Below, one piece after another: positions 1 through 64,000 of a stretch of DNA of 64,000 nt. Origin of the DNA: Arthrobacter sp. zg-Y919 (GTDB lineage Bacteria; Actinomycetota; Actinomycetes; Actinomycetales; Micrococcaceae); NCBI RefSeq assembly GCF_030142045.1, contig NZ_CP126242.1, positions 2,418,001-2,482,000 of the forward strand, in the 5' to 3' direction. Positions within the stretch are counted from its first letter, which is position 1. Each line of letters starts with the position of its first letter. The notes beneath the pieces were generated by a model, which was given only the letters and a program-made list of their open reading frames with translations, had not been told where the DNA came from and did not search any database. A program made the translations under genes and the position numbers.

Positions 1-75
1 CTTGAGGGCAGGAGCCTTGGTCTTCGAGACCTTGGGTGAGCGGCCCTTGCGGACCAGCTGCTGAATCGTAGGCAC
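1..75 (-). CDS. rpsL: 30S ribosomal protein S12, 5' fragment
   Basis: Reading the minus strand from a GTG at 73-75 gives the S12 N terminus (MPTIQQLVRKGRSPKV...), running off the left edge after 25 codons. S12 is the decoding-centre protein of the small subunit and the target of streptomycin-resistance mutations, which lie beyond this fragment. A GGAGAA Shine-Dalgarno sits 8 bases upstream of the GTG. In actinobacteria rpsL normally heads an operon with rpsG, fusA and tuf, which would lie outside the window. The identity is certain; only the beginning is visible. Confidence 0.95.
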   Translation of the reverse strand, partial: MPTIQQLVRKGRSPKVSKTKAPALK

Positions 76-415
76 TTTCGTGTTCTCCGTTTTTTCTCGA
101 GATAATTCTCTGGTTGCCTCGTCCCGCTGCCAGCTGAAAGCCGGACCGGGGCGACGCGCTTCAAGTCGTTGCCGCAATGCCCCGAGAAGTTCCGATATTC
201 TCGCCGAAAGCGACCGTAGGCGTGCAAAAGTGTGGCATTCGTTGCGCAAGGACCCCGCAACCCGGAAACAGGCCCGCCCATTCCTTTCGGAATGCATTCC
301 TCCGAGTATCTCTCCACGGAGGGCACGCGAGCGGCCTTCATCCACTGCCACACAAACAATTGGTTTTCAGTCTAGCAGACTTAACCGGTCCCCGCGGAAA
401 GTGCCGGCGAGGTCA
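76..415 (-). promoter_or_regulatory. rpsL upstream region with likely promoter
   Basis: This 340-base gap between rpsL and the end of pcaR holds no convincing gene. On the minus strand a TAGACT -10-like hexamer (369-374) lies in a short palindrome, AGTCTGCTAGACT (369-381), about 290 bases before rpsL, suggesting a long 5' leader. No good -35 hexamer is visible, so the exact promoter is unproven. I see no strong terminator after pcaR. Confidence 0.4.
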
Positions 416-1219
416 CTAGCTGCGGGCAGCCAGCGCCTCGGTGATCCGGGCAGAAGCCCGCTGCAGGTGCGGCAGGACGCGGGCGGCCGCCTCGTCCAAT
501 GTTGGGGCATTCAGGCCCATGGCCGCCTGCATGGATGTGTTCAGGGCCGCCACTACCGATCCCTGCGGATCGCGCACGGGAACGGCGATGGACCGCAGGC
601 CCAGCTCCAGCTCCTGGTCCACGACTGCCCAGCCCTGGTCCCGTGCCTGTGCCACCAGTGCACGCAGCCGGTCCGGATCGGTTACGGTCCGCTCCGTCAG
701 CGGGAGCAGTTCCGCCGTCGCGACGTAGGCCTCGAAACGCTCCTCGGGGAGCCCGGCCAGCAGCACCCTGCCCATGGACGTGGCATAGGCGGGGAACCGG
801 GTGCCCACGTTGATCCCCACGGTCATCAGGCGCCGCGTGTGGATGCGGGCAATGTAGACGATCTCGCCGCCGTCCAGCACCGACGCCGATGTGGACTCCG
901 AAATTTCCCGGGAAAGGTCCTCCAGCACGGGCTGTGCCAGCCGTGGCAGGGACTGGCCGGATAGGTAGGAATACCCCAGCTGCAGCACCAGTGCGGTCAG
1001 CTCGAAGCCCCGGCCGTCGGTGCGGACGTAGCCCAGCTCCACCAGCGTGAGCAGGAAGCGGCGGGCGGTGGCCCTGGTCAGTCCGGTGCGGCGCGAGACC
1101 TCGCTCAGGGTCATCTGTACGTGGTCGGCGTCGAAGGCCCGGATCACCAGGAGCCCACGCGCCAGCGACTGCACGAACTGGTCGCTGGACTGTACCGTGT
1201 CGCCCACCTGTCCCCCCAT
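416..1219 (-). CDS. pcaR: IclR-family regulator of the pca cluster (PcaR-like)
   Basis: This 267-residue protein has the IclR layout: an N-terminal winged helix at about residues 15-75 (LSEVSRRTGLTRATARRFL is the helix-turn-helix) and an effector-binding domain at about 85-260. Motifs such as SASVLDGGEIVYIAR and SMGRVLLA are typical of the PcaR/PobR/PcaU branch, which senses beta-ketoadipate or protocatechuate and usually activates catabolic promoters. It is the last gene of the pca cluster, 8 bases after pcaJ, so it is probably cotranscribed and autoregulated through it. The two 15-bp boxes upstream of pcaH are its likely targets. The family is certain; the symbol rests on context and resemblance. 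Confidence 0.85.
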   Translation of the reverse strand: MGGQVGDTVQSSDQFVQSLARGLLVIRAFDADHVQMTLSEVSRRTGLTRATARRFLLTLVELGYVRTDGRGFELTALVLQLGYSYLSGQSLPRLAQPVLEDLSREISESTSASVLDGGEIVYIARIHTRRLMTVGINVGTRFPAYATSMGRVLLAGLPEERFEAYVATAELLPLTERTVTDPDRLRALVAQARDQGWAVVDQELELGLRSIAVPVRDPQGSVVAALNTSMQAAMGLNAPTLDEAAARVLPHLQRASARITEALAARS

Positions 1220-1227
1220 ATGTTTGG

Positions 1228-1893
1228 TTACTGCTGTTGGCCGGCTGCGGCGCGGATCAGCGGAATGTCCATCTTCGCAGCGAGTTCCTCGAACGTCGTC
1301 CCGAAGGTCTCGCGCACGTGGACGCCGCCGTCCTTCAGCAGGAAGACCGCCTCATTAGTGTAGACGCGGGTGACGCAGCCGACGCCCGTGAGGGGGTAGC
1401 TGCATTCCTTCACGAGCTTGCTGAGGCCGTCCTTGGTGAACAGGGACATCATGACGTAGACGTCCTTGGCGCCCGTGGCCAGGTCCATGGCGCCGCCCAC
1501 CGCCGGGATGGCATCGGGGGCACCGGTGTGCCAGTTGGCCAGGTCACCCGAGGCGGAGACCTGGAAGGCACCCAGGACACAGACGTCAAGGTGTCCCCCG
1601 CGCATGATCGCGAAGGAGTCGGCGTGGTGGAAGTACGCGGCGCCCGGCAGTTCGGTGACCGGAATCTTGCCGGCGTTGATCAGGTCCGGGTCCACCTCGT
1701 CGCCGGTGGCTTCCGGCCCCATTCCCAGCATGCCGTTCTCGGTATGCAGGGTGACGTGCTGTTCGGGCCGGAGGTAGTTCGAGACCAGGGTCGGCTGGCC
1801 GATGCCCAGGTTCACGAAGGACCCGGGGGCGATGTCGGACGCCACCAGGGCGGCGAGTTCGTTCTTGCCCAGCTTCTCGGTTGTGGTGCTCAT
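1228..1893 (-). CDS. pcaJ: 3-oxoadipate CoA-transferase, subunit B
   Basis: This is the beta subunit (221 residues) of the succinyl-CoA:3-oxoadipate CoA-transferase, which activates beta-ketoadipate to its CoA ester in the penultimate step of the pathway. The family I CoA-transferase active-site segment HTENGMLGMGPEA is present at about residues 50-62; its Glu forms the acyl-CoA intermediate in this family. The ATG overlaps the pcaI stop by four bases (ATGA), the usual arrangement for translationally coupled CoA-transferase subunits. SCOT-type transferases for acetoacetate are close relatives, but the neighbours fix the substrate. Confidence 0.94.
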   Translation of the reverse strand: MSTTTEKLGKNELAALVASDIAPGSFVNLGIGQPTLVSNYLRPEQHVTLHTENGMLGMGPEATGDEVDPDLINAGKIPVTELPGAAYFHHADSFAIMRGGHLDVCVLGAFQVSASGDLANWHTGAPDAIPAVGGAMDLATGAKDVYVMMSLFTKDGLSKLVKECSYPLTGVGCVTRVYTNEAVFLLKDGGVHVRETFGTTFEELAAKMDIPLIRAAAGQQQ

Positions 1894-2573
1894 GCTGCGG
1901 CCGGTGCTTTCTCCTGGTCCACGCGGACCAGGCTGTTGACGTAGATTCCGGGGGTTACCACGGATTCGGGGTCCATTTCTCCGATGTCCACGATCTCGCG
2001 GACCTGCACAATCGCGGTCTTGGCCGCGGCGGCCATGATCGGACCGAAGTTGCGGGCGGTCTTCCGGTAGACGAGGTTGCCTGCCCGGTCGGCGCGCAGC
2101 GCCTTCACCAGGGCGAAGTCGGCATGGAGGGGCGTCTCGAAGACATAGCCGCGGCCGTCGATCATCCGGGTTTCCTTGCCTTCGGCCAGCGGGGTTCCGT
2201 AGGCGGTGGGCGTAAAGAACCCGCCGATGCCGGCACCGGCGGCCCGGATGCGTTCCGCCAGGTTGCCCTGGGGCACCAGTTCCAGTTCGATCTCGCCGGC
2301 CCGGTACCTGGCATCGAAGATCTGCGAATCGGACTGCCGGGGGAAGGAACAGATGATCTTCTTCACCCGGCCGGCGCCGATCAGGGCAGCCAGGCCCTGT
2401 TCGCCGTTCCCGGCATTGTTGTTCACGACTGTCAGGTCCTTGGCACCCTGGCGCAGCAGCGCCTCGATGAGTTCCACGGGCTGGCCGGCGCGTCCGAACC
2501 CGCCGATCATGACGGTGGCGCCGTCGTGGATGGGCGCAACGGCCTCATCGACGTCCTGCACAATGTTGAGCAC
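1890..2573 (-). CDS. pcaI: 3-oxoadipate CoA-transferase, subunit A
   Basis: This 227-residue alpha subunit partners PcaJ. The glycine-rich CoA-binding segment GGFGRAGQPVELIEAL lies near residues 23-38, with NNNAGNGEQGLAAL shortly after, both typical of the family. Translation begins at a GTG with AAGGA upstream in the 29-base gap after pcaF. Together the pair transfers CoA from succinyl-CoA to beta-ketoadipate in the cytoplasm. Length and motifs are normal for the family. Confidence 0.94.
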   Translation of the reverse strand: MLNIVQDVDEAVAPIHDGATVMIGGFGRAGQPVELIEALLRQGAKDLTVVNNNAGNGEQGLAALIGAGRVKKIICSFPRQSDSQIFDARYRAGEIELELVPQGNLAERIRAAGAGIGGFFTPTAYGTPLAEGKETRMIDGRGYVFETPLHADFALVKALRADRAGNLVYRKTARNFGPIMAAAAKTAIVQVREIVDIGEMDPESVVTPGIYVNSLVRVDQEKAPAAA

Positions 2574-2602
2574 GGTTTTTCCTTACGTCTAGGTGACGGT
2601 TC

Positions 2603-3802
2603 TCAGTTGGCGTTTTCGAGCACGACGGCGAGGCCCTGGCCGACGCCGATGCAGATCGCCGCCACCCCCCAGCGTTCACCCGATTCCTGCAGGCGGCGGG
2701 CCAGGGTGCCGAGGATACGCGTGCCGGAGGCTCCGAGCGGGTGGCCGATGGCTACCGCGCCGCCCCAGGCATTGACGATTCCGGGGTCGATGTCCCAGGC
2801 GTCGAGGCAGGCCAGGGACTGGGCGGCGAAGGCTTCGTTGAGTTCAACTGCCCCGACGTCGCTCCAGCTGATGCCGGCCCGCTTCAGCGCCGTGTTGGCT
2901 GCTTCCACCGGGGCGTAACCGAAGAACTGCGGCTCGTTGGCGGCCGCCCCGCGGCCGGCGATCCGGGCCAACGGCGCCAGCCCGAGGATTCCGGCCGCGT
3001 TCTCGCTGCCGAGCCAGGCTGCGGAGGCTCCGTCGTTCAGCGGCGAGGCGTTGCCGGCGGTCACGGTGCCGCCGGAGGCATCGTCCGAGACCGGGCGGAA
3101 GACGGTGCGCAGTGTGGCCAGCTTCTCCACCGTCGAGCCTGCACGGATGCTTTCATCCCGGGCCAGGTCCACACCGTCGACGGCGACCGTGAGGTTCGCG
3201 TATTTCCCGTCGTCCCAGGCCTTGGCGGCGAGGGCGTGCGAGGCGGCAGCGAATTCGTCCTGGCGCTCCCGCGTGATGCCGTACTTCTCGCGCAGCTGCT
3301 CGGTGGCCTCCCCCAGGGAGACGGTCCATTCCTTGGGCATGGCCGGATTGACCAGGCGCCAACCCAGCGTGGTGGAGGCCAGCGTCTGGTCTCCGGCCGG
3401 GTACGGCTTTTCGTTCTTGGGCAGCACCCAGGGGGCGCGGCTCATGGATTCCACGCCGCCGATGAGCATCAGGTCCGCTTCGCCGGTGTTGATCTGCCGC
3501 GAAGCGATCAGGGCCGCGTCCAGGGAGGAGCCGCAGAGGCGGTTGACCGTGGTGCCGGGGAGGGAGGTGGGCAGGCCGGCCAGCAGGGTGGCCATGCGGG
3601 CCACGTTGCGGTTCTCCTCGCCGGCGCCGTTGGCGTTGCCGAACACCACTTCGTCGATGCGCTCGGGATCGAGCCCCGGAGCACGGGACACGGAAGCCTT
3701 CAGGACCTGCGCGGCCAGGTCGTCCGGCCGGACTCCTGCCAGGGCCCCGCCGAACTTGCCGAAGGGGGTGCGGACTGCGTCGTAGATATAGGCCTGGTTC
3801 AC
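2603..3802 (-). CDS. pcaF: beta-ketoadipyl-CoA thiolase
   Basis: This 399-residue thiolase cleaves beta-ketoadipyl-CoA with CoA to succinyl-CoA and acetyl-CoA, the last step of the pathway. The nucleophilic Cys90 sits in NRLCGSSL; the C-terminal GHPLGASGTR (His) and CIGVGQG (general-base Cys) motifs are intact. The start is a GTG preceded by AAGGAG at good spacing. It is embedded between pcaC and pcaIJ in the same direction, which separates it functionally from the second thiolase at 19839-21068. Phenylacetate-pathway PaaJ/PaaE-type thiolases look alike, but no paa gene is nearby. Confidence 0.94.
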   Translation of the reverse strand: MNQAYIYDAVRTPFGKFGGALAGVRPDDLAAQVLKASVSRAPGLDPERIDEVVFGNANGAGEENRNVARMATLLAGLPTSLPGTTVNRLCGSSLDAALIASRQINTGEADLMLIGGVESMSRAPWVLPKNEKPYPAGDQTLASTTLGWRLVNPAMPKEWTVSLGEATEQLREKYGITRERQDEFAAASHALAAKAWDDGKYANLTVAVDGVDLARDESIRAGSTVEKLATLRTVFRPVSDDASGGTVTAGNASPLNDGASAAWLGSENAAGILGLAPLARIAGRGAAANEPQFFGYAPVEAANTALKRAGISWSDVGAVELNEAFAAQSLACLDAWDIDPGIVNAWGGAVAIGHPLGASGTRILGTLARRLQESGERWGVAAICIGVGQGLAVVLENAN

Positions 3803-3859
3803 CGGTGCTCCTTGAACTGGAAAGCGAAAACTCGAATGGCTGGAAGGGACCTGCGCGGC

Positions 3860-4261
3860 TTAGGCCGCGTCAATCTCCCGGAAGACGCCCTGGGCTACCT
3901 TGAAGGCGGAGTTGGCGGAAGGGACGCCGCAGTAAATCGCGGACTGCAGCACGATCTCCTTGATCTCGTCCCGGCTAAGCCCGTTGCGGAGCGCAGCGCG
4001 CACGTGCATGGCGAACTCCTCCAGGTGGCCGTGCGCAATCAGGGCGGTCAGCGTGATGGCGCTGCGCATGGTGCGCGGCAGCCCCGGCCGGGTCCAGATG
4101 GTGCCCCACGCGTACTGGGTGATCAGATCCTGGAAATCGGTGGTGAAGTCGTCCTTGCCGGCGTTGGCCCGGTCCACGTGCTCGCTGCCGAGGACCTCGC
4201 GGCGCACCGCCATGCCCTCGTCGTACACGTCCTGCCGGCTCTTGTTGGCATCTGCAATCAC
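3860..4261 (-). CDS. pcaC: 4-carboxymuconolactone decarboxylase
   Basis: This 133-residue AhpD-like protein decarboxylates gamma-carboxymuconolactone to beta-ketoadipate enol-lactone. The family core is visible as ITQYAWGTIWTRPGL, then LTALIAHGHLEEF and LQSAIYCGVPSANSAF near the C terminus. It starts with GTG, and its Shine-Dalgarno (GGAAGGG) lies inside the last codons of pcaD, four bases away, implying coupling. In many actinobacteria (Rhodococcus, Streptomyces) PcaC is fused to PcaD as PcaL; here the two are clearly separate reading frames. The full expected length is present. Confidence 0.93.
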   Translation of the reverse strand: MIADANKSRQDVYDEGMAVRREVLGSEHVDRANAGKDDFTTDFQDLITQYAWGTIWTRPGLPRTMRSAITLTALIAHGHLEEFAMHVRAALRNGLSRDEIKEIVLQSAIYCGVPSANSAFKVAQGVFREIDAA

Positions 4262-4265
4262 TGCG

Positions 4266-5078
4266 TTATTTCCCTTCCAGGTACTGGGCGCCGAAGAAAT
4301 CCTTCAGCAGTTCCGCGGTCCGCTGCGGCTGCTCCACCGGGACCAGGTGGGCGGCGCCGTCAACGACGGCGGCGGTTCCGTTGGTGACGCGGTCCGCGAT
4401 CAGCTGCGCGAACGACGGCGGGGTGACGACGTCGTCGGCGCCTGCGACGGCGAGGATGGGCACCGTGATGTCCGGCAGCCGGCGGCGGAGGTCAAAGGCT
4501 GCCAGCGCCTCGCAGCACAGGGCGTAGGAGAAGCGGTCCGCATCCTGCAGGGAGTGCAGGAGGGCGGCCGCTGCACCCGGTTCCCGGTCCATAAAGCCCG
4601 GCGCAAACCAGCGCTGCCCCGAGCCGACCACCTGTGTGGGAGTGCCCTGGGACCGTACGGTTTCCGCCCGCTCTTCCCAGCCTTCGGCCTCGCCGATCTT
4701 CGCACCGGAGCAGAGGACTGCGATGCCGTCGAACAGTGCCCCGTGGTCCAGTCCCAGCTGCAGCCCGACGGCGCCGCCCAGGGACACACCGGCATAGAAC
4801 ACCGGTGCGTCGGCGGCAATGTCTCCGGCGCTGCGGGCAGCGGTGACCAGGCCGGCGACACCGGCGGCCAGGTCCGCGACGCTGAAGGGTTCATGGGCGG
4901 CGGGGCTGACCCCGTGTCCGGGCAGGTCCCAGGCAATGACGGTGAAGGTGTCCAGTGCGGCAGCCGCGCGGCTCCACAGGGGGATGGACGCGGTGCCCAG
5001 GGACGGTCCGGCGATCAGGACCGGGGCTCCGGGGCCGGCGTCGGAGAGGCGCGAGGCCTTGATGACGGGGATGCTCAT
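4266..5078 (-). CDS. pcaD: 3-oxoadipate enol-lactonase
   Basis: This 270-residue alpha/beta hydrolase opens beta-ketoadipate enol-lactone to beta-ketoadipate. The nucleophile elbow GVSLGGAVG (Ser about residue 92), an acid in AVAGADDVVTPP and a late His in GAAHLVPVEQP form the expected triad. The frame stays open well upstream into pcaB, but the start chosen is the ATG at 5078 (MSIPVIKAS), which overlaps the pcaB stop by four bases and gives the normal PcaD length. It stands alone rather than as a PcaL fusion. Confidence 0.93.
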   Translation of the reverse strand: MSIPVIKASRLSDAGPGAPVLIAGPSLGTASIPLWSRAAAALDTFTVIAWDLPGHGVSPAAHEPFSVADLAAGVAGLVTAARSAGDIAADAPVFYAGVSLGGAVGLQLGLDHGALFDGIAVLCSGAKIGEAEGWEERAETVRSQGTPTQVVGSGQRWFAPGFMDREPGAAAALLHSLQDADRFSYALCCEALAAFDLRRRLPDITVPILAVAGADDVVTPPSFAQLIADRVTNGTAAVVDGAAHLVPVEQPQRTAELLKDFFGAQYLEGK

Positions 5079-6496
5079 GCTGGGGTCTTTCCGGGGTAGG
5101 CGGCGGTGATCCGCTCGATGAGGGCGGTGGCCTCCCCTAGGTATTCGGCGGGGTCGAGGACGCTCTTGAGTTCCGCATCGGAGAGGGCCCCGGCGGGAAC
5201 GGCGCGGCGCAGCAGTTCTTCGAAGGACTTCCCCGAGGAGAGGGACCGGGCGACCGTTTCGGTAATGATTTCCTTGCCGCGTCCTGGCACGCCGTCGTCC
5301 AGCAGCGGTGCCACTACGGCCATGATCTTTTCGCTGACCACAAGCGGTCCGGCGGCGTCCAGGTTCCGGGCCAGGGCGTCGGTGTGCACCTGCAGGCCTC
5401 CGGCCAGTTCGGCCAGCTTTTCCGCGGCTCCCCCGGCCAGGCGCAGCAGGGACCTCAGTGCCTGCCATTCCACGTGCCAGGAGCCGCTGGGGCGTTCATC
5501 ATCCGCGGCGGCGGCAGCGGCGTTCAGCTGCATCCCGTAGCCGGGGGCGGCCAGGGCGGCGCTGCGGATCAGGACGGACAGGACGGGGTTCTGCTTCTGC
5601 GGCATGGCGGAGGACCCGCCGCGGCCGGCGGCACGGGGTTCGGACACCTCGCCGATTTCCGGGCGGCTCAGCAGCAGGACGTCGTTGGCGACCTTCCCGG
5701 CAGCGGCGGTGAAGTCCTGCAGGGCGGCTCCGAGGGCGGTCACGGGCAGCCGGTTGGTCTGCCACGGCGCAAGGGGTTCCACGAGGCCTAGCCCGTCGGC
5801 GAGGCGTGCGGTGAGGTCGAAGGCGGTGGGCCGTGCGCCGCCGCCGTCAGGGGAAGCGGACCCGGCGGCGAGGGTGAGGGCAGCGAGTGTGCCGGAGGCA
5901 CCGCCCCACTGCAGCTGGAGGTTGTCGGCGGCGGTGCGCAGCCCCTGCGTGGCGGACCCGACGCCGTGCAGCCACTGGGCGGCACGGAGGCCGAAGGTGG
6001 AGGGCAGGGAGTGCTGGGTCAGGGTGCGGGCCACGCACAGCGTTGCGGCATGGCGGCGAGCCAGCTCGGCCAGGGCGGCGGCGGCCCTGTCTGCGTCTGC
6101 CAGGACCGCTTCCAGGGTTCGGCGGGCCAGCAGCATCAGGGCCGTGTCCATGATGTCCTGGCTGGTGGCACCGCGGTGGATTGCAGCGGCTGCCTTGGGA
6201 TCCTGCGCCCGGGCCTGGGCCCGCAGGTCGGCCAGCAGGGGAATGACGGGATTGCCGCCGCCCTGCGCACGCTCGGCGAGGGACGCGGCGTCGTACCGGG
6301 AGGCATCGCTGACGGCGGCCACCGCGGCGGGTGCTTCCGGATCGGCCAGTCCGGCGCCGGCCAGCACCCGCACCCATTCGAGCTCAACATCCAGCAGTGC
6401 CTGGAGCAGCTGGCGGTCACCGGTCAGGTCTGCGGCGCGTGTACCCGCCCAGGCCGGGGAGAGCAGCCCGTAATCGGCACTGTCTGTGGCACCCAC
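5075..6496 (-). CDS. pcaB: 3-carboxy-cis,cis-muconate cycloisomerase
   Basis: This 473-residue member of the fumarase/aspartase superfamily lactonizes beta-carboxymuconate, the ring-cleavage product of PcaGH. The superfamily signature GGSSAMPQKQNPV lies near residues 300-312; the GATSQDIMDTAL substrate motif is at about 109-120. It begins with GTG at 6496, with GGAG inside the end of pcaG, and its stop overlaps the pcaD start. The C-terminal about 100 residues fit the extended cycloisomerase form. Adenylosuccinate lyase is a distant relative and is excluded by context. Confidence 0.94.
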   Translation of the reverse strand: MGATDSADYGLLSPAWAGTRAADLTGDRQLLQALLDVELEWVRVLAGAGLADPEAPAAVAAVSDASRYDAASLAERAQGGGNPVIPLLADLRAQARAQDPKAAAAIHRGATSQDIMDTALMLLARRTLEAVLADADRAAAALAELARRHAATLCVARTLTQHSLPSTFGLRAAQWLHGVGSATQGLRTAADNLQLQWGGASGTLAALTLAAGSASPDGGGARPTAFDLTARLADGLGLVEPLAPWQTNRLPVTALGAALQDFTAAAGKVANDVLLLSRPEIGEVSEPRAAGRGGSSAMPQKQNPVLSVLIRSAALAAPGYGMQLNAAAAAADDERPSGSWHVEWQALRSLLRLAGGAAEKLAELAGGLQVHTDALARNLDAAGPLVVSEKIMAVVAPLLDDGVPGRGKEIITETVARSLSSGKSFEELLRRAVPAGALSDAELKSVLDPAEYLGEATALIERITAAYPGKTPA

Positions 6497-6499
6497 CGG

Positions 6500-7066
6500 T
6501 CAGGCTCCGGGGTAGGTGAGGAAAACGGTTTCGTCCTCGCCCTGCAGGCAGATGTTCCAGCGCAGGCCGCCGTCGGCCTCGCGGGTGGCGATCAGGGTGC
6601 GCCGGCGGTCTTCGGGCAGCGAGGAGAGCAGGGCGTCGCGGGCCAGTGCCTCTTCGTCGTCCGGCAGGTACATCCGGGTGTGCAGCTTGTTCAGCAGGCC
6701 GCGGGCGAAGATGACGAAGGAAATGAAGGGTGCCGATCCTTCCTCCGTGGGGCCCGGGTTGACCGTGGTGAAAGTGTAGTTTCCGGTGTTGTCGACGGCG
6801 GTGCGCCCCCAGCCGGTGAAGGTGTAGCCGTCACGCACCAGTGAGCCGGTGTGCTGCGGAATGTTGCCGTCTGCGTCAGCCTGCCAGATTTCCAGCAGGG
6901 CGTCCGGAATGGTGTCCCCGGCGCCGTCGGTCACGGTGCCCTGCAGGCGGATACTCCCGGGCAGGCCCGGGGTTGTCAGCTGGTTGTCCTTCTCGAAGGG
7001 GAGGGCGTAGCCGTAGAACGGTCCGATGGTCTGGCCGGGGGTGGCGGTTAGCTTCTGATCGCTCAT
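6500..7066 (-). CDS. pcaG: protocatechuate 3,4-dioxygenase, alpha subunit
   Basis: This 188-residue alpha subunit of the intradiol dioxygenase pairs with PcaH. The N-terminal TPGQTIGPFYGYAL and the PDALLEIWQAD segment are family hallmarks; as in other alpha subunits the iron ligands of the catalytic subunit are not conserved. I chose the ATG at 7066, which shares one base with the pcaH stop (TAATG), over an open extension into pcaH. The pairing implies balanced translation of the two subunits. Confidence 0.95.
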   Translation of the reverse strand: MSDQKLTATPGQTIGPFYGYALPFEKDNQLTTPGLPGSIRLQGTVTDGAGDTIPDALLEIWQADADGNIPQHTGSLVRDGYTFTGWGRTAVDNTGNYTFTTVNPGPTEEGSAPFISFVIFARGLLNKLHTRMYLPDDEEALARDALLSSLPEDRRRTLIATREADGGLRWNICLQGEDETVFLTYPGA

Positions 7067-7890
7067 TACTCTGCGTCCTCGTCTTCCATCCAGGTGCGGT
7101 TGCTGCCGGTGAGCACTATGTCCCAGTTGTAGCCGGTGGCCCATTCATGCGAGGTGATGTTGTGGTCGTACGTGGCCACGAGGCGGTCGCGTGCCTTCTG
7201 GTCCGTGATCGACTGGTAGATCGGGTCCAGGGCGAACAGCGGGTCACCCGGGAAATACATCTGGGTGATCATGCGCTGGGTGAAGTCGGTGCCGAAGAGC
7301 GAGAAGTGGATGTGCGCCGGGCGCCACGCGTTGTAGTGGTTCTTCCACGGGTACGGCCCCGGCTTGATGGTGGTGAACTCGTAGGAGCCGTCATCCGTGG
7401 TGATGCAGCGGCCGACGCCGGTGAAGTTCGGGTCCAGCGGAGCCGGATGCTGGTCGCGCTTGTGGATGTAGCGGCCGGCGGAGTTGGCCTGCCAGATTTC
7501 CACCAGCTGGTTGCGCACGGGGTGCCCGTCGCCGTCGAGGATGCGCCCGCGGACGATGATCCGCTCCCCCATCGGTTCGCCGTTGTGCTGGATGGTCAGG
7601 TTGCTCTCGAGGGCGTGGACGTCCTGGTGGCCGAAGGCCGGGGACCACAGTTCGATGGTTTCGGGGTCCACGTGGTGCGGATCCTTGGTGGGGTGGCGCA
7701 GGAGCGAGCTGCGGTAGGGAGAAAAGTCGATGCGCGGCTGCGTTTCCTCGGCGGCGCCGTCGTCCACTCCCTTGTCGTAGTCGGCGTGGACCGAAGCGAT
7801 TTCAGCCGAGATCTGGTCCTGCGAGGCCTCGGCCGCATCCAGCTTCTCGATGACATGGCTGTTCTGGAAAAGATTGTCTTCCATTTCCAT
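7066..7890 (-). CDS. pcaH: protocatechuate 3,4-dioxygenase, beta subunit
   Basis: This catalytic subunit (274 residues) cleaves protocatechuate between its hydroxyls using non-haem Fe(III). The four iron ligands can be placed by spacing against the Pseudomonas enzyme: Tyr141 (GRYIHKRD), Tyr180 (GPYPW), His193 and His195 (WRPAHIHF). The start is the ATG at 7890, with AAAGGA six bases upstream; an upstream in-frame codon lacks a Shine-Dalgarno. The first 50 residues are a charged, probably flexible extension. It is the first pca gene after the boxes at 7971-8004. Confidence 0.95.
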   Translation of the reverse strand: MEMEDNLFQNSHVIEKLDAAEASQDQISAEIASVHADYDKGVDDGAAEETQPRIDFSPYRSSLLRHPTKDPHHVDPETIELWSPAFGHQDVHALESNLTIQHNGEPMGERIIVRGRILDGDGHPVRNQLVEIWQANSAGRYIHKRDQHPAPLDPNFTGVGRCITTDDGSYEFTTIKPGPYPWKNHYNAWRPAHIHFSLFGTDFTQRMITQMYFPGDPLFALDPIYQSITDQKARDRLVATYDHNITSHEWATGYNWDIVLTGSNRTWMEDEDAE

Positions 7891-7958
7891 GGTTATTCCT
7901 TTCAATGAAGCGCACCCTCGCGCTCCGGCTTTCCAAGCATCCACGTGGTCCACACCAC

Positions 7959-7987
7959 GTTACACCGCTTGTTCATTGGATGTACAA
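7959..7987 (-). promoter_or_regulatory. predicted pcaH promoter
   Basis: On the minus strand TTGTAC (7982-7987) and TGTAAC (7959-7964) are separated by exactly 17 bases and lie 69 bases before the pcaH ATG. The two operator-like boxes overlap or abut the -35 hexamer. This is prediction by eye, supported by spacing and by the operators. Confidence 0.5.
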
Positions 7988-8004
7988 GTGTTCGATATAC
8001 GCAC
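7971..8004 (-). promoter_or_regulatory. tandem PcaR-type operator boxes
   Basis: Two 15-bp elements, GTTCATTGGATGTAC (7971-7985) and GTTCGATATACGCAC (7990-8004), are four bases apart. Both fit GTTC-N7-G(T/C)(A/G)C read on the plus strand. The second differs at two positions from the Pseudomonas putida PcaR box as I remember it (GTTCGATAATCGCAC). One box lies inside the promoter spacer and overlaps the -35; the other lies just upstream. An IclR-type PcaR is encoded at the end of the operon. Confidence 0.65.
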
Positions 8005-8016
8005 ACAAGGAGGGTT

Positions 8017-9213
8017 TCAGCTGTTGGGCCACCCCGTATAGGCCTCTGCCAGGTAGGCGCTGCCGTGGCGGGAGGCGACAACGCCGCTGAGCTCGCCGAG
8101 CGCGCGCTTGCGTTCGAAGGGGCTGGCATCGGCACGGGTATGCAGCATGGACGTCATCCAATAGGAGAAGTTCTGGGCACGCCAGACCCGCTGCAGCGCC
8201 TTGCTGCTGTAACCGTCCAAGAGGTCCGGAGACCTGGTGGCGTAGAACGAGTCGATGGCCTCGAACAGCACCTGGACATCCGCCAGGGCAAGATTCAGTC
8301 CCTTGGCACCGGTGGGCGGCACGGTGTGCCCGGCGTCTCCGGCGAGGAAGAGGTTGCCGTAGCGCATTGGTTCGCAGACATAGCTGCGGAACTTCAGGAC
8401 CGTTTTCTCGAAGATCGGTCCGCGCTTGAGTTCAAGACCGTCCGGGCCGTCCACCCGGGCCTGGAGTTCGTCCCAGATCCGCTCCTCGCTCCAGGCGTCC
8501 GCGTCCTCGTTCGGATCCGCCTGGAAGTACATGCGCTGGATCTTGTCGTTGCGCTGGCTGATCAACGCAAAACCACGGTCCGAGTTGGCATAGATCAGTT
8601 CCGGCGCGCTGGGCGCGGCCTCGGTAAGGATCCCAAACCAGGCGAAGGGGTATTCGATGAAGTTGTCCGTGCGGGCTTCCCTGGGGATCGAGCGCTTGCA
8701 GATACCGCCGGACCCATCCGAGCCCACCAGGATCCCGCAGTGGATTTCAAAGTCCCGGCCCTCGCTGTCGGTGAAGAGGATCTTCGGAGTGTCCGTCGCC
8801 AGGTCGGTGACGGCAGTATCACTGACCCCGTACCGGACATCGCCATGGTCACGTTCTCGGGCCGCGGCGAGGTCCGTGAACACTTCGTTCTGCGGGTAGA
8901 GCCATACGGACTCCCCCACCAGGTCTTCAAAATCGATGCGGTGGCTTTCGCCGCCGAAGCGCAGGTCAATACCCTCATGCCGGTACCCGTCCGTCAGCAC
9001 CCGGTCGCTGACTCCGGTTTCCGTGAGCATGCGGACGCTGCCGTGCTCGAGGATGCCGGCCCGGTGGGTCGTGCGGATGGTTTCGTGGTCCCGCTTTTCC
9101 ACCACGATGTTGTCGATGCCCGATTTGGACAGCAAATGCGAAAGCATCAGCCCGGCAGGGCCGCCGCCCACGATGCCGACCTGCGTTGTGAGGATTGTGC
9201 GCTCTGCACCCAT
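8017..9213 (-). CDS. pobA: 4-hydroxybenzoate 3-monooxygenase
   Basis: This 398-residue FAD monooxygenase hydroxylates 4-hydroxybenzoate to protocatechuate, feeding PcaGH. The dinucleotide-binding motif GGGPAG is at residues 16-21, a DG motif follows in GSDGSGG, and the second FAD motif LAGDAGHTVPPTGAKGLN lies near 290-307. The ATG has AAGGGAG upstream. It points the same way as pcaH, 126 bases upstream of it, but has its own leader with a palindrome, so it may be transcribed separately. Confidence 0.95.
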   Translation of the reverse strand: MGAERTILTTQVGIVGGGPAGLMLSHLLSKSGIDNIVVEKRDHETIRTTHRAGILEHGSVRMLTETGVSDRVLTDGYRHEGIDLRFGGESHRIDFEDLVGESVWLYPQNEVFTDLAAARERDHGDVRYGVSDTAVTDLATDTPKILFTDSEGRDFEIHCGILVGSDGSGGICKRSIPREARTDNFIEYPFAWFGILTEAAPSAPELIYANSDRGFALISQRNDKIQRMYFQADPNEDADAWSEERIWDELQARVDGPDGLELKRGPIFEKTVLKFRSYVCEPMRYGNLFLAGDAGHTVPPTGAKGLNLALADVQVLFEAIDSFYATRSPDLLDGYSSKALQRVWRAQNFSYWMTSMLHTRADASPFERKRALGELSGVVASRHGSAYLAEAYTGWPNS

Positions 9214-9234
9214 CTCGTACTCCCTTGGAAAGCT

Positions 9235-9252
9235 ATGTAGCGGACACTACAT
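9235..9252 (-). promoter_or_regulatory. palindrome upstream of pobA
   Basis: ATGTAG-CGGACA-CTACAT is a perfect 6-6-6 inverted repeat 22 bases before the pobA ATG. On the minus strand its TACATA end can serve as a -10 element, with GTCACA 18 bases further upstream as a weak -35. Its position suggests an operator for an IclR-type (PobR-like) regulator; it differs from the boxes at pcaH. The regulator binding here is not known. Confidence 0.45.
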
Positions 9253-9357
9253 CCAAGTGTGACTGCCGGCACACAGGGAGTTCCAAAGCCATTCTCATTG
9301 ATTGGGAAAGCCGCTGCCACTGCCTGCCTGCCGTTCCGGCGCATCCAGTGCCCCGGT

Positions 9358-10632
9358 TCACGGTGCTGCCGGCAGCGGATCCGGTTCCGCCGGAAGTTCC
9401 GACGGCAGCGGTACGCCCCGCCGCGGAACCCCCATCCGCAGCAGGAACACGCACTGGCCCAGGGCCACCGCCACGGCCAGCCAAAGCGTCGGTACGGCGC
9501 CGATCCAGCCCAGCAGCAGCGCCCCGAGCACGCCGCCCAGCACCACCGCACCCTGGGTGAGCGTGCGGCGGGTGGACGAGACCCTGGCGAGGAGGTCATC
9601 CGGAATCAGCGCCGTGGTCAGGGCCGCGCTGTTCACCATCATCAGGCCAAGCGCCAGGCCGAAGAGGGTAAAGGACAGCCCGATGCCCGGCACTGCGAGA
9701 TGCGGCCAGAGCGCGGTCAGCGGAATGAGTGCGAAGTTAACCGGCATCATCACCGCCGCGAGCAGCATGGCCCGGAGCGGACCCATTGCCCGTCCCACCC
9801 GCGGAGCCAGCACCGCACCGGCAATGCCGCCAACCGCGCTGACGGACCAGATGGCACCGAAGAGGGCCGGATCCATGGCCAGATCGTGAAGGATGAACCA
9901 GGTCTCAGCCGCCTGATAGATCCCGGCTGCAAAGTTGTTGGTTGCGGTCGTCAGAATCAGCGCCAGCAGCAGGCGGTGGCCGGCAATGAACCGGATCCCT
10001 GTCGCGATGGACTCACGTACGCCCGGCCGGTCCGGCTTTGGCAGGGCCGGGTTGTCCGGGGGCAGCCGGCTAAGTCCCGCGGCGGCAATCAGCTGCATGG
10101 CTGCGCTTACCGCCAGGACGGCCGGCGCCGGAAGGAACCGCACGAGGATGCCGCCTGCCGCTGGGCCGGCCAGGGACACCACCTGTTCGGCGACCATCAC
10201 TGAAGACGAAGCATCAGCGATCCGGTGCCGGCCCACCAGCCGGGGCAATACCGAGGTGTACGCGGCCATGAAAAACACGTCCGCAATACCCACCACCAGG
10301 ATCACCAGGAGCAGCTGCCATGCCTCCAGCCAGCCGCAGAAGAACAAGGCAACCGCACACGCATAGGCGGCAGCACGTAGCCAGGTCATGGCGAGCATGG
10401 TGCGCCGCTGACCCCACCTGTCGACCACCACTCCCGCCACCAGCCCGAAGAGGAGCGGCCCGGCGCTGCTGAGCGGGGCCGCGAGCCCGGCCTCGAACGG
10501 CGACGCTCCGAGCACGGTGATCATTCCCACCGACACGGCAAAAACTGCGATGTCACTGCCGGCATGCACCGCCGTCGTGGCGAGCCATAAACCACGGAAT
10601 GCGGGCAGCGAGGCCACTCCTGATGCTGCCAC
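9358..10632 (-). CDS. MFS transporter
   Basis: This protein of about 424 residues has about 12 hydrophobic segments and the MFS loop motif GVVVDRWGQRRT after the second segment, repeated in weaker form as APRVGRAMGPLR in the second half. I set the start at the GTG at 10632, preceded by GGGGGAA, because the longer open frame overlaps the neighbouring regulator and has low-complexity sequence. It resembles multidrug/macrolide-type exporters more than the aromatic-acid uptake family, so I do not assign it to 4-hydroxybenzoate import. The IclR gene just upstream may control it. Confidence 0.8.
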   Translation of the reverse strand: MAASGVASLPAFRGLWLATTAVHAGSDIAVFAVSVGMITVLGASPFEAGLAAPLSSAGPLLFGLVAGVVVDRWGQRRTMLAMTWLRAAAYACAVALFFCGWLEAWQLLLVILVVGIADVFFMAAYTSVLPRLVGRHRIADASSSVMVAEQVVSLAGPAAGGILVRFLPAPAVLAVSAAMQLIAAAGLSRLPPDNPALPKPDRPGVRESIATGIRFIAGHRLLLALILTTATNNFAAGIYQAAETWFILHDLAMDPALFGAIWSVSAVGGIAGAVLAPRVGRAMGPLRAMLLAAVMMPVNFALIPLTALWPHLAVPGIGLSFTLFGLALGLMMVNSAALTTALIPDDLLARVSSTRRTLTQGAVVLGGVLGALLLGWIGAVPTLWLAVAVALGQCVFLLRMGVPRRGVPLPSELPAEPDPLPAAP

Positions 10633-10816
10633 TGCTTCCCCCTGCGTTGCCCGCCCTGTTCTGTTGGGCCCGGAACCGCTGCCGCCGGGGATGGTTCCCG
10701 TCCGGCCGTGCTGTGGACCCGGCACTACTATCGCCCGGGAGAGAGGCGCAGCCCTGCAGCGCCACGCTGCACTGCTTCGTTCCACTGGAGTCTGCCGCTG
10801 TGGATTGCGGCCAGGG

Positions 10817-11584
10817 TCAGCGCGTGTAGTGCGGACCCGCGGCGTCGGCCCGCACGCCAAGTCCGCGCGAGATACCGCGGGCAGCGGTCATCAGGGCCGG
10901 GACGGTCGCCGTAGTGTGCTCGCTGCCCGTGGGCACCACGACGCCGATGGCCGCAACGGCCGTGCCTGAGGCGCCGAAGACGGGCACGGCGATTCCGGTG
11001 GTGTCGGGCACGACGGCGCCGGGCAGGCTGGCGCTGCCCTCGAGGCGGATCCGGGTCCAGGACGCACGCAGGTCCTGCTCTTCTCGGTCTGCCAGGTTCC
11101 GCCGGAGCAGATAGGCCTCCTGCACGTGCCGCGGCGAGTGGGCCATCATCACCATCCCTGAAGAGGAGACGTGGACCGGCAGCCGGCCGGCGACCTTGGC
11201 GTGGTTCAGCACCGACCCATGGCTGGAAAGGCGCTCGATAAACAACACCTCGTCCTGCCGCAGGACGGACAACTGGGTGTGTTGCCGGACCACGGCCTGA
11301 ATGTCCTCCATGTACGGCATCGCAATCTGCTTGAGCCCAAGGGCCGCCGAGCTGCGGTTGGCCAGTTCCCACAGGCGCAGGCCCAGCCGGACGCCGCCGT
11401 CGGGCTCCCGCTGCAGGAAACCGTGCCCGGCCAGGTCCTTCACCATCCGGTGCGTGGTGGACAGCGGCAGTTCCGCGCGCCGGGCCAGCACGGCCACCGG
11501 CATGGACTGGTGGGTTTCGTCGAAGGCGCTGATGATCCGGACGATCCGGCTCGTCATGGATTCGCCGCTTGGGGAATTCGCCAT
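10817..11584 (-). CDS. IclR-family transcriptional regulator
   Basis: This 255-residue protein has a winged helix at about residues 10-70 (VAVLARRAELPLSTTHRMV) and an IclR effector domain after it (HTQLSVLRQDEVLFIERL, SSSGMVMMAH). It lies upstream of the MFS gene in the same direction, 184 bases away, and is the first gene after the rpoC terminator. The first ATG directly follows AAAGG with no spacer, so translation may be leaderless or may begin at Met10 (MTSRIVRI). Its target is unknown; the MFS gene and pobA are candidates. Confidence 0.82.
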   Translation of the reverse strand: MANSPSGESMTSRIVRIISAFDETHQSMPVAVLARRAELPLSTTHRMVKDLAGHGFLQREPDGGVRLGLRLWELANRSSAALGLKQIAMPYMEDIQAVVRQHTQLSVLRQDEVLFIERLSSHGSVLNHAKVAGRLPVHVSSSGMVMMAHSPRHVQEAYLLRRNLADREEQDLRASWTRIRLEGSASLPGAVVPDTTGIAVPVFGASGTAVAAIGVVVPTGSEHTTATVPALMTAARGISRGLGVRADAAGPHYTR

Positions 11585-11612
11585 CCTTTAAGTCTGGCAC
11601 AGCCGTTAAACG

Positions 11613-11648
11613 CGGCAGGTCCCGCACCCTGGGGTGCGGGACCTGCCG
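11613..11648 (-). terminator. rpoC terminator hairpin
   Basis: A perfect 17-bp inverted repeat (CGGCAGGTCCCGCACCC and its complement) with a two-base centre begins 55 bases after the rpoC stop and is followed on the minus strand by GCGTTT. It would end the rpoBC transcript before the IclR gene. Confidence 0.8.
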
Positions 11649-11702
11649 TTGATACCGGGCCGCCGGGAGTGCGCATGCGCACAGCCGGCGGTTCAGCCTT
11701 GG

Positions 11703-15593
<3,891 letters not shown>

Positions 15594-15701
15594 GGGTCCC
15601 TGTTCTCTCTTGTTCTCTAAATCTGAATGTCTCGGGTGCGGAAAAGATTGAAGGTGACCATCGGGGCCGGCGCCAGGCGGTCCGGGTTAGGCGGCTTTAA
15701 T

Positions 15702-15731
15702 ATTCCGTGCGAGCTCTGCGAGCTGCGGAAT
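15702..15731 (-). other. hairpin in the rpoB-rpoC gap
   Basis: A two-part stem lies in the 191-base spacer: outer arms ATTCCG/CGGAAT, inner arms AGCTC/GAGCT around a three-base loop. No T-run follows, so it does not look like an intrinsic terminator. It might stabilise or process the message. The rest of the spacer shows no gene. Confidence 0.4.
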
Positions 15732-15784
15732 TTCGTTGCCGCCGTTCCGGACCGTCCTGGCACCGACCGGGACGGATCTACCAG

Positions 15785-19285
<3,501 letters not shown>

Positions 19286-19469
19286 GAGGGATCCTTCCAC
19301 AGACCTTCAGGCGTGTTTCACGCCTCCTCCCCTGCACGATGCGGACCGAGTCCGTGTGCGTCCCAGTGTCCGGCGTAGGGCACATCCACAGGTTGCGGAT
19401 ACTGCCCGGCACGGAACGAAGCCCACCGCTATATGAAGGCTGAAGGTTAACAGGAGGAAGCAAATATCC

Positions 19470-19499
19470 ACTATAGGGCATTATGGGCAGACAAGTCTA
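19470..19499 (-). promoter_or_regulatory. predicted rpoB promoter
   Basis: On the minus strand TAGACT (19494-19499) and TATAGT (19470-19475) are 18 bases apart. They would give an rpoB leader of about 175 bases that includes an AGGAGG-like stretch not followed by a gene. Called by eye. Confidence 0.45.
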
Positions 19500-19549
19500 G
19501 CCGGTAATTGGACCCTGCTTCGCTCAACCCCTCCGAAAGGAGGTCCCGG

Positions 19550-19705
19550 GTGGGATCCGGATCGACATCCAGCAGTCGAATCCAGTATCGGACCCAATAT
19601 CGAATTCAGGCCCGGAACCAGGCGATCGAATCCCGGTCTGAGGGGGAGCTACAGGCAACACCGGCGCACCGTTCACGCATCGGATACAGATACCTTACCG
19701 CATAA
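19550..19705 (+). CDS. possible small basic protein (doubtful)
   Basis: The rpoB-thiolase gap (19286-19838) contains a textbook AAAGGAGGT at about 19536-19544. It is followed after five bases by a GTG opening a 51-codon frame rich in Arg, Ser and Gln, with the repeated pattern QYRTQYRIQAR. I recognise no family. The strong Shine-Dalgarno is the only positive sign; composition and missing homology argue for caution. The repeated ATCGAAT/ATCGGA words in the same stretch could instead be a noncoding repeat. Confidence 0.2.
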   Translation: MGSGSTSSSRIQYRTQYRIQARNQAIESRSEGELQATPAHRSRIGYRYLTA

Positions 19706-19838
19706 GGGCGGTTCTCCGCTCGTAGTGCGGTGGGCGGGGCCGCAGGCGCCTGTGACGGCGCTCTCCCCCGGCCCTGCGGGTTGGCGTAGCCTTATCCCTG
19801 TCTTCAATGACGAATACAACGACGAAAGCGACCCACGA

Positions 19839-21068
19839 GTGACTAACGCACCCATAAACACCTCCGCCGCCCGCGCAGCCGTTCCCGAAGTGGTCATTGT
19901 CGGGGGCGCACGGACGCCCCAGGGACGGTTGAACGGCCAGCTGTCCACTTTCACAGCTGTCGAGCTTGGAGCCTTTGCCATCAAGGGGGCCCTGGATAAG
20001 TCCCGCGTAGCCGCCGCAGATGTCGACGCCGTCATCATGGGGCATGTGGTGCAGGCAGGCTGCGGACAGAATCCCGCCCGGCAGGCTTCCATCAAGGCCG
20101 GGATCGGCTGGGAGGTTCCCACCGTCACCGTTAACAAGGTCTGCCTGTCCGGCCTGGCAGCGGTCATCGACGCCGCCCGGCTGATCCGCGGCGGCGAGGC
20201 GACCGTGGTGGTGGCCGGCGGCCAGGAATCAATGAGCCGCGGGCCGCACCTGCTTCCGGGCTCCCGCCAGGGCTGGAACTACGGGAATATCTCCGCCCTC
20301 GATTCGGTGGCCCACGACGGACTGACCGACGCCTTCGACAACGACTCCATGGGCATTTCCACCGAACGCGGCAACACCAAGCTGGCCATCAAGCGGCTGG
20401 AACAGGACGAAGTAGCGGCAGCCTCGCACCAGCGTGCGGCTGCGGCCATGGCGTCGGGCGTCTTCGACGCGGAAATCGTTCCCGTGACGGTACCCCAGCG
20501 CCGCGGCGAGCCCGTGGTCCTGACCGAGGACGAGGGTGTGCGGCCCAACACCACCGTGGAGACCCTGGCGGGTCTGCGGCCTGCCTTTGATACGGATGGA
20601 ACCATCACTGCCGGCAACTCCTCTCCATTGTCCGACGGCGCTGCAGCCCTGATCCTCACGACCCGGGAGTATGCCGACGCGAAGGGGCTGGAGATCCTCG
20701 CCGCAGTCGGTATGCCCGGCCAGGTGGCCGGCCCGGACAACACACTGCATTCCCAGCCCTCCAACGCACTGTTCGCCGCGCTGGGGCGGGCCGGCTGGAG
20801 CACCTCGGACCTGGACTTCATCGAGATCAACGAAGCCTTCGGCGCCGTCGCCGTGCAGTCCCTGAATGAACTTGGTATGGACCTGGAGCAGTGCAACCTC
20901 CACGGCGGGGCGATCGCGCTGGGGCACCCCATTGGTGCCTCCGGTGCCCGGCTTGCCCTTACTGCGGCACATGAACTCGCCCGGCGCGGTTCGGGCCGGG
21001 CGGGCGTCTCCCTCTGCGGCGGCGGCGGGCAGGGCGAGGCCCTGCTGCTTTACCGCGAAGACGCATAG
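19839..21068 (+). CDS. acetyl-CoA C-acetyltransferase (thiolase)
   Basis: This 409-residue thiolase II-type enzyme condenses or cleaves acetoacetyl-CoA or short 3-ketoacyl-CoAs. Cys102 lies in VNKVCLSGL, with GHPIGASGAR (His) and SLCGGGGQG (Cys) near the end. I chose the GTG at 19839 (MTNAPINTSA) because upstream sequence is unlike the family, although its Shine-Dalgarno is weak. It lies on the plus strand between rplL and rpoB, opposite to all its neighbours, and is followed by a strong bidirectional terminator. PcaF is a separate, more distant thiolase in the same window. Confidence 0.9.
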   Translation: MTNAPINTSAARAAVPEVVIVGGARTPQGRLNGQLSTFTAVELGAFAIKGALDKSRVAAADVDAVIMGHVVQAGCGQNPARQASIKAGIGWEVPTVTVNKVCLSGLAAVIDAARLIRGGEATVVVAGGQESMSRGPHLLPGSRQGWNYGNISALDSVAHDGLTDAFDNDSMGISTERGNTKLAIKRLEQDEVAAASHQRAAAAMASGVFDAEIVPVTVPQRRGEPVVLTEDEGVRPNTTVETLAGLRPAFDTDGTITAGNSSPLSDGAAALILTTREYADAKGLEILAAVGMPGQVAGPDNTLHSQPSNALFAALGRAGWSTSDLDFIEINEAFGAVAVQSLNELGMDLEQCNLHGGAIALGHPIGASGARLALTAAHELARRGSGRAGVSLCGGGGQGEALLLYREDA

Positions 21069-21115
21069 CAGAGCGCAACAGGGCGCAGCAGGCTTCCCAG
21101 CACGAGCCCGAACAC

Positions 21116-21153
21116 ACAAAAGCCCCCGTTCCTTGCGGAACGGGGGCTTTTGT
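21116..21153. terminator. bidirectional terminator between thiolase and rplL
   Basis: ACAAAAGCCCCCGTTCC and its exact complement form a 17-bp stem around TTGC, with T-rich ends on both strands. It serves the thiolase (plus) and rplJL (minus), which converge here. Confidence 0.93.
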
Positions 21154-21184
21154 CAGCGTTTTTTATGCTGTGAGGCAGTAAAAA

Positions 21185-21559
21185 CTACTTGACGGTGACG
21201 GTGGCGCCGGCAGCTTCGAGAGCTTCCTTGGCCTTGTCAGCGGCTTCCTTGTTGGCGCCTTCGAGGACGGCCTTCGGAGCGCTGTCAACCAGGTCCTTGG
21301 CTTCCTTCAGACCCAGGGAAGTCAGGGCACGGACTTCCTTGATCACTGCGATCTTCTTGTCGCCGGCTGCTTCGAGGATGACGTCGAATTCAGTCTTCTC
21401 TTCAGCGGCTTCAGCGGCACCGGCAGCGGGGCCGGCAACTGCAACAGCAGCAGCGGTGACGTCGAACGTCTCCTCGAAGAGCTTCACGAAATCGGAGAGC
21501 TCGATGATGGACAGTTCCTTGAAAGCTTCAATGAGCTCTTCGTTGGTGAGCTTCGCCAT
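21185..21559 (-). CDS. rplL: 50S ribosomal protein L7/L12
   Basis: This 124-residue stalk protein recruits translational GTPases. The N-terminal dimerization domain is followed by an Ala/Gly-rich hinge (about residues 38-52) and the globular C-terminal domain with [24 protein letters not shown]. It lies 61 bases after rplJ in the L10-L7/L12 operon and ends at the bidirectional terminator, so rpoBC here is transcribed from its own promoter rather than by read-through. Confidence 0.98.
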
Positions 21560-21620
21560 GGTGTGGCGTCCTTCCTATAGTTGGTGCACGCAGGCACCGG
21601 AGATTGGTGGAGAAGAGGTT

Positions 21621-22190
21621 TTACTCTTCGGTGGCTGCTTCTGCTGCCGGAGCTTCTTCTGCAGCGGCCGGAGCCTCTTCTGCAGCCGAGGCAGCGGGGG
21701 CGCCGCTTTCCTCTTCGAGCTTCGTGCGCAGTGCATCAGCCGTGCGGGCGAGCATGGACATCGGTGCCTTGAGGACACCGGCGACGCGTGCAAGCTGGAA
21801 CTCACGGGACTCAAGGGCAGCCAGTGCGGCTACACCGGAGGCATCCAGGGCATTGCCCTCGAAGACACCGGTCTTGATGATGAGCTGCGGGTTGGTCTTG
21901 GCAAAATCCGTCAGGCTCTTTGCAGCTGCAACTGCGTCACCCTTGATGAAGGCAATTGCAGTAGGTCCGGCAAGCTGGCCTTCGAACGCGTCGATGCCGG
22001 CTTCCTTGGCTGCAATGCCAGTCAGGGTGTTCTTTACGACCGAGTACTTGGTGTCCTGGCCGAGCGAACGACGCAGCTCCTTGAGCTGTGCAACGGTGAG
22101 CCCGCGGTATTCGGTTAGGACAGCAGCGGTCGATTCCTTGAAATCGGTAGTGATCTCCTCGACTGCTGACACCTTTGTTGGCGTTGCCAT
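21621..22190 (-). CDS. rplJ: 50S ribosomal protein L10
   Basis: This 189-residue stalk base protein anchors L7/L12 dimers and, as in other bacteria, represses its own operon through the leader RNA. The N terminus (MATPTKVSAVEEI) starts at the ATG at 22190, with GGAAGGAGG upstream; a longer open frame runs into the leader and is rejected. The family core includes EYRGLTVAQLKELRRSL and FIKGDAVAAAK. The C-terminal 25 residues are an Ala/Glu tail typical of actinobacterial L10. Confidence 0.98.
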   Translation of the reverse strand: MATPTKVSAVEEITTDFKESTAAVLTEYRGLTVAQLKELRRSLGQDTKYSVVKNTLTGIAAKEAGIDAFEGQLAGPTAIAFIKGDAVAAAKSLTDFAKTNPQLIIKTGVFEGNALDASGVAALAALESREFQLARVAGVLKAPMSMLARTADALRTKLEEESGAPAASAAEEAPAAAEEAPAAEAATEE

Positions 22191-22235
22191 AACCCTCCTT
22201 CCGGGGAAATAGTGCCGGTGGATCGGGTCCCGAAC

Positions 22236-22430
22236 ATAAAAAACGCCCCGGGCAGATGCACGGGGCTTCACTCTACGGACACACTAAGTTCCGGAGTGCA
22301 GTTCGTTCACCTGCGCAGGCCGCCCTATCAAGGGACTTTCGGATGTATCTCCAACCGGGTTCCACACGTGGAGGGCTGAAGGTTCAGCCTTACGGTGGGA
22401 TTGAATGCACATCGACCGACGGTCTTTGGT
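22236..22430 (-). promoter_or_regulatory. L10 leader RNA ending in a terminator hairpin
   Basis: The about 200-base leader of rplJ contains the conserved-looking block CAAAGACCGTCGGTCGATG near its 5' end, as in the L10-binding leaders of the Rfam L10_leader type. At its 3' end is a stem, GCCCCG (22261-22266 on the minus strand) with CGGGGC (22245-22250), followed by six T residues. A terminator just before rplJ implies attenuation: L10 bound to the leader could favour termination. The exact fold was not computed. Confidence 0.75.
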
Positions 22431-22436
22431 AGTTCA

Positions 22437-22465
22437 AGAGTACGGGAGATTCCGGCGGGGAACAA
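22437..22465 (-). promoter_or_regulatory. predicted rplJL promoter
   Basis: TTGTTC (22460-22465) and TACTCT (22437-22442) on the minus strand are 17 bases apart and place the transcript start at the beginning of the L10-leader-like block. This lies just after the GNAT-proximal end of the gap. Confidence 0.5.
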
Positions 22466-22510
22466 ATCCCGGCGGCGGGGCCTGCACCGGGCAACCCCCG
22501 CACGCCCCCG

Positions 22511-23584
22511 CTACCCCGCGGACAGCTCCTTCTGCCATTCCCCGGAGTACCCAACGGCCCGGAATCCCAGCTGTTCGTTGATCGACAGCATGTAGCGGTT
22601 CTCCTCGGCGTTCCAGGTATAGACCCGGCGCGCTTCCGGAATGGCCTGCCGCAGCTGCACCAGGTTCGCGGCCTTGAGGAGCATGCCCAGCCGGTTGCCG
22701 CGGTGGCTGCCCAGGACCAGTGTGTCGTCCTGGAAAACCACCGCAGGATTGTTCCGGAAGACCTCCAGGACGGTGTGCCCTGCCAGCTCGCCGGAGGCAA
22801 CGTGCCGTACCGCCGCAACCAGCACCTCGGCGTCCATGTCGCGGGCCTTCCCTTCCGCCTCACGCACCCGCGCCCCGTCCCACGCTTCTTCCGCCAGGTC
22901 CAGTCCGCCAAGCGGCGCGTCCGTGCTCATTTTCTGCCGCAGCTGCGCGTAGGCGTCCACCAGGTGATCCGGACACGTCCCCTGCCAGAACAGCAGTTCA
23001 TAGCCGGCACCCGCGGCCGACGCCGCCTGCTGCAGCGTTGCCTGCCCGGCGTCGTTGTCCGCGAGATCCAGCCGGCTCACCCGGTCCACCAGCTCCAGCC
23101 GGAAACCCAGCGCGGCCGCGAAGGCGGCTGCTGCGTCGTCCGGGATGAACGACGCCGGACCGGCTCCGGATACAGCGTCCCCGGCCAGCAGGTGGTCCGT
23201 CTCCGCCAGCAGCAGCCGGCGGTTCCCTGCTGCTGCCAGCTGTTCGGCAGCCGCATAAAGCCGGGTTCCCACACCACTGCGGCGTGCAGCCGGGGACACC
23301 ACCACGTTGACGGTTGCACTGTGGAGGTTATCGGTCAGTGGAGAGTTCACCTGGGCCACTCCCACGATGCTGCCCCCGGCCCTGGCAGCCAGGAGTTCTC
23401 GGCGCCTCGTTGGAGTGCTGCGGCGGCCGGCAAGCTGCGCCTGCGGCGGACCGTAAAAGTCGTTGTTGCCCCAGAATTCCTGCTGCTGGTCGTTGAGCAG
23501 TTCGGCAACGGCCATGAAGTCCGCAGCACCCGGCGCCTCCAGGCTTGAAGGAACTTCCAGGACCTCAATGTCGATGTGTGCCAT
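22511..23584 (-). CDS. GNAT-family N-acetyltransferase (two-domain)
   Basis: This 357-residue protein shows an N-terminal GNAT fold with the acetyl-CoA loop VVSPAARRSGVGTRLYAAAE at about residues 93-112, and a second, degenerate half ending ENRYMLSINEQLGFRAVGYSG, typical of double-GNAT proteins. In the second half HRGNRLGMLLKAANL fits the pyrophosphate-binding loop. I chose ATG 23584, with AGGA upstream. It interrupts the ribosomal cluster between rplA and rplJ, in the same direction; terminators or promoters on both sides isolate it. The substrate is unknown; antibiotic, amino-acid or protein N-termini are all possible. Confidence 0.82.
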   Translation of the reverse strand: MAHIDIEVLEVPSSLEAPGAADFMAVAELLNDQQQEFWGNNDFYGPPQAQLAGRRSTPTRRRELLAARAGGSIVGVAQVNSPLTDNLHSATVNVVVSPAARRSGVGTRLYAAAEQLAAAGNRRLLLAETDHLLAGDAVSGAGPASFIPDDAAAAFAAALGFRLELVDRVSRLDLADNDAGQATLQQAASAAGAGYELLFWQGTCPDHLVDAYAQLRQKMSTDAPLGGLDLAEEAWDGARVREAEGKARDMDAEVLVAAVRHVASGELAGHTVLEVFRNNPAVVFQDDTLVLGSHRGNRLGMLLKAANLVQLRQAIPEARRVYTWNAEENRYMLSINEQLGFRAVGYSGEWQKELSAG

Positions 23585-23654
23585 GGCACACATCCTGCCC
23601 GATGACGCGGGGATGCCGAAACGGCGGGTATTCCGCACTCCCCGGGAAACACCA

Positions 23655-23689
23655 AAGGGCGGCCGCAGCAAAATGCTGCGGCCGCCCTT
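23655..23689 (-). terminator. rplKA terminator
   Basis: A perfect 16-bp stem (AAGGGCGGCCGCAGCA and complement) around AAA begins 33 bases after the rplA stop. It separates rplKA from the downstream GNAT gene. Confidence 0.88.
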
Positions 23690-23721
23690 CGAGGGAAGGC
23701 TCCCCCGGGTGCTACTGCTGA

Positions 23722-24429
23722 CTATGCGTCGGCGAGAACCTTGGTGACGCTGGGGTCAACGCTGATGCTCGGGCCGAACGTGGTGGACACGGTCGCCTTG
23801 GAGATGTAGCGGCCCTTGGATGCCGACGGCTTGAGGCGAAGGACCTCTTCCAGAGCTGCTGCGTAGTTCTCAGCCAGCTTCTGGGCGTCGAAGGACACCT
23901 TGCCGATGATGAAGTGCAGGTTGGAGTGCTTGTCGACGCGGAAGTCGATCTTGCCACCCTTGATGTCCGTGACGGCCTTGGCCACGTTCGGGGTAACCGT
24001 ACCGGTCTTCGGGTTCGGCATGAGGTTACGCGGGCCGAGCACGCGGCCCAGGCGGCCGACCTTGCCCATCATGTCCGGGGTAGCCACTGCGGCGTCGAAG
24101 TCGGTCCAGCCTGCTGCAACCTTTTCGATCATGTCGTCGGAACCAACGAAGTCGGCGCCGGCGGCGATTGCCGCTTCAGCCTTCTCGCCCGTTGCGAAAA
24201 CGAGGACGCGGGCCGTCTTGCCGGTGCCGTGGGGCAGGTTGACCGTGCCGCGGACCATCTGGTCAGCCTTACGGGGGTCAACGCCCAGGCGGAATGCGAC
24301 CTCAACGGTTGCGTCGAACTTGGAAGGATTGGTGTCCTTCGCCAGCTCTACAGCCTCGACCGGTGCGTACAGCTTGTCCGCATCGATCTTGGCTGCAGCT
24401 GCTTCATATGCTTTGCTGCGCTTTGCCAT
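23722..24429 (-). CDS. rplA: 50S ribosomal protein L1
   Basis: This 235-residue L1 forms the mobile stalk at the ribosomal E site and can repress the L11 operon by binding its message. The family signature is visible as [20 protein letters not shown] near residues 120-139. It begins at ATG with AAGGAGAAA upstream, 113 bases after rplK. Length and sequence are normal. Confidence 0.98.
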
Positions 24430-24486
24430 CTGCTTTTTCTCCTTGTGCAGTTGTGGTCTGTCGGACCGCGCCGGGCCCTGCCACGC

Positions 24487-24511
24487 GCCGTCGCCCGTCA
24501 GGGGCGGCGGC
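24487..24511 (-). other. hairpin between rplK and rplA
   Basis: Ten-base arms GCCGTCGCCC and GGGCGGCGGC around a five-base loop lie in the 113-base spacer. One pair is a mismatch in the minus-strand RNA. No T-run follows. It could be an RNA-stability or L1-recognition element; this is speculative. Confidence 0.3.
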
Positions 24512-24542
24512 AGTTATGTGAATGTGAAACGAGTACGGGGAC

Positions 24543-24974
24543 TTAGCCCTGTACCGTGATGCCCATCGAACGGGCGGTGCCGGCGATGATCTTGGCAGCT
24601 GCCTGGACATCGTTGGCGTTGAGGTCTTCCATCTTCATGGTGGCGATCTCTTCGACCTGGGCCTGGGTCAGGTTGGCAACCTTGGTGGTGTGCGGGGTTG
24701 CGGAACCCTTGGCAACACCGGCAGCCTTCTTGATCAGCTGTGCAGCCGGAGGAGTCTTCGTGATGAAGGTGAAGGAACGGTCTTCGTAGACGGTGATTTC
24801 CACCGGGATAACGTTGCCGCGCTGGGATTCCGTTGCAGCGTTGTACGCCTTGCAGAATTCCATGATGTTGACACCGTGCTGGCCAAGTGCCGGACCAATC
24901 GGAGGAGCCGGGTTGGCGGCACCTGCGTTGATCTGCAGCTTGATGAGGCCGGTGACCTTTTTCTTGGGGGCCAT
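24543..24974 (-). CDS. rplK: 50S ribosomal protein L11
   Basis: This 143-residue protein of the GTPase-associated centre binds 23S rRNA and is the site of thiopeptide action. The N-terminal [17 protein letters not shown] proline-rich switch region and the C-terminal RNA-binding domain with ARSMGITV are intact. It follows nusG by 129 bases that contain two hairpins. It is transcribed with rplA. Confidence 0.98.
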
Positions 24975-25014
24975 GAAAGGGTCCTTCTCTAAATTATGTT
25001 CCCGAGGGACAGGA

Positions 25015-25086
25015 GCGTCCGTCCGGGGTGGTGGCCGCCATGGCTTGGCGGCCGGACGCTGGCTGCAGGTTAAAGCGGACCTGCAG
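25015..25086 (-). promoter_or_regulatory. two hairpins in the nusG-rplK leader
   Basis: GCGTCC (25015-25020) pairs with GGACGC (25054-25059) around an inner stem GGCCGCCA/TGGCGGCC. A second stem, CTGCAGGT/ACCTGCAG, spans 25063-25086. They lie in the spacer where an L11-operon leader bound by L1 would be expected. Neither is followed by a T-run, so control of translation or processing is likelier than termination. Confidence 0.45.
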
Positions 25087-25103
25087 ACAGCGAAATCTAA
25101 AAG

Positions 25104-25880
25104 CTACTGGAGCTTGGTGACCTGGCCGAAGCCGAGGGTCACAGGCGTTTCGCGCTCGAAGATGGTCACGAGGACCACCAGCTGCTGCGATTCGGGCTTG
25201 ATCTCGGAGATCGTGGCCTGGAGCGTTTCGAACGGGCCTTCGTTGACCGTGACGGGCTCGCCGATCTCGAAGTCAACGGCAATGTTCGATGCCTGCTGCT
25301 GGGCGGGCTTGCCGGCCTCGGTCTTCGGGGAAACGATGGTGTGCTCGAGCATCGAGTACACCTCGGTCAGGCTCAGCGGAGTCGGGTTGTGCGCATTGCC
25401 GACGAAGCCGGTGACGCCGGGAGTGTGCCGGACAACGCCCCAGGACTCGTCGGTGAGGTTCATGCGCACCAGGACGTAGCCGGGGATGCGGACGCGGTTG
25501 ACGATCTTCCGCGCGGTGTTCTTGATCTCGACGACTTCCTCCATCGGGACCTGGATTTCGAAGATATCCTCTTCCATGTCCAGCGTCTGGATGCGGGTCT
25601 CAAGGTTGGACTTCACGCGGTTTTCGTAGCCGGCGTAGGAGTGGATGACGTACCAGTCACCCTCCTGGCGGCGCAGCTTGGCCTTGAAGGCAACAGCCGG
25701 ATCTTCTTCTTCGGGCTCAGCGTCTTCTGCGGAATCGGCGGCCTCTTCGGCTGCGTTTTCTTCGTCGGCCGATGCATCAACAGCAGCGGGCGCCTCGTCG
25801 ACGTCGGCTGCGGCCATCTGATCCTCGGTATCCAGATCAGCGTTGTCATTGATCTGTGATTCGAGTTCTTGCTCGGACAC
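25104..25880 (-). CDS. nusG: transcription termination/antitermination protein NusG
   Basis: This 258-residue NusG couples RNA polymerase to ribosomes and Rho. The NGN domain begins at about residue 75 ([21 protein letters not shown]) and the KOW domain near residue 205 ([21 protein letters not shown]). The first 70 residues form an extremely acidic extension (Glu/Asp/Ala-rich) absent from the E. coli protein but known in high-G+C actinobacteria. It starts with GTG behind GCAGGA. It sits in the standard secE-nusG-rplK order. Confidence 0.98.
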
Positions 25881-25977
25881 GTAGATTCCTGCTTTCTTCT
25901 TCAGAGCACTATCGGGTTTGTCACTAGCTCATGGTCTCGGGTTCCCCTCCCCAGCGGGCGGAACCTTAGGTCTGTGG

Positions 25978-26259
25978 CTAGCTTTCGCCGCCGCCCGATC
26001 CGAAGATCCACAGCGCGCCCCTGCCGAAGGCAAAGTCGAGAGCCGTGACGATAAGCATCATCACCATCACAAACGCGAGGACAACGAGCGTGTACCTCAG
26101 CAGTTCCTTGCGGGTGGGGGTGACCACCTTTTTCAGCTCGGCAATCACCTGGCGCAGGAAGAGAGCGATCCCGGCGAAGAACCCGCGCTTCTTGGGCCCG
26201 CTGGAGGGGTGTCCCTTGGAGCTGCTGGCAGCTGTCTCGGTCACCTTCGCCTCACTCAT
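25978..26259 (-). CDS. secE: preprotein translocase subunit SecE
   Basis: This 93-residue SecE has an amphipathic cytoplasmic helix (FFAGIALFLRQVIAELKKVV, with the conserved PTRKEL after it) and one transmembrane segment (YTLVVLAFVMVMMLIVTALDF). It stabilises SecY in the plasma membrane. I chose the ATG at 26259 (MSEAKVTET); a longer frame runs into tRNA-Trp. It is the usual partner of nusG, 97 bases upstream. Confidence 0.97.
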   Translation of the reverse strand: MSEAKVTETAASSSKGHPSSGPKKRGFFAGIALFLRQVIAELKKVVTPTRKELLRYTLVVLAFVMVMMLIVTALDFAFGRGALWIFGSGGGES

Positions 26260-26343
26260 CTGTGTCGGTTCACAATCGCAGCACGCGCTGGGACTGCTCA
26301 TTCCATGAAGGACTGCTGAGCTGCCGGAAATGACAGTTCTGCG

Positions 26344-26416
26344 CAGGGCAGACAGGACTCGAACCTGCAACCTGCGGTTTTGGAGACCGCTGCGCTACCA
26401 ATTGCGCCACTACCCT
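26344..26416 (-). tRNA. tRNA-Trp (CCA)
   Basis: A 73-base cloverleaf on the minus strand: acceptor AGGGTAG/CTGCCCT with discriminator G, D arm GCGC...GCGC, anticodon loop CTCCAAA (anticodon CCA), T arm with GGTTCGAGTCC-type loop. CCA is not encoded. It precedes secE, the classic trpT-secE-nusG order. Confidence 0.97.
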
Positions 26417-26442
26417 ATGGAGGAAAATTCCCCTACCGCACC

Positions 26443-26448
26443 ATTGTA
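26443..26448 (-). promoter_or_regulatory. -10 element for tRNA-Trp/secE
   Basis: TACAAT on the minus strand lies 27 bases before the tRNA 5' end, a good match to the sigma-70-type -10. I see no convincing -35. The rest of the 310-base gap to the divergent aminotransferase shows no gene. Confidence 0.45.
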
Positions 26449-26726
26449 GCCACAGCGGACGGAAGATTATTTCGCAAATCATTCCGATCGACAGGCGCAA
26501 AACAGTGTGGTGAGGTCAACCACCGAAGAACCAGTCTACGCAAACTTTGGCGTCCCGTCGAACCGGTGCCCACCGGCCCTGACGCCACCCTGGCCTGCGG
26601 GGCGGATTGGAAGCGCCTAAACTGGGGTACGCCGCCGTCGTCCGGCAGGACAGACCTTCACGGGCCCTGTCAGACCAGGACAGACGAGAGCACGTTAGCC
26701 GCCGCCACACACCAGACGGGAATCCC

Positions 26727-27956
26727 ATGTCTTCCACCGGCCGTATTTCAGAGCGCATTGCTTCCATTGCCGAGTCCGCAACACTCGCAGTGGACGCCAA
26801 GGCCAAAGCACTCAAGGCCGCAGGACGCCCGGTCATCGGTTTCGGCGCCGGCGAACCGGACTTCCCCACCCCGGACTACATTGTCGAGGCAGCCGTGGAA
26901 GCCGCCCGCCAGCCGCGCTTCCACCGGTACTCCCCCGCAGGTGGCCTGCCCGAGCTGAAGCAGGCCATCGCGGCCAAGACCCTGCGTGATTCGGGCTACG
27001 CCGTGGATCCCGCCCAGGTCCTGGTGACCAACGGCGGCAAGCAGGCCGTGTACGAATCCTTTGCCACGCTCCTGAACCCGGGCGACGAAGTCCTTGTCCC
27101 CACCCCGTACTGGACCACGTACCCGGAGGCTATCCGGCTGGCCGGCGGTGTTCCGGTGGAGGTCTTCGCCGGGCCGGAACAGGGCTACCTGGTCACCGTC
27201 GGGCAGCTCGAGGCCGCCCGCACGGAGAGCACCAAGGTGCTGCTGTTCGTCTCGCCGTCCAACCCCACGGGCGCTGTGTACCCGCCGGAGCAGGTGGCGG
27301 AGATTGGCCGGTGGGCTGCGGAACACGGGCTCTGGGTCATCACCGATGAGATTTACGAGCACCTGACGTACGACGGCGTGCCGTTCACGTCGATTGCCAC
27401 GGCCGCGCCGGAACTCGGCGACAAGGTGGTTGTGCTCAACGGCGTCGCCAAAACCTACGCCATGACCGGCTGGCGGGTGGGCTGGATGATTGCCGCGCCG
27501 GACGTCATCAAGGCAGCGACCAACCTGCAGTCCCACCTGTCGTCCAACGTGTCCAACGTGTCGCAGATGGCTGCACTGGCTGCCGTGTCGGGACCGCTCA
27601 CGGCCGTGGATGACATGAAACTGGCCTTCGACCGGCGCCGCCGTGCCATGGTCACTGCCCTGAACTCCATCGACGGCATCGAATGCCCCATGCCCGAAGG
27701 TGCGTTCTACGCCTATGCCGATGTCCGGGGACTGCTCGGACGCGAATTCCCGGGCAAGGACGGTCCGGTCCGTCCGCAGACTTCCGCCGAGCTGGCTGCG
27801 CTGATCCTGGACACCGTCGAGGTTGCGGTGGTGCCGGGTGAGGCGTTCGGCCCCTCGGGCTACCTCCGCCTGTCCTACGCACTGGGCGACGAAGACCTCG
27901 CCACCGGCATGGAGCGGCTGCAGGACTTCCTCGGTAAGGGCGTGCAGGGCTCCTAG
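26727..27956 (+). CDS. aspC: pyridoxal-phosphate aminotransferase (aspartate type)
   Basis: This 409-residue class I aminotransferase most likely interconverts aspartate and 2-oxoglutarate with oxaloacetate and glutamate. The PLP lysine sits in [15 protein letters not shown] near residue 244; the substrate-contact motif GFGAGEPDF and [10 protein letters not shown] are typical of the I-gamma aspartate group, and the C-terminal Arg is in [10 protein letters not shown] chose ATG 26727 with GACGGGAA upstream. It is divergent from tRNA-Trp and convergent with the response regulator. Confidence 0.88.
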
Positions 27957-27980
27957 CTCCTGGCACCTGGCTACTAGTTC

Positions 27981-28643
27981 CTAGAGCAGGCGGCGGTCCG
28001 CGGCCCAGCGGGTGAGTTCATGGCGTGAGGAGAGCTGGAGCTTGCGCAGCACCGAGGAAACGTGGGTTTCCACTGTCTTCACCGAGATGAAGAGCTCGCG
28101 GGCCACCTCCTTGTAGCTGTAGCCGCGGGCAATCAGCCGCATGACCTCCAGCTCGCGCGCCGAGAGGCGGTCCAGCTCGTCGTCGACCGCCGCCACGCTC
28201 ACTGTCCCGAAGGCGTCAAGCACGAATCCCGCCAGGCGCGGAGAGAACACCGCGTCGCCGCCGGCCACACGCAGGACGGCGTCGGAAATTTCCGGCCCGG
28301 AGATGGTCTTGGTGACGTACCCCCGGGCACCGGCCCGGATCACGGTGACGACGTCTTCGGCGGCATCCGAGACGCTCAACGCCAGGAAGCGGGTTGCCCC
28401 GAGCAGCCCTGCGCACCCTGCCAGCACCTCTGCGCCCCCGCCTCCGTTGCCGCCCGGCAGGTGGACGTCGAGGAGGACGACGGCGGGCCGCCGCGCAGTA
28501 ATCGCCGCGACTGCCGTTTCCACGCTGTCCGCTTCCGCGACGACGTTGATCCGGGCATCCAGGTCCGCGCGCAGTCCGGAACGGAAAATGGCATGGTCAT
28601 CGACCACGACGACGTCGATGGGCGCCAAGGGGGCAGCCGTCAT
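27981..28643 (-). CDS. LuxR-family response regulator (LiaR-like)
   Basis: This 220-residue response regulator has a receiver domain with the acidic pair VVVDDH (residues 15-16), phospho-acceptor Asp59 (LLDVHLPGG) and Lys112 (VTKT). A LuxR helix-turn-helix follows at about residues 158-215 (LSARELEVMRLIARGYSYKEVA). It overlaps the kinase gene by four bases (ATGA), so the two are coupled. The probable output is the divergent PspC genes. A short Gly-rich insertion (GGNGGGGAE) after the phospho-site is a small oddity. Confidence 0.9.
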   Translation of the reverse strand: MTAAPLAPIDVVVVDDHAIFRSGLRADLDARINVVAEADSVETAVAAITARRPAVVLLDVHLPGGNGGGGAEVLAGCAGLLGATRFLALSVSDAAEDVVTVIRAGARGYVTKTISGPEISDAVLRVAGGDAVFSPRLAGFVLDAFGTVSVAAVDDELDRLSARELEVMRLIARGYSYKEVARELFISVKTVETHVSSVLRKLQLSSRHELTRWAADRRLL

Positions 28644-30106
28644 TGTGCTTGTGCTCCGTTTCTCGATGCGGCAGTGCCCGGCAGGGATTTTTCATGGACT
28701 GCGCCGGTGGCTGCCGCGGCACCGGTTTTTTCGGTGGCATGGGTTTCTGCTGTGGGGCTTTCTGCTGTGGAGTTTACTGCTGTGGCGCCCGTTGCTGGCG
28801 TGCCGTTATGGCTTGCTGCCGTGCCGTTGCGGCCGGGTCCCGCGGAGCTTTCGCCGTACCCGTTGTCGGCACCCTTGAGCACCGGCAGGACCAGGCGGAC
28901 CTCGGTGCCGTCCGCGGTGCTGCGGATGGCGGCATTTCCCCCGGCACGCTGCATGCGCCCGATGATCGATCCCCTCACCCCAATCCGGTCCGGCGGCACT
29001 GCGTCCAGATCGAATCCGGAACCACGGTCCCGCACAAAGACTTCCAGCTGCTCGGGCCTGCATTCGACGTAGACCGAAACCGTGCCGCCGGCATGCTGGG
29101 CTGCGTTCAGCACTGCCGCCCTGGTGGCCGAGGCGAGGGCTTCCGTCCGCTCGTCCAACTCAGCGTCCGAGACGGCCACCAGCTCAATCGGGTGCCCATA
29201 GGCGTCCTCAATTTCAGCAGCGATCCGGCGCAGGCATTCCACCAGATGGTCTTCCGCCCGTGCACGGTCGGAGTACAGCCACTGCCGCAGTTCCCGTTCC
29301 TGCGCCCGGGCGAGCCGGATCACGTCCTGCTCGGAACCTGCACGTTTCTGGATCAGGGCCAGGGTCTGCAGAACGGAATCATGCAGGTGTGCGGCAATTT
29401 CCGCGCGTTCAGTCTGCCGGATCCGTCCCGACCTCTCGGCCTCCAGATCCCGCCAGTGCTTCACCGCCCAGGGGGTAAACACCAGCGCCACACCGGCCAG
29501 CACGGCACCGGAGGCCAACAGCCCGGAGACCAGGATGTCCCAGCTCACCGCGCCGGAGACCACCACGAGCACCCCGGCGACTACGAGCAGCAGGCCTGCC
29601 GCCACACGGATCAGGCCGGAGGTACGGTCCGCGCCCGCGCTGTTCACCAACCCGGCGCGACGGCCGGCGTCGAGCTGGCTCCATGCCAGCACCGCACCGC
29701 AGGCAATTGCGGCGATCGGAAGGAACAGTCCCCAGTTCAGCTCGGCTCCCAGCCGCTGGGCAATGAATGCTGCAGCCACCAGCAGCAGCACCAGGCCCGC
29801 CGCTATCTCCCGCTGGCCGGCCTTTCCCAGCGCCCGGGCGGGGGTTGTCCCTTCCCGGAGCTGCCGCGCGTAGTTTTCGGCGATGCTGCGGGGGTTCGCC
29901 TGGACCTGCTCCTTCTTTTCCTGCTCTTCCTGTGTGGGGACCAGGATCCACAACCAGCCATAGAGTACGAGCCCGCTGCCGGCGCCAAGCACCAGCGCGG
30001 CCATGACTATCCGGGTCAGCTTCACGGGCCAGCCGAGGTGCGCGGCCAATCCGGCGCAGACGCCGGCAATCATCCGATCGCGGGGACGCACCAAGGGTTC
30101 TCTCAT
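28640..30106 (-). CDS. PspC-domain histidine kinase (LiaS-like)
   Basis: This protein of about 488 residues begins with a PspC domain (RMIAGVCAGLAAHLGW, then a membrane segment to about residue 56). Four or so further membrane segments follow (about 100-215), then a HisKA_3 dimerization region with His242 in AHLHDSVLQTLALIQ, and an HATPase with N box AAVLNAAQHAGG and DRGSGFDLDAVP. The last 90 residues are a low-complexity Ala/Thr/Gly tail. I chose ATG 30106; a TTG four codons earlier is open. It senses membrane or envelope state by analogy with PspC/LiaS proteins, an inference. Confidence 0.88.
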   Translation of the reverse strand: MREPLVRPRDRMIAGVCAGLAAHLGWPVKLTRIVMAALVLGAGSGLVLYGWLWILVPTQEEQEKKEQVQANPRSIAENYARQLREGTTPARALGKAGQREIAAGLVLLLVAAAFIAQRLGAELNWGLFLPIAAIACGAVLAWSQLDAGRRAGLVNSAGADRTSGLIRVAAGLLLVVAGVLVVVSGAVSWDILVSGLLASGAVLAGVALVFTPWAVKHWRDLEAERSGRIRQTERAEIAAHLHDSVLQTLALIQKRAGSEQDVIRLARAQERELRQWLYSDRARAEDHLVECLRRIAAEIEDAYGHPIELVAVSDAELDERTEALASATRAAVLNAAQHAGGTVSVYVECRPEQLEVFVRDRGSGFDLDAVPPDRIGVRGSIIGRMQRAGGNAAIRSTADGTEVRLVLPVLKGADNGYGESSAGPGRNGTAASHNGTPATGATAVNSTAESPTAETHATEKTGAAAATGAVHEKSLPGTAASRNGAQAQ

Positions 30107-30240
30107 GGACCTATCCAAACACGTGGAAGCTTCGCCGCACCGGCCCTGACTGCAATATTTGCTGATCTTCAGGGGACGTTCAGGGGCGGGTCAGGGTAGT
30201 CCCTGATGCGGCGCGGATGCGCCGGGGGAAGACTGGATAC

Positions 30241-31821
30241 ATGAATCCTTCCCCATCCTCCGGCTCGGCATCAGACGGCCCCGCGCCTGAGGGCACCGCA
30301 CCGCAGCCGTCCCCCCGTCCGGCCCCGGCAGGCAGCCATCCGGCTGGCAGCGGGCCGGCAGGCACCGGTTCCGCAGGCGGTTCCAGCAATGGCCCGCCCA
30401 GCACTGGACCGGCAGCACCCGGCGAACCCGGCACCTCCCCCACCGCTGCCCCCGGCTCCGGCGGATTCCACAGCGGCTTCCATCATTGGGTCCGCTCCCT
30501 CGGCATTGTGCGCGGCGAGGACCGCTGGTTTGGCGGAGTCGCCACGGGCCTGGCTGCCCGGACCGGACTGGATCCCGTCCTGGTCCGCGGCCTGTTTGTT
30601 GTCCTGGGTATCTTCGGCGTCGGCTTTCTGGTCTACGGCGTCGCCTGGGCCCTGCTCCCGGAACCGGACGGCAGGATCCACCTGGAAGAGGCTGCACGCG
30701 GAACCTGGACATCCGGGATGACCGGGGCACTCATTTTCGCCATCCTGGGCGTGGGCGGCCCCGGCATTCCGTTCCTCGGCTCGGAGAGCTGGTTCGGGGG
30801 CGTCATCTGGACCCTGCTCTGGATCGGCTCAGGCATCGCCTTCATCTACTGGTTCTCCACGGCGAAGGGGCGGCAGCATCTCTCCGCCCACCAACCCGCG
30901 GCGGACGGATCAGGTGCTCCCGGCACATCGCCGGGCGTACCCGGCACGGTTCCGGAAACCAGCCGAGGAGTGTCTCTTGCCAAGCCCGGCACACCCGCTG
31001 CCGGAACCGGCCCCTCTCCTGCAGGCCCGGATACTGCAGGGGCCGAGCCGGCTCCCGGAGCCGTTCCCCCCGTGGCCGCACCGGGAGCCGTACCCGCCGG
31101 GATGGTTCCCCCGCTTCCCACAGCACAGCAGCTGACCGTGCCTGCCGGGAACAAGCAGCACCCAAGTGCGGCCAAGAAGGTTCCCGGCGCGCCGGGATCC
31201 TACACAGCGGCGCTGTTCGGGGCCGCCCTGCTGGTGGGCGGCGCCATCCTGGCGCTGGACTACACCAATCTCCTTCCCCTGGGCAACCCGGTTTCCGTGG
31301 CCCTGGCAGGCGCCGCCGCAGTGTTCGGCGTCGGCATCGTCATCCTGGGCCTGGCCGGCCGGCATTCCGGCGGGATCGGCACGGCGGCGGCAGCGGCGCT
31401 TGTGGCGTCCCTCCTGACGCAGGGCAATATGGCGAACGCCAATCTGGTGGTGGCCAGCGACTCCGGCTGGACACCACAGAACGCCGCCCAAGCCAGCGGT
31501 GGATACACAGCAGTCGCCGCGAACGGGACGGTCGACCTGCGCGGGACCGAAACCTCCGGCGACTTGGAAGTGCCCGCGAGCGTAGCGGCAGGCAACCTCG
31601 CCATCCTGGTTCCCGACGATGTACCCGTGACGGTGCTCTACAGCATGGCCGCAGGAAACGTGGAAGTGAACGACGGGCTGGACCGCCAGGAGTACAGCGG
31701 ACTGTGGCAGCCGGCGTCGGAACGCACCCTGAACGACGACGCCGACGGCGACCGCATCACGATCGACATCCGCGGCCTCGCGGGAAACGTACTCGTTACT
31801 ACTGAAGAAAGCGATCTCTAG
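30241..31821 (+). CDS. PspC/LiaF-like membrane protein
   Basis: This 526-residue protein has a Pro/Gly/Ser-rich N terminus (about 80 residues), a PspC domain at about 90-142 (GGVATGLAARTGLDPVLVRG...ALLPEPDG), membrane segments, a second Pro/Ala-rich linker, another hydrophobic block, and a C-terminal beta-rich domain (GDLEVPASVAAGNLAILVPDDVP region) like the LiaF/DUF2154 sensor of cell-wall stress. It is divergent from the kinase gene, 134 bases away. LiaF proteins inhibit their kinase, so this may be the cognate inhibitor. Confidence 0.8.
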   Translation: MNPSPSSGSASDGPAPEGTAPQPSPRPAPAGSHPAGSGPAGTGSAGGSSNGPPSTGPAAPGEPGTSPTAAPGSGGFHSGFHHWVRSLGIVRGEDRWFGGVATGLAARTGLDPVLVRGLFVVLGIFGVGFLVYGVAWALLPEPDGRIHLEEAARGTWTSGMTGALIFAILGVGGPGIPFLGSESWFGGVIWTLLWIGSGIAFIYWFSTAKGRQHLSAHQPAADGSGAPGTSPGVPGTVPETSRGVSLAKPGTPAAGTGPSPAGPDTAGAEPAPGAVPPVAAPGAVPAGMVPPLPTAQQLTVPAGNKQHPSAAKKVPGAPGSYTAALFGAALLVGGAILALDYTNLLPLGNPVSVALAGAAAVFGVGIVILGLAGRHSGGIGTAAAAALVASLLTQGNMANANLVVASDSGWTPQNAAQASGGYTAVAANGTVDLRGTETSGDLEVPASVAAGNLAILVPDDVPVTVLYSMAAGNVEVNDGLDRQEYSGLWQPASERTLNDDADGDRITIDIRGLAGNVLVTTEESDL

Positions 31822-31823
31822 TC

Positions 31824-32258
31824 ATGGAGCAGGACAGCGAGAGGGACTTCCTGGGCCGGCAATACGGCCCCGCAAGCTCCGAATCATCCGGCCAGTATGT
31901 GCCCCCGGAAACAACGGTTGCAGGTAGCGGCAGCGGGAACGGGGCATCGGGACCGCAGGACCCGAACATCGCCGGCCCGAACGTCACCGGCCCGCATGGC
32001 CGGGACCCGGTGGACAGCGGGGCGATGCCTGCGGTGGGTACCGCGGAGACGCCGGACGCTCCGGTCCGGCAGCTGCAGGTGGGTACCGTCGTGTGGGGGT
32101 TGGTCCTGACCACCCTTGCCGTCCTCCTGCTGCTGGTGAATACCGTGAACCTGTCCGTGGATCCGGTCCTGCTGGTCCTCGGCGTTACCCTGGGTGCCGG
32201 ACTGGCACTGCTTGTGGGCGGGCTGGTGTCCGGAGCGCAGCGGGGCCGTTCCCACTGA
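31824..32258 (+). CDS. small membrane protein of the PspC locus
   Basis: This 144-residue protein starts two bases after the PspC/LiaF-like gene and is surely cotranscribed. The first 80 residues are hydrophilic and Gly/Pro/Ser-rich; two transmembrane segments follow (VVWGLVLTTLAVLLLLVNTV and PVLLVLGVTLGAGLALLVGG). I recognise no named family. Its last codons and stop lie inside the first unit of the degenerate repeat at 32246-32358. A helper of the envelope-stress system is likely by position only. Confidence 0.75.
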   Translation: MEQDSERDFLGRQYGPASSESSGQYVPPETTVAGSGSGNGASGPQDPNIAGPNVTGPHGRDPVDSGAMPAVGTAETPDAPVRQLQVGTVVWGLVLTTLAVLLLLVNTVNLSVDPVLLVLGVTLGAGLALLVGGLVSGAQRGRSH

Positions 32259-32358
32259 GGTCCGTTCCCACTGAGTTCCCAATGAGGTTCCGCTGAGATC
32301 CGTTCCCCGCCGGGGTCCCACTGAGGTCAGTGCCCAATGGGTTCCGTTCCCACTGGCA
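32246..32358. repeat. degenerate tandem repeat, unit about CCGTTCCCACTGAG
   Basis: The 14-mer CCGTTCCCACTGAG occurs exactly at 32246-32259 and 32262-32275. Looser copies follow (GTTCCCAATGAG, GTTCCGCTGAG, GTCCCACTGAG, GTGCCCAATGG, CCGTTCCCACTGG). The array begins inside the end of the preceding gene and includes its stop codon. It is an irregular run of about seven units in the spacer before the mini-PspC gene. Confidence 0.75.
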
Positions 32359-32390
32359 TCCGGCCCTACATCCGGGCCGCACCGGGCCGC

Positions 32391-32408
32391 ATCCCCCTTC
32401 GGGGGGAT
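32391..32408 (+). terminator. TTCG-loop hairpin after the PspC operon
   Basis: ATCCCCC-TTCG-GGGGGAT is a perfect 7-bp stem with a TTCG tetraloop, following the repeat array. The downstream T content is low, so termination is probable but not certain. Confidence 0.55.
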
Positions 32409-32462
32409 TGCCCTGCTTCTCCACCATTAGTTATTTCGACACCAGTAGATAAGGCTTAGACC

Positions 32463-32705
32463 ATGGAAAAATTCTTCAGCATCCTGCGCTCATCACCCGT
32501 CAAAAGGCAGCGTGGCTGGGTAGGCGGCGTCTGCGCCGGCCTGGCAGCAACTTACGGCTGGGATGTGTCCCTGGTCCGGATCGGGGTGCTCCTCAGCTTC
32601 CTTCTACCGTTCGTGGGCCTGGGCACTTACCTCGTCGCCTGGCTGCTGCTGCCGAAGTCCGACGGAACCATCCTCCTGCAGAGCCTGGTGGGCATCCGAG
32701 CTTAG
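32463..32705 (+). CDS. mini-PspC protein
   Basis: This 80-residue protein is little more than one PspC domain: a basic start (SSPVKRQRGWVGGVCAGLAATYGW), then the hydrophobic pair around VSLVRIGVLLSFLLPFVGLGTYLVAWLLLPK. It is the third PspC domain in 4.5 kb. In Psp systems PspC proteins sit in the plasma membrane and signal damage. It has its own short upstream region after the hairpin, so it may be regulated separately. Confidence 0.85.
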   Translation: MEKFFSILRSSPVKRQRGWVGGVCAGLAATYGWDVSLVRIGVLLSFLLPFVGLGTYLVAWLLLPKSDGTILLQSLVGIRA

Positions 32706-32774
32706 CCGGGGGCGATTGGCTGGCTAGAATCAAACGCAGGACCATCCACCGCCAGCAGATCCAGGGGTAATGTC

Positions 32775-33806
32775 ATGAAAATCGGTATCCTCACCAGTGG
32801 AGGCGACTGCCCCGGGCTGAACGCCGTCATCCGCGGTGCCGTCCTGAAAGGCATCAAAGAATACGAGGACATCGAATTTGTGGGGTTCCGCGACGGTTGG
32901 CGCGGCGTGGTCGACGGCGACATCATGGACCTTCCCCGCTCGAGCGTCCGCGGCATCTCCAAGCAGGGTGGAACGATCCTTGGGACATCCCGGACCAACC
33001 CGTTTGACGGTCCGAACGGTGGGCCGGAGAAAATCAAGGCCACACTCGAGCGTCTCGGCATCGACGCGGTGATCGCTATCGGCGGCGAGGGAACCCTGGC
33101 TGCTGCGCAGCGGCTCACGGACGCCGGGCTGAAAATCGTAGGTGTGCCCAAGACCGTGGACAACGATCTCGATGCCACCGACTACACCTTCGGCTTTGAC
33201 ACAGCGGTGGAGATTGCCACCGAAGCCTGCGACCGGCTGCGCACCACCGGTGAATCCCACCACCGCTGCATGGTGGCCGAAGTGATGGGCCGGCATGTCG
33301 GCTGGATTGCCCTGCATACAGGTATGGCGGCCGGCGCCCACGCCGTCCTGATTCCCGAGCACCCCGTCAGCATTGACCAGATATCCCAGTGGGTCAGCGA
33401 GGCCCGTGACCGTGGACGTGCACCGCTGGTCGTGGTGGCCGAAGGATTTGTCACCACCGACATGGAGATGCCGCATTCGGAGCGCGGCCTCGACAGTTTT
33501 GGCCGTCCGCGGCTGGGCGGGATCGGCGAACTGCTGGCCCCGGAAATCGAGGCACGGACCGGCATCGAAACCCGGGCCACGGTGCTGGGCCATATCCAGC
33601 GCGGCGGCGTGCCCACGGCCTTCGACCGGGTCCTGGCCACCCGGCTGGGCATGGCGGCAGTCGATTCGGTGGTGGACAGCCTGTGGGGAACCATGGTGGC
33701 GCTGCACGGTACGGACATAGTCCGCGTCGGCTTCGAAAAGGCCCTGGGCAACCTCAAGACCGTCCCTGAGCACCGTTACGACGAGGCAGCCATCCTCTTC
33801 GGCTAG
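32775..33806 (+). CDS. pfkA: 6-phosphofructokinase
   Basis: This 343-residue enzyme phosphorylates fructose 6-phosphate in glycolysis. The nucleotide site is GGDCPGLN at residues 10-17, the catalytic loop VPKTVDNDL near 122-130, and the fructose-6-phosphate contacts EVMGRHVGW and GHIQRGG. The phosphoryl-donor motif is GGEGT: the Gly after the acidic residue suggests ATP use, while the Lys of PKT is the residue seen in pyrophosphate-type enzymes. This mixed signature is known in actinobacterial group III enzymes, so donor specificity is not settled by sequence. Confidence 0.95.
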   Translation: MKIGILTSGGDCPGLNAVIRGAVLKGIKEYEDIEFVGFRDGWRGVVDGDIMDLPRSSVRGISKQGGTILGTSRTNPFDGPNGGPEKIKATLERLGIDAVIAIGGEGTLAAAQRLTDAGLKIVGVPKTVDNDLDATDYTFGFDTAVEIATEACDRLRTTGESHHRCMVAEVMGRHVGWIALHTGMAAGAHAVLIPEHPVSIDQISQWVSEARDRGRAPLVVVAEGFVTTDMEMPHSERGLDSFGRPRLGGIGELLAPEIEARTGIETRATVLGHIQRGGVPTAFDRVLATRLGMAAVDSVVDSLWGTMVALHGTDIVRVGFEKALGNLKTVPEHRYDEAAILFG

Positions 33807-34051
33807 ACCGCTTTTGCGGGCAGCAGCCAGCCCCGGGAGGCAGCACAGCCGGTGGGGTTATGTCCACCTGCTGGGGTCCCATCGGCCACGACAGCACCAC
33901 CGGGTGGGACCCTGTGCGGGCGGCGGCCTGGAGTCCTCACGAACCCGGTCCGTTGCCTATACCGCGGGCGTTCCTGTGCATTCACTGAGATTGTGCGGGC
34001 ATCGGCAATGCGTTTGCATGGACACCCATACCGCGGTGTAGGTTGAAATGC

Positions 34052-34768
34052 ATGAATCTGGACTCGGGAACCATCGCGATTATCCAGCTGGCCTGGTCCC
34101 GCCATCTCGGCCTGGCGGATAATGCCCTGGCGGAGAATGATGCCGGCGAACGCATCTACAGTGTCCGCGACCAGGCCGAGACAGCATACTTCCTGCGGCT
34201 TTTCGGTGCCGAGGTGTTCAGCGGCCCCGAGTGGGCTGCGGACCGTGCGCGTTCGCAAAGCGCCACCCAGCTGACCCGCCACTCCGGACTCATCCAGATG
34301 TCCATGGAACACGGAGGAAGGGCACTGGGCGCCGAGCAGCTGTTTTTCGCCGATGCGCTTCCCAGTGTGATTCCGCTGGAGGAGCTTGCAGTCTCCAACG
34401 CACCCGACCTCGCGGTAGCCCTGGAGCGGCTCTGCCCGCCGGACGACGCCGCCGAGGCGGGCCTTGCAGGCAAGGAGGAAGTTTTCATCCTGGTGGACGA
34501 CTCCCTTGAGGAGCCGAAGCCCGTAGCGGGTGCCGGATACAGCATTACCGACGGAATCCTGGCGGACATGGGCGTGCTGACTGCCCCGGGCTACCGGCTG
34601 CGCGGACTCGGCAGTTACGTCAGCTCCGTGGCTTTGGAGGACGCCATGGCCGCGGGCCTGATTCCCCAGTGGCGGGCACGCCTGGACAATGTCGGAGCCG
34701 CACGAACCGCAGTGGGATCCGGTTTTATCCCCGCCGGGGTCCGTACTTCGGTGGCCCTGTCGGCCTAG
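34052..34768 (+). CDS. GNAT-like acetyltransferase
   Basis: This 238-residue protein has an acetyl-CoA-binding-like half at its C terminus: a beta strand in GAGYSITDGILADMGVLTAPGYRLRGLGSYV, where GYRLRGLG resembles the Q/RxxGxG/A loop, followed by the WRARLDNVGAARTAVGSGF segment of FR47-like proteins. The N-terminal half is not recognisable. I chose ATG 34052; a TTG three codons upstream is open. It stands alone after a 245-base gap with only a weak large-loop hairpin (33874-33912). The substrate is unknown. Confidence 0.7.
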   Translation: MNLDSGTIAIIQLAWSRHLGLADNALAENDAGERIYSVRDQAETAYFLRLFGAEVFSGPEWAADRARSQSATQLTRHSGLIQMSMEHGGRALGAEQLFFADALPSVIPLEELAVSNAPDLAVALERLCPPDDAAEAGLAGKEEVFILVDDSLEEPKPVAGAGYSITDGILADMGVLTAPGYRLRGLGSYVSSVALEDAMAAGLIPQWRARLDNVGAARTAVGSGFIPAGVRTSVALSA

Positions 34769-34795
34769 CCCCTGCCCGTTAGAGCGGCCCAGGCC

Positions 34796-35197
34796 CTAGC
34801 CGAGCAGATCCAGCATTTCCTGCCGCTTGAAGAATCCGGCGGTGTCCCGCCCGGTGGGCGATCCGGCGTCCGGGTCCGCACCTGCTTCTGCCAGGATGCG
34901 GAAGATCTCGACATATCCCTTGAACGCGGCACCGGCCAGCGGTGTCTGGCCACGGTCATTCTGGGTGTTGACGTCTGCGCCGCGCTCCACCAGAAGTGCG
35001 GTCAGCTCCGCGTGTCCGTGGTACGAGGCGAGCATCAGGAGGTTATCCCCCGAACCGTTCGTCAGGTTTACCGGCACACCCGCGTCGAGGTAGCTGCGGA
35101 TCCCCTCTGTGTCGCCTGCCCGCGCGGCATCAAACACTCTGCCGGCAAGCTCAATGACGTCGTCGTCGATCTCGGGACGGGATTCGGGGGTGCTCAT
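34796..35197 (-). CDS. ankyrin-repeat protein
   Basis: This 133-residue protein carries about three ankyrin repeats; the two clearest are GDNLLMLASYHGHAELTALL and RGQTPLAGAAFKGYVEIFRIL, each ending in a GADxN/D turn. No other domain, signal peptide or membrane segment is visible, so it should be a cytoplasmic binding protein. The ATG has AGGAG at good spacing. It lies next to ygfZ in the same direction with a 58-base gap. Its partner is unknown. Confidence 0.88.
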   Translation of the reverse strand: MSTPESRPEIDDDVIELAGRVFDAARAGDTEGIRSYLDAGVPVNLTNGSGDNLLMLASYHGHAELTALLVERGADVNTQNDRGQTPLAGAAFKGYVEIFRILAEAGADPDAGSPTGRDTAGFFKRQEMLDLLG

Positions 35198-35255
35198 GGC
35201 GCTCCTAGGTACTGTTTTTCTGGCTGTTGATCTGGAAGGAAACTGGCCTGGAAGG

Positions 35256-36347
35256 CTACCGCCGCGGCGTCTTCAGGAAACCGGAGGCACGTCCCACGAC
35301 GGCCCCGGCGTCGGGCGCCACGATCGGTTCCTGGGCAGCGGCGTACGGTTCGCCGTCGTCGACGACGACCAGCTGCACGGACGGGTCGACGGACCGCTTC
35401 ACCACAGCCAGGCCCACCGGGCCCATTTCATAGTGTGCACCGACGGAGGTCAGCGTTCCCACCTGACGCTCCCCCAGCATCACCGGACTCCCGGCCGCCG
35501 GCAGGGTGTGCTGCGAACCGTCCAGCTGCAGGAACACCAGGCGGCGGGGCGGGTGCCCCAGGTTGTGCACCCGGGCAACGGTTTCCTGGCCCTTGTAGCA
35601 GCCCTTGGCCAGGTGCACGGCGGTACGGATCAGGTCCAGCTCATGCGGAATGGTTTTTTCATCCGTTTCCGCTCCCAGCCGCGGCCGCCACGCGGCAATG
35701 CGCAGGGCTTCGGAAGCCATGGAACCGGCCAGGGTCCGTCCTGAGGCTTCGATGGCGTCCGCAAACCCGGCACGCGGAATCAGATACTCGAACCAGGGCC
35801 GCTCTAGGCCGGGGTGCGCGTCCTCGGGCACTGCGGTGTAGGCAAATCCGCCGGGCCCGATGTGCGGCCACGGGTCGGTCCAGCGCAGGTACTGCTCCCA
35901 CTGCGGGACCTCGGTGGTGGCACCGGCAACAGCCCACTGATCGGTGACGTCGGCAATGTCGACCCGGAGCATAAACTTCATCCGGTTCAGCCATTCGGTC
36001 AGGCCGGGCGCTTCGGCGGACTCCACGAGCAGCCATGCGGTGCTGCCGTCGTCGATGATCCGGGCGTCGTAGTCGATCCTGCCCTGCACGCTGAGGAGCA
36101 GCAGTTCGGAACTCACGCCGGGCTGCAGATCCGCAACCTGCTGGGAGGACAGGGTGTTCAGCCAGCTGAGCCGGTCCGGCCCGCTGACCGTGACGACACC
36201 CCGGAAGGAAAGGTCGACGACGGCGGTTCCGCGGGCCAGGGCACGCTGTTCACGCAGGGGGTCACCGTAGTGGGAGGCCGTGCCGGCGTCGAGTCCACCG
36301 GCTTCAACTGCGCCGTGGCGGGAAAGCAGGGGGCTGGAATACGTCAT
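35256..36347 (-). CDS. ygfZ: folate-binding protein YgfZ/GcvT-like
   Basis: This 363-residue homologue of glycine-cleavage T-protein has the YgfZ signature KGCYKGQET near residue 262, which holds the conserved Cys. YgfZ proteins bind tetrahydrofolate and help maintain iron-sulfur enzymes such as the radical-SAM tRNA modifier MiaB. The N-terminal AVVDLSFRGVVTVSGPDRLSWL is the GcvT-like folate fold. It lies directly upstream of the ankyrin gene and downstream of the nitrobindin-like gene, which also relates to redox chemistry. A symbol is given by family only. Confidence 0.88.
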   Translation of the reverse strand: MTYSSPLLSRHGAVEAGGLDAGTASHYGDPLREQRALARGTAVVDLSFRGVVTVSGPDRLSWLNTLSSQQVADLQPGVSSELLLLSVQGRIDYDARIIDDGSTAWLLVESAEAPGLTEWLNRMKFMLRVDIADVTDQWAVAGATTEVPQWEQYLRWTDPWPHIGPGGFAYTAVPEDAHPGLERPWFEYLIPRAGFADAIEASGRTLAGSMASEALRIAAWRPRLGAETDEKTIPHELDLIRTAVHLAKGCYKGQETVARVHNLGHPPRRLVFLQLDGSQHTLPAAGSPVMLGERQVGTLTSVGAHYEMGPVGLAVVKRSVDPSVQLVVVDDGEPYAAAQEPIVAPDAGAVVGRASGFLKTPRR

Positions 36348-36386
36348 AACAGGTGCAACGTCCTAGCGGCGCGGGCCTATTCCGCT

Positions 36387-36986
36387 CTAAACGGTCTTTT
36401 TCAGGATGGCGGAGGCGTGGGCCTTGAGCGCTTCGCCCTCGGAGGCAACATCCCAGCGCCAGTAAAGATCACCGTTGACCAGCCCGTAGATGCGGGTGGC
36501 TGCGGAGTATTCCTTGGAGTTCACGCCGCGCATCACCAGATCGGTGGTGAGCTGGATCTGTGGTCCCTTGATCTGGCCGTAGTAGAGCTCCGCGATGCCG
36601 CCGGGATGCACAATCGTGGCGGTGATGTCGAAGCCGCCGGCATCGTTGCGCAGGTCTTCGACCTCGTCGGCGCTGCGCAGTGCCGGCACAATGTCCGCCG
36701 GGACCAGACCGGGACCGCCGTCGGCGTCGTTGAGGGGGCGGTCAAGGGCCCAGAAGCCCGTTTCCACGGCCAACGGCCGAAGCCTGGTGCCCTGCTCATC
36801 GGTGAGCCAGCTTTCCGCGGTGTACTGCAGGTAGGGCAGGCCGTTCTGGGTGAACGTGACCTTCTGGGTGAAGTACTCCGAGTCCGCCTCGCCTTCACCC
36901 AGCCGTCCGGAACCTTCCCAGGTGCCGAGCAGCCAGGACAGGGGTACCAGTTCCGGGGTCAGATCGGTGGGGATCTCCATTGGCAT
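36387..36986 (-). CDS. nitrobindin-like haem-binding protein
   Basis: This 199-residue beta-barrel protein of the FABP-like/DUF1794 family has the hallmark LLGTWEGSGRLGEGEA near residues 18-33 and a C-terminal His in LKAHASAILKK, the expected haem ligand. Nitrobindins bind ferric haem and isomerise peroxynitrite to nitrate. I chose the ATG at 36986; the frame is open further upstream without a Shine-Dalgarno. It lies in a possible run with ygfZ. The biochemical role is inferred from the family. Confidence 0.85.
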   Translation of the reverse strand: MPMEIPTDLTPELVPLSWLLGTWEGSGRLGEGEADSEYFTQKVTFTQNGLPYLQYTAESWLTDEQGTRLRPLAVETGFWALDRPLNDADGGPGLVPADIVPALRSADEVEDLRNDAGGFDITATIVHPGGIAELYYGQIKGPQIQLTTDLVMRGVNSKEYSAATRIYGLVNGDLYWRWDVASEGEALKAHASAILKKTV

Positions 36987-37083
36987 GGTGGAACCTGTCC
37001 TTCGGTATGACGGGGGCTGGTACTGGAGGCGGTGCCGCTGACTCCCGGCCGGTGCGTTTCCGGCCTGGATGACTAGGCCTGGG

Positions 37084-37191
37084 TTACTTCTGGCCCTTGT
37101 ACAGGCGGGAGATGACCAGGGCAGCGAATCCGGCCATCGCCAGGCCGGTGATACCCAGCAGGGCAATAAAGAAAATTTCGAGAGCAACCAT
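37084..37191 (-). CDS. 35-residue single-span membrane protein
   Basis: An ATG at 37191 with AGGA eight bases upstream opens a 36-codon frame ending in TAA. The product is one hydrophobic helix (starting MVALEIFFIALLGITGLAMA) with a short basic tail, SRLYKGQK. This is the shape of small subunits of membrane complexes or conserved small membrane proteins. It lies 97 bases upstream of the nitrobindin-like gene in the same direction. I cannot name a family. Confidence 0.7.
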   Translation of the reverse strand: MVALEIFFIALLGITGLAMAGFAALVISRLYKGQK

Positions 37192-37349
37192 GGCTACATC
37201 CTAACGCGCGGGAGGAACAGTTTCCTTCCCGCCATTCGATCACGACAGGCACCCGCAGACAAAAAATGATTTCGGGTAAACCACCCGGAACAACGCAGCG
37301 GACCGCTGGAAGGCGGTGAAGTCCGGTGAAGTCCGGTGAGGCGGTGAAC

Positions 37350-38093
37350 TCAGGAAACGAGGAGCCGTCCGAGGAAGTAGATCACGGAGCCCAGCACAAG
37401 GACCGGGGCCAGGCCCAGGGCAAGCCGTCCCGCAGCATTGGAATTGTCGGCCCGGGAGAGCGCCAGCCTGCGGAAGGCCATTACGACGGCGGCAACCACC
37501 ACGCCGCTGAAGGCCGCTGCCAGCCAGGGCACGCCGGCCGACGCCAGGGCAACCAGCGCTGCGGTCAGCCCGCCGGCGAACAGACCCAGGGGGGCTGCCA
37601 TCCGGTCCGGAAGCGGGATCAGTGACACGGCAACGGCTGCGAGCGCGGCACTGCCCGTCATCGTCAGCAGTGCGGGATCGCCGTCGGTGCCGGCCAAACG
37701 GTCTGCCGCCACCCAGCCGGAGCCCAGGGCGGCGACAAGCACGCCGGAGATGATGCCGACGATGGATTCGAGCCGGTGTGCCTGCCCGGTGCCGCGGAGC
37801 AGCTGGATCAGGAACACGGCCCCCACGCCGACGGCGACGGCTGCAGGCAGCCAGGTCAGCATTGCGGCGGCGGGCGCGAAGTAGGCTGCCGCCACGGCGG
37901 CTGCGCCCACCAGTGCCAGGACCCCGCCCTGTGTCTTACGGGCGGGCACCCCTATCAGGTGCGGCCAGCACACGCCGCCCAGGACGGCGGCCACACCGCT
38001 TATTACGGCCACGACAGGTACGGACACGTACGAAGCGGTCACGATACCGATAATGGCAAGCGCCGCCGGCACCGCTAAGCTCCAAAGTTTCAC
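37350..38093 (-). CDS. polytopic membrane protein, unknown
   Basis: This 247-residue protein is almost wholly hydrophobic, with about seven or eight transmembrane segments beginning at LAVPAALAIIGIVTASYV and no large soluble domain. A single Arg-rich loop, FRRLALSRADNSNAAGR, lies before the last segment. It starts with GTG and faces the divergent glnR. The end lies next to a short GGTGAAGTCC direct repeat at 37314-37340. No transporter signature is visible; permease is a guess I do not make. Confidence 0.75.
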   Translation of the reverse strand: MKLWSLAVPAALAIIGIVTASYVSVPVVAVISGVAAVLGGVCWPHLIGVPARKTQGGVLALVGAAAVAAAYFAPAAAMLTWLPAAVAVGVGAVFLIQLLRGTGQAHRLESIVGIISGVLVAALGSGWVAADRLAGTDGDPALLTMTGSAALAAVAVSLIPLPDRMAAPLGLFAGGLTAALVALASAGVPWLAAAFSGVVVAAVVMAFRRLALSRADNSNAAGRLALGLAPVLVLGSVIYFLGRLLVS

Positions 38094-38234
38094 CCTAGTT
38101 ATCCTGCCTTATTACGGCGTCCAGAAGAAAAGCGACAGGCCTGAAACGTGGATGGGTATACTTTCGATCACTTCAAGCCAAGCAGATCGGCGAAGATTGT
38201 GCCCAATGGTGTGCGCCCAACATTCGGAGGACCT

Positions 38235-38939
38235 ATGTCGCACATATTGCTGCTTACCAACAGTTCCGGTTCTTCTATTAACGTCCTGCCGGCCTTGGAG
38301 CTCCTGAACCACAAGGTCCATGTGGTTCCAGCGGAGCCCACTGCCCTGCTGGATACCGACCCCAGTGACGTCATCCTGGTGGATGCCCGCAAGGACCTCG
38401 TTGGTGCCCGCTCCCTGACCCAGCTGCTGAAGGCCACCGGACTGGACACCCCGCTCCTGCTCATCCTGACCGAGGGCGGCATGGCCGCCGTCGCCCCCAA
38501 CTGGCTGGCTGATGACGTCATCCTGGATTCCGCCGGCCCCGCCGAGCTGGAAGCACGCCTGCGCCTGGCATCTGCCCGGGGCGCCGGCGCGGCGGAGGCT
38601 CCGTCCACCGAGATCAGGGCCTCCGGCGTTGTCATTGACGAGGCCAGCTACACCGCCCGCGTGAACGGCACGGCACTGAATCTGACCTATAAGGAATTCG
38701 AACTGCTTAAATACCTGGCCCAGCATCCGGGCCGGGTATTCACACGGGACCAGCTGCTCCACGAAGTATGGGGCTACGACTACTACGGCGGCACCCGGAC
38801 CGTGGACGTGCACGTGCGGCGGCTGCGGGCCAAGCTGGGGCCGGACCACGAGACGCTCATCGGCACAGTGCGCAACGTCGGCTACCGGTTCACCAGGTCC
38901 CGTGCCGAAAGTACCGCTCCCGCCGGCCAGGACGCCTGA
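38235..38939 (+). CDS. glnR: orphan nitrogen regulator GlnR
   Basis: This 234-residue OmpR-family regulator closely matches mycobacterial/streptomycete GlnR: the receiver-like half with Asp50 in [10 protein letters not shown], and the winged helix [20 protein letters not shown] and [20 protein letters not shown]. As in other GlnR proteins the receiver lacks the full acidic pocket and no kinase is nearby, so it probably acts without classical phosphorylation. GlnR controls ammonium uptake and assimilation genes. The ATG has GGAGG upstream. glnR-mshD adjacency is the same as in Mycobacterium. Confidence 0.92.
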
Positions 38940-39001
38940 CGCCGGACCTGCTTCCGGCGCCCTGCCCTGCGTAGCGGCACCAGCCGCGCTAGGCTTTCGG
39001 A

Positions 39002-39979
39002 ATGAGTGAAGAACCGCAGACAGCCTGGCCCGTAGTCGAGACCCGTGGGACGCCGGAGCCCGCAGCCCTCGCCGACATCCTGCAACTGGTCTCCGCTGCG
39101 CAGGATGCGGACGGCAATCCGCCCCTGTCCGAGCAGACGCTCGTGGACCTGCGCTCCCCCGATGCTGATCCGGACATGCTCTCCGTCTTCACCACGTATG
39201 CCAATGACACTGACACCGACAGCGGGCAGTGGCTGGCCGGCGTTGCCGTCGTGGTTTCCGCATCTCCGCAGGATCCGGGGGTGCTGGAACTGGTAGTGCA
39301 TCCGAACTACCGCAGCCAGGGAGTGGGCACCGCCCTCGCCGCAGCTGTCCAGGATGCGGTTCGGGAGTCCCCGTCCGACGGCGCCCGCAGGCCCTCCGCC
39401 TGGTCGCACGGCAACCATGAAGCCGCCGTGGAGCTGGCTTCCCGCTTTGGCTACCGCCCGGTCCGTGACCTGTGGAAAATGCGCCTCAGCCGGTCCAATG
39501 CCTCCCTCCCCGAAGCACAGTTCCCCGCCGGCGTGTCGCTGCGCGCCTTTGAACCCGGCCGTGACGAGCGTGCCTGGCTGGACGTCAATGCCGCCGCTTT
39601 CGCCCACCACCCGGAACAGGGCTCCATGAGCCTTTCCGACCTGCAGGCCCGCATGGCCGAGGACTGGTTTGATCCGGCCGGCTTCCTCCTGGCCGTGGAT
39701 GAAGAGGGGAAGATCCTCGGGTTCCACTGGACCAAGGTCCACCCCGGCACCGGTGGCCATCCCGGCATCGGCGAGGTCTACGTGGTGGGTGTCAGCCCTG
39801 AAGCGCAGGGCAAGGGGCTGGGCAAGGCCCTGACCGTCGCCGGCATCGAGCACCTTCATGGCGCCGGTCTTGACGCGGTGATGCTGTACGTCGACGCGGA
39901 TAATTCCGCCGCCGTCGCCCTGTACCGCAGGCTCGGGTTCGTCCGCTGGGACCAGGACGTGATGTACGCACCCGCATAG
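39002..39979 (+). CDS. mshD: mycothiol synthase
   Basis: This 325-residue double-GNAT protein transfers an acetyl group to Cys-GlcN-Ins, the last step of mycothiol synthesis. The N-terminal half has VVHPNYRSQGVGTALAAAV; the C-terminal half has VVGVSPEAQGKGLGKALTVAG and ends MLYVDADNSAAVALYRRLGF. Both acetyl-CoA loops look intact. It follows glnR by 62 bases. Mycothiol is restricted to actinobacteria, which supports the taxonomic call. Confidence 0.93.
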   Translation: MSEEPQTAWPVVETRGTPEPAALADILQLVSAAQDADGNPPLSEQTLVDLRSPDADPDMLSVFTTYANDTDTDSGQWLAGVAVVVSASPQDPGVLELVVHPNYRSQGVGTALAAAVQDAVRESPSDGARRPSAWSHGNHEAAVELASRFGYRPVRDLWKMRLSRSNASLPEAQFPAGVSLRAFEPGRDERAWLDVNAAAFAHHPEQGSMSLSDLQARMAEDWFDPAGFLLAVDEEGKILGFHWTKVHPGTGGHPGIGEVYVVGVSPEAQGKGLGKALTVAGIEHLHGAGLDAVMLYVDADNSAAVALYRRLGFVRWDQDVMYAPA

Positions 39980-40067
39980 GGTACGCAGCTTGTAATGTTG
40001 TTTGCAGGGCCAGGCGGCCCGCCCGTACCGCCTGCCCTGATCCGCCGCCAGCACCTCAGGAGACACT

Positions 40068-42293
40068 ATGAGTTTCGATACCGACGCCGAGCCCCGGTCG
40101 ACCTTTGGGTCTGCGGAGGCCATGTCGGCGCCTCGGGCCACGCAGGACCGCATCGACATCCCGGACTTCGGTCCGGCGTTGGTTCCCAGCGGAGACATTT
40201 CCCCGGAACGGTTCCTGGACCGGGAGATCAGCTGGCTGCACTTCAATGCCAGGGTCCTGGAGCTTGCTGAAGACCCGGAGCTGTACCTGCTGGAGCGGGT
40301 GAGCTTCCTGTCCATCTTCGCTTCCAACCTCGATGAGTTCTTTATGGTCCGGGTTGCCGGACTCAAGCGCCGCATCGCCACCGGACTGGCGGTGCCCTCC
40401 GCCGCGGGCATGAGCCCGATCGAGCAACTCGAAGAAATCGTTGCCGCCGGCTACCAGCTGCAGCAGCGCCATGCGGACGTCTTCGCCCGCCAGATCCGGC
40501 CCGCCCTGGCGGAAGAGCAGATTTACCTGGTCAGCTGGGACGAGCTCGACGATGCCGCCAAGGCAAGCCTGCACAAGCAGTTCGCGGCGAAGGTCTTCCC
40601 CATCCTGACTCCCCTGGCCGTGGACCCGGCCCACCCCTTCCCCTACATTTCCGGGCTTTCCCTCAACCTCGCCGTCGTGGTGCGGAACCCGGTCAGCGGT
40701 AAGGAATTCTTTGCCCGCGTCAAGGTTCCGGACCAGCTCCCCCGGCTGATTTCCGTGGACGGTCCCCGCGCCGGCAACGTCGCCGGCCGCACCGCACGGT
40801 TCATTACGCTCGAAGACGTGATTGCCCAGCACCTGGACCAGCTCTTCCCCGGCATGGATGTCATTGAGCATTACACCTTCCGCGTCACCCGTAACGAAGA
40901 CCTCGAGGTGGAGGAGGACGACGCCGAGAACCTCCTGCAGGCCCTGGAAAAGGAGCTGCTGCGCCGCCGGTTCGGACCGCCCGTCAGGCTCGAGGTCACC
41001 CCGGAAATGAACCCGAACATCCGGGAGCTCCTCGAACGCGAACTCGGGGTGGAATCGGACGAGGTCTACGTCCTGCCCGCACCGCTGGACCTGCGCGGCC
41101 TCTCCGGCATCAGCAGGATCGACCGGCCGGACCTGCACTACCCCAAGCAGGTGCCGCACACGAACCGGCACCTGAAGGAATCCGAGACGTCCAAGCCGGC
41201 GAACGTGTTCGCCGCCATGCGGCGCCGGGACATCCTGCTGCACCACCCGTACGATTCCTTCTCCACGTCCACGCAGGCATTCCTGGAGCAGGCTGCCGCC
41301 GACCCGCGCGTACAGGCCATCAAGCAGACCCTGTACCGCACCTCCGGCGACTCCCCCATCGTGGACGCACTGATCGATGCGGCCGAGGCAGGCAAGCAGG
41401 TCCTGGCCCTGGTGGAAATCAAGGCCCGGTTCGATGAGCAGGCGAATATCTCCTGGGCGCGCAAGCTCGAGCAGGCCGGCGTGCACGTGGTCTACGGCAT
41501 TGTGGGCCTGAAGACGCACTGCAAGCTGTCCCTGGTGGTCCGGCAGGAAGTGGACGGCCTGCGCCGCTACTGCCACATCGGCACCGGCAACTACCATCCG
41601 CGTACTGCCCGCTACTACGAGGACCTGGGCCTGCTGACGGCCAATGAACAGGTGGGTGAAGACCTCACGAAGCTCTTCAACCAGCTGTCCGGGTACGCGC
41701 CGAAGTCCACGTTCAAGCGCCTGCTCGTGGCGCCCCGTTCCGTCCGGTCCGGGCTGATTGACCGGATTGAACGGGAGATCGCCAACAAGAAGGCCGGCTT
41801 GAACGCCCGGGTGATCATCAAGGTCAACTCGATGGTGGATGAGGCAATCATTGACTCGCTGTACCGTGCCTCCCAGGCCGGGGTGCAGGTGGACGTGATC
41901 GTGCGCGGCATCTGCTCCGTGCGTCCCGGCGTGCCCGGCCTCAGCGAGAACATCACCGTACGCTCGGTACTGGGCCGTTTCCTGGAACACTCCCGCGTCT
42001 TCGCCTTTGCCAATGGCGGGGACCCGGTGGTCTTCATCGGGTCGGCCGACATGATGCACCGGAACCTGGACCGGAGGGTCGAAGCCCTGGTGCAGCTGGT
42101 CTCCCGGGACGACATTGCCGATCTGGTGGCTTTGATGGACCGGTACATGGATCCGGGCACGGCCAGCTGGCACCTGGACCCGGAAGGCACCTGGATCCGC
42201 CACCACAAGGATGAGGAAGGCAACCCGCTGCAGGACGTCCAGTCCTGGCTGCTGGCCTCCCGTTCCCGCCAGCGCTCGGTGTCCCGCCGCTGA
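40068..42293 (+). CDS. ppk: polyphosphate kinase
   Basis: This 741-residue PPK1 reversibly makes polyphosphate from ATP. The N-terminal domain begins at [19 protein letters not shown]; the autophosphorylated His is His484 in [13 protein letters not shown], and the second active-site His lies in [10 protein letters not shown]. The ATG follows CAGGAGACACT. The stop shares its A with the ATG of the next gene, mutT1. It is full length. Confidence 0.97.
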
Positions 42294-43258
42294 TGGAGGC
42301 AATCCAGGCTGCCGCCGCAGCGCCGCAGGAGGACGCCCCCGTCAAGGTAGTCGCTGCAGGGGCGTTGTGCTGGCGGGAACGCGACGGCAAGCTGCAGGTC
42401 CTGATAATCCACCGCCCCCGCTACGACGACTGGTCCTGGCCCAAGGGCAAGCTCGACGAAGGCGAAACCACGCCGGAGTGCGCGGTGCGTGAAGTCCGGG
42501 AGGAAGTGGGCATCCGGATCAGCCTGGGCATTCCGCTGCCGTCAACGGTCTACCCGGTGGCATCGGGCCTCAAGATGGTCCATTACTGGGCGTCCCGGGT
42601 GGACTCTGACAAGCCCCGGCCGGACGGCAAGGAAGTGGACGGGACGCGCTGGTGCAGCCCGGAGGAAGCCGCTGAGGCACTCACCAATCCCACGGACAAA
42701 CTTCCGCTCGAGGAACTGGTCCTGGCCCACAGCGAACAGCGGCTGCGGACTTGGCCGCTGATCATTGTGCGGCATGCCAAAGCGAAGCCCCGTTCCGCGT
42801 GGACGCGGGCCGAGGGCGAACGGCCGTTGGTGGCCACGGGGCTGCGGCAGGCGATGGCCGTGTCCCGGCTGCTGGTGGCGTGGCGGCCCAAACGGGTGGT
42901 CTCCAGTCCCTGGGTGCGCTGCGTGCAGACCGTACGGCCCTATGTGAAGGGCGAAGGCGCGAAGTTCAAGACCGTGGACGCGCTTACCGAGCACAGTGCC
43001 AAGCGCAAGCCCGCCAAGGCCCGCAACACTGTGGAGGGCCTGTTCGACAAGGCAAAGCCGGTTGCGGTGTGCACGCACCGTCCGGTGCTGCCCTTGGTCT
43101 TCGACGTGCTGGCCGGCCATATGCCCGCGGAGATGGCCGCCGGGCTGCCCGCCAAGGATCCGTACCTGGCTCCCGGCGAATCGATCATCTGCCAGGTCAG
43201 CAGCGCAGATATTGGCCGGATCGTGTCACTGGAAAAATACCGGGCCTTCGACGACTGA
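42293..43258 (+). CDS. mutT1: Nudix hydrolase fused to a histidine phosphatase (MutT1-like)
   Basis: This 321-residue protein has an N-terminal Nudix domain with the box GKLDEGETTPECAVREVREEVGI at about residues 51-73, minus no key residue, and a C-terminal histidine-phosphatase domain starting WPLIIVRHAKA (RHA, about residue 158) with a late His in CTHRPVLPLVF. The layout matches mycobacterial MutT1, which hydrolyses 8-oxo-dGTP and diadenosine polyphosphates. It overlaps the ppk stop by one base (TGATG), so the two are coupled. Confidence 0.92.
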   Translation: MEAIQAAAAAPQEDAPVKVVAAGALCWRERDGKLQVLIIHRPRYDDWSWPKGKLDEGETTPECAVREVREEVGIRISLGIPLPSTVYPVASGLKMVHYWASRVDSDKPRPDGKEVDGTRWCSPEEAAEALTNPTDKLPLEELVLAHSEQRLRTWPLIIVRHAKAKPRSAWTRAEGERPLVATGLRQAMAVSRLLVAWRPKRVVSSPWVRCVQTVRPYVKGEGAKFKTVDALTEHSAKRKPAKARNTVEGLFDKAKPVAVCTHRPVLPLVFDVLAGHMPAEMAAGLPAKDPYLAPGESIICQVSSADIGRIVSLEKYRAFDD

Positions 43259-43365
43259 CTCCAGACTGACCCCAGTCCAGCGGCGCCGCCCCGGCGCCCT
43301 GCCGGCCGGTGTGGCCCGCGTCGCAGTGCCGCTGCCGCCGGGCCGACCTGAACTAGACTGGCCCC

Positions 43366-44169
43366 GTGAGCATTCCTACCCCGTATGAAGACCTGCTGCG
43401 CGACGTCATGGCCAACGGCACGCAGAAGTCGGACCGCACCGGAACCGGCACGCGCAGCGTGTTCGGCCGCCAGATGCGCTTTGACCTGAGCGAGTCCTTT
43501 CCGCTGATCACCACCAAGCGGGTGCATTTCAAGTCCGTCGCCCTCGAACTGCTCTGGTTCCTGCGCGGTGACTCCAACGTCCGCTGGCTGCAGGAGCAGG
43601 GCGTGAGCATCTGGGACGAATGGGCGGACGAAGACGGCGAGCTAGGTCCCGTCTACGGCGTCCAGTGGCGCTCCTGGCCCACCCCCGACGGCGGACACAT
43701 CGACCAGATTGAAAAGCTGGTGGAAGGTATCCGGAAGAACCCGGATTCCCGCCGCCACATCGTGACGGCCTGGAACCCCGCCGAGGTGGAAAACATGGCC
43801 CTGCCGCCGTGCCACGCCCTGTTCCAGTTCTACGTGGCGGACGGGAAGCTGTCCTGCCAGCTGTACCAGCGGTCGGCGGACACCTTCCTCGGGGTCCCGT
43901 TCAACATTGCGTCCTACGCGCTCCTCACCCTCATGGTGGCCCAGCAGACGGGGCTGGAACCGGGCGAATTCGTCTGGAGCGGCGGCGACGTCCACATCTA
44001 CGACAACCATGTGGACCAGGTCCGCGAGCAGCTCAGCCGGGAGCCCTACCCGTACCCGAAGCTGCGCATCCGCCGCACTCCGGACAGCATTTTCGATTAC
44101 ACCCTGGAGGACTTCGAGGTCCTCGATTACCGGCACCACCCCGGTATCAAAGCTCCTATCGCTGTGTGA
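43366..44169 (+). CDS. thyA: thymidylate synthase
   Basis: This 267-residue ThyA methylates dUMP to dTMP with methylene-tetrahydrofolate. The nucleophile is Cys149 in [13 protein letters not shown]; the phosphate-binding [11 protein letters not shown], the folate site and the C-terminal GIKAPIAV are all present. It begins at a GTG close to AACTAGACT, which may be a -10 of a nearly leaderless message. dfrA follows 10 bases later, recycling the dihydrofolate that ThyA releases. Confidence 0.97.
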
Positions 44170-44179
44170 GAGGACCACA

Positions 44180-44890
44180 ATGACCGACTCCCGTCCCGAA
44201 ACACCCGTTACTGCTCCGCCCGGAGTAACCCGCTACTTTCCGGCAGGCGCAGGAACCGGTGAGGGTGCGGACCTGCACCAGGTGCTCCGGGAACGCGGCA
44301 CGGTGCCCGCCGGTGAACCCTTCATCGGCATGGTGTGGGCGCAGACCGTTGACGGCGTAATCGGACGCGACGGCGGCATGCCGTGGCACCTGCCCGAAGA
44401 CATGGCGCATTTCAAGGCAACTACGTCGGGACACCCGGTCATCATGGGCCGCCGCACCTGGGAGTCCTTCCCGGCTGCATACCGTCCGCTCCCCGGCCGG
44501 ACGAACATCATTGTGTCCTCCAGCGCCCAGCTGCGCGGCGATGCAGCGGAGGCCGGCGCCGTCGTCGTTGGCTCGCTGACGGAGGCCCTGGCCGTGGCGG
44601 GCACCAGCCCCGCCAGCGGGGAAACCTGGATCATCGGCGGCGCCCAGCTGTATGAAGCGGCAGTCTCCTTAGCCCATGCAGCGGTAGTGACCGTCATCAA
44701 CACTGAAACCCAGGGCGACACCTTCGCTCCGCTGCTGGGCACGGACTGGACGTTTGCCGGTGTGAGCCCCGCCGCAGGCTGGTACACCGCAGCCAACGGA
44801 ACCCAGTACCGGATCGCCCTGTGGACCCGCGACCGTGATCTGGACGACGGTGACGGAAACAACCACGACGCAGGCGCACCGCTGGCCTAA
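44180..44890 (+). CDS. dfrA: dihydrofolate reductase
   Basis: This 236-residue protein contains the DHFR fold from about residue 48: [27 protein letters not shown] (key Trp and Asp-type acid in PWHLPED), [10 protein letters not shown], and [10 protein letters not shown]. DHFRs are usually about 160 residues; here an about 45-residue N-terminal extension precedes the fold. The ATG is well placed behind GAGAGGACCACA, so I keep it. It forms a two-gene unit with thyA. The extension's role is unknown. Confidence 0.94.
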
Positions 44891-44900
44891 AGTGGAAGCC

Positions 44901-46049
44901 ATGACTTCTTCCTCCATTTCTTCTGCGGGTGTTCCCACTGCAGGCTTCATCGGCTGGCGCGGCATGGTTGGTTCCGTCCTGATGCAGCGCATGCAGGACG
45001 AAGGCGACTTTGACCTGATCAACCCCGTGTTCTTCTCGACCTCCAACGCCGGCGGCGCCGCGCCCTCCTTCGCTGCGGGGGCGGGACCGCTGCAGGATGC
45101 GTACGACGTCGATGCGCTGGCCAAGCTGCCGATCATCGTCACCGCCCAGGGCGGGGACTACACGGCGGAAGTCTTCCCCAAGCTGCGCGGGGCCGGCTGG
45201 GACGGCATCTGGATCGACGCCGCTTCCACGCTGCGCATGGAGGACGACGCGATCATCGTGTTGGACCCGGTGAACCGCGACGTGATCGACGCCGGCCTGG
45301 CCCGCGGCGTGAAGAACTTTGTCGGTGGCAACTGCACCGTGTCCTGCATGCTGATGGGGCTCGGCGGGCTGTTCCGCAACGGCCTGGTCGAGTGGGGCAC
45401 CTCCATGACCTACCAGGCAGCCTCCGGCGGCGGAGCCCGGCACATGCGCGAGCTGCTCAACCAGTTCGGTGCGTTGAACGCCGCCGTGGCACCCAACCTG
45501 GCCGATCCGGCGTCGGCCATCCTCGAAATTGACCGCGCCGTCCTGGCGCAGCAGCGGAACCCGTCCATGGACTCCTCCCAGTTCGGGGTGCCCCTGGCAG
45601 GATCCGTCATCCCATGGATCGATGCGGATCTGGGCAACGGCATGTCGAAGGAAGAGTGGAAGGGCGGTGCGGAGACCAATAAGATCCTGGGCCGCGGCGA
45701 CTCCGGCCGGATACCGTTCGACGGCCTCTGTGTCCGGATCGGTGCCATGCGTTCCCACTCGCAGGCCCTGACCCTGAAGTTGACCGAAGACCTCTCCGTG
45801 GCCGAAATCGAGAAGATCATCGACGCGGACAACGAGTGGTCCAAGGTGGTGCCCAACACCAAGGAAGCAACCATGGCGGGGCTGACCCCGGTGGCGGTCA
45901 CCGGCACGCTGGACATCCCGGTGGGACGCATCCGCAAACTGGAAATGGGCCCGGAGTACATCAGCGCCTTCACCATCGGCGACCAGCTGCTCTGGGGCGC
46001 CGCCGAACCGCTGCGCCGGATGCTGCGGATCGCCACCGGCAACCTCTGA
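44901..46049 (+). CDS. asd: aspartate-semialdehyde dehydrogenase
   Basis: This 382-residue enzyme reduces aspartyl phosphate to the semialdehyde, feeding lysine, diaminopimelate, threonine and methionine. The nucleotide motif [13 protein letters not shown] is near residues 15-27, the nucleophile is Cys145 in GGNCTVSCM, and [18 protein letters not shown] carries the catalytic His. It is the long, enterobacterial type of Asd rather than the shorter type common in other actinobacteria. It follows dfrA by 10 bases and ends at a hairpin. Confidence 0.95.
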
Positions 46050-46074
46050 TTTCGGTTCCCGTCCCGGGTCCGCT

Positions 46075-46103
46075 CCGGGTCCGCTCCGCTGGAGCGGACC
46101 CGG
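46075..46103 (+). terminator. asd terminator hairpin
   Basis: CCGGGTCCGCTCC-GCT-GGAGCGGACCCGG is a perfect 13-bp stem starting 26 bases after the asd stop. There is no T-run, so it is of the GC-rich type common in actinobacteria. Confidence 0.65.
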
Positions 46104-46172
46104 ACTGCGTTAAAAGTGAGCTCTCAACCTCCGTCCGACAAAACTGTCAGTGCCGGATGGCAAGGTGTGCGC

Positions 46173-46664
46173 ATGGAGCAGCAAAGCGTGGATTCGATCC
46201 TTAACACCTTCTTCGCCTTCAGCTGTGCCGGCAAGCAGGTGCCCACCCGGGCACGCTACCTCCGCGTAGCCCTGCAGCTGCGGCAGTACCTCGAGGCCGA
46301 GGGCCCGCGCATCCTAGGCGAGGAGGACACAGCACTGCTGGCGCTTGAACGGTCGCTGGAACCGGAGGCAGCCTTTGCCCGGCTGTTCGGGGCACACGAG
46401 CTCGCCTACGCGCTCAGTGGTTTCCTCGAGCCGGAGTGGCTGCTGCCGGACCTGCAGGACCGGCGCACCCAGGTAGCCCTGACGCCGCGGCTCATCCAGT
46501 GGCTGTGCAACAGCGCCCTGCTGGACGCGCGCCGGGACAGCCCCGCTATCCGGAGTGCGCGGGCAGCCGCAGCACAGGCACGGAAGGGACCTGCACGGAA
46601 AGGACCTGCGAACGCTCCCCCACATCCACCGTGGGAGGCAGGGGACGCAGCCCCGGCTTCGTAG
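46173..46664 (+). CDS. conserved-looking hypothetical protein
   Basis: This 163-residue protein is mostly helical and acidic (VPTRARYLRVALQLRQYLEAE, LALERSLEPEAAFARLFGAHEL), ending in a basic Ala/Arg/Pro tail with the small repeat ARKGPARKGPA. I recognise no family, signal or membrane segment. I chose ATG 46173 with AAGG at eight bases; an upstream in-frame GTG lacks a Shine-Dalgarno. It converges on murB with a 28-base gap. Codon use looks like that of its neighbours. Confidence 0.65.
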   Translation: MEQQSVDSILNTFFAFSCAGKQVPTRARYLRVALQLRQYLEAEGPRILGEEDTALLALERSLEPEAAFARLFGAHELAYALSGFLEPEWLLPDLQDRRTQVALTPRLIQWLCNSALLDARRDSPAIRSARAAAAQARKGPARKGPANAPPHPPWEAGDAAPAS

Positions 46665-46692
46665 CGCTGGTCCGCCGGCGTCGGCTACATCG

Positions 46693-47766
46693 TTACAGCG
46701 TGCAGTTCACCAGGAGGGGCTCGGGGTGGAGCCGGATACCGAAGGCCTTCTCCACGCCGGAGGCCACTGCACGGGCAACCACCAGCAGGTCTTCGGCGGT
46801 GGCGTCCCCGCGGTTGGTGACGGCGAGGGTGTGCTTGGTGGACAGCGCCGCCCGCCCCCCGGTGCCATCCTCGGGTGCCAGGCCGAATCCCTTCCGGAAA
46901 CCGGCGTGGCTGATGAGCCAGGCGGCGCTGAGTTTCACCTTGCCCGGCTCCGCGACCGGGTAGCGGGGTGCATCGGGGGGCAATGCGGCTGCCGTTGCCT
47001 CATCAACAATGGGGTTCGTGAAGAACGAGCCGGTGCTGTACGTATCCGGGTCCGATGCATCCAGGACCATGCCCTTGCCCGCCCGCAGCCGCAGCACCTC
47101 GCGGCGCACGTCCACGGCGCCGGCACGTTCGCCGATGTCCACGCCCAGGGCGCCGGCAAGCTCGGCGTAACGGACCGGAGCGCTGGTGGAGCCCTTGGAG
47201 AGGGCAAACTCGACGGTCAGCACTACATACCGGGGCGAGCCGTTGACCGTGCTGCGCTTGAGCACCGAGTCCCGGTATCCGAATCCCAGCTCTGCAGTGG
47301 AGAATTCCACCACCGTGCGTTCCCGGCGGTCCCAGGCCCGCACGGAGGTGATGGACTGGGACACGTCGGCGCCGTAGGCACCCACGTTCTGCACCGGCGT
47401 CGCACCCGCCAGCCCGGGAATGCCGGAGAGTGCCTCCAGCCCGGAATACCCTTCCGCCAGGGTGTGGGCGACCAGTTCGTCCCATGGATGCCCGGCCTCG
47501 GCGCGCAGGACGGCGGTTCCGTCCCCGGTCTCCCGGAGGTCCAGACCTCGGCTCGCAACGTGGATGACGGCGCCGTCGAACCCTTCGTCGGAGATCAACA
47601 GGTTTGAGCCGCCGCCGATGATCAGCAGGGGCTCTCCTGCCTCATCCGCGGCACGGACGGCAATGATCAGTTCGTCTTCGGTTTCCGCTTCGAGGTAGCG
47701 GCGGGCGGGGCCGCCCACGCGTGCGGTGGTCAGGGACGCCAGCGGCATCCGGGTCAAAGCTGTCAC
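46693..47766 (-). CDS. murB: UDP-N-acetylenolpyruvoylglucosamine reductase
   Basis: This 357-residue FAD enzyme makes UDP-MurNAc for peptidoglycan. The FAD motif is LLIIGGGSNLLISDEGF; GIPGLAGATPVQNVGAYG and the catalytic Ser region DTYSTGSFFTNPI are present, with the late Glu in the HPEPLLVNC segment. The C-terminal half has the extra loop typical of actinobacterial type I enzymes. Its ATG overlaps the stop of the upstream MaoC gene by four bases, an unusual pairing. Confidence 0.96.
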   Translation of the reverse strand: MTALTRMPLASLTTARVGGPARRYLEAETEDELIIAVRAADEAGEPLLIIGGGSNLLISDEGFDGAVIHVASRGLDLRETGDGTAVLRAEAGHPWDELVAHTLAEGYSGLEALSGIPGLAGATPVQNVGAYGADVSQSITSVRAWDRRERTVVEFSTAELGFGYRDSVLKRSTVNGSPRYVVLTVEFALSKGSTSAPVRYAELAGALGVDIGERAGAVDVRREVLRLRAGKGMVLDASDPDTYSTGSFFTNPIVDEATAAALPPDAPRYPVAEPGKVKLSAAWLISHAGFRKGFGLAPEDGTGGRAALSTKHTLAVTNRGDATAEDLLVVARAVASGVEKAFGIRLHPEPLLVNCTL

Positions 47767-48194
47767 CAGACCCGCACCACTGCCTGCGCCTTGACCAGCA
47801 CTTTCTGGCCGTTGAATGTCACCGTGAGGTCAACGCGTGCGGTCGAATTGTCCGCGTCAAGGGCACCGATCACGCCGGTGACCTCCACGACCGCACCGGG
47901 GGCGCCGTCGACGTCCTCCACCAGGACGGGCCGGGTGAAGCGCGTCTGGTAGTCGATCACTGCTCCGGGGTCCCCGATCCAGTCGCTCACCAGCTGGACG
48001 GCCGTGCCCATGGTGAACATGCCGTGTGCAATGACGCCGGGCAGTTCCACGTCGCGGGCGAAGCGCTCGTTCCAGTGGATGGGGTTGAAGTCGCCGGAGG
48101 CCCCGGCGTAGCGGACCAGGTCGGCGCGGGAGATTTCCAGCGCCGCCGAACCGATCTCAGCGCCCTTGGACAGCTCACTCAATGCAATGGACAT
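47763..48194 (-). CDS. MaoC/HadB-like hot-dog dehydratase
   Basis: This 143-residue single hot-dog domain has the hydratase 2 motif: the Asp and His in GASGDFNPIHWNERFA, followed by PGVIAHGMFTMG. It resembles mycobacterial HadB, the catalytic partner of a heterodimeric 3-hydroxyacyl-ACP dehydratase. It lies between the HadA-like gene (five bases upstream) and murB (four-base overlap). Micrococcaceae make no mycolic acids, so its substrate here must differ from the mycobacterial one. Confidence 0.85.
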   Translation of the reverse strand: MSIALSELSKGAEIGSAALEISRADLVRYAGASGDFNPIHWNERFARDVELPGVIAHGMFTMGTAVQLVSDWIGDPGAVIDYQTRFTRPVLVEDVDGAPGAVVEVTGVIGALDADNSTARVDLTVTFNGQKVLVKAQAVVRVW

Positions 48195-48199
48195 GGCGG

Positions 48200-48649
48200 C
48201 TACTGCCCCTCTCCGCGGACGAGGATGGATGAAAGGGTGGTGGCGACCTGCTCGCCTTCCGTGGTGGAGATTTCCGCGCGGGTGGTGATCAGGGCGCCGT
48301 CGCCCATGGCCCGGACAGCGTCCACGTGCAGCTCAGCGACGAGTTCGTCTCCGGCCACGATGGGACGGTGGTGGGTGAAGCGCTGGTCGGCGTGGACCAC
48401 CCGGGAGAAGTCGATGCCGGCGTCGGGATCGGCGACCAGCAGCGCGTCGGCCCGCTGGGCCACGATAATGGCGAAGGTGGGCGGCGCCACGAGGTCCGCG
48501 TACCCCAGTTCCCGGGCGTGGGCGACGTCGAAGTGGGCCGGGTTGGTGGCCTTCACTGCAGTGGCGAATTCGCGGATCTTTTCACGGCCCACGGAGTATG
48601 CCTCCCCTGCCGGATAGGTACGTCCCAGGAGTTCGGGGTTAATGCTCAC
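48200..48649 (-). CDS. MaoC/HadA-like hot-dog protein
   Basis: This 149-residue hot-dog protein of the UPF0336/HadA type begins MSINPELLGRTYPAGEAY and contains the conserved VAPPTFAIIV and HADQRFTHHRPIVAGDEL segments. It lacks the Asp/His catalytic pair and should be the substrate-binding partner of the HadB-like protein next to it. It starts with GTG, which overlaps the stop of the small membrane-protein gene by four bases. Confidence 0.85.
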   Translation of the reverse strand: MSINPELLGRTYPAGEAYSVGREKIREFATAVKATNPAHFDVAHARELGYADLVAPPTFAIIVAQRADALLVADPDAGIDFSRVVHADQRFTHHRPIVAGDELVAELHVDAVRAMGDGALITTRAEISTTEGEQVATTLSSILVRGEGQ

Positions 48650-48885
48650 TTGTTGCCCTCCATGCCCTTGATGCGGCGCCGGGTGTCCCTGGCGCGGACC
48701 ACCATACCGCTCAGGTGCGTGCTCAGGCCCACCACGATCAGGGGCAGGGCGATGTACATCAGGACCTGGTTGTCCAGGACTGCGCCCAGAAGCACCAGCA
48801 GCACCCCGGCGCCGCTGATCGCCAGGGCGCTCACGACAAGTTTCCGGTACAGGGGCGAGCCGGTTTCCCAGGGGGTATTTAGCAT
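48646..48885 (-). CDS. small two-span membrane protein
   Basis: This 79-residue protein has two hydrophobic segments (LVVSALAISGAGVLLVLLGAV and VLMYIALPLIVVGLSTHL) and a basic C terminus (RARDTRRRIKG). It heads the cluster with hadA, hadB and murB, overlapping hadA by four bases. I recognise no family. A membrane role alongside lipid or wall synthesis is suggested only by position. Confidence 0.75.
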   Translation of the reverse strand: MLNTPWETGSPLYRKLVVSALAISGAGVLLVLLGAVLDNQVLMYIALPLIVVGLSTHLSGMVVRARDTRRRIKGMEGNK

Positions 48886-48945
48886 GTCTTCAGAATACAG
48901 GGGCGGCCGGGGCCGCCCCGAACCGTCCTGCGGTGCGGGTCCGGG

Positions 48946-49896
48946 CTAGAACAACGCGGCCTGCAGTGCCGGGACCGCGGTCCGGAAGGGACCGAACTCC
49001 AGCCTTCTGCCCTTCAGCCGGGAAAGGTCCGCTGCGAACAGCGTTTCCTCGCCGTCCACCCGCACCAGTGCGGTGGCGCCCAGCACCGCCTCAATGACCA
49101 TGCCGTGCTCGCCTGTGCCGGGGTCGCACGGATACAGTTCACACGCTGTTTCCAGGACGGTGGCGAACTGGGCCGGCGGGTGCCAGGCCTCATCGGCTAT
49201 CCGGAAGCCGGTGATCCCCACATCCGGCAGCATGGCCCGCACTGCACCGGCAGCCTCGGCATTGCGGGCGTCCAGTTCCCCGGCGGGCAACGGCCGGGTC
49301 AGCGCGGATGTCTTGGTTCCTGCCCGGACTGCCTGCTGGAGCCCGACGACGGCCGTGACGGCGTCTTCGAGCACCCGTACCGTCAGTCCGTCCCCGGCAC
49401 GGGCAACGTAGCGTGCGCTGACGGCACCCTGCTCGATCAACCGGAGCTGTTTGCGCCCGTCCGCGGCGGTGCCGACCTTGGTGGATCCGTCGGCGAACGT
49501 GGCCACGTACAGCCAGTGCGGCTGGCCCAGGTAGCGCCGCAGCGCGTCGGGGATGCTGTCCATACGGTGGCTGTTATGGATTCCCCGGACCTCGTCGCGG
49601 ATGAAACAGCTGCTGCACTGGTATCCGCGTTCGGCAGGAGCCTGTCCGGGACAGGGCGTATGGGACTGCACGCCGTCGTCGTTCACCTGCCACGAGCCGA
49701 GGCAGAATTTAGTGTTTCCGCCGGTGTCCGGAAGGACCCGGAACCGGAGTTCGGTACCCGGTTCGAGCCGCAGCCGAGAAGGCCGTCCGTCCGGGAGGTG
49801 CAGGCTGAGGTTTGGGCCCGAGGCGTCCCAGGAGGTCCCTGAACACAGGAACCTGCCGGCGTCGGCATTCGTGGGTGTACTCCCGGCTGCGGGCAA
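48946..49896 (-). CDS. DUF2797-family protein
   Basis: This 316-residue protein fits the DUF2797 family: a Cys-containing N-terminal half (CLGSW, CPGQ, YQCSSCFIRDE) that could bind zinc, then HWLYVATFADGSTKVGTA and an Arg-rich IEQGAVSARYVARAGDG, which resembles the GIY-YIG-like core of that family. The start is TTG at 49896, with CGGAGG eight bases upstream. The function of the family is not known to me. It shares no operon with its neighbours. Confidence 0.78.
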   Translation of the reverse strand: MPAAGSTPTNADAGRFLCSGTSWDASGPNLSLHLPDGRPSRLRLEPGTELRFRVLPDTGGNTKFCLGSWQVNDDGVQSHTPCPGQAPAERGYQCSSCFIRDEVRGIHNSHRMDSIPDALRRYLGQPHWLYVATFADGSTKVGTAADGRKQLRLIEQGAVSARYVARAGDGLTVRVLEDAVTAVVGLQQAVRAGTKTSALTRPLPAGELDARNAEAAGAVRAMLPDVGITGFRIADEAWHPPAQFATVLETACELYPCDPGTGEHGMVIEAVLGATALVRVDGEETLFAADLSRLKGRRLEFGPFRTAVPALQAALF

Positions 49897-49917
49897 GGTT
49901 TGAACCTCCGGTTAACG

Positions 49918-49959
49918 CCAAAGGGCGGGGCAACGTTTTCACGTTACCCCACCCTTTGG
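49918..49959 (-). terminator. terminator after the PfpI-type gene
   Basis: Eighteen-base arms around a six-base loop pair completely in minus-strand RNA, using two G-U wobbles that become A-C mismatches on the plus strand. That asymmetry supports a minus-strand terminator for the gene ending at 49977. Confidence 0.75.
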
Positions 49960-49976
49960 TGGTGCTTTGGGAGGCG

Positions 49977-50543
49977 TCAGGCGTGCTGGCCCGCGTGTTC
50001 TCCTTCGGCGATTTCTTCGACGAGCTTGTCATTGAAGGCCGGCAGATCGTCCGGGTTGCGGCTGGTCACGAACCCCTGGTCCACCACCACTTCCTCGTCC
50101 GTCCAGTTGGCTCCGGCGTTCTTCAGGTCCGTGGCCAGCGTGTGGTAGGACGTCAGGTCGCGTCCCTTGACGACGCCGGCCTCGATCAGCAGCCAGGGGC
50201 CGTGGCAGATGGAAGCCACGGGCTTGTGTGCCTCGAAGAAGGCACGGGCAAACTGCTGGGCGTTCTTGTCCACCCGGAGGAAGTCTGCGTTCACGACGCC
50301 GCCGGGCAGGACCAGCGCGTCGAAGTCGCTTGCGTTGGCGTCGGCTACGTCGAGGTCAACGGTGAACGTCTCCCCCTTGTCCATGCCGTCGAATCCCTGG
50401 ACAGTGCCCTTTTTCGGGGACACGAGGACCGGCTCGCCGCCGGCATTCTTAACTGCTTCCCAGGGGCTGGTCAGCTCAATCTGCTCCACGCCGTCGGTGA
50501 GGAGAAAAGCGACCTTCTTGCCGGAAATATCGTGCTCTGCCAT
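49977..50543 (-). CDS. PfpI/DJ-1-type protein
   Basis: This 188-residue protein of the type 1 glutamine amidotransferase-like/DJ-1 superfamily has the nucleophile elbow VASICHGPWLLIEAG (Cys about residue 113, next to His) and ALVLPGGVVNADFLR. PfpI-subfamily members such as YhbO act in stress protection, with protease, chaperone or deglycase activities claimed. It is a single gene bounded by a terminator downstream. The precise activity cannot be read from sequence. Confidence 0.85.
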   Translation of the reverse strand: MAEHDISGKKVAFLLTDGVEQIELTSPWEAVKNAGGEPVLVSPKKGTVQGFDGMDKGETFTVDLDVADANASDFDALVLPGGVVNADFLRVDKNAQQFARAFFEAHKPVASICHGPWLLIEAGVVKGRDLTSYHTLATDLKNAGANWTDEEVVVDQGFVTSRNPDDLPAFNDKLVEEIAEGEHAGQHA

Positions 50544-50799
50544 GGTGACTCCGTTCGTTTCAGCTGCGGCCCGAATACCTGCGGGCCGCAGCGATGCTTC
50601 TACGGTGTTGGTGCCTGGTGCCGCAAACCCTGCGGTCCCGGACTCCCCACACTATGAAGAAACGGTGTTGATAAGCAACCTTATGGTGGCTTGCGGGAAA
50701 CACCTGCAGTCCCGGAAGTGGACCGGCAGCGCCGGCGGACGCCCGACGGTGGGCGGTCTGGCCGCTGGAAACCCTCCGCCCCGGGAGAATCCGGGCAAC

Positions 50800-50825
50800 A
50801 AAAAACCCCCGGAAAACCGGGGGTT
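50800..50825 (-). terminator. terminator of the tRNA-Thr/tRNA-Met unit
   Basis: CCCCCGG-AAAA-CCGGGGG forms a 7-bp stem, followed on the minus strand by six T residues. It begins six bases beyond the tRNA-Met 3' end. Confidence 0.9.
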
Positions 50826-50830
50826 GTTTG

Positions 50831-50904
50831 TAGCGGTGGGGAGGCTCGATCTCCCGACCTCACGATTATGAGTCGTGCGCTCTAACCAACTGAGCTACAC
50901 CGCC
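50831..50904 (-). tRNA. tRNA-Met (CAT), elongator type
   Basis: A 74-base cloverleaf: acceptor GGCGGTG/CACCGCT with a G-T first pair and discriminator A, anticodon stem CACGA/TCGTG with loop CTCATAA (anticodon CAT). The paired first position and the absence of three G-C pairs next to the anticodon mark it as elongator. CCA is not encoded. Confidence 0.95.
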
Positions 50905-50979
50905 ATAAATGAGTGAAGCCCGCCCTACATCGGCCTCTGCAGAACATACAGCCTAAGCAACGCGGGCCCTCCCATTGAG

Positions 50980-51051
50980 AGCCCCGACCGGGAATCGATC
51001 CCGGGACCTCCATCTTACCAAGATGGCGCTCTACCACTGAGCTATCGGGGC
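50980..51051 (-). tRNA. tRNA-Thr (GGT)
   Basis: A 72-base cloverleaf: acceptor GCCCCGA/TCGGGGC with discriminator T, anticodon stem CCATC/GATGG with loop TTGGTAA (anticodon GGT), T arm GGTTCGA-like. It lies 75 bases upstream of tRNA-Met, probably on one transcript. Thr-Met pairing near secE or had genes recurs in actinobacteria. Confidence 0.95.
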
Positions 51052-51225
51052 AACGACATAAAACTCTACCAGCAGTTTTCGGGAAGATGAAATCGAAATG
51101 GCCTATCCCCCGCAAAGGTGATGAGCGACACTCCCGACCACCCGGACGCGCCGTTGGCTGCTGCGGAAATGTCACCATTCCGCCGGCTTTATCAGTATGC
51201 TTATGCTACGAGAAAGCGAGGGCAC

Positions 51226-52626
51226 GTGAGCATAGTGCCAAACCACGTTTCAGATGGCCTCTTCCTGGGTGGAAGATACCGGCTCCTGAATCAGATTGGG
51301 GCAGGTGCCATGGGCACCGTCCACCGGGCCATGGATGAGTTCCTCGGCCGCGACGTCGCGGTGAAGATTATCCGCCCGTCAGCCACCAGCGAGACGGACC
51401 TGCGGCGCAGCGACGCCGAGGCCAAAATCCTCGCGCGCCTGAACCACCACAGCCTCGTCACCCTGCTCGACGCCGGGTCGGACACTTCCGATCCCGAATC
51501 GCCGCTGATCTATCTGGTCATGGAACTTGTTGACGGCCTGGACCTCCGCGAACGGCTGAAAGAGGGCACGCTGCCCCGCCGGCAGGCCGCGCTTCTTGGT
51601 TACGACCTCGCCATCGGTCTGGAATACATCCACGACAACGGCGTCGTGCACCGGGACGTCAAGCCCGCCAACATCATGCTGTTCGACTACAGGAGCGCCG
51701 ATGCCCGGATCCGGGCCAAGCTCACCGACTTCGGCGTCGCACTGGTCGCCAATGATCCACAGTCGCAGCACGGCACGTTCTCCGGTACCGCAGCGTTCAT
51801 GAGCCCGGAACAGGCCCGCGGCGAACAAGCCGGACCCTGGAGTGATGTCTACTCCCTGGGCCTTGTGCTGCTTCAGTGCCTCACCGGCAAGCATGCCTTC
51901 CCGGGACCCGCGCTGGAAAGCGCCCTCGCACGCCTTCTCCGGGACCCTGAGATCCCCGCAGAGCTGGGCGGAGACTGGGAACCCCTGCTGCGGGCCATGA
52001 CCGCCCAGGACCCCGCAGAGCGCCCCAGCGCCCACGACGTCTCCCAGGTCCTGTACGACATGATTGTCGCTGCACGCGGCAGGCACCGGGTGGATCCGGA
52101 AATCATCCCCGCTAACGAGGCACGGCGGATGGACGCGGTCCGCCGCTACGACTTGCTGGACACTCCCCCGGACGGCGCCTTCGACCGGGTCACTGCACTG
52201 GCATCCCGCATCTTCGATGTCCCCGTCGCTATCGTCAGCGTGGTGGACGCCGACCGGATCTGGTTCAAGTCACATCACGGCACCGAAGCCGTCGAGATCG
52301 GCCGCGACCCGGGCCTGTGTGCCTCCGCCATCCTGCAGGACGATGTGTACGTTGTGGACGATGCCCGCCGGGATCCGCGGACGCTGGCTAACCCACTGGT
52401 GGCCGGAGACTTCGGCCTTCAGTTTTATGCCGGTGTTCCGCTGCAGACCAGCGACGGATATAACCTCGGCACGTTCTGCATCCTGGATACGGAACCACGC
52501 GCCTTCTCCTCCGAGGACACTGCCACCCTGCAGGACCTGGCCGCGATTGTCATGAATGACCTGGAAATGCGCCTCGAGAGCCGGCGCGCGGGCGGCGCAG
52601 GACAGCCGGCGCCGCTGCAGCAGTAG
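51226..52626 (+). CDS. soluble Ser/Thr protein kinase with C-terminal GAF domain
   Basis: This 466-residue protein has a complete Hanks-type kinase at about residues 17-280: Gly loop GAGAMG, Lys47 in AVKII, Asp144 in HRDVKPAN, DFG at 168-170 and MSPEQA. A GAF domain at about 315-450 follows a short linker (ANEARRMDAVRRYDLLDTPP, typical of sensory GAF modules). No membrane segment is seen, so it is cytosolic, unlike PknB-type kinases. I chose GTG 51226, with GAGGG upstream; two overlapping TATGCT motifs just before it may be -10 elements. The signal and targets are unknown. Confidence 0.88.
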   Translation: MSIVPNHVSDGLFLGGRYRLLNQIGAGAMGTVHRAMDEFLGRDVAVKIIRPSATSETDLRRSDAEAKILARLNHHSLVTLLDAGSDTSDPESPLIYLVMELVDGLDLRERLKEGTLPRRQAALLGYDLAIGLEYIHDNGVVHRDVKPANIMLFDYRSADARIRAKLTDFGVALVANDPQSQHGTFSGTAAFMSPEQARGEQAGPWSDVYSLGLVLLQCLTGKHAFPGPALESALARLLRDPEIPAELGGDWEPLLRAMTAQDPAERPSAHDVSQVLYDMIVAARGRHRVDPEIIPANEARRMDAVRRYDLLDTPPDGAFDRVTALASRIFDVPVAIVSVVDADRIWFKSHHGTEAVEIGRDPGLCASAILQDDVYVVDDARRDPRTLANPLVAGDFGLQFYAGVPLQTSDGYNLGTFCILDTEPRAFSSEDTATLQDLAAIVMNDLEMRLESRRAGGAGQPAPLQQ

Positions 52627-52645
52627 CCACGCAGCAGGACAAGAG

Positions 52646-52693
52646 CACAGCAGAAAGGGCGCCTCCCAACCGGGAGGCGCCCTTTCTGCTGTG
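52646..52693. terminator. bidirectional terminator, 22-bp stem
   Basis: A perfect 22-base inverted repeat (beginning CACAGCAGAAAGGGCGCC) around AACC separates the convergent kinase and helicase genes. Both ends carry TTTCTGC-type tails. Confidence 0.92.
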
Positions 52694-52749
52694 CGGCCTT
52701 GTTTGTGCGGCCATGCATGCGGCGCCGGGTTTACCGGCGCCGCTGCTTC

Positions 52750-54648
52750 CTAGTCGCGGAAGCGGGGCTTGCGGGCGCCGGCAGCGGCACTGTCGCGGAA
52801 GCCGCCTTCACGCTTCTTGAACGGGCGGTCGCTGCCGCGGTCTCCGAAGGAACGCTCGCCGTCGCGCTTCTTGAAATCCTTCTTGAAGCCGCCGCGGTCG
52901 GCGCGGTCGTTGAAGCTGCCGCCGCCTTCACGCTCGCGGGCCGGCTTGCGTCCCTTATCCAGCTCGAGGTGGATCAGCTCGCCGCCGATCCGGGTGCGGG
53001 ACAGGGCGCGCAGCTGGTCCTTGGAAAGGTCAGCAGGCAGTTCAACCAAGGTGTGGTCGGCACGGATGTCGATGCCGCCGATCTGCGCGGAGGACAGGCC
53101 GCCCTCGTTGGCAATGGCGCCGACAATCGAACCGGGCAGCACGCGCTGGCGGCGGCCGACGGCGATGCGGTACGTTGCATTGCCTTCGGTCAGCGGACGC
53201 GTCGGGCCGCGGGAGCCGACGCCGTCGTTGCGGCCTTCGGAACGCTCGCGCTGACGGGCCGGAGCCACCGGGATTTCCCGCAGCAGCAGATCGCGGCCAC
53301 CCTGGGCCATGACGGCCAGGGCTGCTGCAACGTCTTCGGCGGGAACCTCGTGCTCGGCCAGGTACTTGGTCACCAGGTCCCGGAACACCGCGATGTCCTC
53401 GGAACCGAGGGTTTCCGTGATCTTCTCGGAGAACTTGGCCAGGCGCTTCTCGTTGACGACGTCGACGCTCGGCAGCTGCATGTGCTCCACCGGCTGGCGG
53501 GTTGCCTTTTCAATGGCCCGCAGCAGGTACTTCTCACGCGGGGTCATGAACAGGATGGCGTCGCCGGTGCGTCCTGCACGGCCGGTGCGGCCGATGCGGT
53601 GGACGTAGGACTCGGTGTCATGCGGGATGTCGTAGTTGACGACGTGGCTGATGCGCTCGACGTCGAGGCCGCGGGCGGCAACATCCGTGGCAACCAGGAT
53701 GTCGATCTTGCCGTCGCGCAGTGCCTCGACCGTACGCTCACGCTGCTGCTGCGGGATGTCGCCGTTGATGGCGGCGGCGCTGTAGCCGCGGTCCTTGAGC
53801 TTGTCGGCCAGGTCTTCGGTGGCAGCCTTGGTCCGGACGAACGCGATGACGCCGTCGAAGTCTTCGGTTTCCAGGATGCGGGTCATAGCATCCAGCTTGT
53901 GCGGGCCCATGACCTGCACGTAGCGCTGGCGGGTGTTCGCACCGGTGGTGGTCTTGGACTTGACCGTGATTTCCGCAGCGTTGTTCAGGTACTTCTTGGC
54001 AATCTTGCGGATGGCCGGCGGCATGGTCGCGGAGAACAGCGCAACCTGCTTGCTTGCCGGAGTGGAGGAAAGGATCTGCTCCACGTCTTCGGCGAAGCCC
54101 ATGCGGAGCATTTCGTCGGCCTCATCGAGCACGAGGTACTCGAGGTTGGACAGGTCCAGGGAACCCTTGGCGATGTGGTCAATCACACGGCCGGGGGTGC
54201 CCACAACAACCTGGGCGCCGCGGCGGAGGCCGTTGAGCTGGGGGCCGTAGGCGGAGCCGCCGTACACGGGAAGCACGGTGATGCCATCCATGTGGACGGC
54301 GTAGGACGTGAAGGCTTCTGCGGACTGCAGGGCCAGTTCACGGGTGGGTGCCAGTACCAGCACCTGGGTGTCCTTGGTTGCCGGGCGTCCGGCGAGCAGG
54401 GACAGGGCCGGGACGGCGAATGCGGCAGTCTTGCCGGTACCCGTCTGGGCCAGGCCGACGACGTCGCGGCCTTCGAGCAGCAGGGGGATGGTGGCTGCCT
54501 GGATGGGGGACGGCGTCACATAGCCGACATCCTTGAGGGCTGCCAGGACGCGCTCGTCCAGTCCGAAGTCACTGAACAGCACTGTGTTCTCTTCGGGTTC
54601 GGGAGCGGCGTTTTCGACGGTGCTGTTTTCCAGCGGAGCTTCAGACAA
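52750..54648 (-). CDS. deaD: DEAD-box RNA helicase (CsdA/DeaD type)
   Basis: This 632-residue helicase has all core motifs: Q motif with PSPIQ, AQTGTGKT, PTREL, GTPGR, DEAD at about residues 175-178, SAT, and HRIGRTGRAGR. A DbpA-like RNA-binding domain follows (YRIAVGRRQRVLPGSIVGAI), then a basic Gly/Arg/Asp tail with FKKRxG repeats. I chose TTG 54648 (MSEAPLENS), which has GAGGA at seven bases; an earlier in-frame start is not supported. The 353-base gap upstream gives it a long leader, as is common for cold-shock helicases. Confidence 0.93.
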   Translation of the reverse strand: MSEAPLENSTVENAAPEPEENTVLFSDFGLDERVLAALKDVGYVTPSPIQAATIPLLLEGRDVVGLAQTGTGKTAAFAVPALSLLAGRPATKDTQVLVLAPTRELALQSAEAFTSYAVHMDGITVLPVYGGSAYGPQLNGLRRGAQVVVGTPGRVIDHIAKGSLDLSNLEYLVLDEADEMLRMGFAEDVEQILSSTPASKQVALFSATMPPAIRKIAKKYLNNAAEITVKSKTTTGANTRQRYVQVMGPHKLDAMTRILETEDFDGVIAFVRTKAATEDLADKLKDRGYSAAAINGDIPQQQRERTVEALRDGKIDILVATDVAARGLDVERISHVVNYDIPHDTESYVHRIGRTGRAGRTGDAILFMTPREKYLLRAIEKATRQPVEHMQLPSVDVVNEKRLAKFSEKITETLGSEDIAVFRDLVTKYLAEHEVPAEDVAAALAVMAQGGRDLLLREIPVAPARQRERSEGRNDGVGSRGPTRPLTEGNATYRIAVGRRQRVLPGSIVGAIANEGGLSSAQIGGIDIRADHTLVELPADLSKDQLRALSRTRIGGELIHLELDKGRKPAREREGGGSFNDRADRGGFKKDFKKRDGERSFGDRGSDRPFKKREGGFRDSAAAGARKPRFRD

Positions 54649-55001
54649 GAGGTAATCCTCATTCAATCGGGGAGCAGGCAACCATGAGGCTGCAGGACGT
54701 AAGTCCGGCGCTGTTGCAATCCCAGGCAGGACTTTCCGTCACAGCTGTGGGCCGATTTCACTGGATTGTGTCTACGACCGGTGTGACGATTTCTTTGCCG
54801 GCGCTCCCCAAAAGATGAATCTGCCCGCATAAGAAATGCGGGCCCCAACACAACGTACCGTACGGGTTTCGGTGAATATCTCGAATGAACCGCAGGAAAA
54901 TAAGGGAATACCGGAGTGGGGGATGTGTTCCAGTGTACGGCATCGCGGTCTCCGGTGCATGGCCGGGGGCGGTGAGCTTCGGCACACCGGCTTCCGGACG
55001 G
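54649..55001 (-). other. helicase leader/intergenic region
   Basis: This 353-base gap contains no gene I can support. It holds the hairpin at 54823-54843 and, between that and the helicase TTG, a stretch with no clear promoter hexamers. If transcribed as a leader, it would be long enough for cold-responsive folding, but I see no definite motif. Confidence 0.4.
54823..54843 (-). terminator. hairpin downstream of the GT87-MOSC genes
   Basis: GCCCGCAT-AAGAA-ATGCGGGC is a perfect 8-bp stem, followed on the minus strand by AGATTCATCTTTTG. It lies about 160 bases after the MOSC stop and before the helicase leader, so it may end the upstream unit. Confidence 0.5.
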
Positions 55002-55379
55002 TCAGGGAGAGGCCGGTTCGGGCAGTGTGGACCGTGCTGTCTTCGTGGCCTGTGTGCGCAGTGCCTTGAGGATCTCCGGGGACAACACCACTTCGTCCAG
55101 CCCGGCCAGGCGCAGGTTTTCACCGAACAGGCCCGGCGGGATGTCGTGTCCCAGTTCCTGCGCCCAGTAGTCGGCATCATCCTGGGAGTAGGCGTAGATC
55201 GCCTTGGATTCGCCGCCGTGGTGCTTGCGGCTGGCCTGCAGGTCCCCGGTCAGCCCCAGGGGATGCACCTGGACCGGGCCGTCCACGGGACGCTTATCGA
55301 TGGCCGTGACACCGGTGGCGTCCTTGGTGGGCAGGAGCCCGTGCACCAGGCAGACAGCGAGCAGGGAACCGGTTCCCAT
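55002..55379 (-). pseudogene. truncated MOSC-domain protein
   Basis: The first about 95 residues match MOSC-domain proteins (beginning MGTGSLLAVCLVHGLLPTKD, then RKHHGGESKAIYAYSQDDADYW and PPGLFGENL). MOSC domains bind molybdenum-cofactor sulfur through a conserved Cys in their second half. Here, right after GENLRLAGLD, the sequence changes to unrelated EVVLSPEILKALRT and stops at residue 125, so about half the domain, including the Cys region, is missing. No other frame downstream restores it. It may be a deletion remnant; a short functional form is possible. It follows GT87 by nine bases. Confidence 0.6.
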
Positions 55380-55388
55380 GCCCGCAGT

Positions 55389-56678
55389 CTAGGGCTGCGG
55401 CTCCGTGGCACGCAGCAGTTCGGGCGGGTTGTTACGCCACCAGTTGCGCGGGCGGCTTCCCCAGAATCCGGCGAACCACCAGGCCAGCAGCCCGATGCCC
55501 CAGAACACACCGAGGCTCGACGCCATCAGCCACGGCTCGGGAAGCTGGGAATCCAGGTTGGGGGCGTTGAACAGTTCGCCGATGGTCTTGGGCGAGTAAA
55601 TGAAGATGACCAGCGAAGATACCAGCAGGATGAGGCCGGTGATGCGCAGCTTCCGCTGCCCCGGACCCAGGTCCATGATGTTCCGCGCCAGGACGGGGAT
55701 GAAGAGAGCCACCCAAACCCAGTGGTGGGACCACGACACGGGGGAAATCAGCAGCATCAGCAGCGCGGTGGCGGCCAGTGCGGTGAAGGTCTGCCCGCGG
55801 TTGCCGGCGATGCGGACGACGACGGCCGTGGCCGCAACGGCCAGCAGGGACAGGAGGAGCCACGGGATGTCGACGGGGAAATCCGGGCCGCCGAAGTGCA
55901 GGATCGCGCCCTTGATCGAGAGATTGTCCACGTAGCCGGCCCCGCCGATCCGGGAAGTGTCCGGCAGCAGGTCCACCCAATACGTGCGCGATTCCCGCGG
56001 AAGGATCAGGAAGCCCAGGGCGAAGGTCGCGAGGAAGCCGTAGGCCATGTTGCGCAGGCCCCGCCAGTCCCCCCGGGCCAGGAAGTACAGGCCGAAGACC
56101 AGCGGAGTCAGTTTCAGTCCTGCTGCCACCCCGGTGAGCAGTCCGGTGGGCCAGCCGTCCTTCTTGATCACGAAATCGGCCATGATCACCCCGAAGAGCA
56201 GGATATTGATCTGCCCGAAGGCGGAGGTTTCACGCCAGGGTCCGAGCAGCACGACAAGGCCGGTGCCGGCGATCGCCAGGGGCCGCAGCCAGGGGTGGCG
56301 CAGCACATCCATGGCACCGCTGCGGCGGAAGACATAGCGGACCGCCCAGACGGCGGTGGCCGCGGCAATCGCAAGGGAGATGCCGGTGAAGATATTCAGC
56401 CCCGTACCCTGCCCGAACGGGGCAAGCACGGCAAAGACCAACGCTGCGAAGGGTGGGTAGGTAAAGAGCAGGCTGCTGTCGGCGTCGTACTGGACCGCCT
56501 TCGTGTAGAGCTCTCCGGCGGCGTCGAGCACGCTCTGCCCGCCGGAAAGATAGACACTGAAGTCCAGGCCGTGGCGCGGCGATAAATCGAAAGCTGTCCA
56601 TACGAGCAGCCCGGCAACTGCCAGCGCCCCCAGGGTCGCAGCGGTCCGCACGACAGCGGATCGGTGGATCTGGCCCAT
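55389..56678 (-). CDS. GT87-family mannosyltransferase-like membrane protein
   Basis: This 429-residue protein of the DUF2029/GT87 family has about ten transmembrane segments. An early acidic motif in RHGLDFSVYLSGGQ (Asp about residue 39) is the expected catalytic site, and FTYPPFAALVFA and SHHWVWVALFIPVL are family segments. GT87 enzymes such as PimE add alpha-1,2-mannose from polyprenyl-phosphate-mannose to glycolipids outside the membrane. The acceptor here is unknown; lipomannan or phosphatidylinositol mannosides are candidates. Confidence 0.85.
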   Translation of the reverse strand: MGQIHRSAVVRTAATLGALAVAGLLVWTAFDLSPRHGLDFSVYLSGGQSVLDAAGELYTKAVQYDADSSLLFTYPPFAALVFAVLAPFGQGTGLNIFTGISLAIAAATAVWAVRYVFRRSGAMDVLRHPWLRPLAIAGTGLVVLLGPWRETSAFGQINILLFGVIMADFVIKKDGWPTGLLTGVAAGLKLTPLVFGLYFLARGDWRGLRNMAYGFLATFALGFLILPRESRTYWVDLLPDTSRIGGAGYVDNLSIKGAILHFGGPDFPVDIPWLLLSLLAVAATAVVVRIAGNRGQTFTALAATALLMLLISPVSWSHHWVWVALFIPVLARNIMDLGPGQRKLRITGLILLVSSLVIFIYSPKTIGELFNAPNLDSQLPEPWLMASSLGVFWGIGLLAWWFAGFWGSRPRNWWRNNPPELLRATEPQP

Positions 56679-56837
56679 TGTTCTCCCTGCAAGACTGCCG
56701 GCCGCGCCCGTGGCGCCACATAGCGTTTGTTCGCCGATATTGACTTTGGCAAGTCTACCGGCCAGCCTGCCACTGCTCCCCCGCTGGAGGGCAGGCGATA
56801 GGCTGGCCGAACCAGATCAGCAAGCGAAAGGTCCTCC

Positions 56838-58016
56838 ATGTCCCCCGCGCTTCGAGCCTTCACCAATGCCCATGTGGTTCCGGTCACGGGCCGGCCCTTC
56901 CACGGCACGGTCCTCATTGAAGACGGACGGATCCTGGACCTGGGCCCCGGGGTCGCGGTACCCGGCGGCGCGGAGGTGTTAGATGCCGGTGGCCAGTGGC
57001 TGCTGCCCGGGCTGGTGGATGCGCACACCCACCTGGGCGTGCATGAAGAGGGCGAGGGCTGGGCGGGCAACGACTCCAACGAAATGACGGACCCGGTGAT
57101 GGCCGGCGTCCGGGCGGTGGATGCGGTCAACCCCTTCGACACGGGGTTCGACGACGCCCTGGCCGGCGGCGTGACCACGGTGAACATCAACCCCGGTTCC
57201 GGCAATCCCATCGGCGGGCAGGCGGTCGCCCTGCACACCCACGGGCGCTACCTGGAGGAAATGGTGCTGCGCGCACCCAGCGGCCTGAAATCAGCCCTGG
57301 GCGAGAACCCGAAGCGCATCTACAGCGACAAGAAACAGACACCCTCCACCCGTTTGGGCACCGCCATGGTCATCCGGCAGGCCTTTATGGATGCACAGAA
57401 CTACCTGGGCAAGGCGGACCCCAACACCCGCGACCCGCACCTGGAAGCACTGGCCATGGTGCTGCGCCGGGAAATCCCGTGGCGCCAGCACGCCCACCGG
57501 GCCGACGACATCGGCACGGCCCTGCGGCTCGCGGACGAGTTCGGCTACGACCTGGTACTGGACCACGGCACCGAGGCGCACCTCCTGGCCGATGTCCTGG
57601 CCGAACGGGGCGTACCCGTCCTGATCGGTCCGCTGTTCACCACCCGTTCAAAGGTGGAGCTGCGTGGACGGAGCATGGCCAACCCCGGGAAACTGGCCGC
57701 CGCCGGAGTGGAAATCTCCATCATTACCGACCATCCGGTAGTGCCCATCAACTTCCTGATCTACCAGGCGGCGCTCGCCGTCAAGGAGGGGCTTGGCCGC
57801 GAAGAGGCGCTGCGTGCCGTGACCATCAACCCCGCCCGTGTGCTGGGCCTTGCGGACCGGCTCGGCTCGCTGGAACCCGGCAAGGACGCGGACCTGGTCC
57901 TGTGGAGCGGTGACCCGCTGGACGTGATGCAGCGGGCGCTGAAGGTGTGGATCGGCGGCCGGGAGGTCTACCGCTACGACCTCGAGGCCCGCGAGCAGAT
58001 GGTGGCACCACGCTGA
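56838..58016 (+). CDS. amidohydrolase (imidazolonepropionase/dihydroorotase-like fold)
   Basis: This 392-residue metal-dependent hydrolase has the first metal motif DAHTHLGVHEEGEG near residues 61-74, further His in RQHAHRADDI and DHGTEAHLL, and the late Asp in IITDHPVVP. The C terminus NPARVLGLADRLGSLEPGKDADLVLWSGDP is typical of the superfamily. The substrate cannot be told from sequence. Its stop overlaps the ATG of the next gene by one base (TGATG). Confidence 0.87.
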   Translation: MSPALRAFTNAHVVPVTGRPFHGTVLIEDGRILDLGPGVAVPGGAEVLDAGGQWLLPGLVDAHTHLGVHEEGEGWAGNDSNEMTDPVMAGVRAVDAVNPFDTGFDDALAGGVTTVNINPGSGNPIGGQAVALHTHGRYLEEMVLRAPSGLKSALGENPKRIYSDKKQTPSTRLGTAMVIRQAFMDAQNYLGKADPNTRDPHLEALAMVLRREIPWRQHAHRADDIGTALRLADEFGYDLVLDHGTEAHLLADVLAERGVPVLIGPLFTTRSKVELRGRSMANPGKLAAAGVEISIITDHPVVPINFLIYQAALAVKEGLGREEALRAVTINPARVLGLADRLGSLEPGKDADLVLWSGDPLDVMQRALKVWIGGREVYRYDLEAREQMVAPR

Positions 58017-58456
58017 TGGGTCCCCGTTCCAGCGGCTCCGCACCGGGCACTCCCCCGCGCACTCCGCCGCCCGGCATCATCAGGGCTGCGGGCGCTGCCT
58101 GGCTGGTGGCTGGCGTGTTGGTGGCGACCGCCGGGGTCTCGTTTATCATCTCCGCCCGGACCCAGCACCAGGACAGCAGTGCGCTGACCCTGCTGGGGGT
58201 ATTGGCCCTGGTGCTGGCAGCTGTGAGCGCCTACAGCGTGGTCCGGCTGCGGTCGGGAAAGCGCAGTGCCCGGGAAACACTGAGCAGCATCGGCATCATT
58301 GCCGGATTCCCGTTCCTCTTCCGCGGCCCGGCACTGGTGTCCGTGGGCGTGGTACTCCTGGCCTGCACGGCGCTGCTCTGGCTGCCGCAGAGCAACAGGT
58401 ATTTCCAGCTCCGTGACCCAAAGAAGCGCAGGGCCCGCAGGGGGAACGGGTCCTAG
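58016..58456 (+). CDS. small membrane protein, unknown
   Basis: This 146-residue protein starts on the last base of the amidohydrolase gene and is coupled to it. It has a Pro-rich N terminus, then about four membrane segments (AAWLVAGVLVATAGVSFII, LTLLGVLALVLAAVSAYSV, GIIAGFPFLFRGPALVSVGV and the segment after it) and a basic tail RDPKKRRARRGN. I recognise no family. Its stop codon and that of metB share the bases CTAG. Confidence 0.75.
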   Translation: MGPRSSGSAPGTPPRTPPPGIIRAAGAAWLVAGVLVATAGVSFIISARTQHQDSSALTLLGVLALVLAAVSAYSVVRLRSGKRSARETLSSIGIIAGFPFLFRGPALVSVGVVLLACTALLWLPQSNRYFQLRDPKKRRARRGNGS

Positions 58457-59598
58457 AGCTGTCCCAGCGCGGAGTCGAGGTCAGCGATGAGGTCCTCGAT
58501 ATCCTCCAGCCCCACCGAAAGCCGCAGCAGGTTTTCCGGCACGGCCAGGGCGGTGCCCTTGACGGAGGCGTGCGTCATCTCGGACGGGTAGTTCATCAGC
58601 GACTCCACCCCGCCCAGGGACTCGGCCAGCAGGAACAGCCGGGTGGATTCGGCCACCTTCCGCGCCGCAGCCTCGCCGCCCTTGAAGGACACCGAAACCA
58701 TGCCCCCGAAGTCCTTCATCTGGGCCTTGGCGAGGTCATGGCCGGGATGCTCTTCCAGTCCCGGATACAGCACGTGCTCCACCGCCGGCTGCTCCTTCAG
58801 CCACTTCGCCACGGCCATGGCGTTGGCTGAGTGCCGGTCCATCCGCACCGCGAGGGTCTTGAGCCCGCGGGTGGTCAGCCAGGCTTCCATCGGTGCGGAT
58901 ACCGCCCCAACGGCGAACTGGATGAAGCCGATCTCCTCCGCGTTTCCGTCATCATTCAGGATCACGGCGCCGCCCACGGCGTCGGAGTGCCCGCCGATGT
59001 ACTTGGTGGTCGAATGCACCACGATGTCGGCGCCCAGCGTCAGCGGCTGCTGCAGGTAGGGGGACGCAAAGGTGTTGTCGACCACCAGGAGAGCGCCGGC
59101 GTCGTGCGCGGCCTGGGCCGTGGCGGCGATGTCGCTGATCTTCATCATCGGGTTCGACGGCGTTTCCAGCCAGACCATTTTTGTGTTCCCGGCCGCGACT
59201 GCGGCTGCCACTGCGTCGGCGTCGGACATGTCCACTGCTGTGTTGGTGATCCCCCATTTGCCCAGGACCTTGTTGATCAGCCGGTAAGTTCCGCCGTAGG
59301 CATCATTGCCCAGCACAATGTGGTCCCCCGGGGCCAGCAGCGCCCGGATCAGGGCGTCTTCCGCGGCCAGGCCCGAGCTGAAGGAGAAGGCGTGCCTTCC
59401 ACCCTCCAGGGCAGCGAGCTGTTCCTGCAGGGAGTCCCGGGTGGGGTTGGTGCCGCGCCCGTACTCATAGCCGTTGCGGAGGCCGCCGATGCCGTCCTGG
59501 GCGTAGGTGGTGCTCTGGTACAGGGGCGGAATAACCGCTCCGGTGGTGGGATCGGGGGCCTGGCCCGCATGGATGGCGCGGGTGCTGAAGCTCGTCAT
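58453..59598 (-). CDS. metB: cystathionine gamma-synthase/lyase
   Basis: This 381-residue Cys/Met-metabolism PLP enzyme has the PLP lysine in VVHSTTKYIGGHSDAVGG at about residue 198 and the N-terminal TRAIHAGQAPDPTTGAVIPPLYQ. Family members make cystathionine from O-acetyl- or O-succinyl-homoserine or cleave it to cysteine; the next gene is cystathionine beta-synthase, so reverse transsulfuration (lyase) is as plausible as synthesis. ATG with AAGGAC upstream. It follows cbs by 73 bases in the same direction. Confidence 0.92.
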   Translation of the reverse strand: MTSFSTRAIHAGQAPDPTTGAVIPPLYQSTTYAQDGIGGLRNGYEYGRGTNPTRDSLQEQLAALEGGRHAFSFSSGLAAEDALIRALLAPGDHIVLGNDAYGGTYRLINKVLGKWGITNTAVDMSDADAVAAAVAAGNTKMVWLETPSNPMMKISDIAATAQAAHDAGALLVVDNTFASPYLQQPLTLGADIVVHSTTKYIGGHSDAVGGAVILNDDGNAEEIGFIQFAVGAVSAPMEAWLTTRGLKTLAVRMDRHSANAMAVAKWLKEQPAVEHVLYPGLEEHPGHDLAKAQMKDFGGMVSVSFKGGEAAARKVAESTRLFLLAESLGGVESLMNYPSEMTHASVKGTALAVPENLLRLSVGLEDIEDLIADLDSALGQL

Positions 59599-59671
59599 GG
59601 TGTCCTTCCTTGCGCCGGCGGCAGCCGGCAGGTTGGTACTTCGCAGCGGTTCCGACCCGGGGTTGGCCGGG

Positions 59672-61051
59672 TCAGAGGCTCAGGTACGAAAGTAGGTCGT
59701 GCCGGGTCAGCATGCCAACGGCGCTGCCATCGGACGTAACCATGACGGCGTCGTCCTCCTTCAGCTTCGCGCGGGCGGCTGCCACCGTGTCTCCCGTGCC
59801 CACGAACGCCGGGCGCGGGCCCATGTGTTCGCTGATCCGGTCCGTGGGCTTGGCTTCGCCGCGGAACAGTTTCTCCGTCAGCGAGCGCTCGTCCACGGAC
59901 CCGAGGACTTCGCCCAGGACCACCGGCGGTTCCTGCGAGAGGACGGGCAGGTACGAGACGCCGTATTCGTTGAGGATGGCAATGACGTCCCGCACGGTTT
60001 CGTTCGGGTGGGTGTGGACCAGGTCCGGCAGCGACCCGTCCTTGGTGGCCAGGACCTCACGGACGGATGCCCCTTCCCCGCCGTCCTGCAGGAATCCGTA
60101 GGAACGCATCCAGTCGTCATTGAAAATCTTGCCCATGTACCCGCGGCCGCTGTCCGGCAGCAGGACCACGACGACGTCGTCGGGCCCCAGCGGGCGTGCA
60201 ACCTCGAGTGCGGCGGTGACGGCCATCCCCGAGGAGCCGCCCACCAGCAGGCCTTCCTCCCGCGCCAGCCGGCGGGTCATGACGAAGGACTCGGCGTCCT
60301 TCACCGCAATCACCTCATCCGGCACGGACCGGTCATAGTTGTCCGGCCACATGTCCTCACCGACGCCTTCAACGAAGTAGGGGCGTCCCGTGCCGCCCGA
60401 GTACACCGACCCGTCAGGATCAGCGGCGATGACGCGGACCGGTCCCGAAGCACGGTCGGCGGAGACCTGCTTGAGGTAGCGTCCGGTGCCGGTGATGGTG
60501 CCGCCCGTCCCTGCACCGGCCACGAAGTGTGTGACCCGCCCGTCGGTATCGGCCCAGATTTCCGGTCCGGTGGATTCGAAGTGGCTGGCCGGTGCCGACG
60601 GATTGGAGAACTGGTCCGGCTTGTACGCTCCGTCGATCTCGCGCACCAGCCGGTCGGAGACACCGTAATAGGAGTCGGGACTTTCCGGGGCCACCGCCGT
60701 CGGCGTCACCACCACCTCGGCACCGTAGGCCCGCAGGACATCCCGCTTTTCCACGCCCACCTTGTCCGGCGTAACGAAGATGCATTTATAGCCCTTCTGC
60801 TGGGCCACCAGCGCCAGCCCGACGCCGGTGTTTCCGCTGGTGGGCTCAACCACCGTGCCGCCGGGCTTCAGCTTTCCGTCCCGCTCGGCCGCTTCAATCA
60901 TCTTCACGGCAATGCGGTCCTTCACGGACCCGCCCGGGTTCAGGTACTCCAGCTTCACCAGGACGGTCGCACGGATTCCCTCGGTCACATGGTGGAGCTT
61001 CACCAAGGGAGTGTTGCCGATCAGGTCCAGGACAGTATTGGCATACTTCAT
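59672..61051 (-). CDS. cbs: cystathionine beta-synthase
   Basis: This 459-residue PLP enzyme condenses serine or O-acetylserine with homocysteine. The PLP lysine sits in PGGSVKDRIAVKM near residue 42; EPTSGNTGVGLAL and VAGAGTGGTITGTGRY bind PLP. Two CBS domains occupy about residues 335-459. No N-terminal haem domain is present, as in other bacterial forms. I chose ATG 61051 (MKYANTVLDLIGNTPLVKL). With metB it forms the transsulfuration pair. Confidence 0.94.
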   Translation of the reverse strand: MKYANTVLDLIGNTPLVKLHHVTEGIRATVLVKLEYLNPGGSVKDRIAVKMIEAAERDGKLKPGGTVVEPTSGNTGVGLALVAQQKGYKCIFVTPDKVGVEKRDVLRAYGAEVVVTPTAVAPESPDSYYGVSDRLVREIDGAYKPDQFSNPSAPASHFESTGPEIWADTDGRVTHFVAGAGTGGTITGTGRYLKQVSADRASGPVRVIAADPDGSVYSGGTGRPYFVEGVGEDMWPDNYDRSVPDEVIAVKDAESFVMTRRLAREEGLLVGGSSGMAVTAALEVARPLGPDDVVVVLLPDSGRGYMGKIFNDDWMRSYGFLQDGGEGASVREVLATKDGSLPDLVHTHPNETVRDVIAILNEYGVSYLPVLSQEPPVVLGEVLGSVDERSLTEKLFRGEAKPTDRISEHMGPRPAFVGTGDTVAAARAKLKEDDAVMVTSDGSAVGMLTRHDLLSYLSL

Positions 61052-61176
61052 GTGACCCACGTTACTTTGTTGTCCCGCAGGGAACAGCGGGACCGGAACA
61101 CGCCGTAGCAAAAGCCACACTCCTGCCGGGTTCTGCTGCGGACAGGAGTGGGGGTGCTGCGTGCGACCATGGTTGC

Positions 61177-62157
61177 ATGTCCTTCACTGCCGCTGTTCCA
61201 ACGCTGCAGCAGACTCCCTCGGGTCCGGTGCGTTATTGGGATTCGCCCGCTCCGTACTGCCTGCAGACGTCCCTGCGGATCCTGGTCCGGGGTAAGCAGG
61301 ATCCCACCATCCGGTTGGGTCCCGGGGTGGCCTGGCTGGCCTTCCTCACCCCGGAGGGCCCCGCCACCCTGAACCTGCGCGAGGAACGCGTGCCCGCACC
61401 CGGGGCACGGGTCCGGGCCCAGGCCTGGGGGCCGGGCGCGGAGTGTGCGTTGGCGTCAGTGCCTGCCCTGCTCGGCGAAGGGGATGACTGGTCCGGTTTC
61501 GACGACGACGCCTTCCTCGCCACGCTGCCCCGGATGGTTACCGAAACCCGGCGCCGGAACCTCTCCCTGCGCCTGCCCAGTACGGGCCGGATCATGGACA
61601 CCCTGATCCCCGTGGTGCTGGAGCAGAAGGTGACCGTATTGGAGGCCTATTACGCCTGGCGCTACCTGGTGACCCGGTACGGGATCGATGCTCCGGGTCC
61701 GGCCCCCGCAGGGATGAAGGCCTCCCCCGCACCGGAAACCTGGCAGCGGATCCCCAGCTGGGACTGGCACCAGGCACGGGTGGACTTCTCCCGCTCCAGC
61801 ACCATCCTGCGGGCCTGCTCGCAGGCGTCTTCGCTCCAGCGGCTCGCCGACGCTCCCCTGGGGAAGGACCTGACCGCCAAGCTGTGTTCAGTTCCCGGGA
61901 TCGGCGTCTGGAGCGCAGCGGAAATCACCCAGCGGACGCACGGCGCCCCGGATTCCGTGTCCGTGGGCGATTTCCATCTGGCCGCCTATGTGGGCGCCGC
62001 GCTCACGGGCCGGCGCACCGACGACGCCGGCATGCTGAAGCTTCTGGAGCCCTGGCGGGGCCACCGTCAGCGGGTCGTGCGGATGATCATGCTCAGCGGC
62101 TACCGCAAACCCACCTTCGGACCCAAGCTCGCCCCGATGGACCACCGCCGGCGCTGA
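61177..62157 (+). CDS. AlkA-like DNA-3-methyladenine glycosylase
   Basis: This 326-residue helix-hairpin-helix glycosylase-like protein has the HhH segment KLCSVPGIGVWSAAEITQRTHG near residues 232-253 and, after it, the catalytic Asp in SVGDFHLAAYVG. The N-terminal half is only loosely AlkA-like. Such enzymes remove alkylated bases to start base-excision repair. It is divergent from cbs (125-base gap with two short hairpins) and converges on the Amt gene, 22 bases away. Confidence 0.83.
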   Translation: MSFTAAVPTLQQTPSGPVRYWDSPAPYCLQTSLRILVRGKQDPTIRLGPGVAWLAFLTPEGPATLNLREERVPAPGARVRAQAWGPGAECALASVPALLGEGDDWSGFDDDAFLATLPRMVTETRRRNLSLRLPSTGRIMDTLIPVVLEQKVTVLEAYYAWRYLVTRYGIDAPGPAPAGMKASPAPETWQRIPSWDWHQARVDFSRSSTILRACSQASSLQRLADAPLGKDLTAKLCSVPGIGVWSAAEITQRTHGAPDSVSVGDFHLAAYVGAALTGRRTDDAGMLKLLEPWRGHRQRVVRMIMLSGYRKPTFGPKLAPMDHRRR

Positions 62158-62179
62158 GGCAGCGGAGCGGTCGGGTCAC

Positions 62180-63772
62180 TCAATGCGGCAGGATCGCAAG
62201 CCGGTAGATCGATTCCGGCTCCGCGCCGAAGCGCTTGAGGACCGCCACCACTGCTTCCTCATGCTCTTCGTCGACCGCGGCCTGCACCCGCAGCCGGTCA
62301 TGGAAATCGATCCGCCTCTCTTGGCTGCGGAAAGCCTCGGTCCGGATTTTGCCGGTGTAGACAGCGGCATCGGACAGCTCCAGGGAACGGGCACCCGCCA
62401 TCAGTAAGGCATCCCGGAGTCCATCGACCCGTTCGCTAGAGACCACGGCGCTGACGAGGTGGCTGGGGGCGGAGCGCCTCGGGTCGGCGGTGATGCTGCC
62501 GTTCACTGCTCCCCTGCCTGCTGCAGTGGGCCGGGCCGTGACGCCGCTGAGCGAGTAGCCCGAAGAGTCCTGCTGGACGCGGTCCAGGTCCTCCTGTTCC
62601 GGCCCGGGCTCACGCAGTCCGATGGTGCGGGAAATAAGCGAGGCAATAATCCAGCTCAGCACAAAGGAGAAGAGCACTACGCTGACGACTGCGACCGTCT
62701 GGTGCCACAGCAGGAGACCTCCTCCGCCGGAGAAAACGCCGTCATCGCTGACCGGGTTCACTGCACTGTCGGCGAAAAAGCCCAGCAGCAGGGTACCCAG
62801 CACGCCGCCGACAAAATGGACGGCAATCACGTCCAGGGCGTCGTCGTAATGCAGGATCCGCTTGAGCCGGACGGCCAGGGCGCACAGGCATCCGGCAATC
62901 AGTCCGATCAACAGGGCCGAGCCGGTTCCGACAAAACCGGCACAGGGGGTAATGGTGGCCAGACCGGCGACTGCGCCGGAGACGGCACCCACCAAGGTGG
63001 AGTGCCCGCTGCCAACCCGTTCCACGAGCAGCCAGGTAAGCATGGCGGCTGCCCCGGCCGCGTGGGTGTTGATCAGAGCCTGCGCTGCAATGTCGTTGGC
63101 TTCCAGTCCGTCCCCGGCGTTGAATCCGAACCAGCCGAACCAGAGGATGCCTGCACCCACCAGCATCAGGGGGAGGTTGTTCGGCGAGGTCCGCAGGTTC
63201 GGCCAGCCGCGCCGCCTGCCAACCACCAGGAGCACTGCGGCGGCGGCGGCACCGGCGGAAGTATGCACCACCATGCCTCCGGCCCAGTCCTGGGCCCCGA
63301 GCTGGAACAGCCATCCCTGGGGATGCCAGAGCCAGCGGGCAATCTGCGGGTACACCAGGACCGAGAACGCAGCGAGGAAAACCACCCAGCCGGCAAACCG
63401 GAGCCTGCCTGCGGTGGCCCCGGTAAGCAGGGCTGGAGTGATTACCGCGAACATCATCTGGTAGGCCACAAAAGCGAGCGCGGGTATGGTGACGCCTGCC
63501 GCGACGGTGTGGAACTGCGGGGTGTCGAGATCCAGGAGCGCCACGGCATCAAACTCGCCGAGCACGGAGTTGCCCTTATTGCTGAAGGCCAGGGTGTATC
63601 CGACCAGGATCCAGGTCAGGGAAATGACACCCAGCGGAATGATGTTCTGCAGCATCATGGTCAGGACATTGCGGACCGGCACCATCCCGCCGTAGAAGAG
63701 GGCCAGGCCCGGAGTCATGAAGAGCACCAACCCGGCACAGGTCAGCACCCATGCGGTGTCTGCCGCGTTCAT
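62180..63772 (-). CDS. amt: ammonium transporter with C-terminal P-II-like domain
   Basis: This protein of about 530 residues has a complete Amt channel (about residues 1-390) with the signature DWAGGMVVHTSAG, twin His170 and His319 (DVIAVHFVGG), and the FGWFGFNAG segment. Usual Amt length is about 430. Here the last about 93 residues (438-530) read like a GlnB/P-II fold: SAVVSSERVDGLRDALLMAG for the first strand and helix, and a second half RRIDFHDRLRVQAAVDEEHEE. The T-loop tyrosine and the ATP-binding B-loop (GDGKIF type) are missing. I chose ATG 63772; a GTG three codons earlier is open. No glnK follows it. Confidence 0.9.
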   Translation of the reverse strand: MNAADTAWVLTCAGLVLFMTPGLALFYGGMVPVRNVLTMMLQNIIPLGVISLTWILVGYTLAFSNKGNSVLGEFDAVALLDLDTPQFHTVAAGVTIPALAFVAYQMMFAVITPALLTGATAGRLRFAGWVVFLAAFSVLVYPQIARWLWHPQGWLFQLGAQDWAGGMVVHTSAGAAAAAVLLVVGRRRGWPNLRTSPNNLPLMLVGAGILWFGWFGFNAGDGLEANDIAAQALINTHAAGAAAMLTWLLVERVGSGHSTLVGAVSGAVAGLATITPCAGFVGTGSALLIGLIAGCLCALAVRLKRILHYDDALDVIAVHFVGGVLGTLLLGFFADSAVNPVSDDGVFSGGGGLLLWHQTVAVVSVVLFSFVLSWIIASLISRTIGLREPGPEQEDLDRVQQDSSGYSLSGVTARPTAAGRGAVNGSITADPRRSAPSHLVSAVVSSERVDGLRDALLMAGARSLELSDAAVYTGKIRTEAFRSQERRIDFHDRLRVQAAVDEEHEEAVVAVLKRFGAEPESIYRLAILPH

Positions 63773-64000
63773 GCCGGGCACCGCAGGGGCCCGGGCCTAC
63801 TGGTGCTGGGCCTCCCCGTACCGGGCGTACCCGGCCCGGATCTTCCGGTGCTGCTCGTCCCGCTGCTACCGCACATGGAGTCCCGCTTCCAACCCGCTTG
63901 CCGTTCATGGGCGTTCGGACTGCTGGGCCCCGGAACCGGTGCCGGGGGCCCAGGACCAGTCGAGTTTACCGCCAGGCCACGCGGCACCAGAAGGGAACGG
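63773..64000 (-). promoter_or_regulatory. amt upstream region
   Basis: The last 228 bases show no gene I can support. TAAACT (63963-63968 on the minus strand) could be a -10 element, about 190 bases before amt. Between them an 11-bp stem with one bulged G, CTGGGCCCCGG/CCGGGGGCCCAG, spans 63923-63953. I cannot find a convincing GlnR box by eye. Confidence 0.4.

Follow-up and report, generated by a model that had tools for sequence, protein, structure and literature searches.

In the window, by which we mean the whole 64,000-nucleotide stretch of the Arthrobacter sp. zg-Y919 genome analyzed here, one gene encodes an ammonium channel (Amt) fused at its C terminus to a P-II-like domain. That domain has kept the arginine with which GlnK plugs the AmtB pore and has lost the residues with which P-II proteins sense. 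The combination of a retained pore-plugging arginine and lost sensing residues is new here; the arginine had gone unremarked in an earlier sequence-only reading of the same DNA. We think it rather probable that the fused P-II domain acts in cis as an autoinhibitory plug, with its sensors shed and its Arg47-tipped T-loop kept.

An ammonium channel and a P-II homologue in one reading frame

The gene occupies positions 62180..63772 on the minus strand and encodes 530 aa from its ATG. With the GTG at 63781 as the start instead, the open reading frame spans 62180-63781 (minus strand, 533 aa), and residue numbers throughout are those of this 533-aa form, although in the alignment the equivalent of the ATG is the start of most of the homologues listed. 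The sequence-only reading had proposed an Amt with extra C-terminal P-II-like residues, and the homology searches and predicted fold described below bear it out. The channel core (62555..63772, minus strand; residues 4-409, matching PF00909 and TIGR00836) ends in a conserved C-terminal region (GLREPGPEQEDLDRVQQ..GYSL). It is followed by a variable linker of about 29 residues (62468..62554, minus strand; residues 410-438), whose sequence and length differ among the aligned homologues, and then by the P-II-like domain of about 95 residues (62183..62467, minus strand; residues 439-533). The order within this domain is strand-helix-strand, T-loop, strand-helix-strand, with the B-loop shortened and the C-terminal part absent. 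The T-loop equivalent (62309..62356, minus strand; residues 476-491) is one residue short of the P-II length and is predicted to form an extended β-hairpin. It contains Arg485 (codon 62327..62329, minus strand), which alignments equate with the pore-plugging Arg47 of GlnK, and Arg489 (codon 62315..62317, minus strand), which stands at the position of the regulatory Tyr51.

Both parts lie in a single open frame without stops. That amt was joined by a frameshift to an independent glnK is ruled out, as the frame is open and is kept in 29/29 genomes of the genus; homologues of similar length in several families also count against it.

The homology of the tail to P-II is firm, but a single-sequence Pfam search alone is insufficient to establish it. 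With PF00543, the window's protein scored 17.3 bits as a whole, 19.3 bits over its last 116 aa, and 20.1 bits over its last 97 aa, below the gathering score of 25 bits, so the P-II profile itself did not confirm the domain; searches with profiles of the tails did. A profile of 17 tails matched P-II among PDB sequences at 3.5e-13, with 36 of the 37 matches named P-II or GlnK and one named "Signaling protein," and the single tail had already matched P-II proteins there at 1.4e-5. In profile-profile comparison, the tails matched 21 P-IIs at 5.5e-16, and a tail-only profile recovered free P-IIs. In precomputed annotation, PF00543 is assigned to two relatives, P0039 and P0116. Since the profile searches agree in both directions, a chance resemblance to P-II can be dismissed.

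Structure prediction of the tail alone (pLDDT 92.4) returned the ferredoxin-like P-II fold. The extension might have been predicted to fold otherwise or have been known as an unrelated domain, and neither was the case. This model folds the T-loop into a hairpin of two strands (model residues 28-48 and 51-67) with its turn at Arg485-Ser486, and the block of ten residues at the hairpin has a mean pLDDT of 84. In the full-length model, the T-loop is of low confidence and the core is poor (mean pLDDT 55.7), making that model uninformative on docking.

The tail keeps one contact residue and loses the sensing sites

Conservation was assessed in 116 tails, which form 48 clusters below 70% identity, with 21 P-IIs as the reference. 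Arg485 is present in 116/116 tails and 48/48 clusters, is kept in every complete copy examined, and is the sole zero-entropy column among the 48 cluster representatives. Its equivalence to GlnK Arg47 comes from profile-profile comparison and, independently, from a joint MAFFT alignment in which the Arg47 column holds arginine in all 48 tails and all 21 P-IIs. Because Arg47 is invariant in the free P-IIs as well, its retention alone does not name the channel as the partner. The 21 P-IIs share 25 invariant positions, of which only Leu20 (111/116), Gly24 (115/116), and Arg47 (116/116) are kept in at least 95% of the tails; among the other 22, 17 are wholly or partly replaced and 5 have no equivalent. 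Placed by means of the models and the alignment with P-II, Leu20 and Gly24 fall in helix 1 and the turn that follows, which leaves Arg47 as the only kept position in a partner-contacting loop. The T-loop segment measures 17 to 18 residues in 112/116 tails and 18 in 21/21 P-IIs. In Micromonospora-type tails a proline precedes the arginine, and the hairpin tip may therefore differ in these.

The losses fall on the known inputs of P-II, much as the sequence-only reading had supposed when it described the T-loop tyrosine and the nucleotide-binding B-loop as absent. Tyrosine occurs at position 51 in 0/116 tails (Arg in 71, Gln in 41) and in 21/21 of the reference P-IIs; among P-IIs at large, this modification site is not universal. 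Positions 84-87 of the B-loop have no equivalent, and neither have positions 101 and 103. The nucleotide-site residues are nearly all lost: Lys90 is kept in no tail, Gly37 and Gly41 in 2 each, Thr83 and Asp88 in 3 each, Gln39 in 4, and Gly89 in 5 of the 116. In GlnK, Gln39, Gly87, Asp88, Lys90, Arg101, and Arg103 are reported to bind ADP or ATP, and 2-oxoglutarate binding is reported to involve Gln39 and Lys58 (PMC8395244). The Lys58 position is arginine in 104/116 tails. Five close relatives (P0080, P0084, P0090, P0105, and P0107) have tails that are cut, shifted, or without a T-loop, which could be natural losses or assembly errors.

A proposed tethered plug and its release

P-II control of Amt is a textbook example of how a soluble sensor can plug a channel, and both Amt and P-II are trimers. 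Since the two trimers match, three tethered domains could sit under the three pores without recruitment. The reported 3:3 stoichiometry of GlnK and AmtB likewise makes the geometry of a tethered plug plausible, and in that complex the inserted T-loop is described as two antiparallel strands fitting the vestibule (PMC10433425). GlnK Arg47 is reported to block ammonia conduction in AmtB, and GlnK carrying Arg47Ala to bind AmtB still, in vitro and in vivo (PMC4274968); the arginine would therefore matter for blockade and not for binding.

The sequence-only reading had suggested a tethered plug without nucleotide control, constitutive or differently sensed, and the invariant arginine strengthens this suggestion. 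The P-II part has shed Tyr51, the site of uridylylation or adenylylation, together with the B-loop, Gln39, Lys90, and the C-loop arginines Arg101 and Arg103, which serve ATP/ADP and 2-oxoglutarate, and has kept as its effector the T-loop hairpin with the invariant arginine at its tip. We infer that the T-loops would insert into the cytoplasmic vestibules, where the arginine would close the exit of the pore in the manner of GlnK Arg47 in AmtB. Such a plug should not react to nucleotides, 2-oxoglutarate, or GlnD, the customary inputs of P-II, and the tethered domain should keep free GlnK off the tailed channel. The weak point of the proposal is release: a channel that never opened would be of no use, and no mechanism of opening was found. 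Relief would probably come from a conformational change in the C-terminal region of the channel itself, or else from another ligand. We consider the channel-driven change the most likely, a ligand at the conserved Arg496/Arg498 the next, and a domain that is a structural relic or part of a receptor less likely.

We speculate, tentatively, that the tail works as a ball-and-chain, a built-in gate operated by the channel itself, in which ammonium occupancy or flux moves the C-terminal region and the channel limits its own uptake. A gate of this kind would have dropped all known P-II inputs (GlnD, ATP, and 2-oxoglutarate) and kept only the plug.

Alternatively, the tail could remain a sensor, though of a new ligand: the cleft, having lost ATP binding but kept the basic residues Arg496 (equivalent to Lys58) and Arg498 (position 60), would bind another anion and move the T-loop, making the plug a regulated and not a constitutive one. 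We regard this as unlikely, given that the tails have no counterpart of either C-loop arginine or of B-loop positions 84-87 and that Lys90 and Gln39 have gone from all or nearly all tails; beyond Arg496 and Arg498, no conserved pocket was identified.

Distribution and inheritance of the fusion

The tailed Amt is present in 29/29 genomes of the window's genus, Arthrobacter. In the other 366 of the 395 genomes of the family that were searched, the tail was not found; the best match there (1.9e-10) lay over positions typical of free P-II. Nor was it found in any of 22 genomes of another family. An even draw over the class yielded the tail in 1/197 genomes, and an even draw over the phylum in 1/396, this one being the window's own. 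Among the best 120 proteins listed for a channel-core query, 116 were 505 to 599 aa long and the others 425 to 466 aa; named sources among the matches listed include Arthrobacter, Cellulomonas, Acidimicrobiales, Micromonospora, Dactylosporangium, and Catellatospora, among others. The tailed Amt thus looks conserved where present and patchy across the phylum. Six places in the phylum where P-II matches fell in long frames were considered as further P-II fusions and rejected, the Amt and P-II matches being in different frames in 6/6.

In a phylogenetic tree, the 48 representative tails form one clade against the 21 P-IIs (support 1.0), and distances between tails correlate with those between cores (r 0.83; reached in 0/999 permutations). 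Together, tail monophyly and this correlation are consistent with one old fusion whose parts were inherited together. Across 11 pairs, dN/dS was 0.09 to 0.14 for the core and 0.15 to 0.25 for the tail, and the latter values indicate that the tail is under purifying selection as a protein. The linker gave 0.21 to 0.85 (10 of the 11 pairs with a value) and the T-loop 0.07 to 0.65, so that apart from Arg485 the loop is not unusually constrained.

These figures bear on a further alternative, in which the tail is a structural leftover that stabilizes the trimer or the C-terminal region without blocking the pore. Loss of the nucleotide and modification sites, a T-loop largely unconstrained save for Arg485, and mean tail distances 2.75 times those of the core would all fit such a leftover. 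However, the one column without entropy among the 48 representatives is then an arginine in a loop with no evident role in the fold, and both the dN/dS of the tail and its presence throughout the genus argue against a domain that is merely carried along. We think this reading improbable.

The channel core

The core is that of an intact Amt by PF00909 (residues 10-409; 1e-100, 337.7 bits, cut-off 23.2) and TIGR00836 (379.9 bits, cut-off 343.3). The twin histidines 173 and 322 and Asp165 of the conduction path are present in 116/116 aligned proteins, and the pore aromatics are intact. Asp224 (codon 63110..63112, minus strand), which is Asp in 115/116 aligned relatives, aligns with Ser219 of AmtB, a residue of the external ammonium site. 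The change is an acidic one that the genome's other two Amts do not share, as they have, by eye, Ala and Ser there. A search for a fused enzymatic signaling domain (kinase or cyclase) gave no Pfam or NCBIfam match at E values up to 10.

Very doubtful, in our judgment, is the idea that the protein is an ammonium receptor and not a transporter, with the Amt core sensing and the P-II-like domain signaling to a partner in the manner of Ks-Amt5 (with its kinase) or Sd-Amt1: the two other Amts in the genome, the aspartate in place of Ser219, and the reported action of another Amt fusion as a receptor (PMC5764959) would suit it, but the conduction path is intact and the tail lacks an enzymatic output domain.

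Neighboring genes and the rest of the genome

The sequence-only reading had noted that a convergent gene follows within 22 bases and that the usual amt-glnK pair is missing on this side, and both statements hold. The convergent gene (61177-62157, plus strand, 326 aa) ends at 62157, 22 bases beyond the end of amt; neither Pfam (at 0.001) nor NCBIfam (at 1e-20) gave a match for it, and by eye alone it looks like an AlkA-type DNA glycosylase. A search with the GlnK of the same organism found no glnK beside the tailed amt in 11 loci, covering about 2.7 kb upstream and 4 kb downstream of the gene (best match, 15 residues at E 0.97). Upstream of amt on the same strand lies a gene for glutathione-independent formaldehyde dehydrogenase (genome coordinates C1:2482099-2483376; TIGR02819, 738 bits). 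Relatives of it precede amt in all nine further loci from Arthrobacter, but a search of two Cellulomonas loci, within the DNA available there, found none. This neighbor may be linked to the catabolism of methylated amines.

When the genome (3.08 Mb, one contig) was scanned with PF00543, the only match besides the tail was one free P-II, far outside the window. It belongs to a separate amt-glnK pair at C1:1165833-1167451 (to 1167568 at the widest), and this GlnK keeps Tyr51. The gene after the pair looks like ffh by eye, with no glnD between. A third Amt in the genome is tail-less (460 aa). The sequence-only reading had suggested looking for a separate glnK and glnD elsewhere in the genome; the first exists as part of this pair, and the second was not recognized. 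TIGR01693 reached 30.7 bits against a cut-off of 519.4, other matches were subthreshold, and GlnD_UR_UTase (PF08335) exceeded its cut-off only in a single frame of 1025 residues, as a double repeat, and this protein looks GlnE-like. The GlnD models reached their cut-offs in only 3/14 (PF08335) and 2/14 (TIGR01693) control genomes; the negative result is therefore no proof of absence, and a divergent GlnD is possible. A single operon of amt, the P-II gene, and glnD has been described for actinomycetes (PMC11001197).

Comparison with known systems

The nearest relative in parts is the GlnK-AmtB complex (PDB 2nuu and 2ns1), which is built of the same two folds; the Amt C-terminal region is present here too, and the contact is probably the same, through a T-loop with the equivalent of Arg47. 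Unlike in that complex, the P-II here is covalent, has no separate gene, and is without Tyr51 and the canonical nucleotide/2-oxoglutarate site. Ks-Amt5 likewise joins an Amt module to a C-terminal regulatory part, but it is described as carrying a histidine kinase and signaling outward (PMC5764959), whereas the tail here is a descendant of the channel's own inhibitor. Sd-Amt1, an Amt receptor according to its PDB title, shares the same layout of Amt module and C-terminal regulatory part.

The closest analogue in logic is LacS, in which a soluble transporter regulator (EIIA-Glc-like) is reported to have become a fused domain with altered control (PMC10710835). Transporter and regulator are unrelated to those studied here, and LacS keeps its phosphorylatable control site, whereas the known sites of the tail are gone. 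In SbtB-SbtA, a trimeric PII-family protein is likewise reported to inhibit a trimeric transporter, of bicarbonate (PMC10710835), but SbtB is separate and AMP controlled.

In a fusion that lacks the sensors but retains this arginine, the two jobs of P-II come apart, and tailed Amts are a natural system for asking what plugging alone does. Next to the kinase fusions, they would be a second way in which evolution has arrived at Amt regulation, and the tail would predict which actinobacterial Amts escape GlnK control. No description of an Amt with a P-II tail was found in the open-access literature, as far as its accessible texts and excerpts extend; an earlier remark is possible, as PMC5764959 cites a 2009 review for Amt combinations other than Ks-Amt5 that had been observed before. 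The AmtB of Haloferax mediterranei is reported to have a cytosolic C terminus about 90 residues longer than that of Escherichia coli AmtB (PMC3831643).
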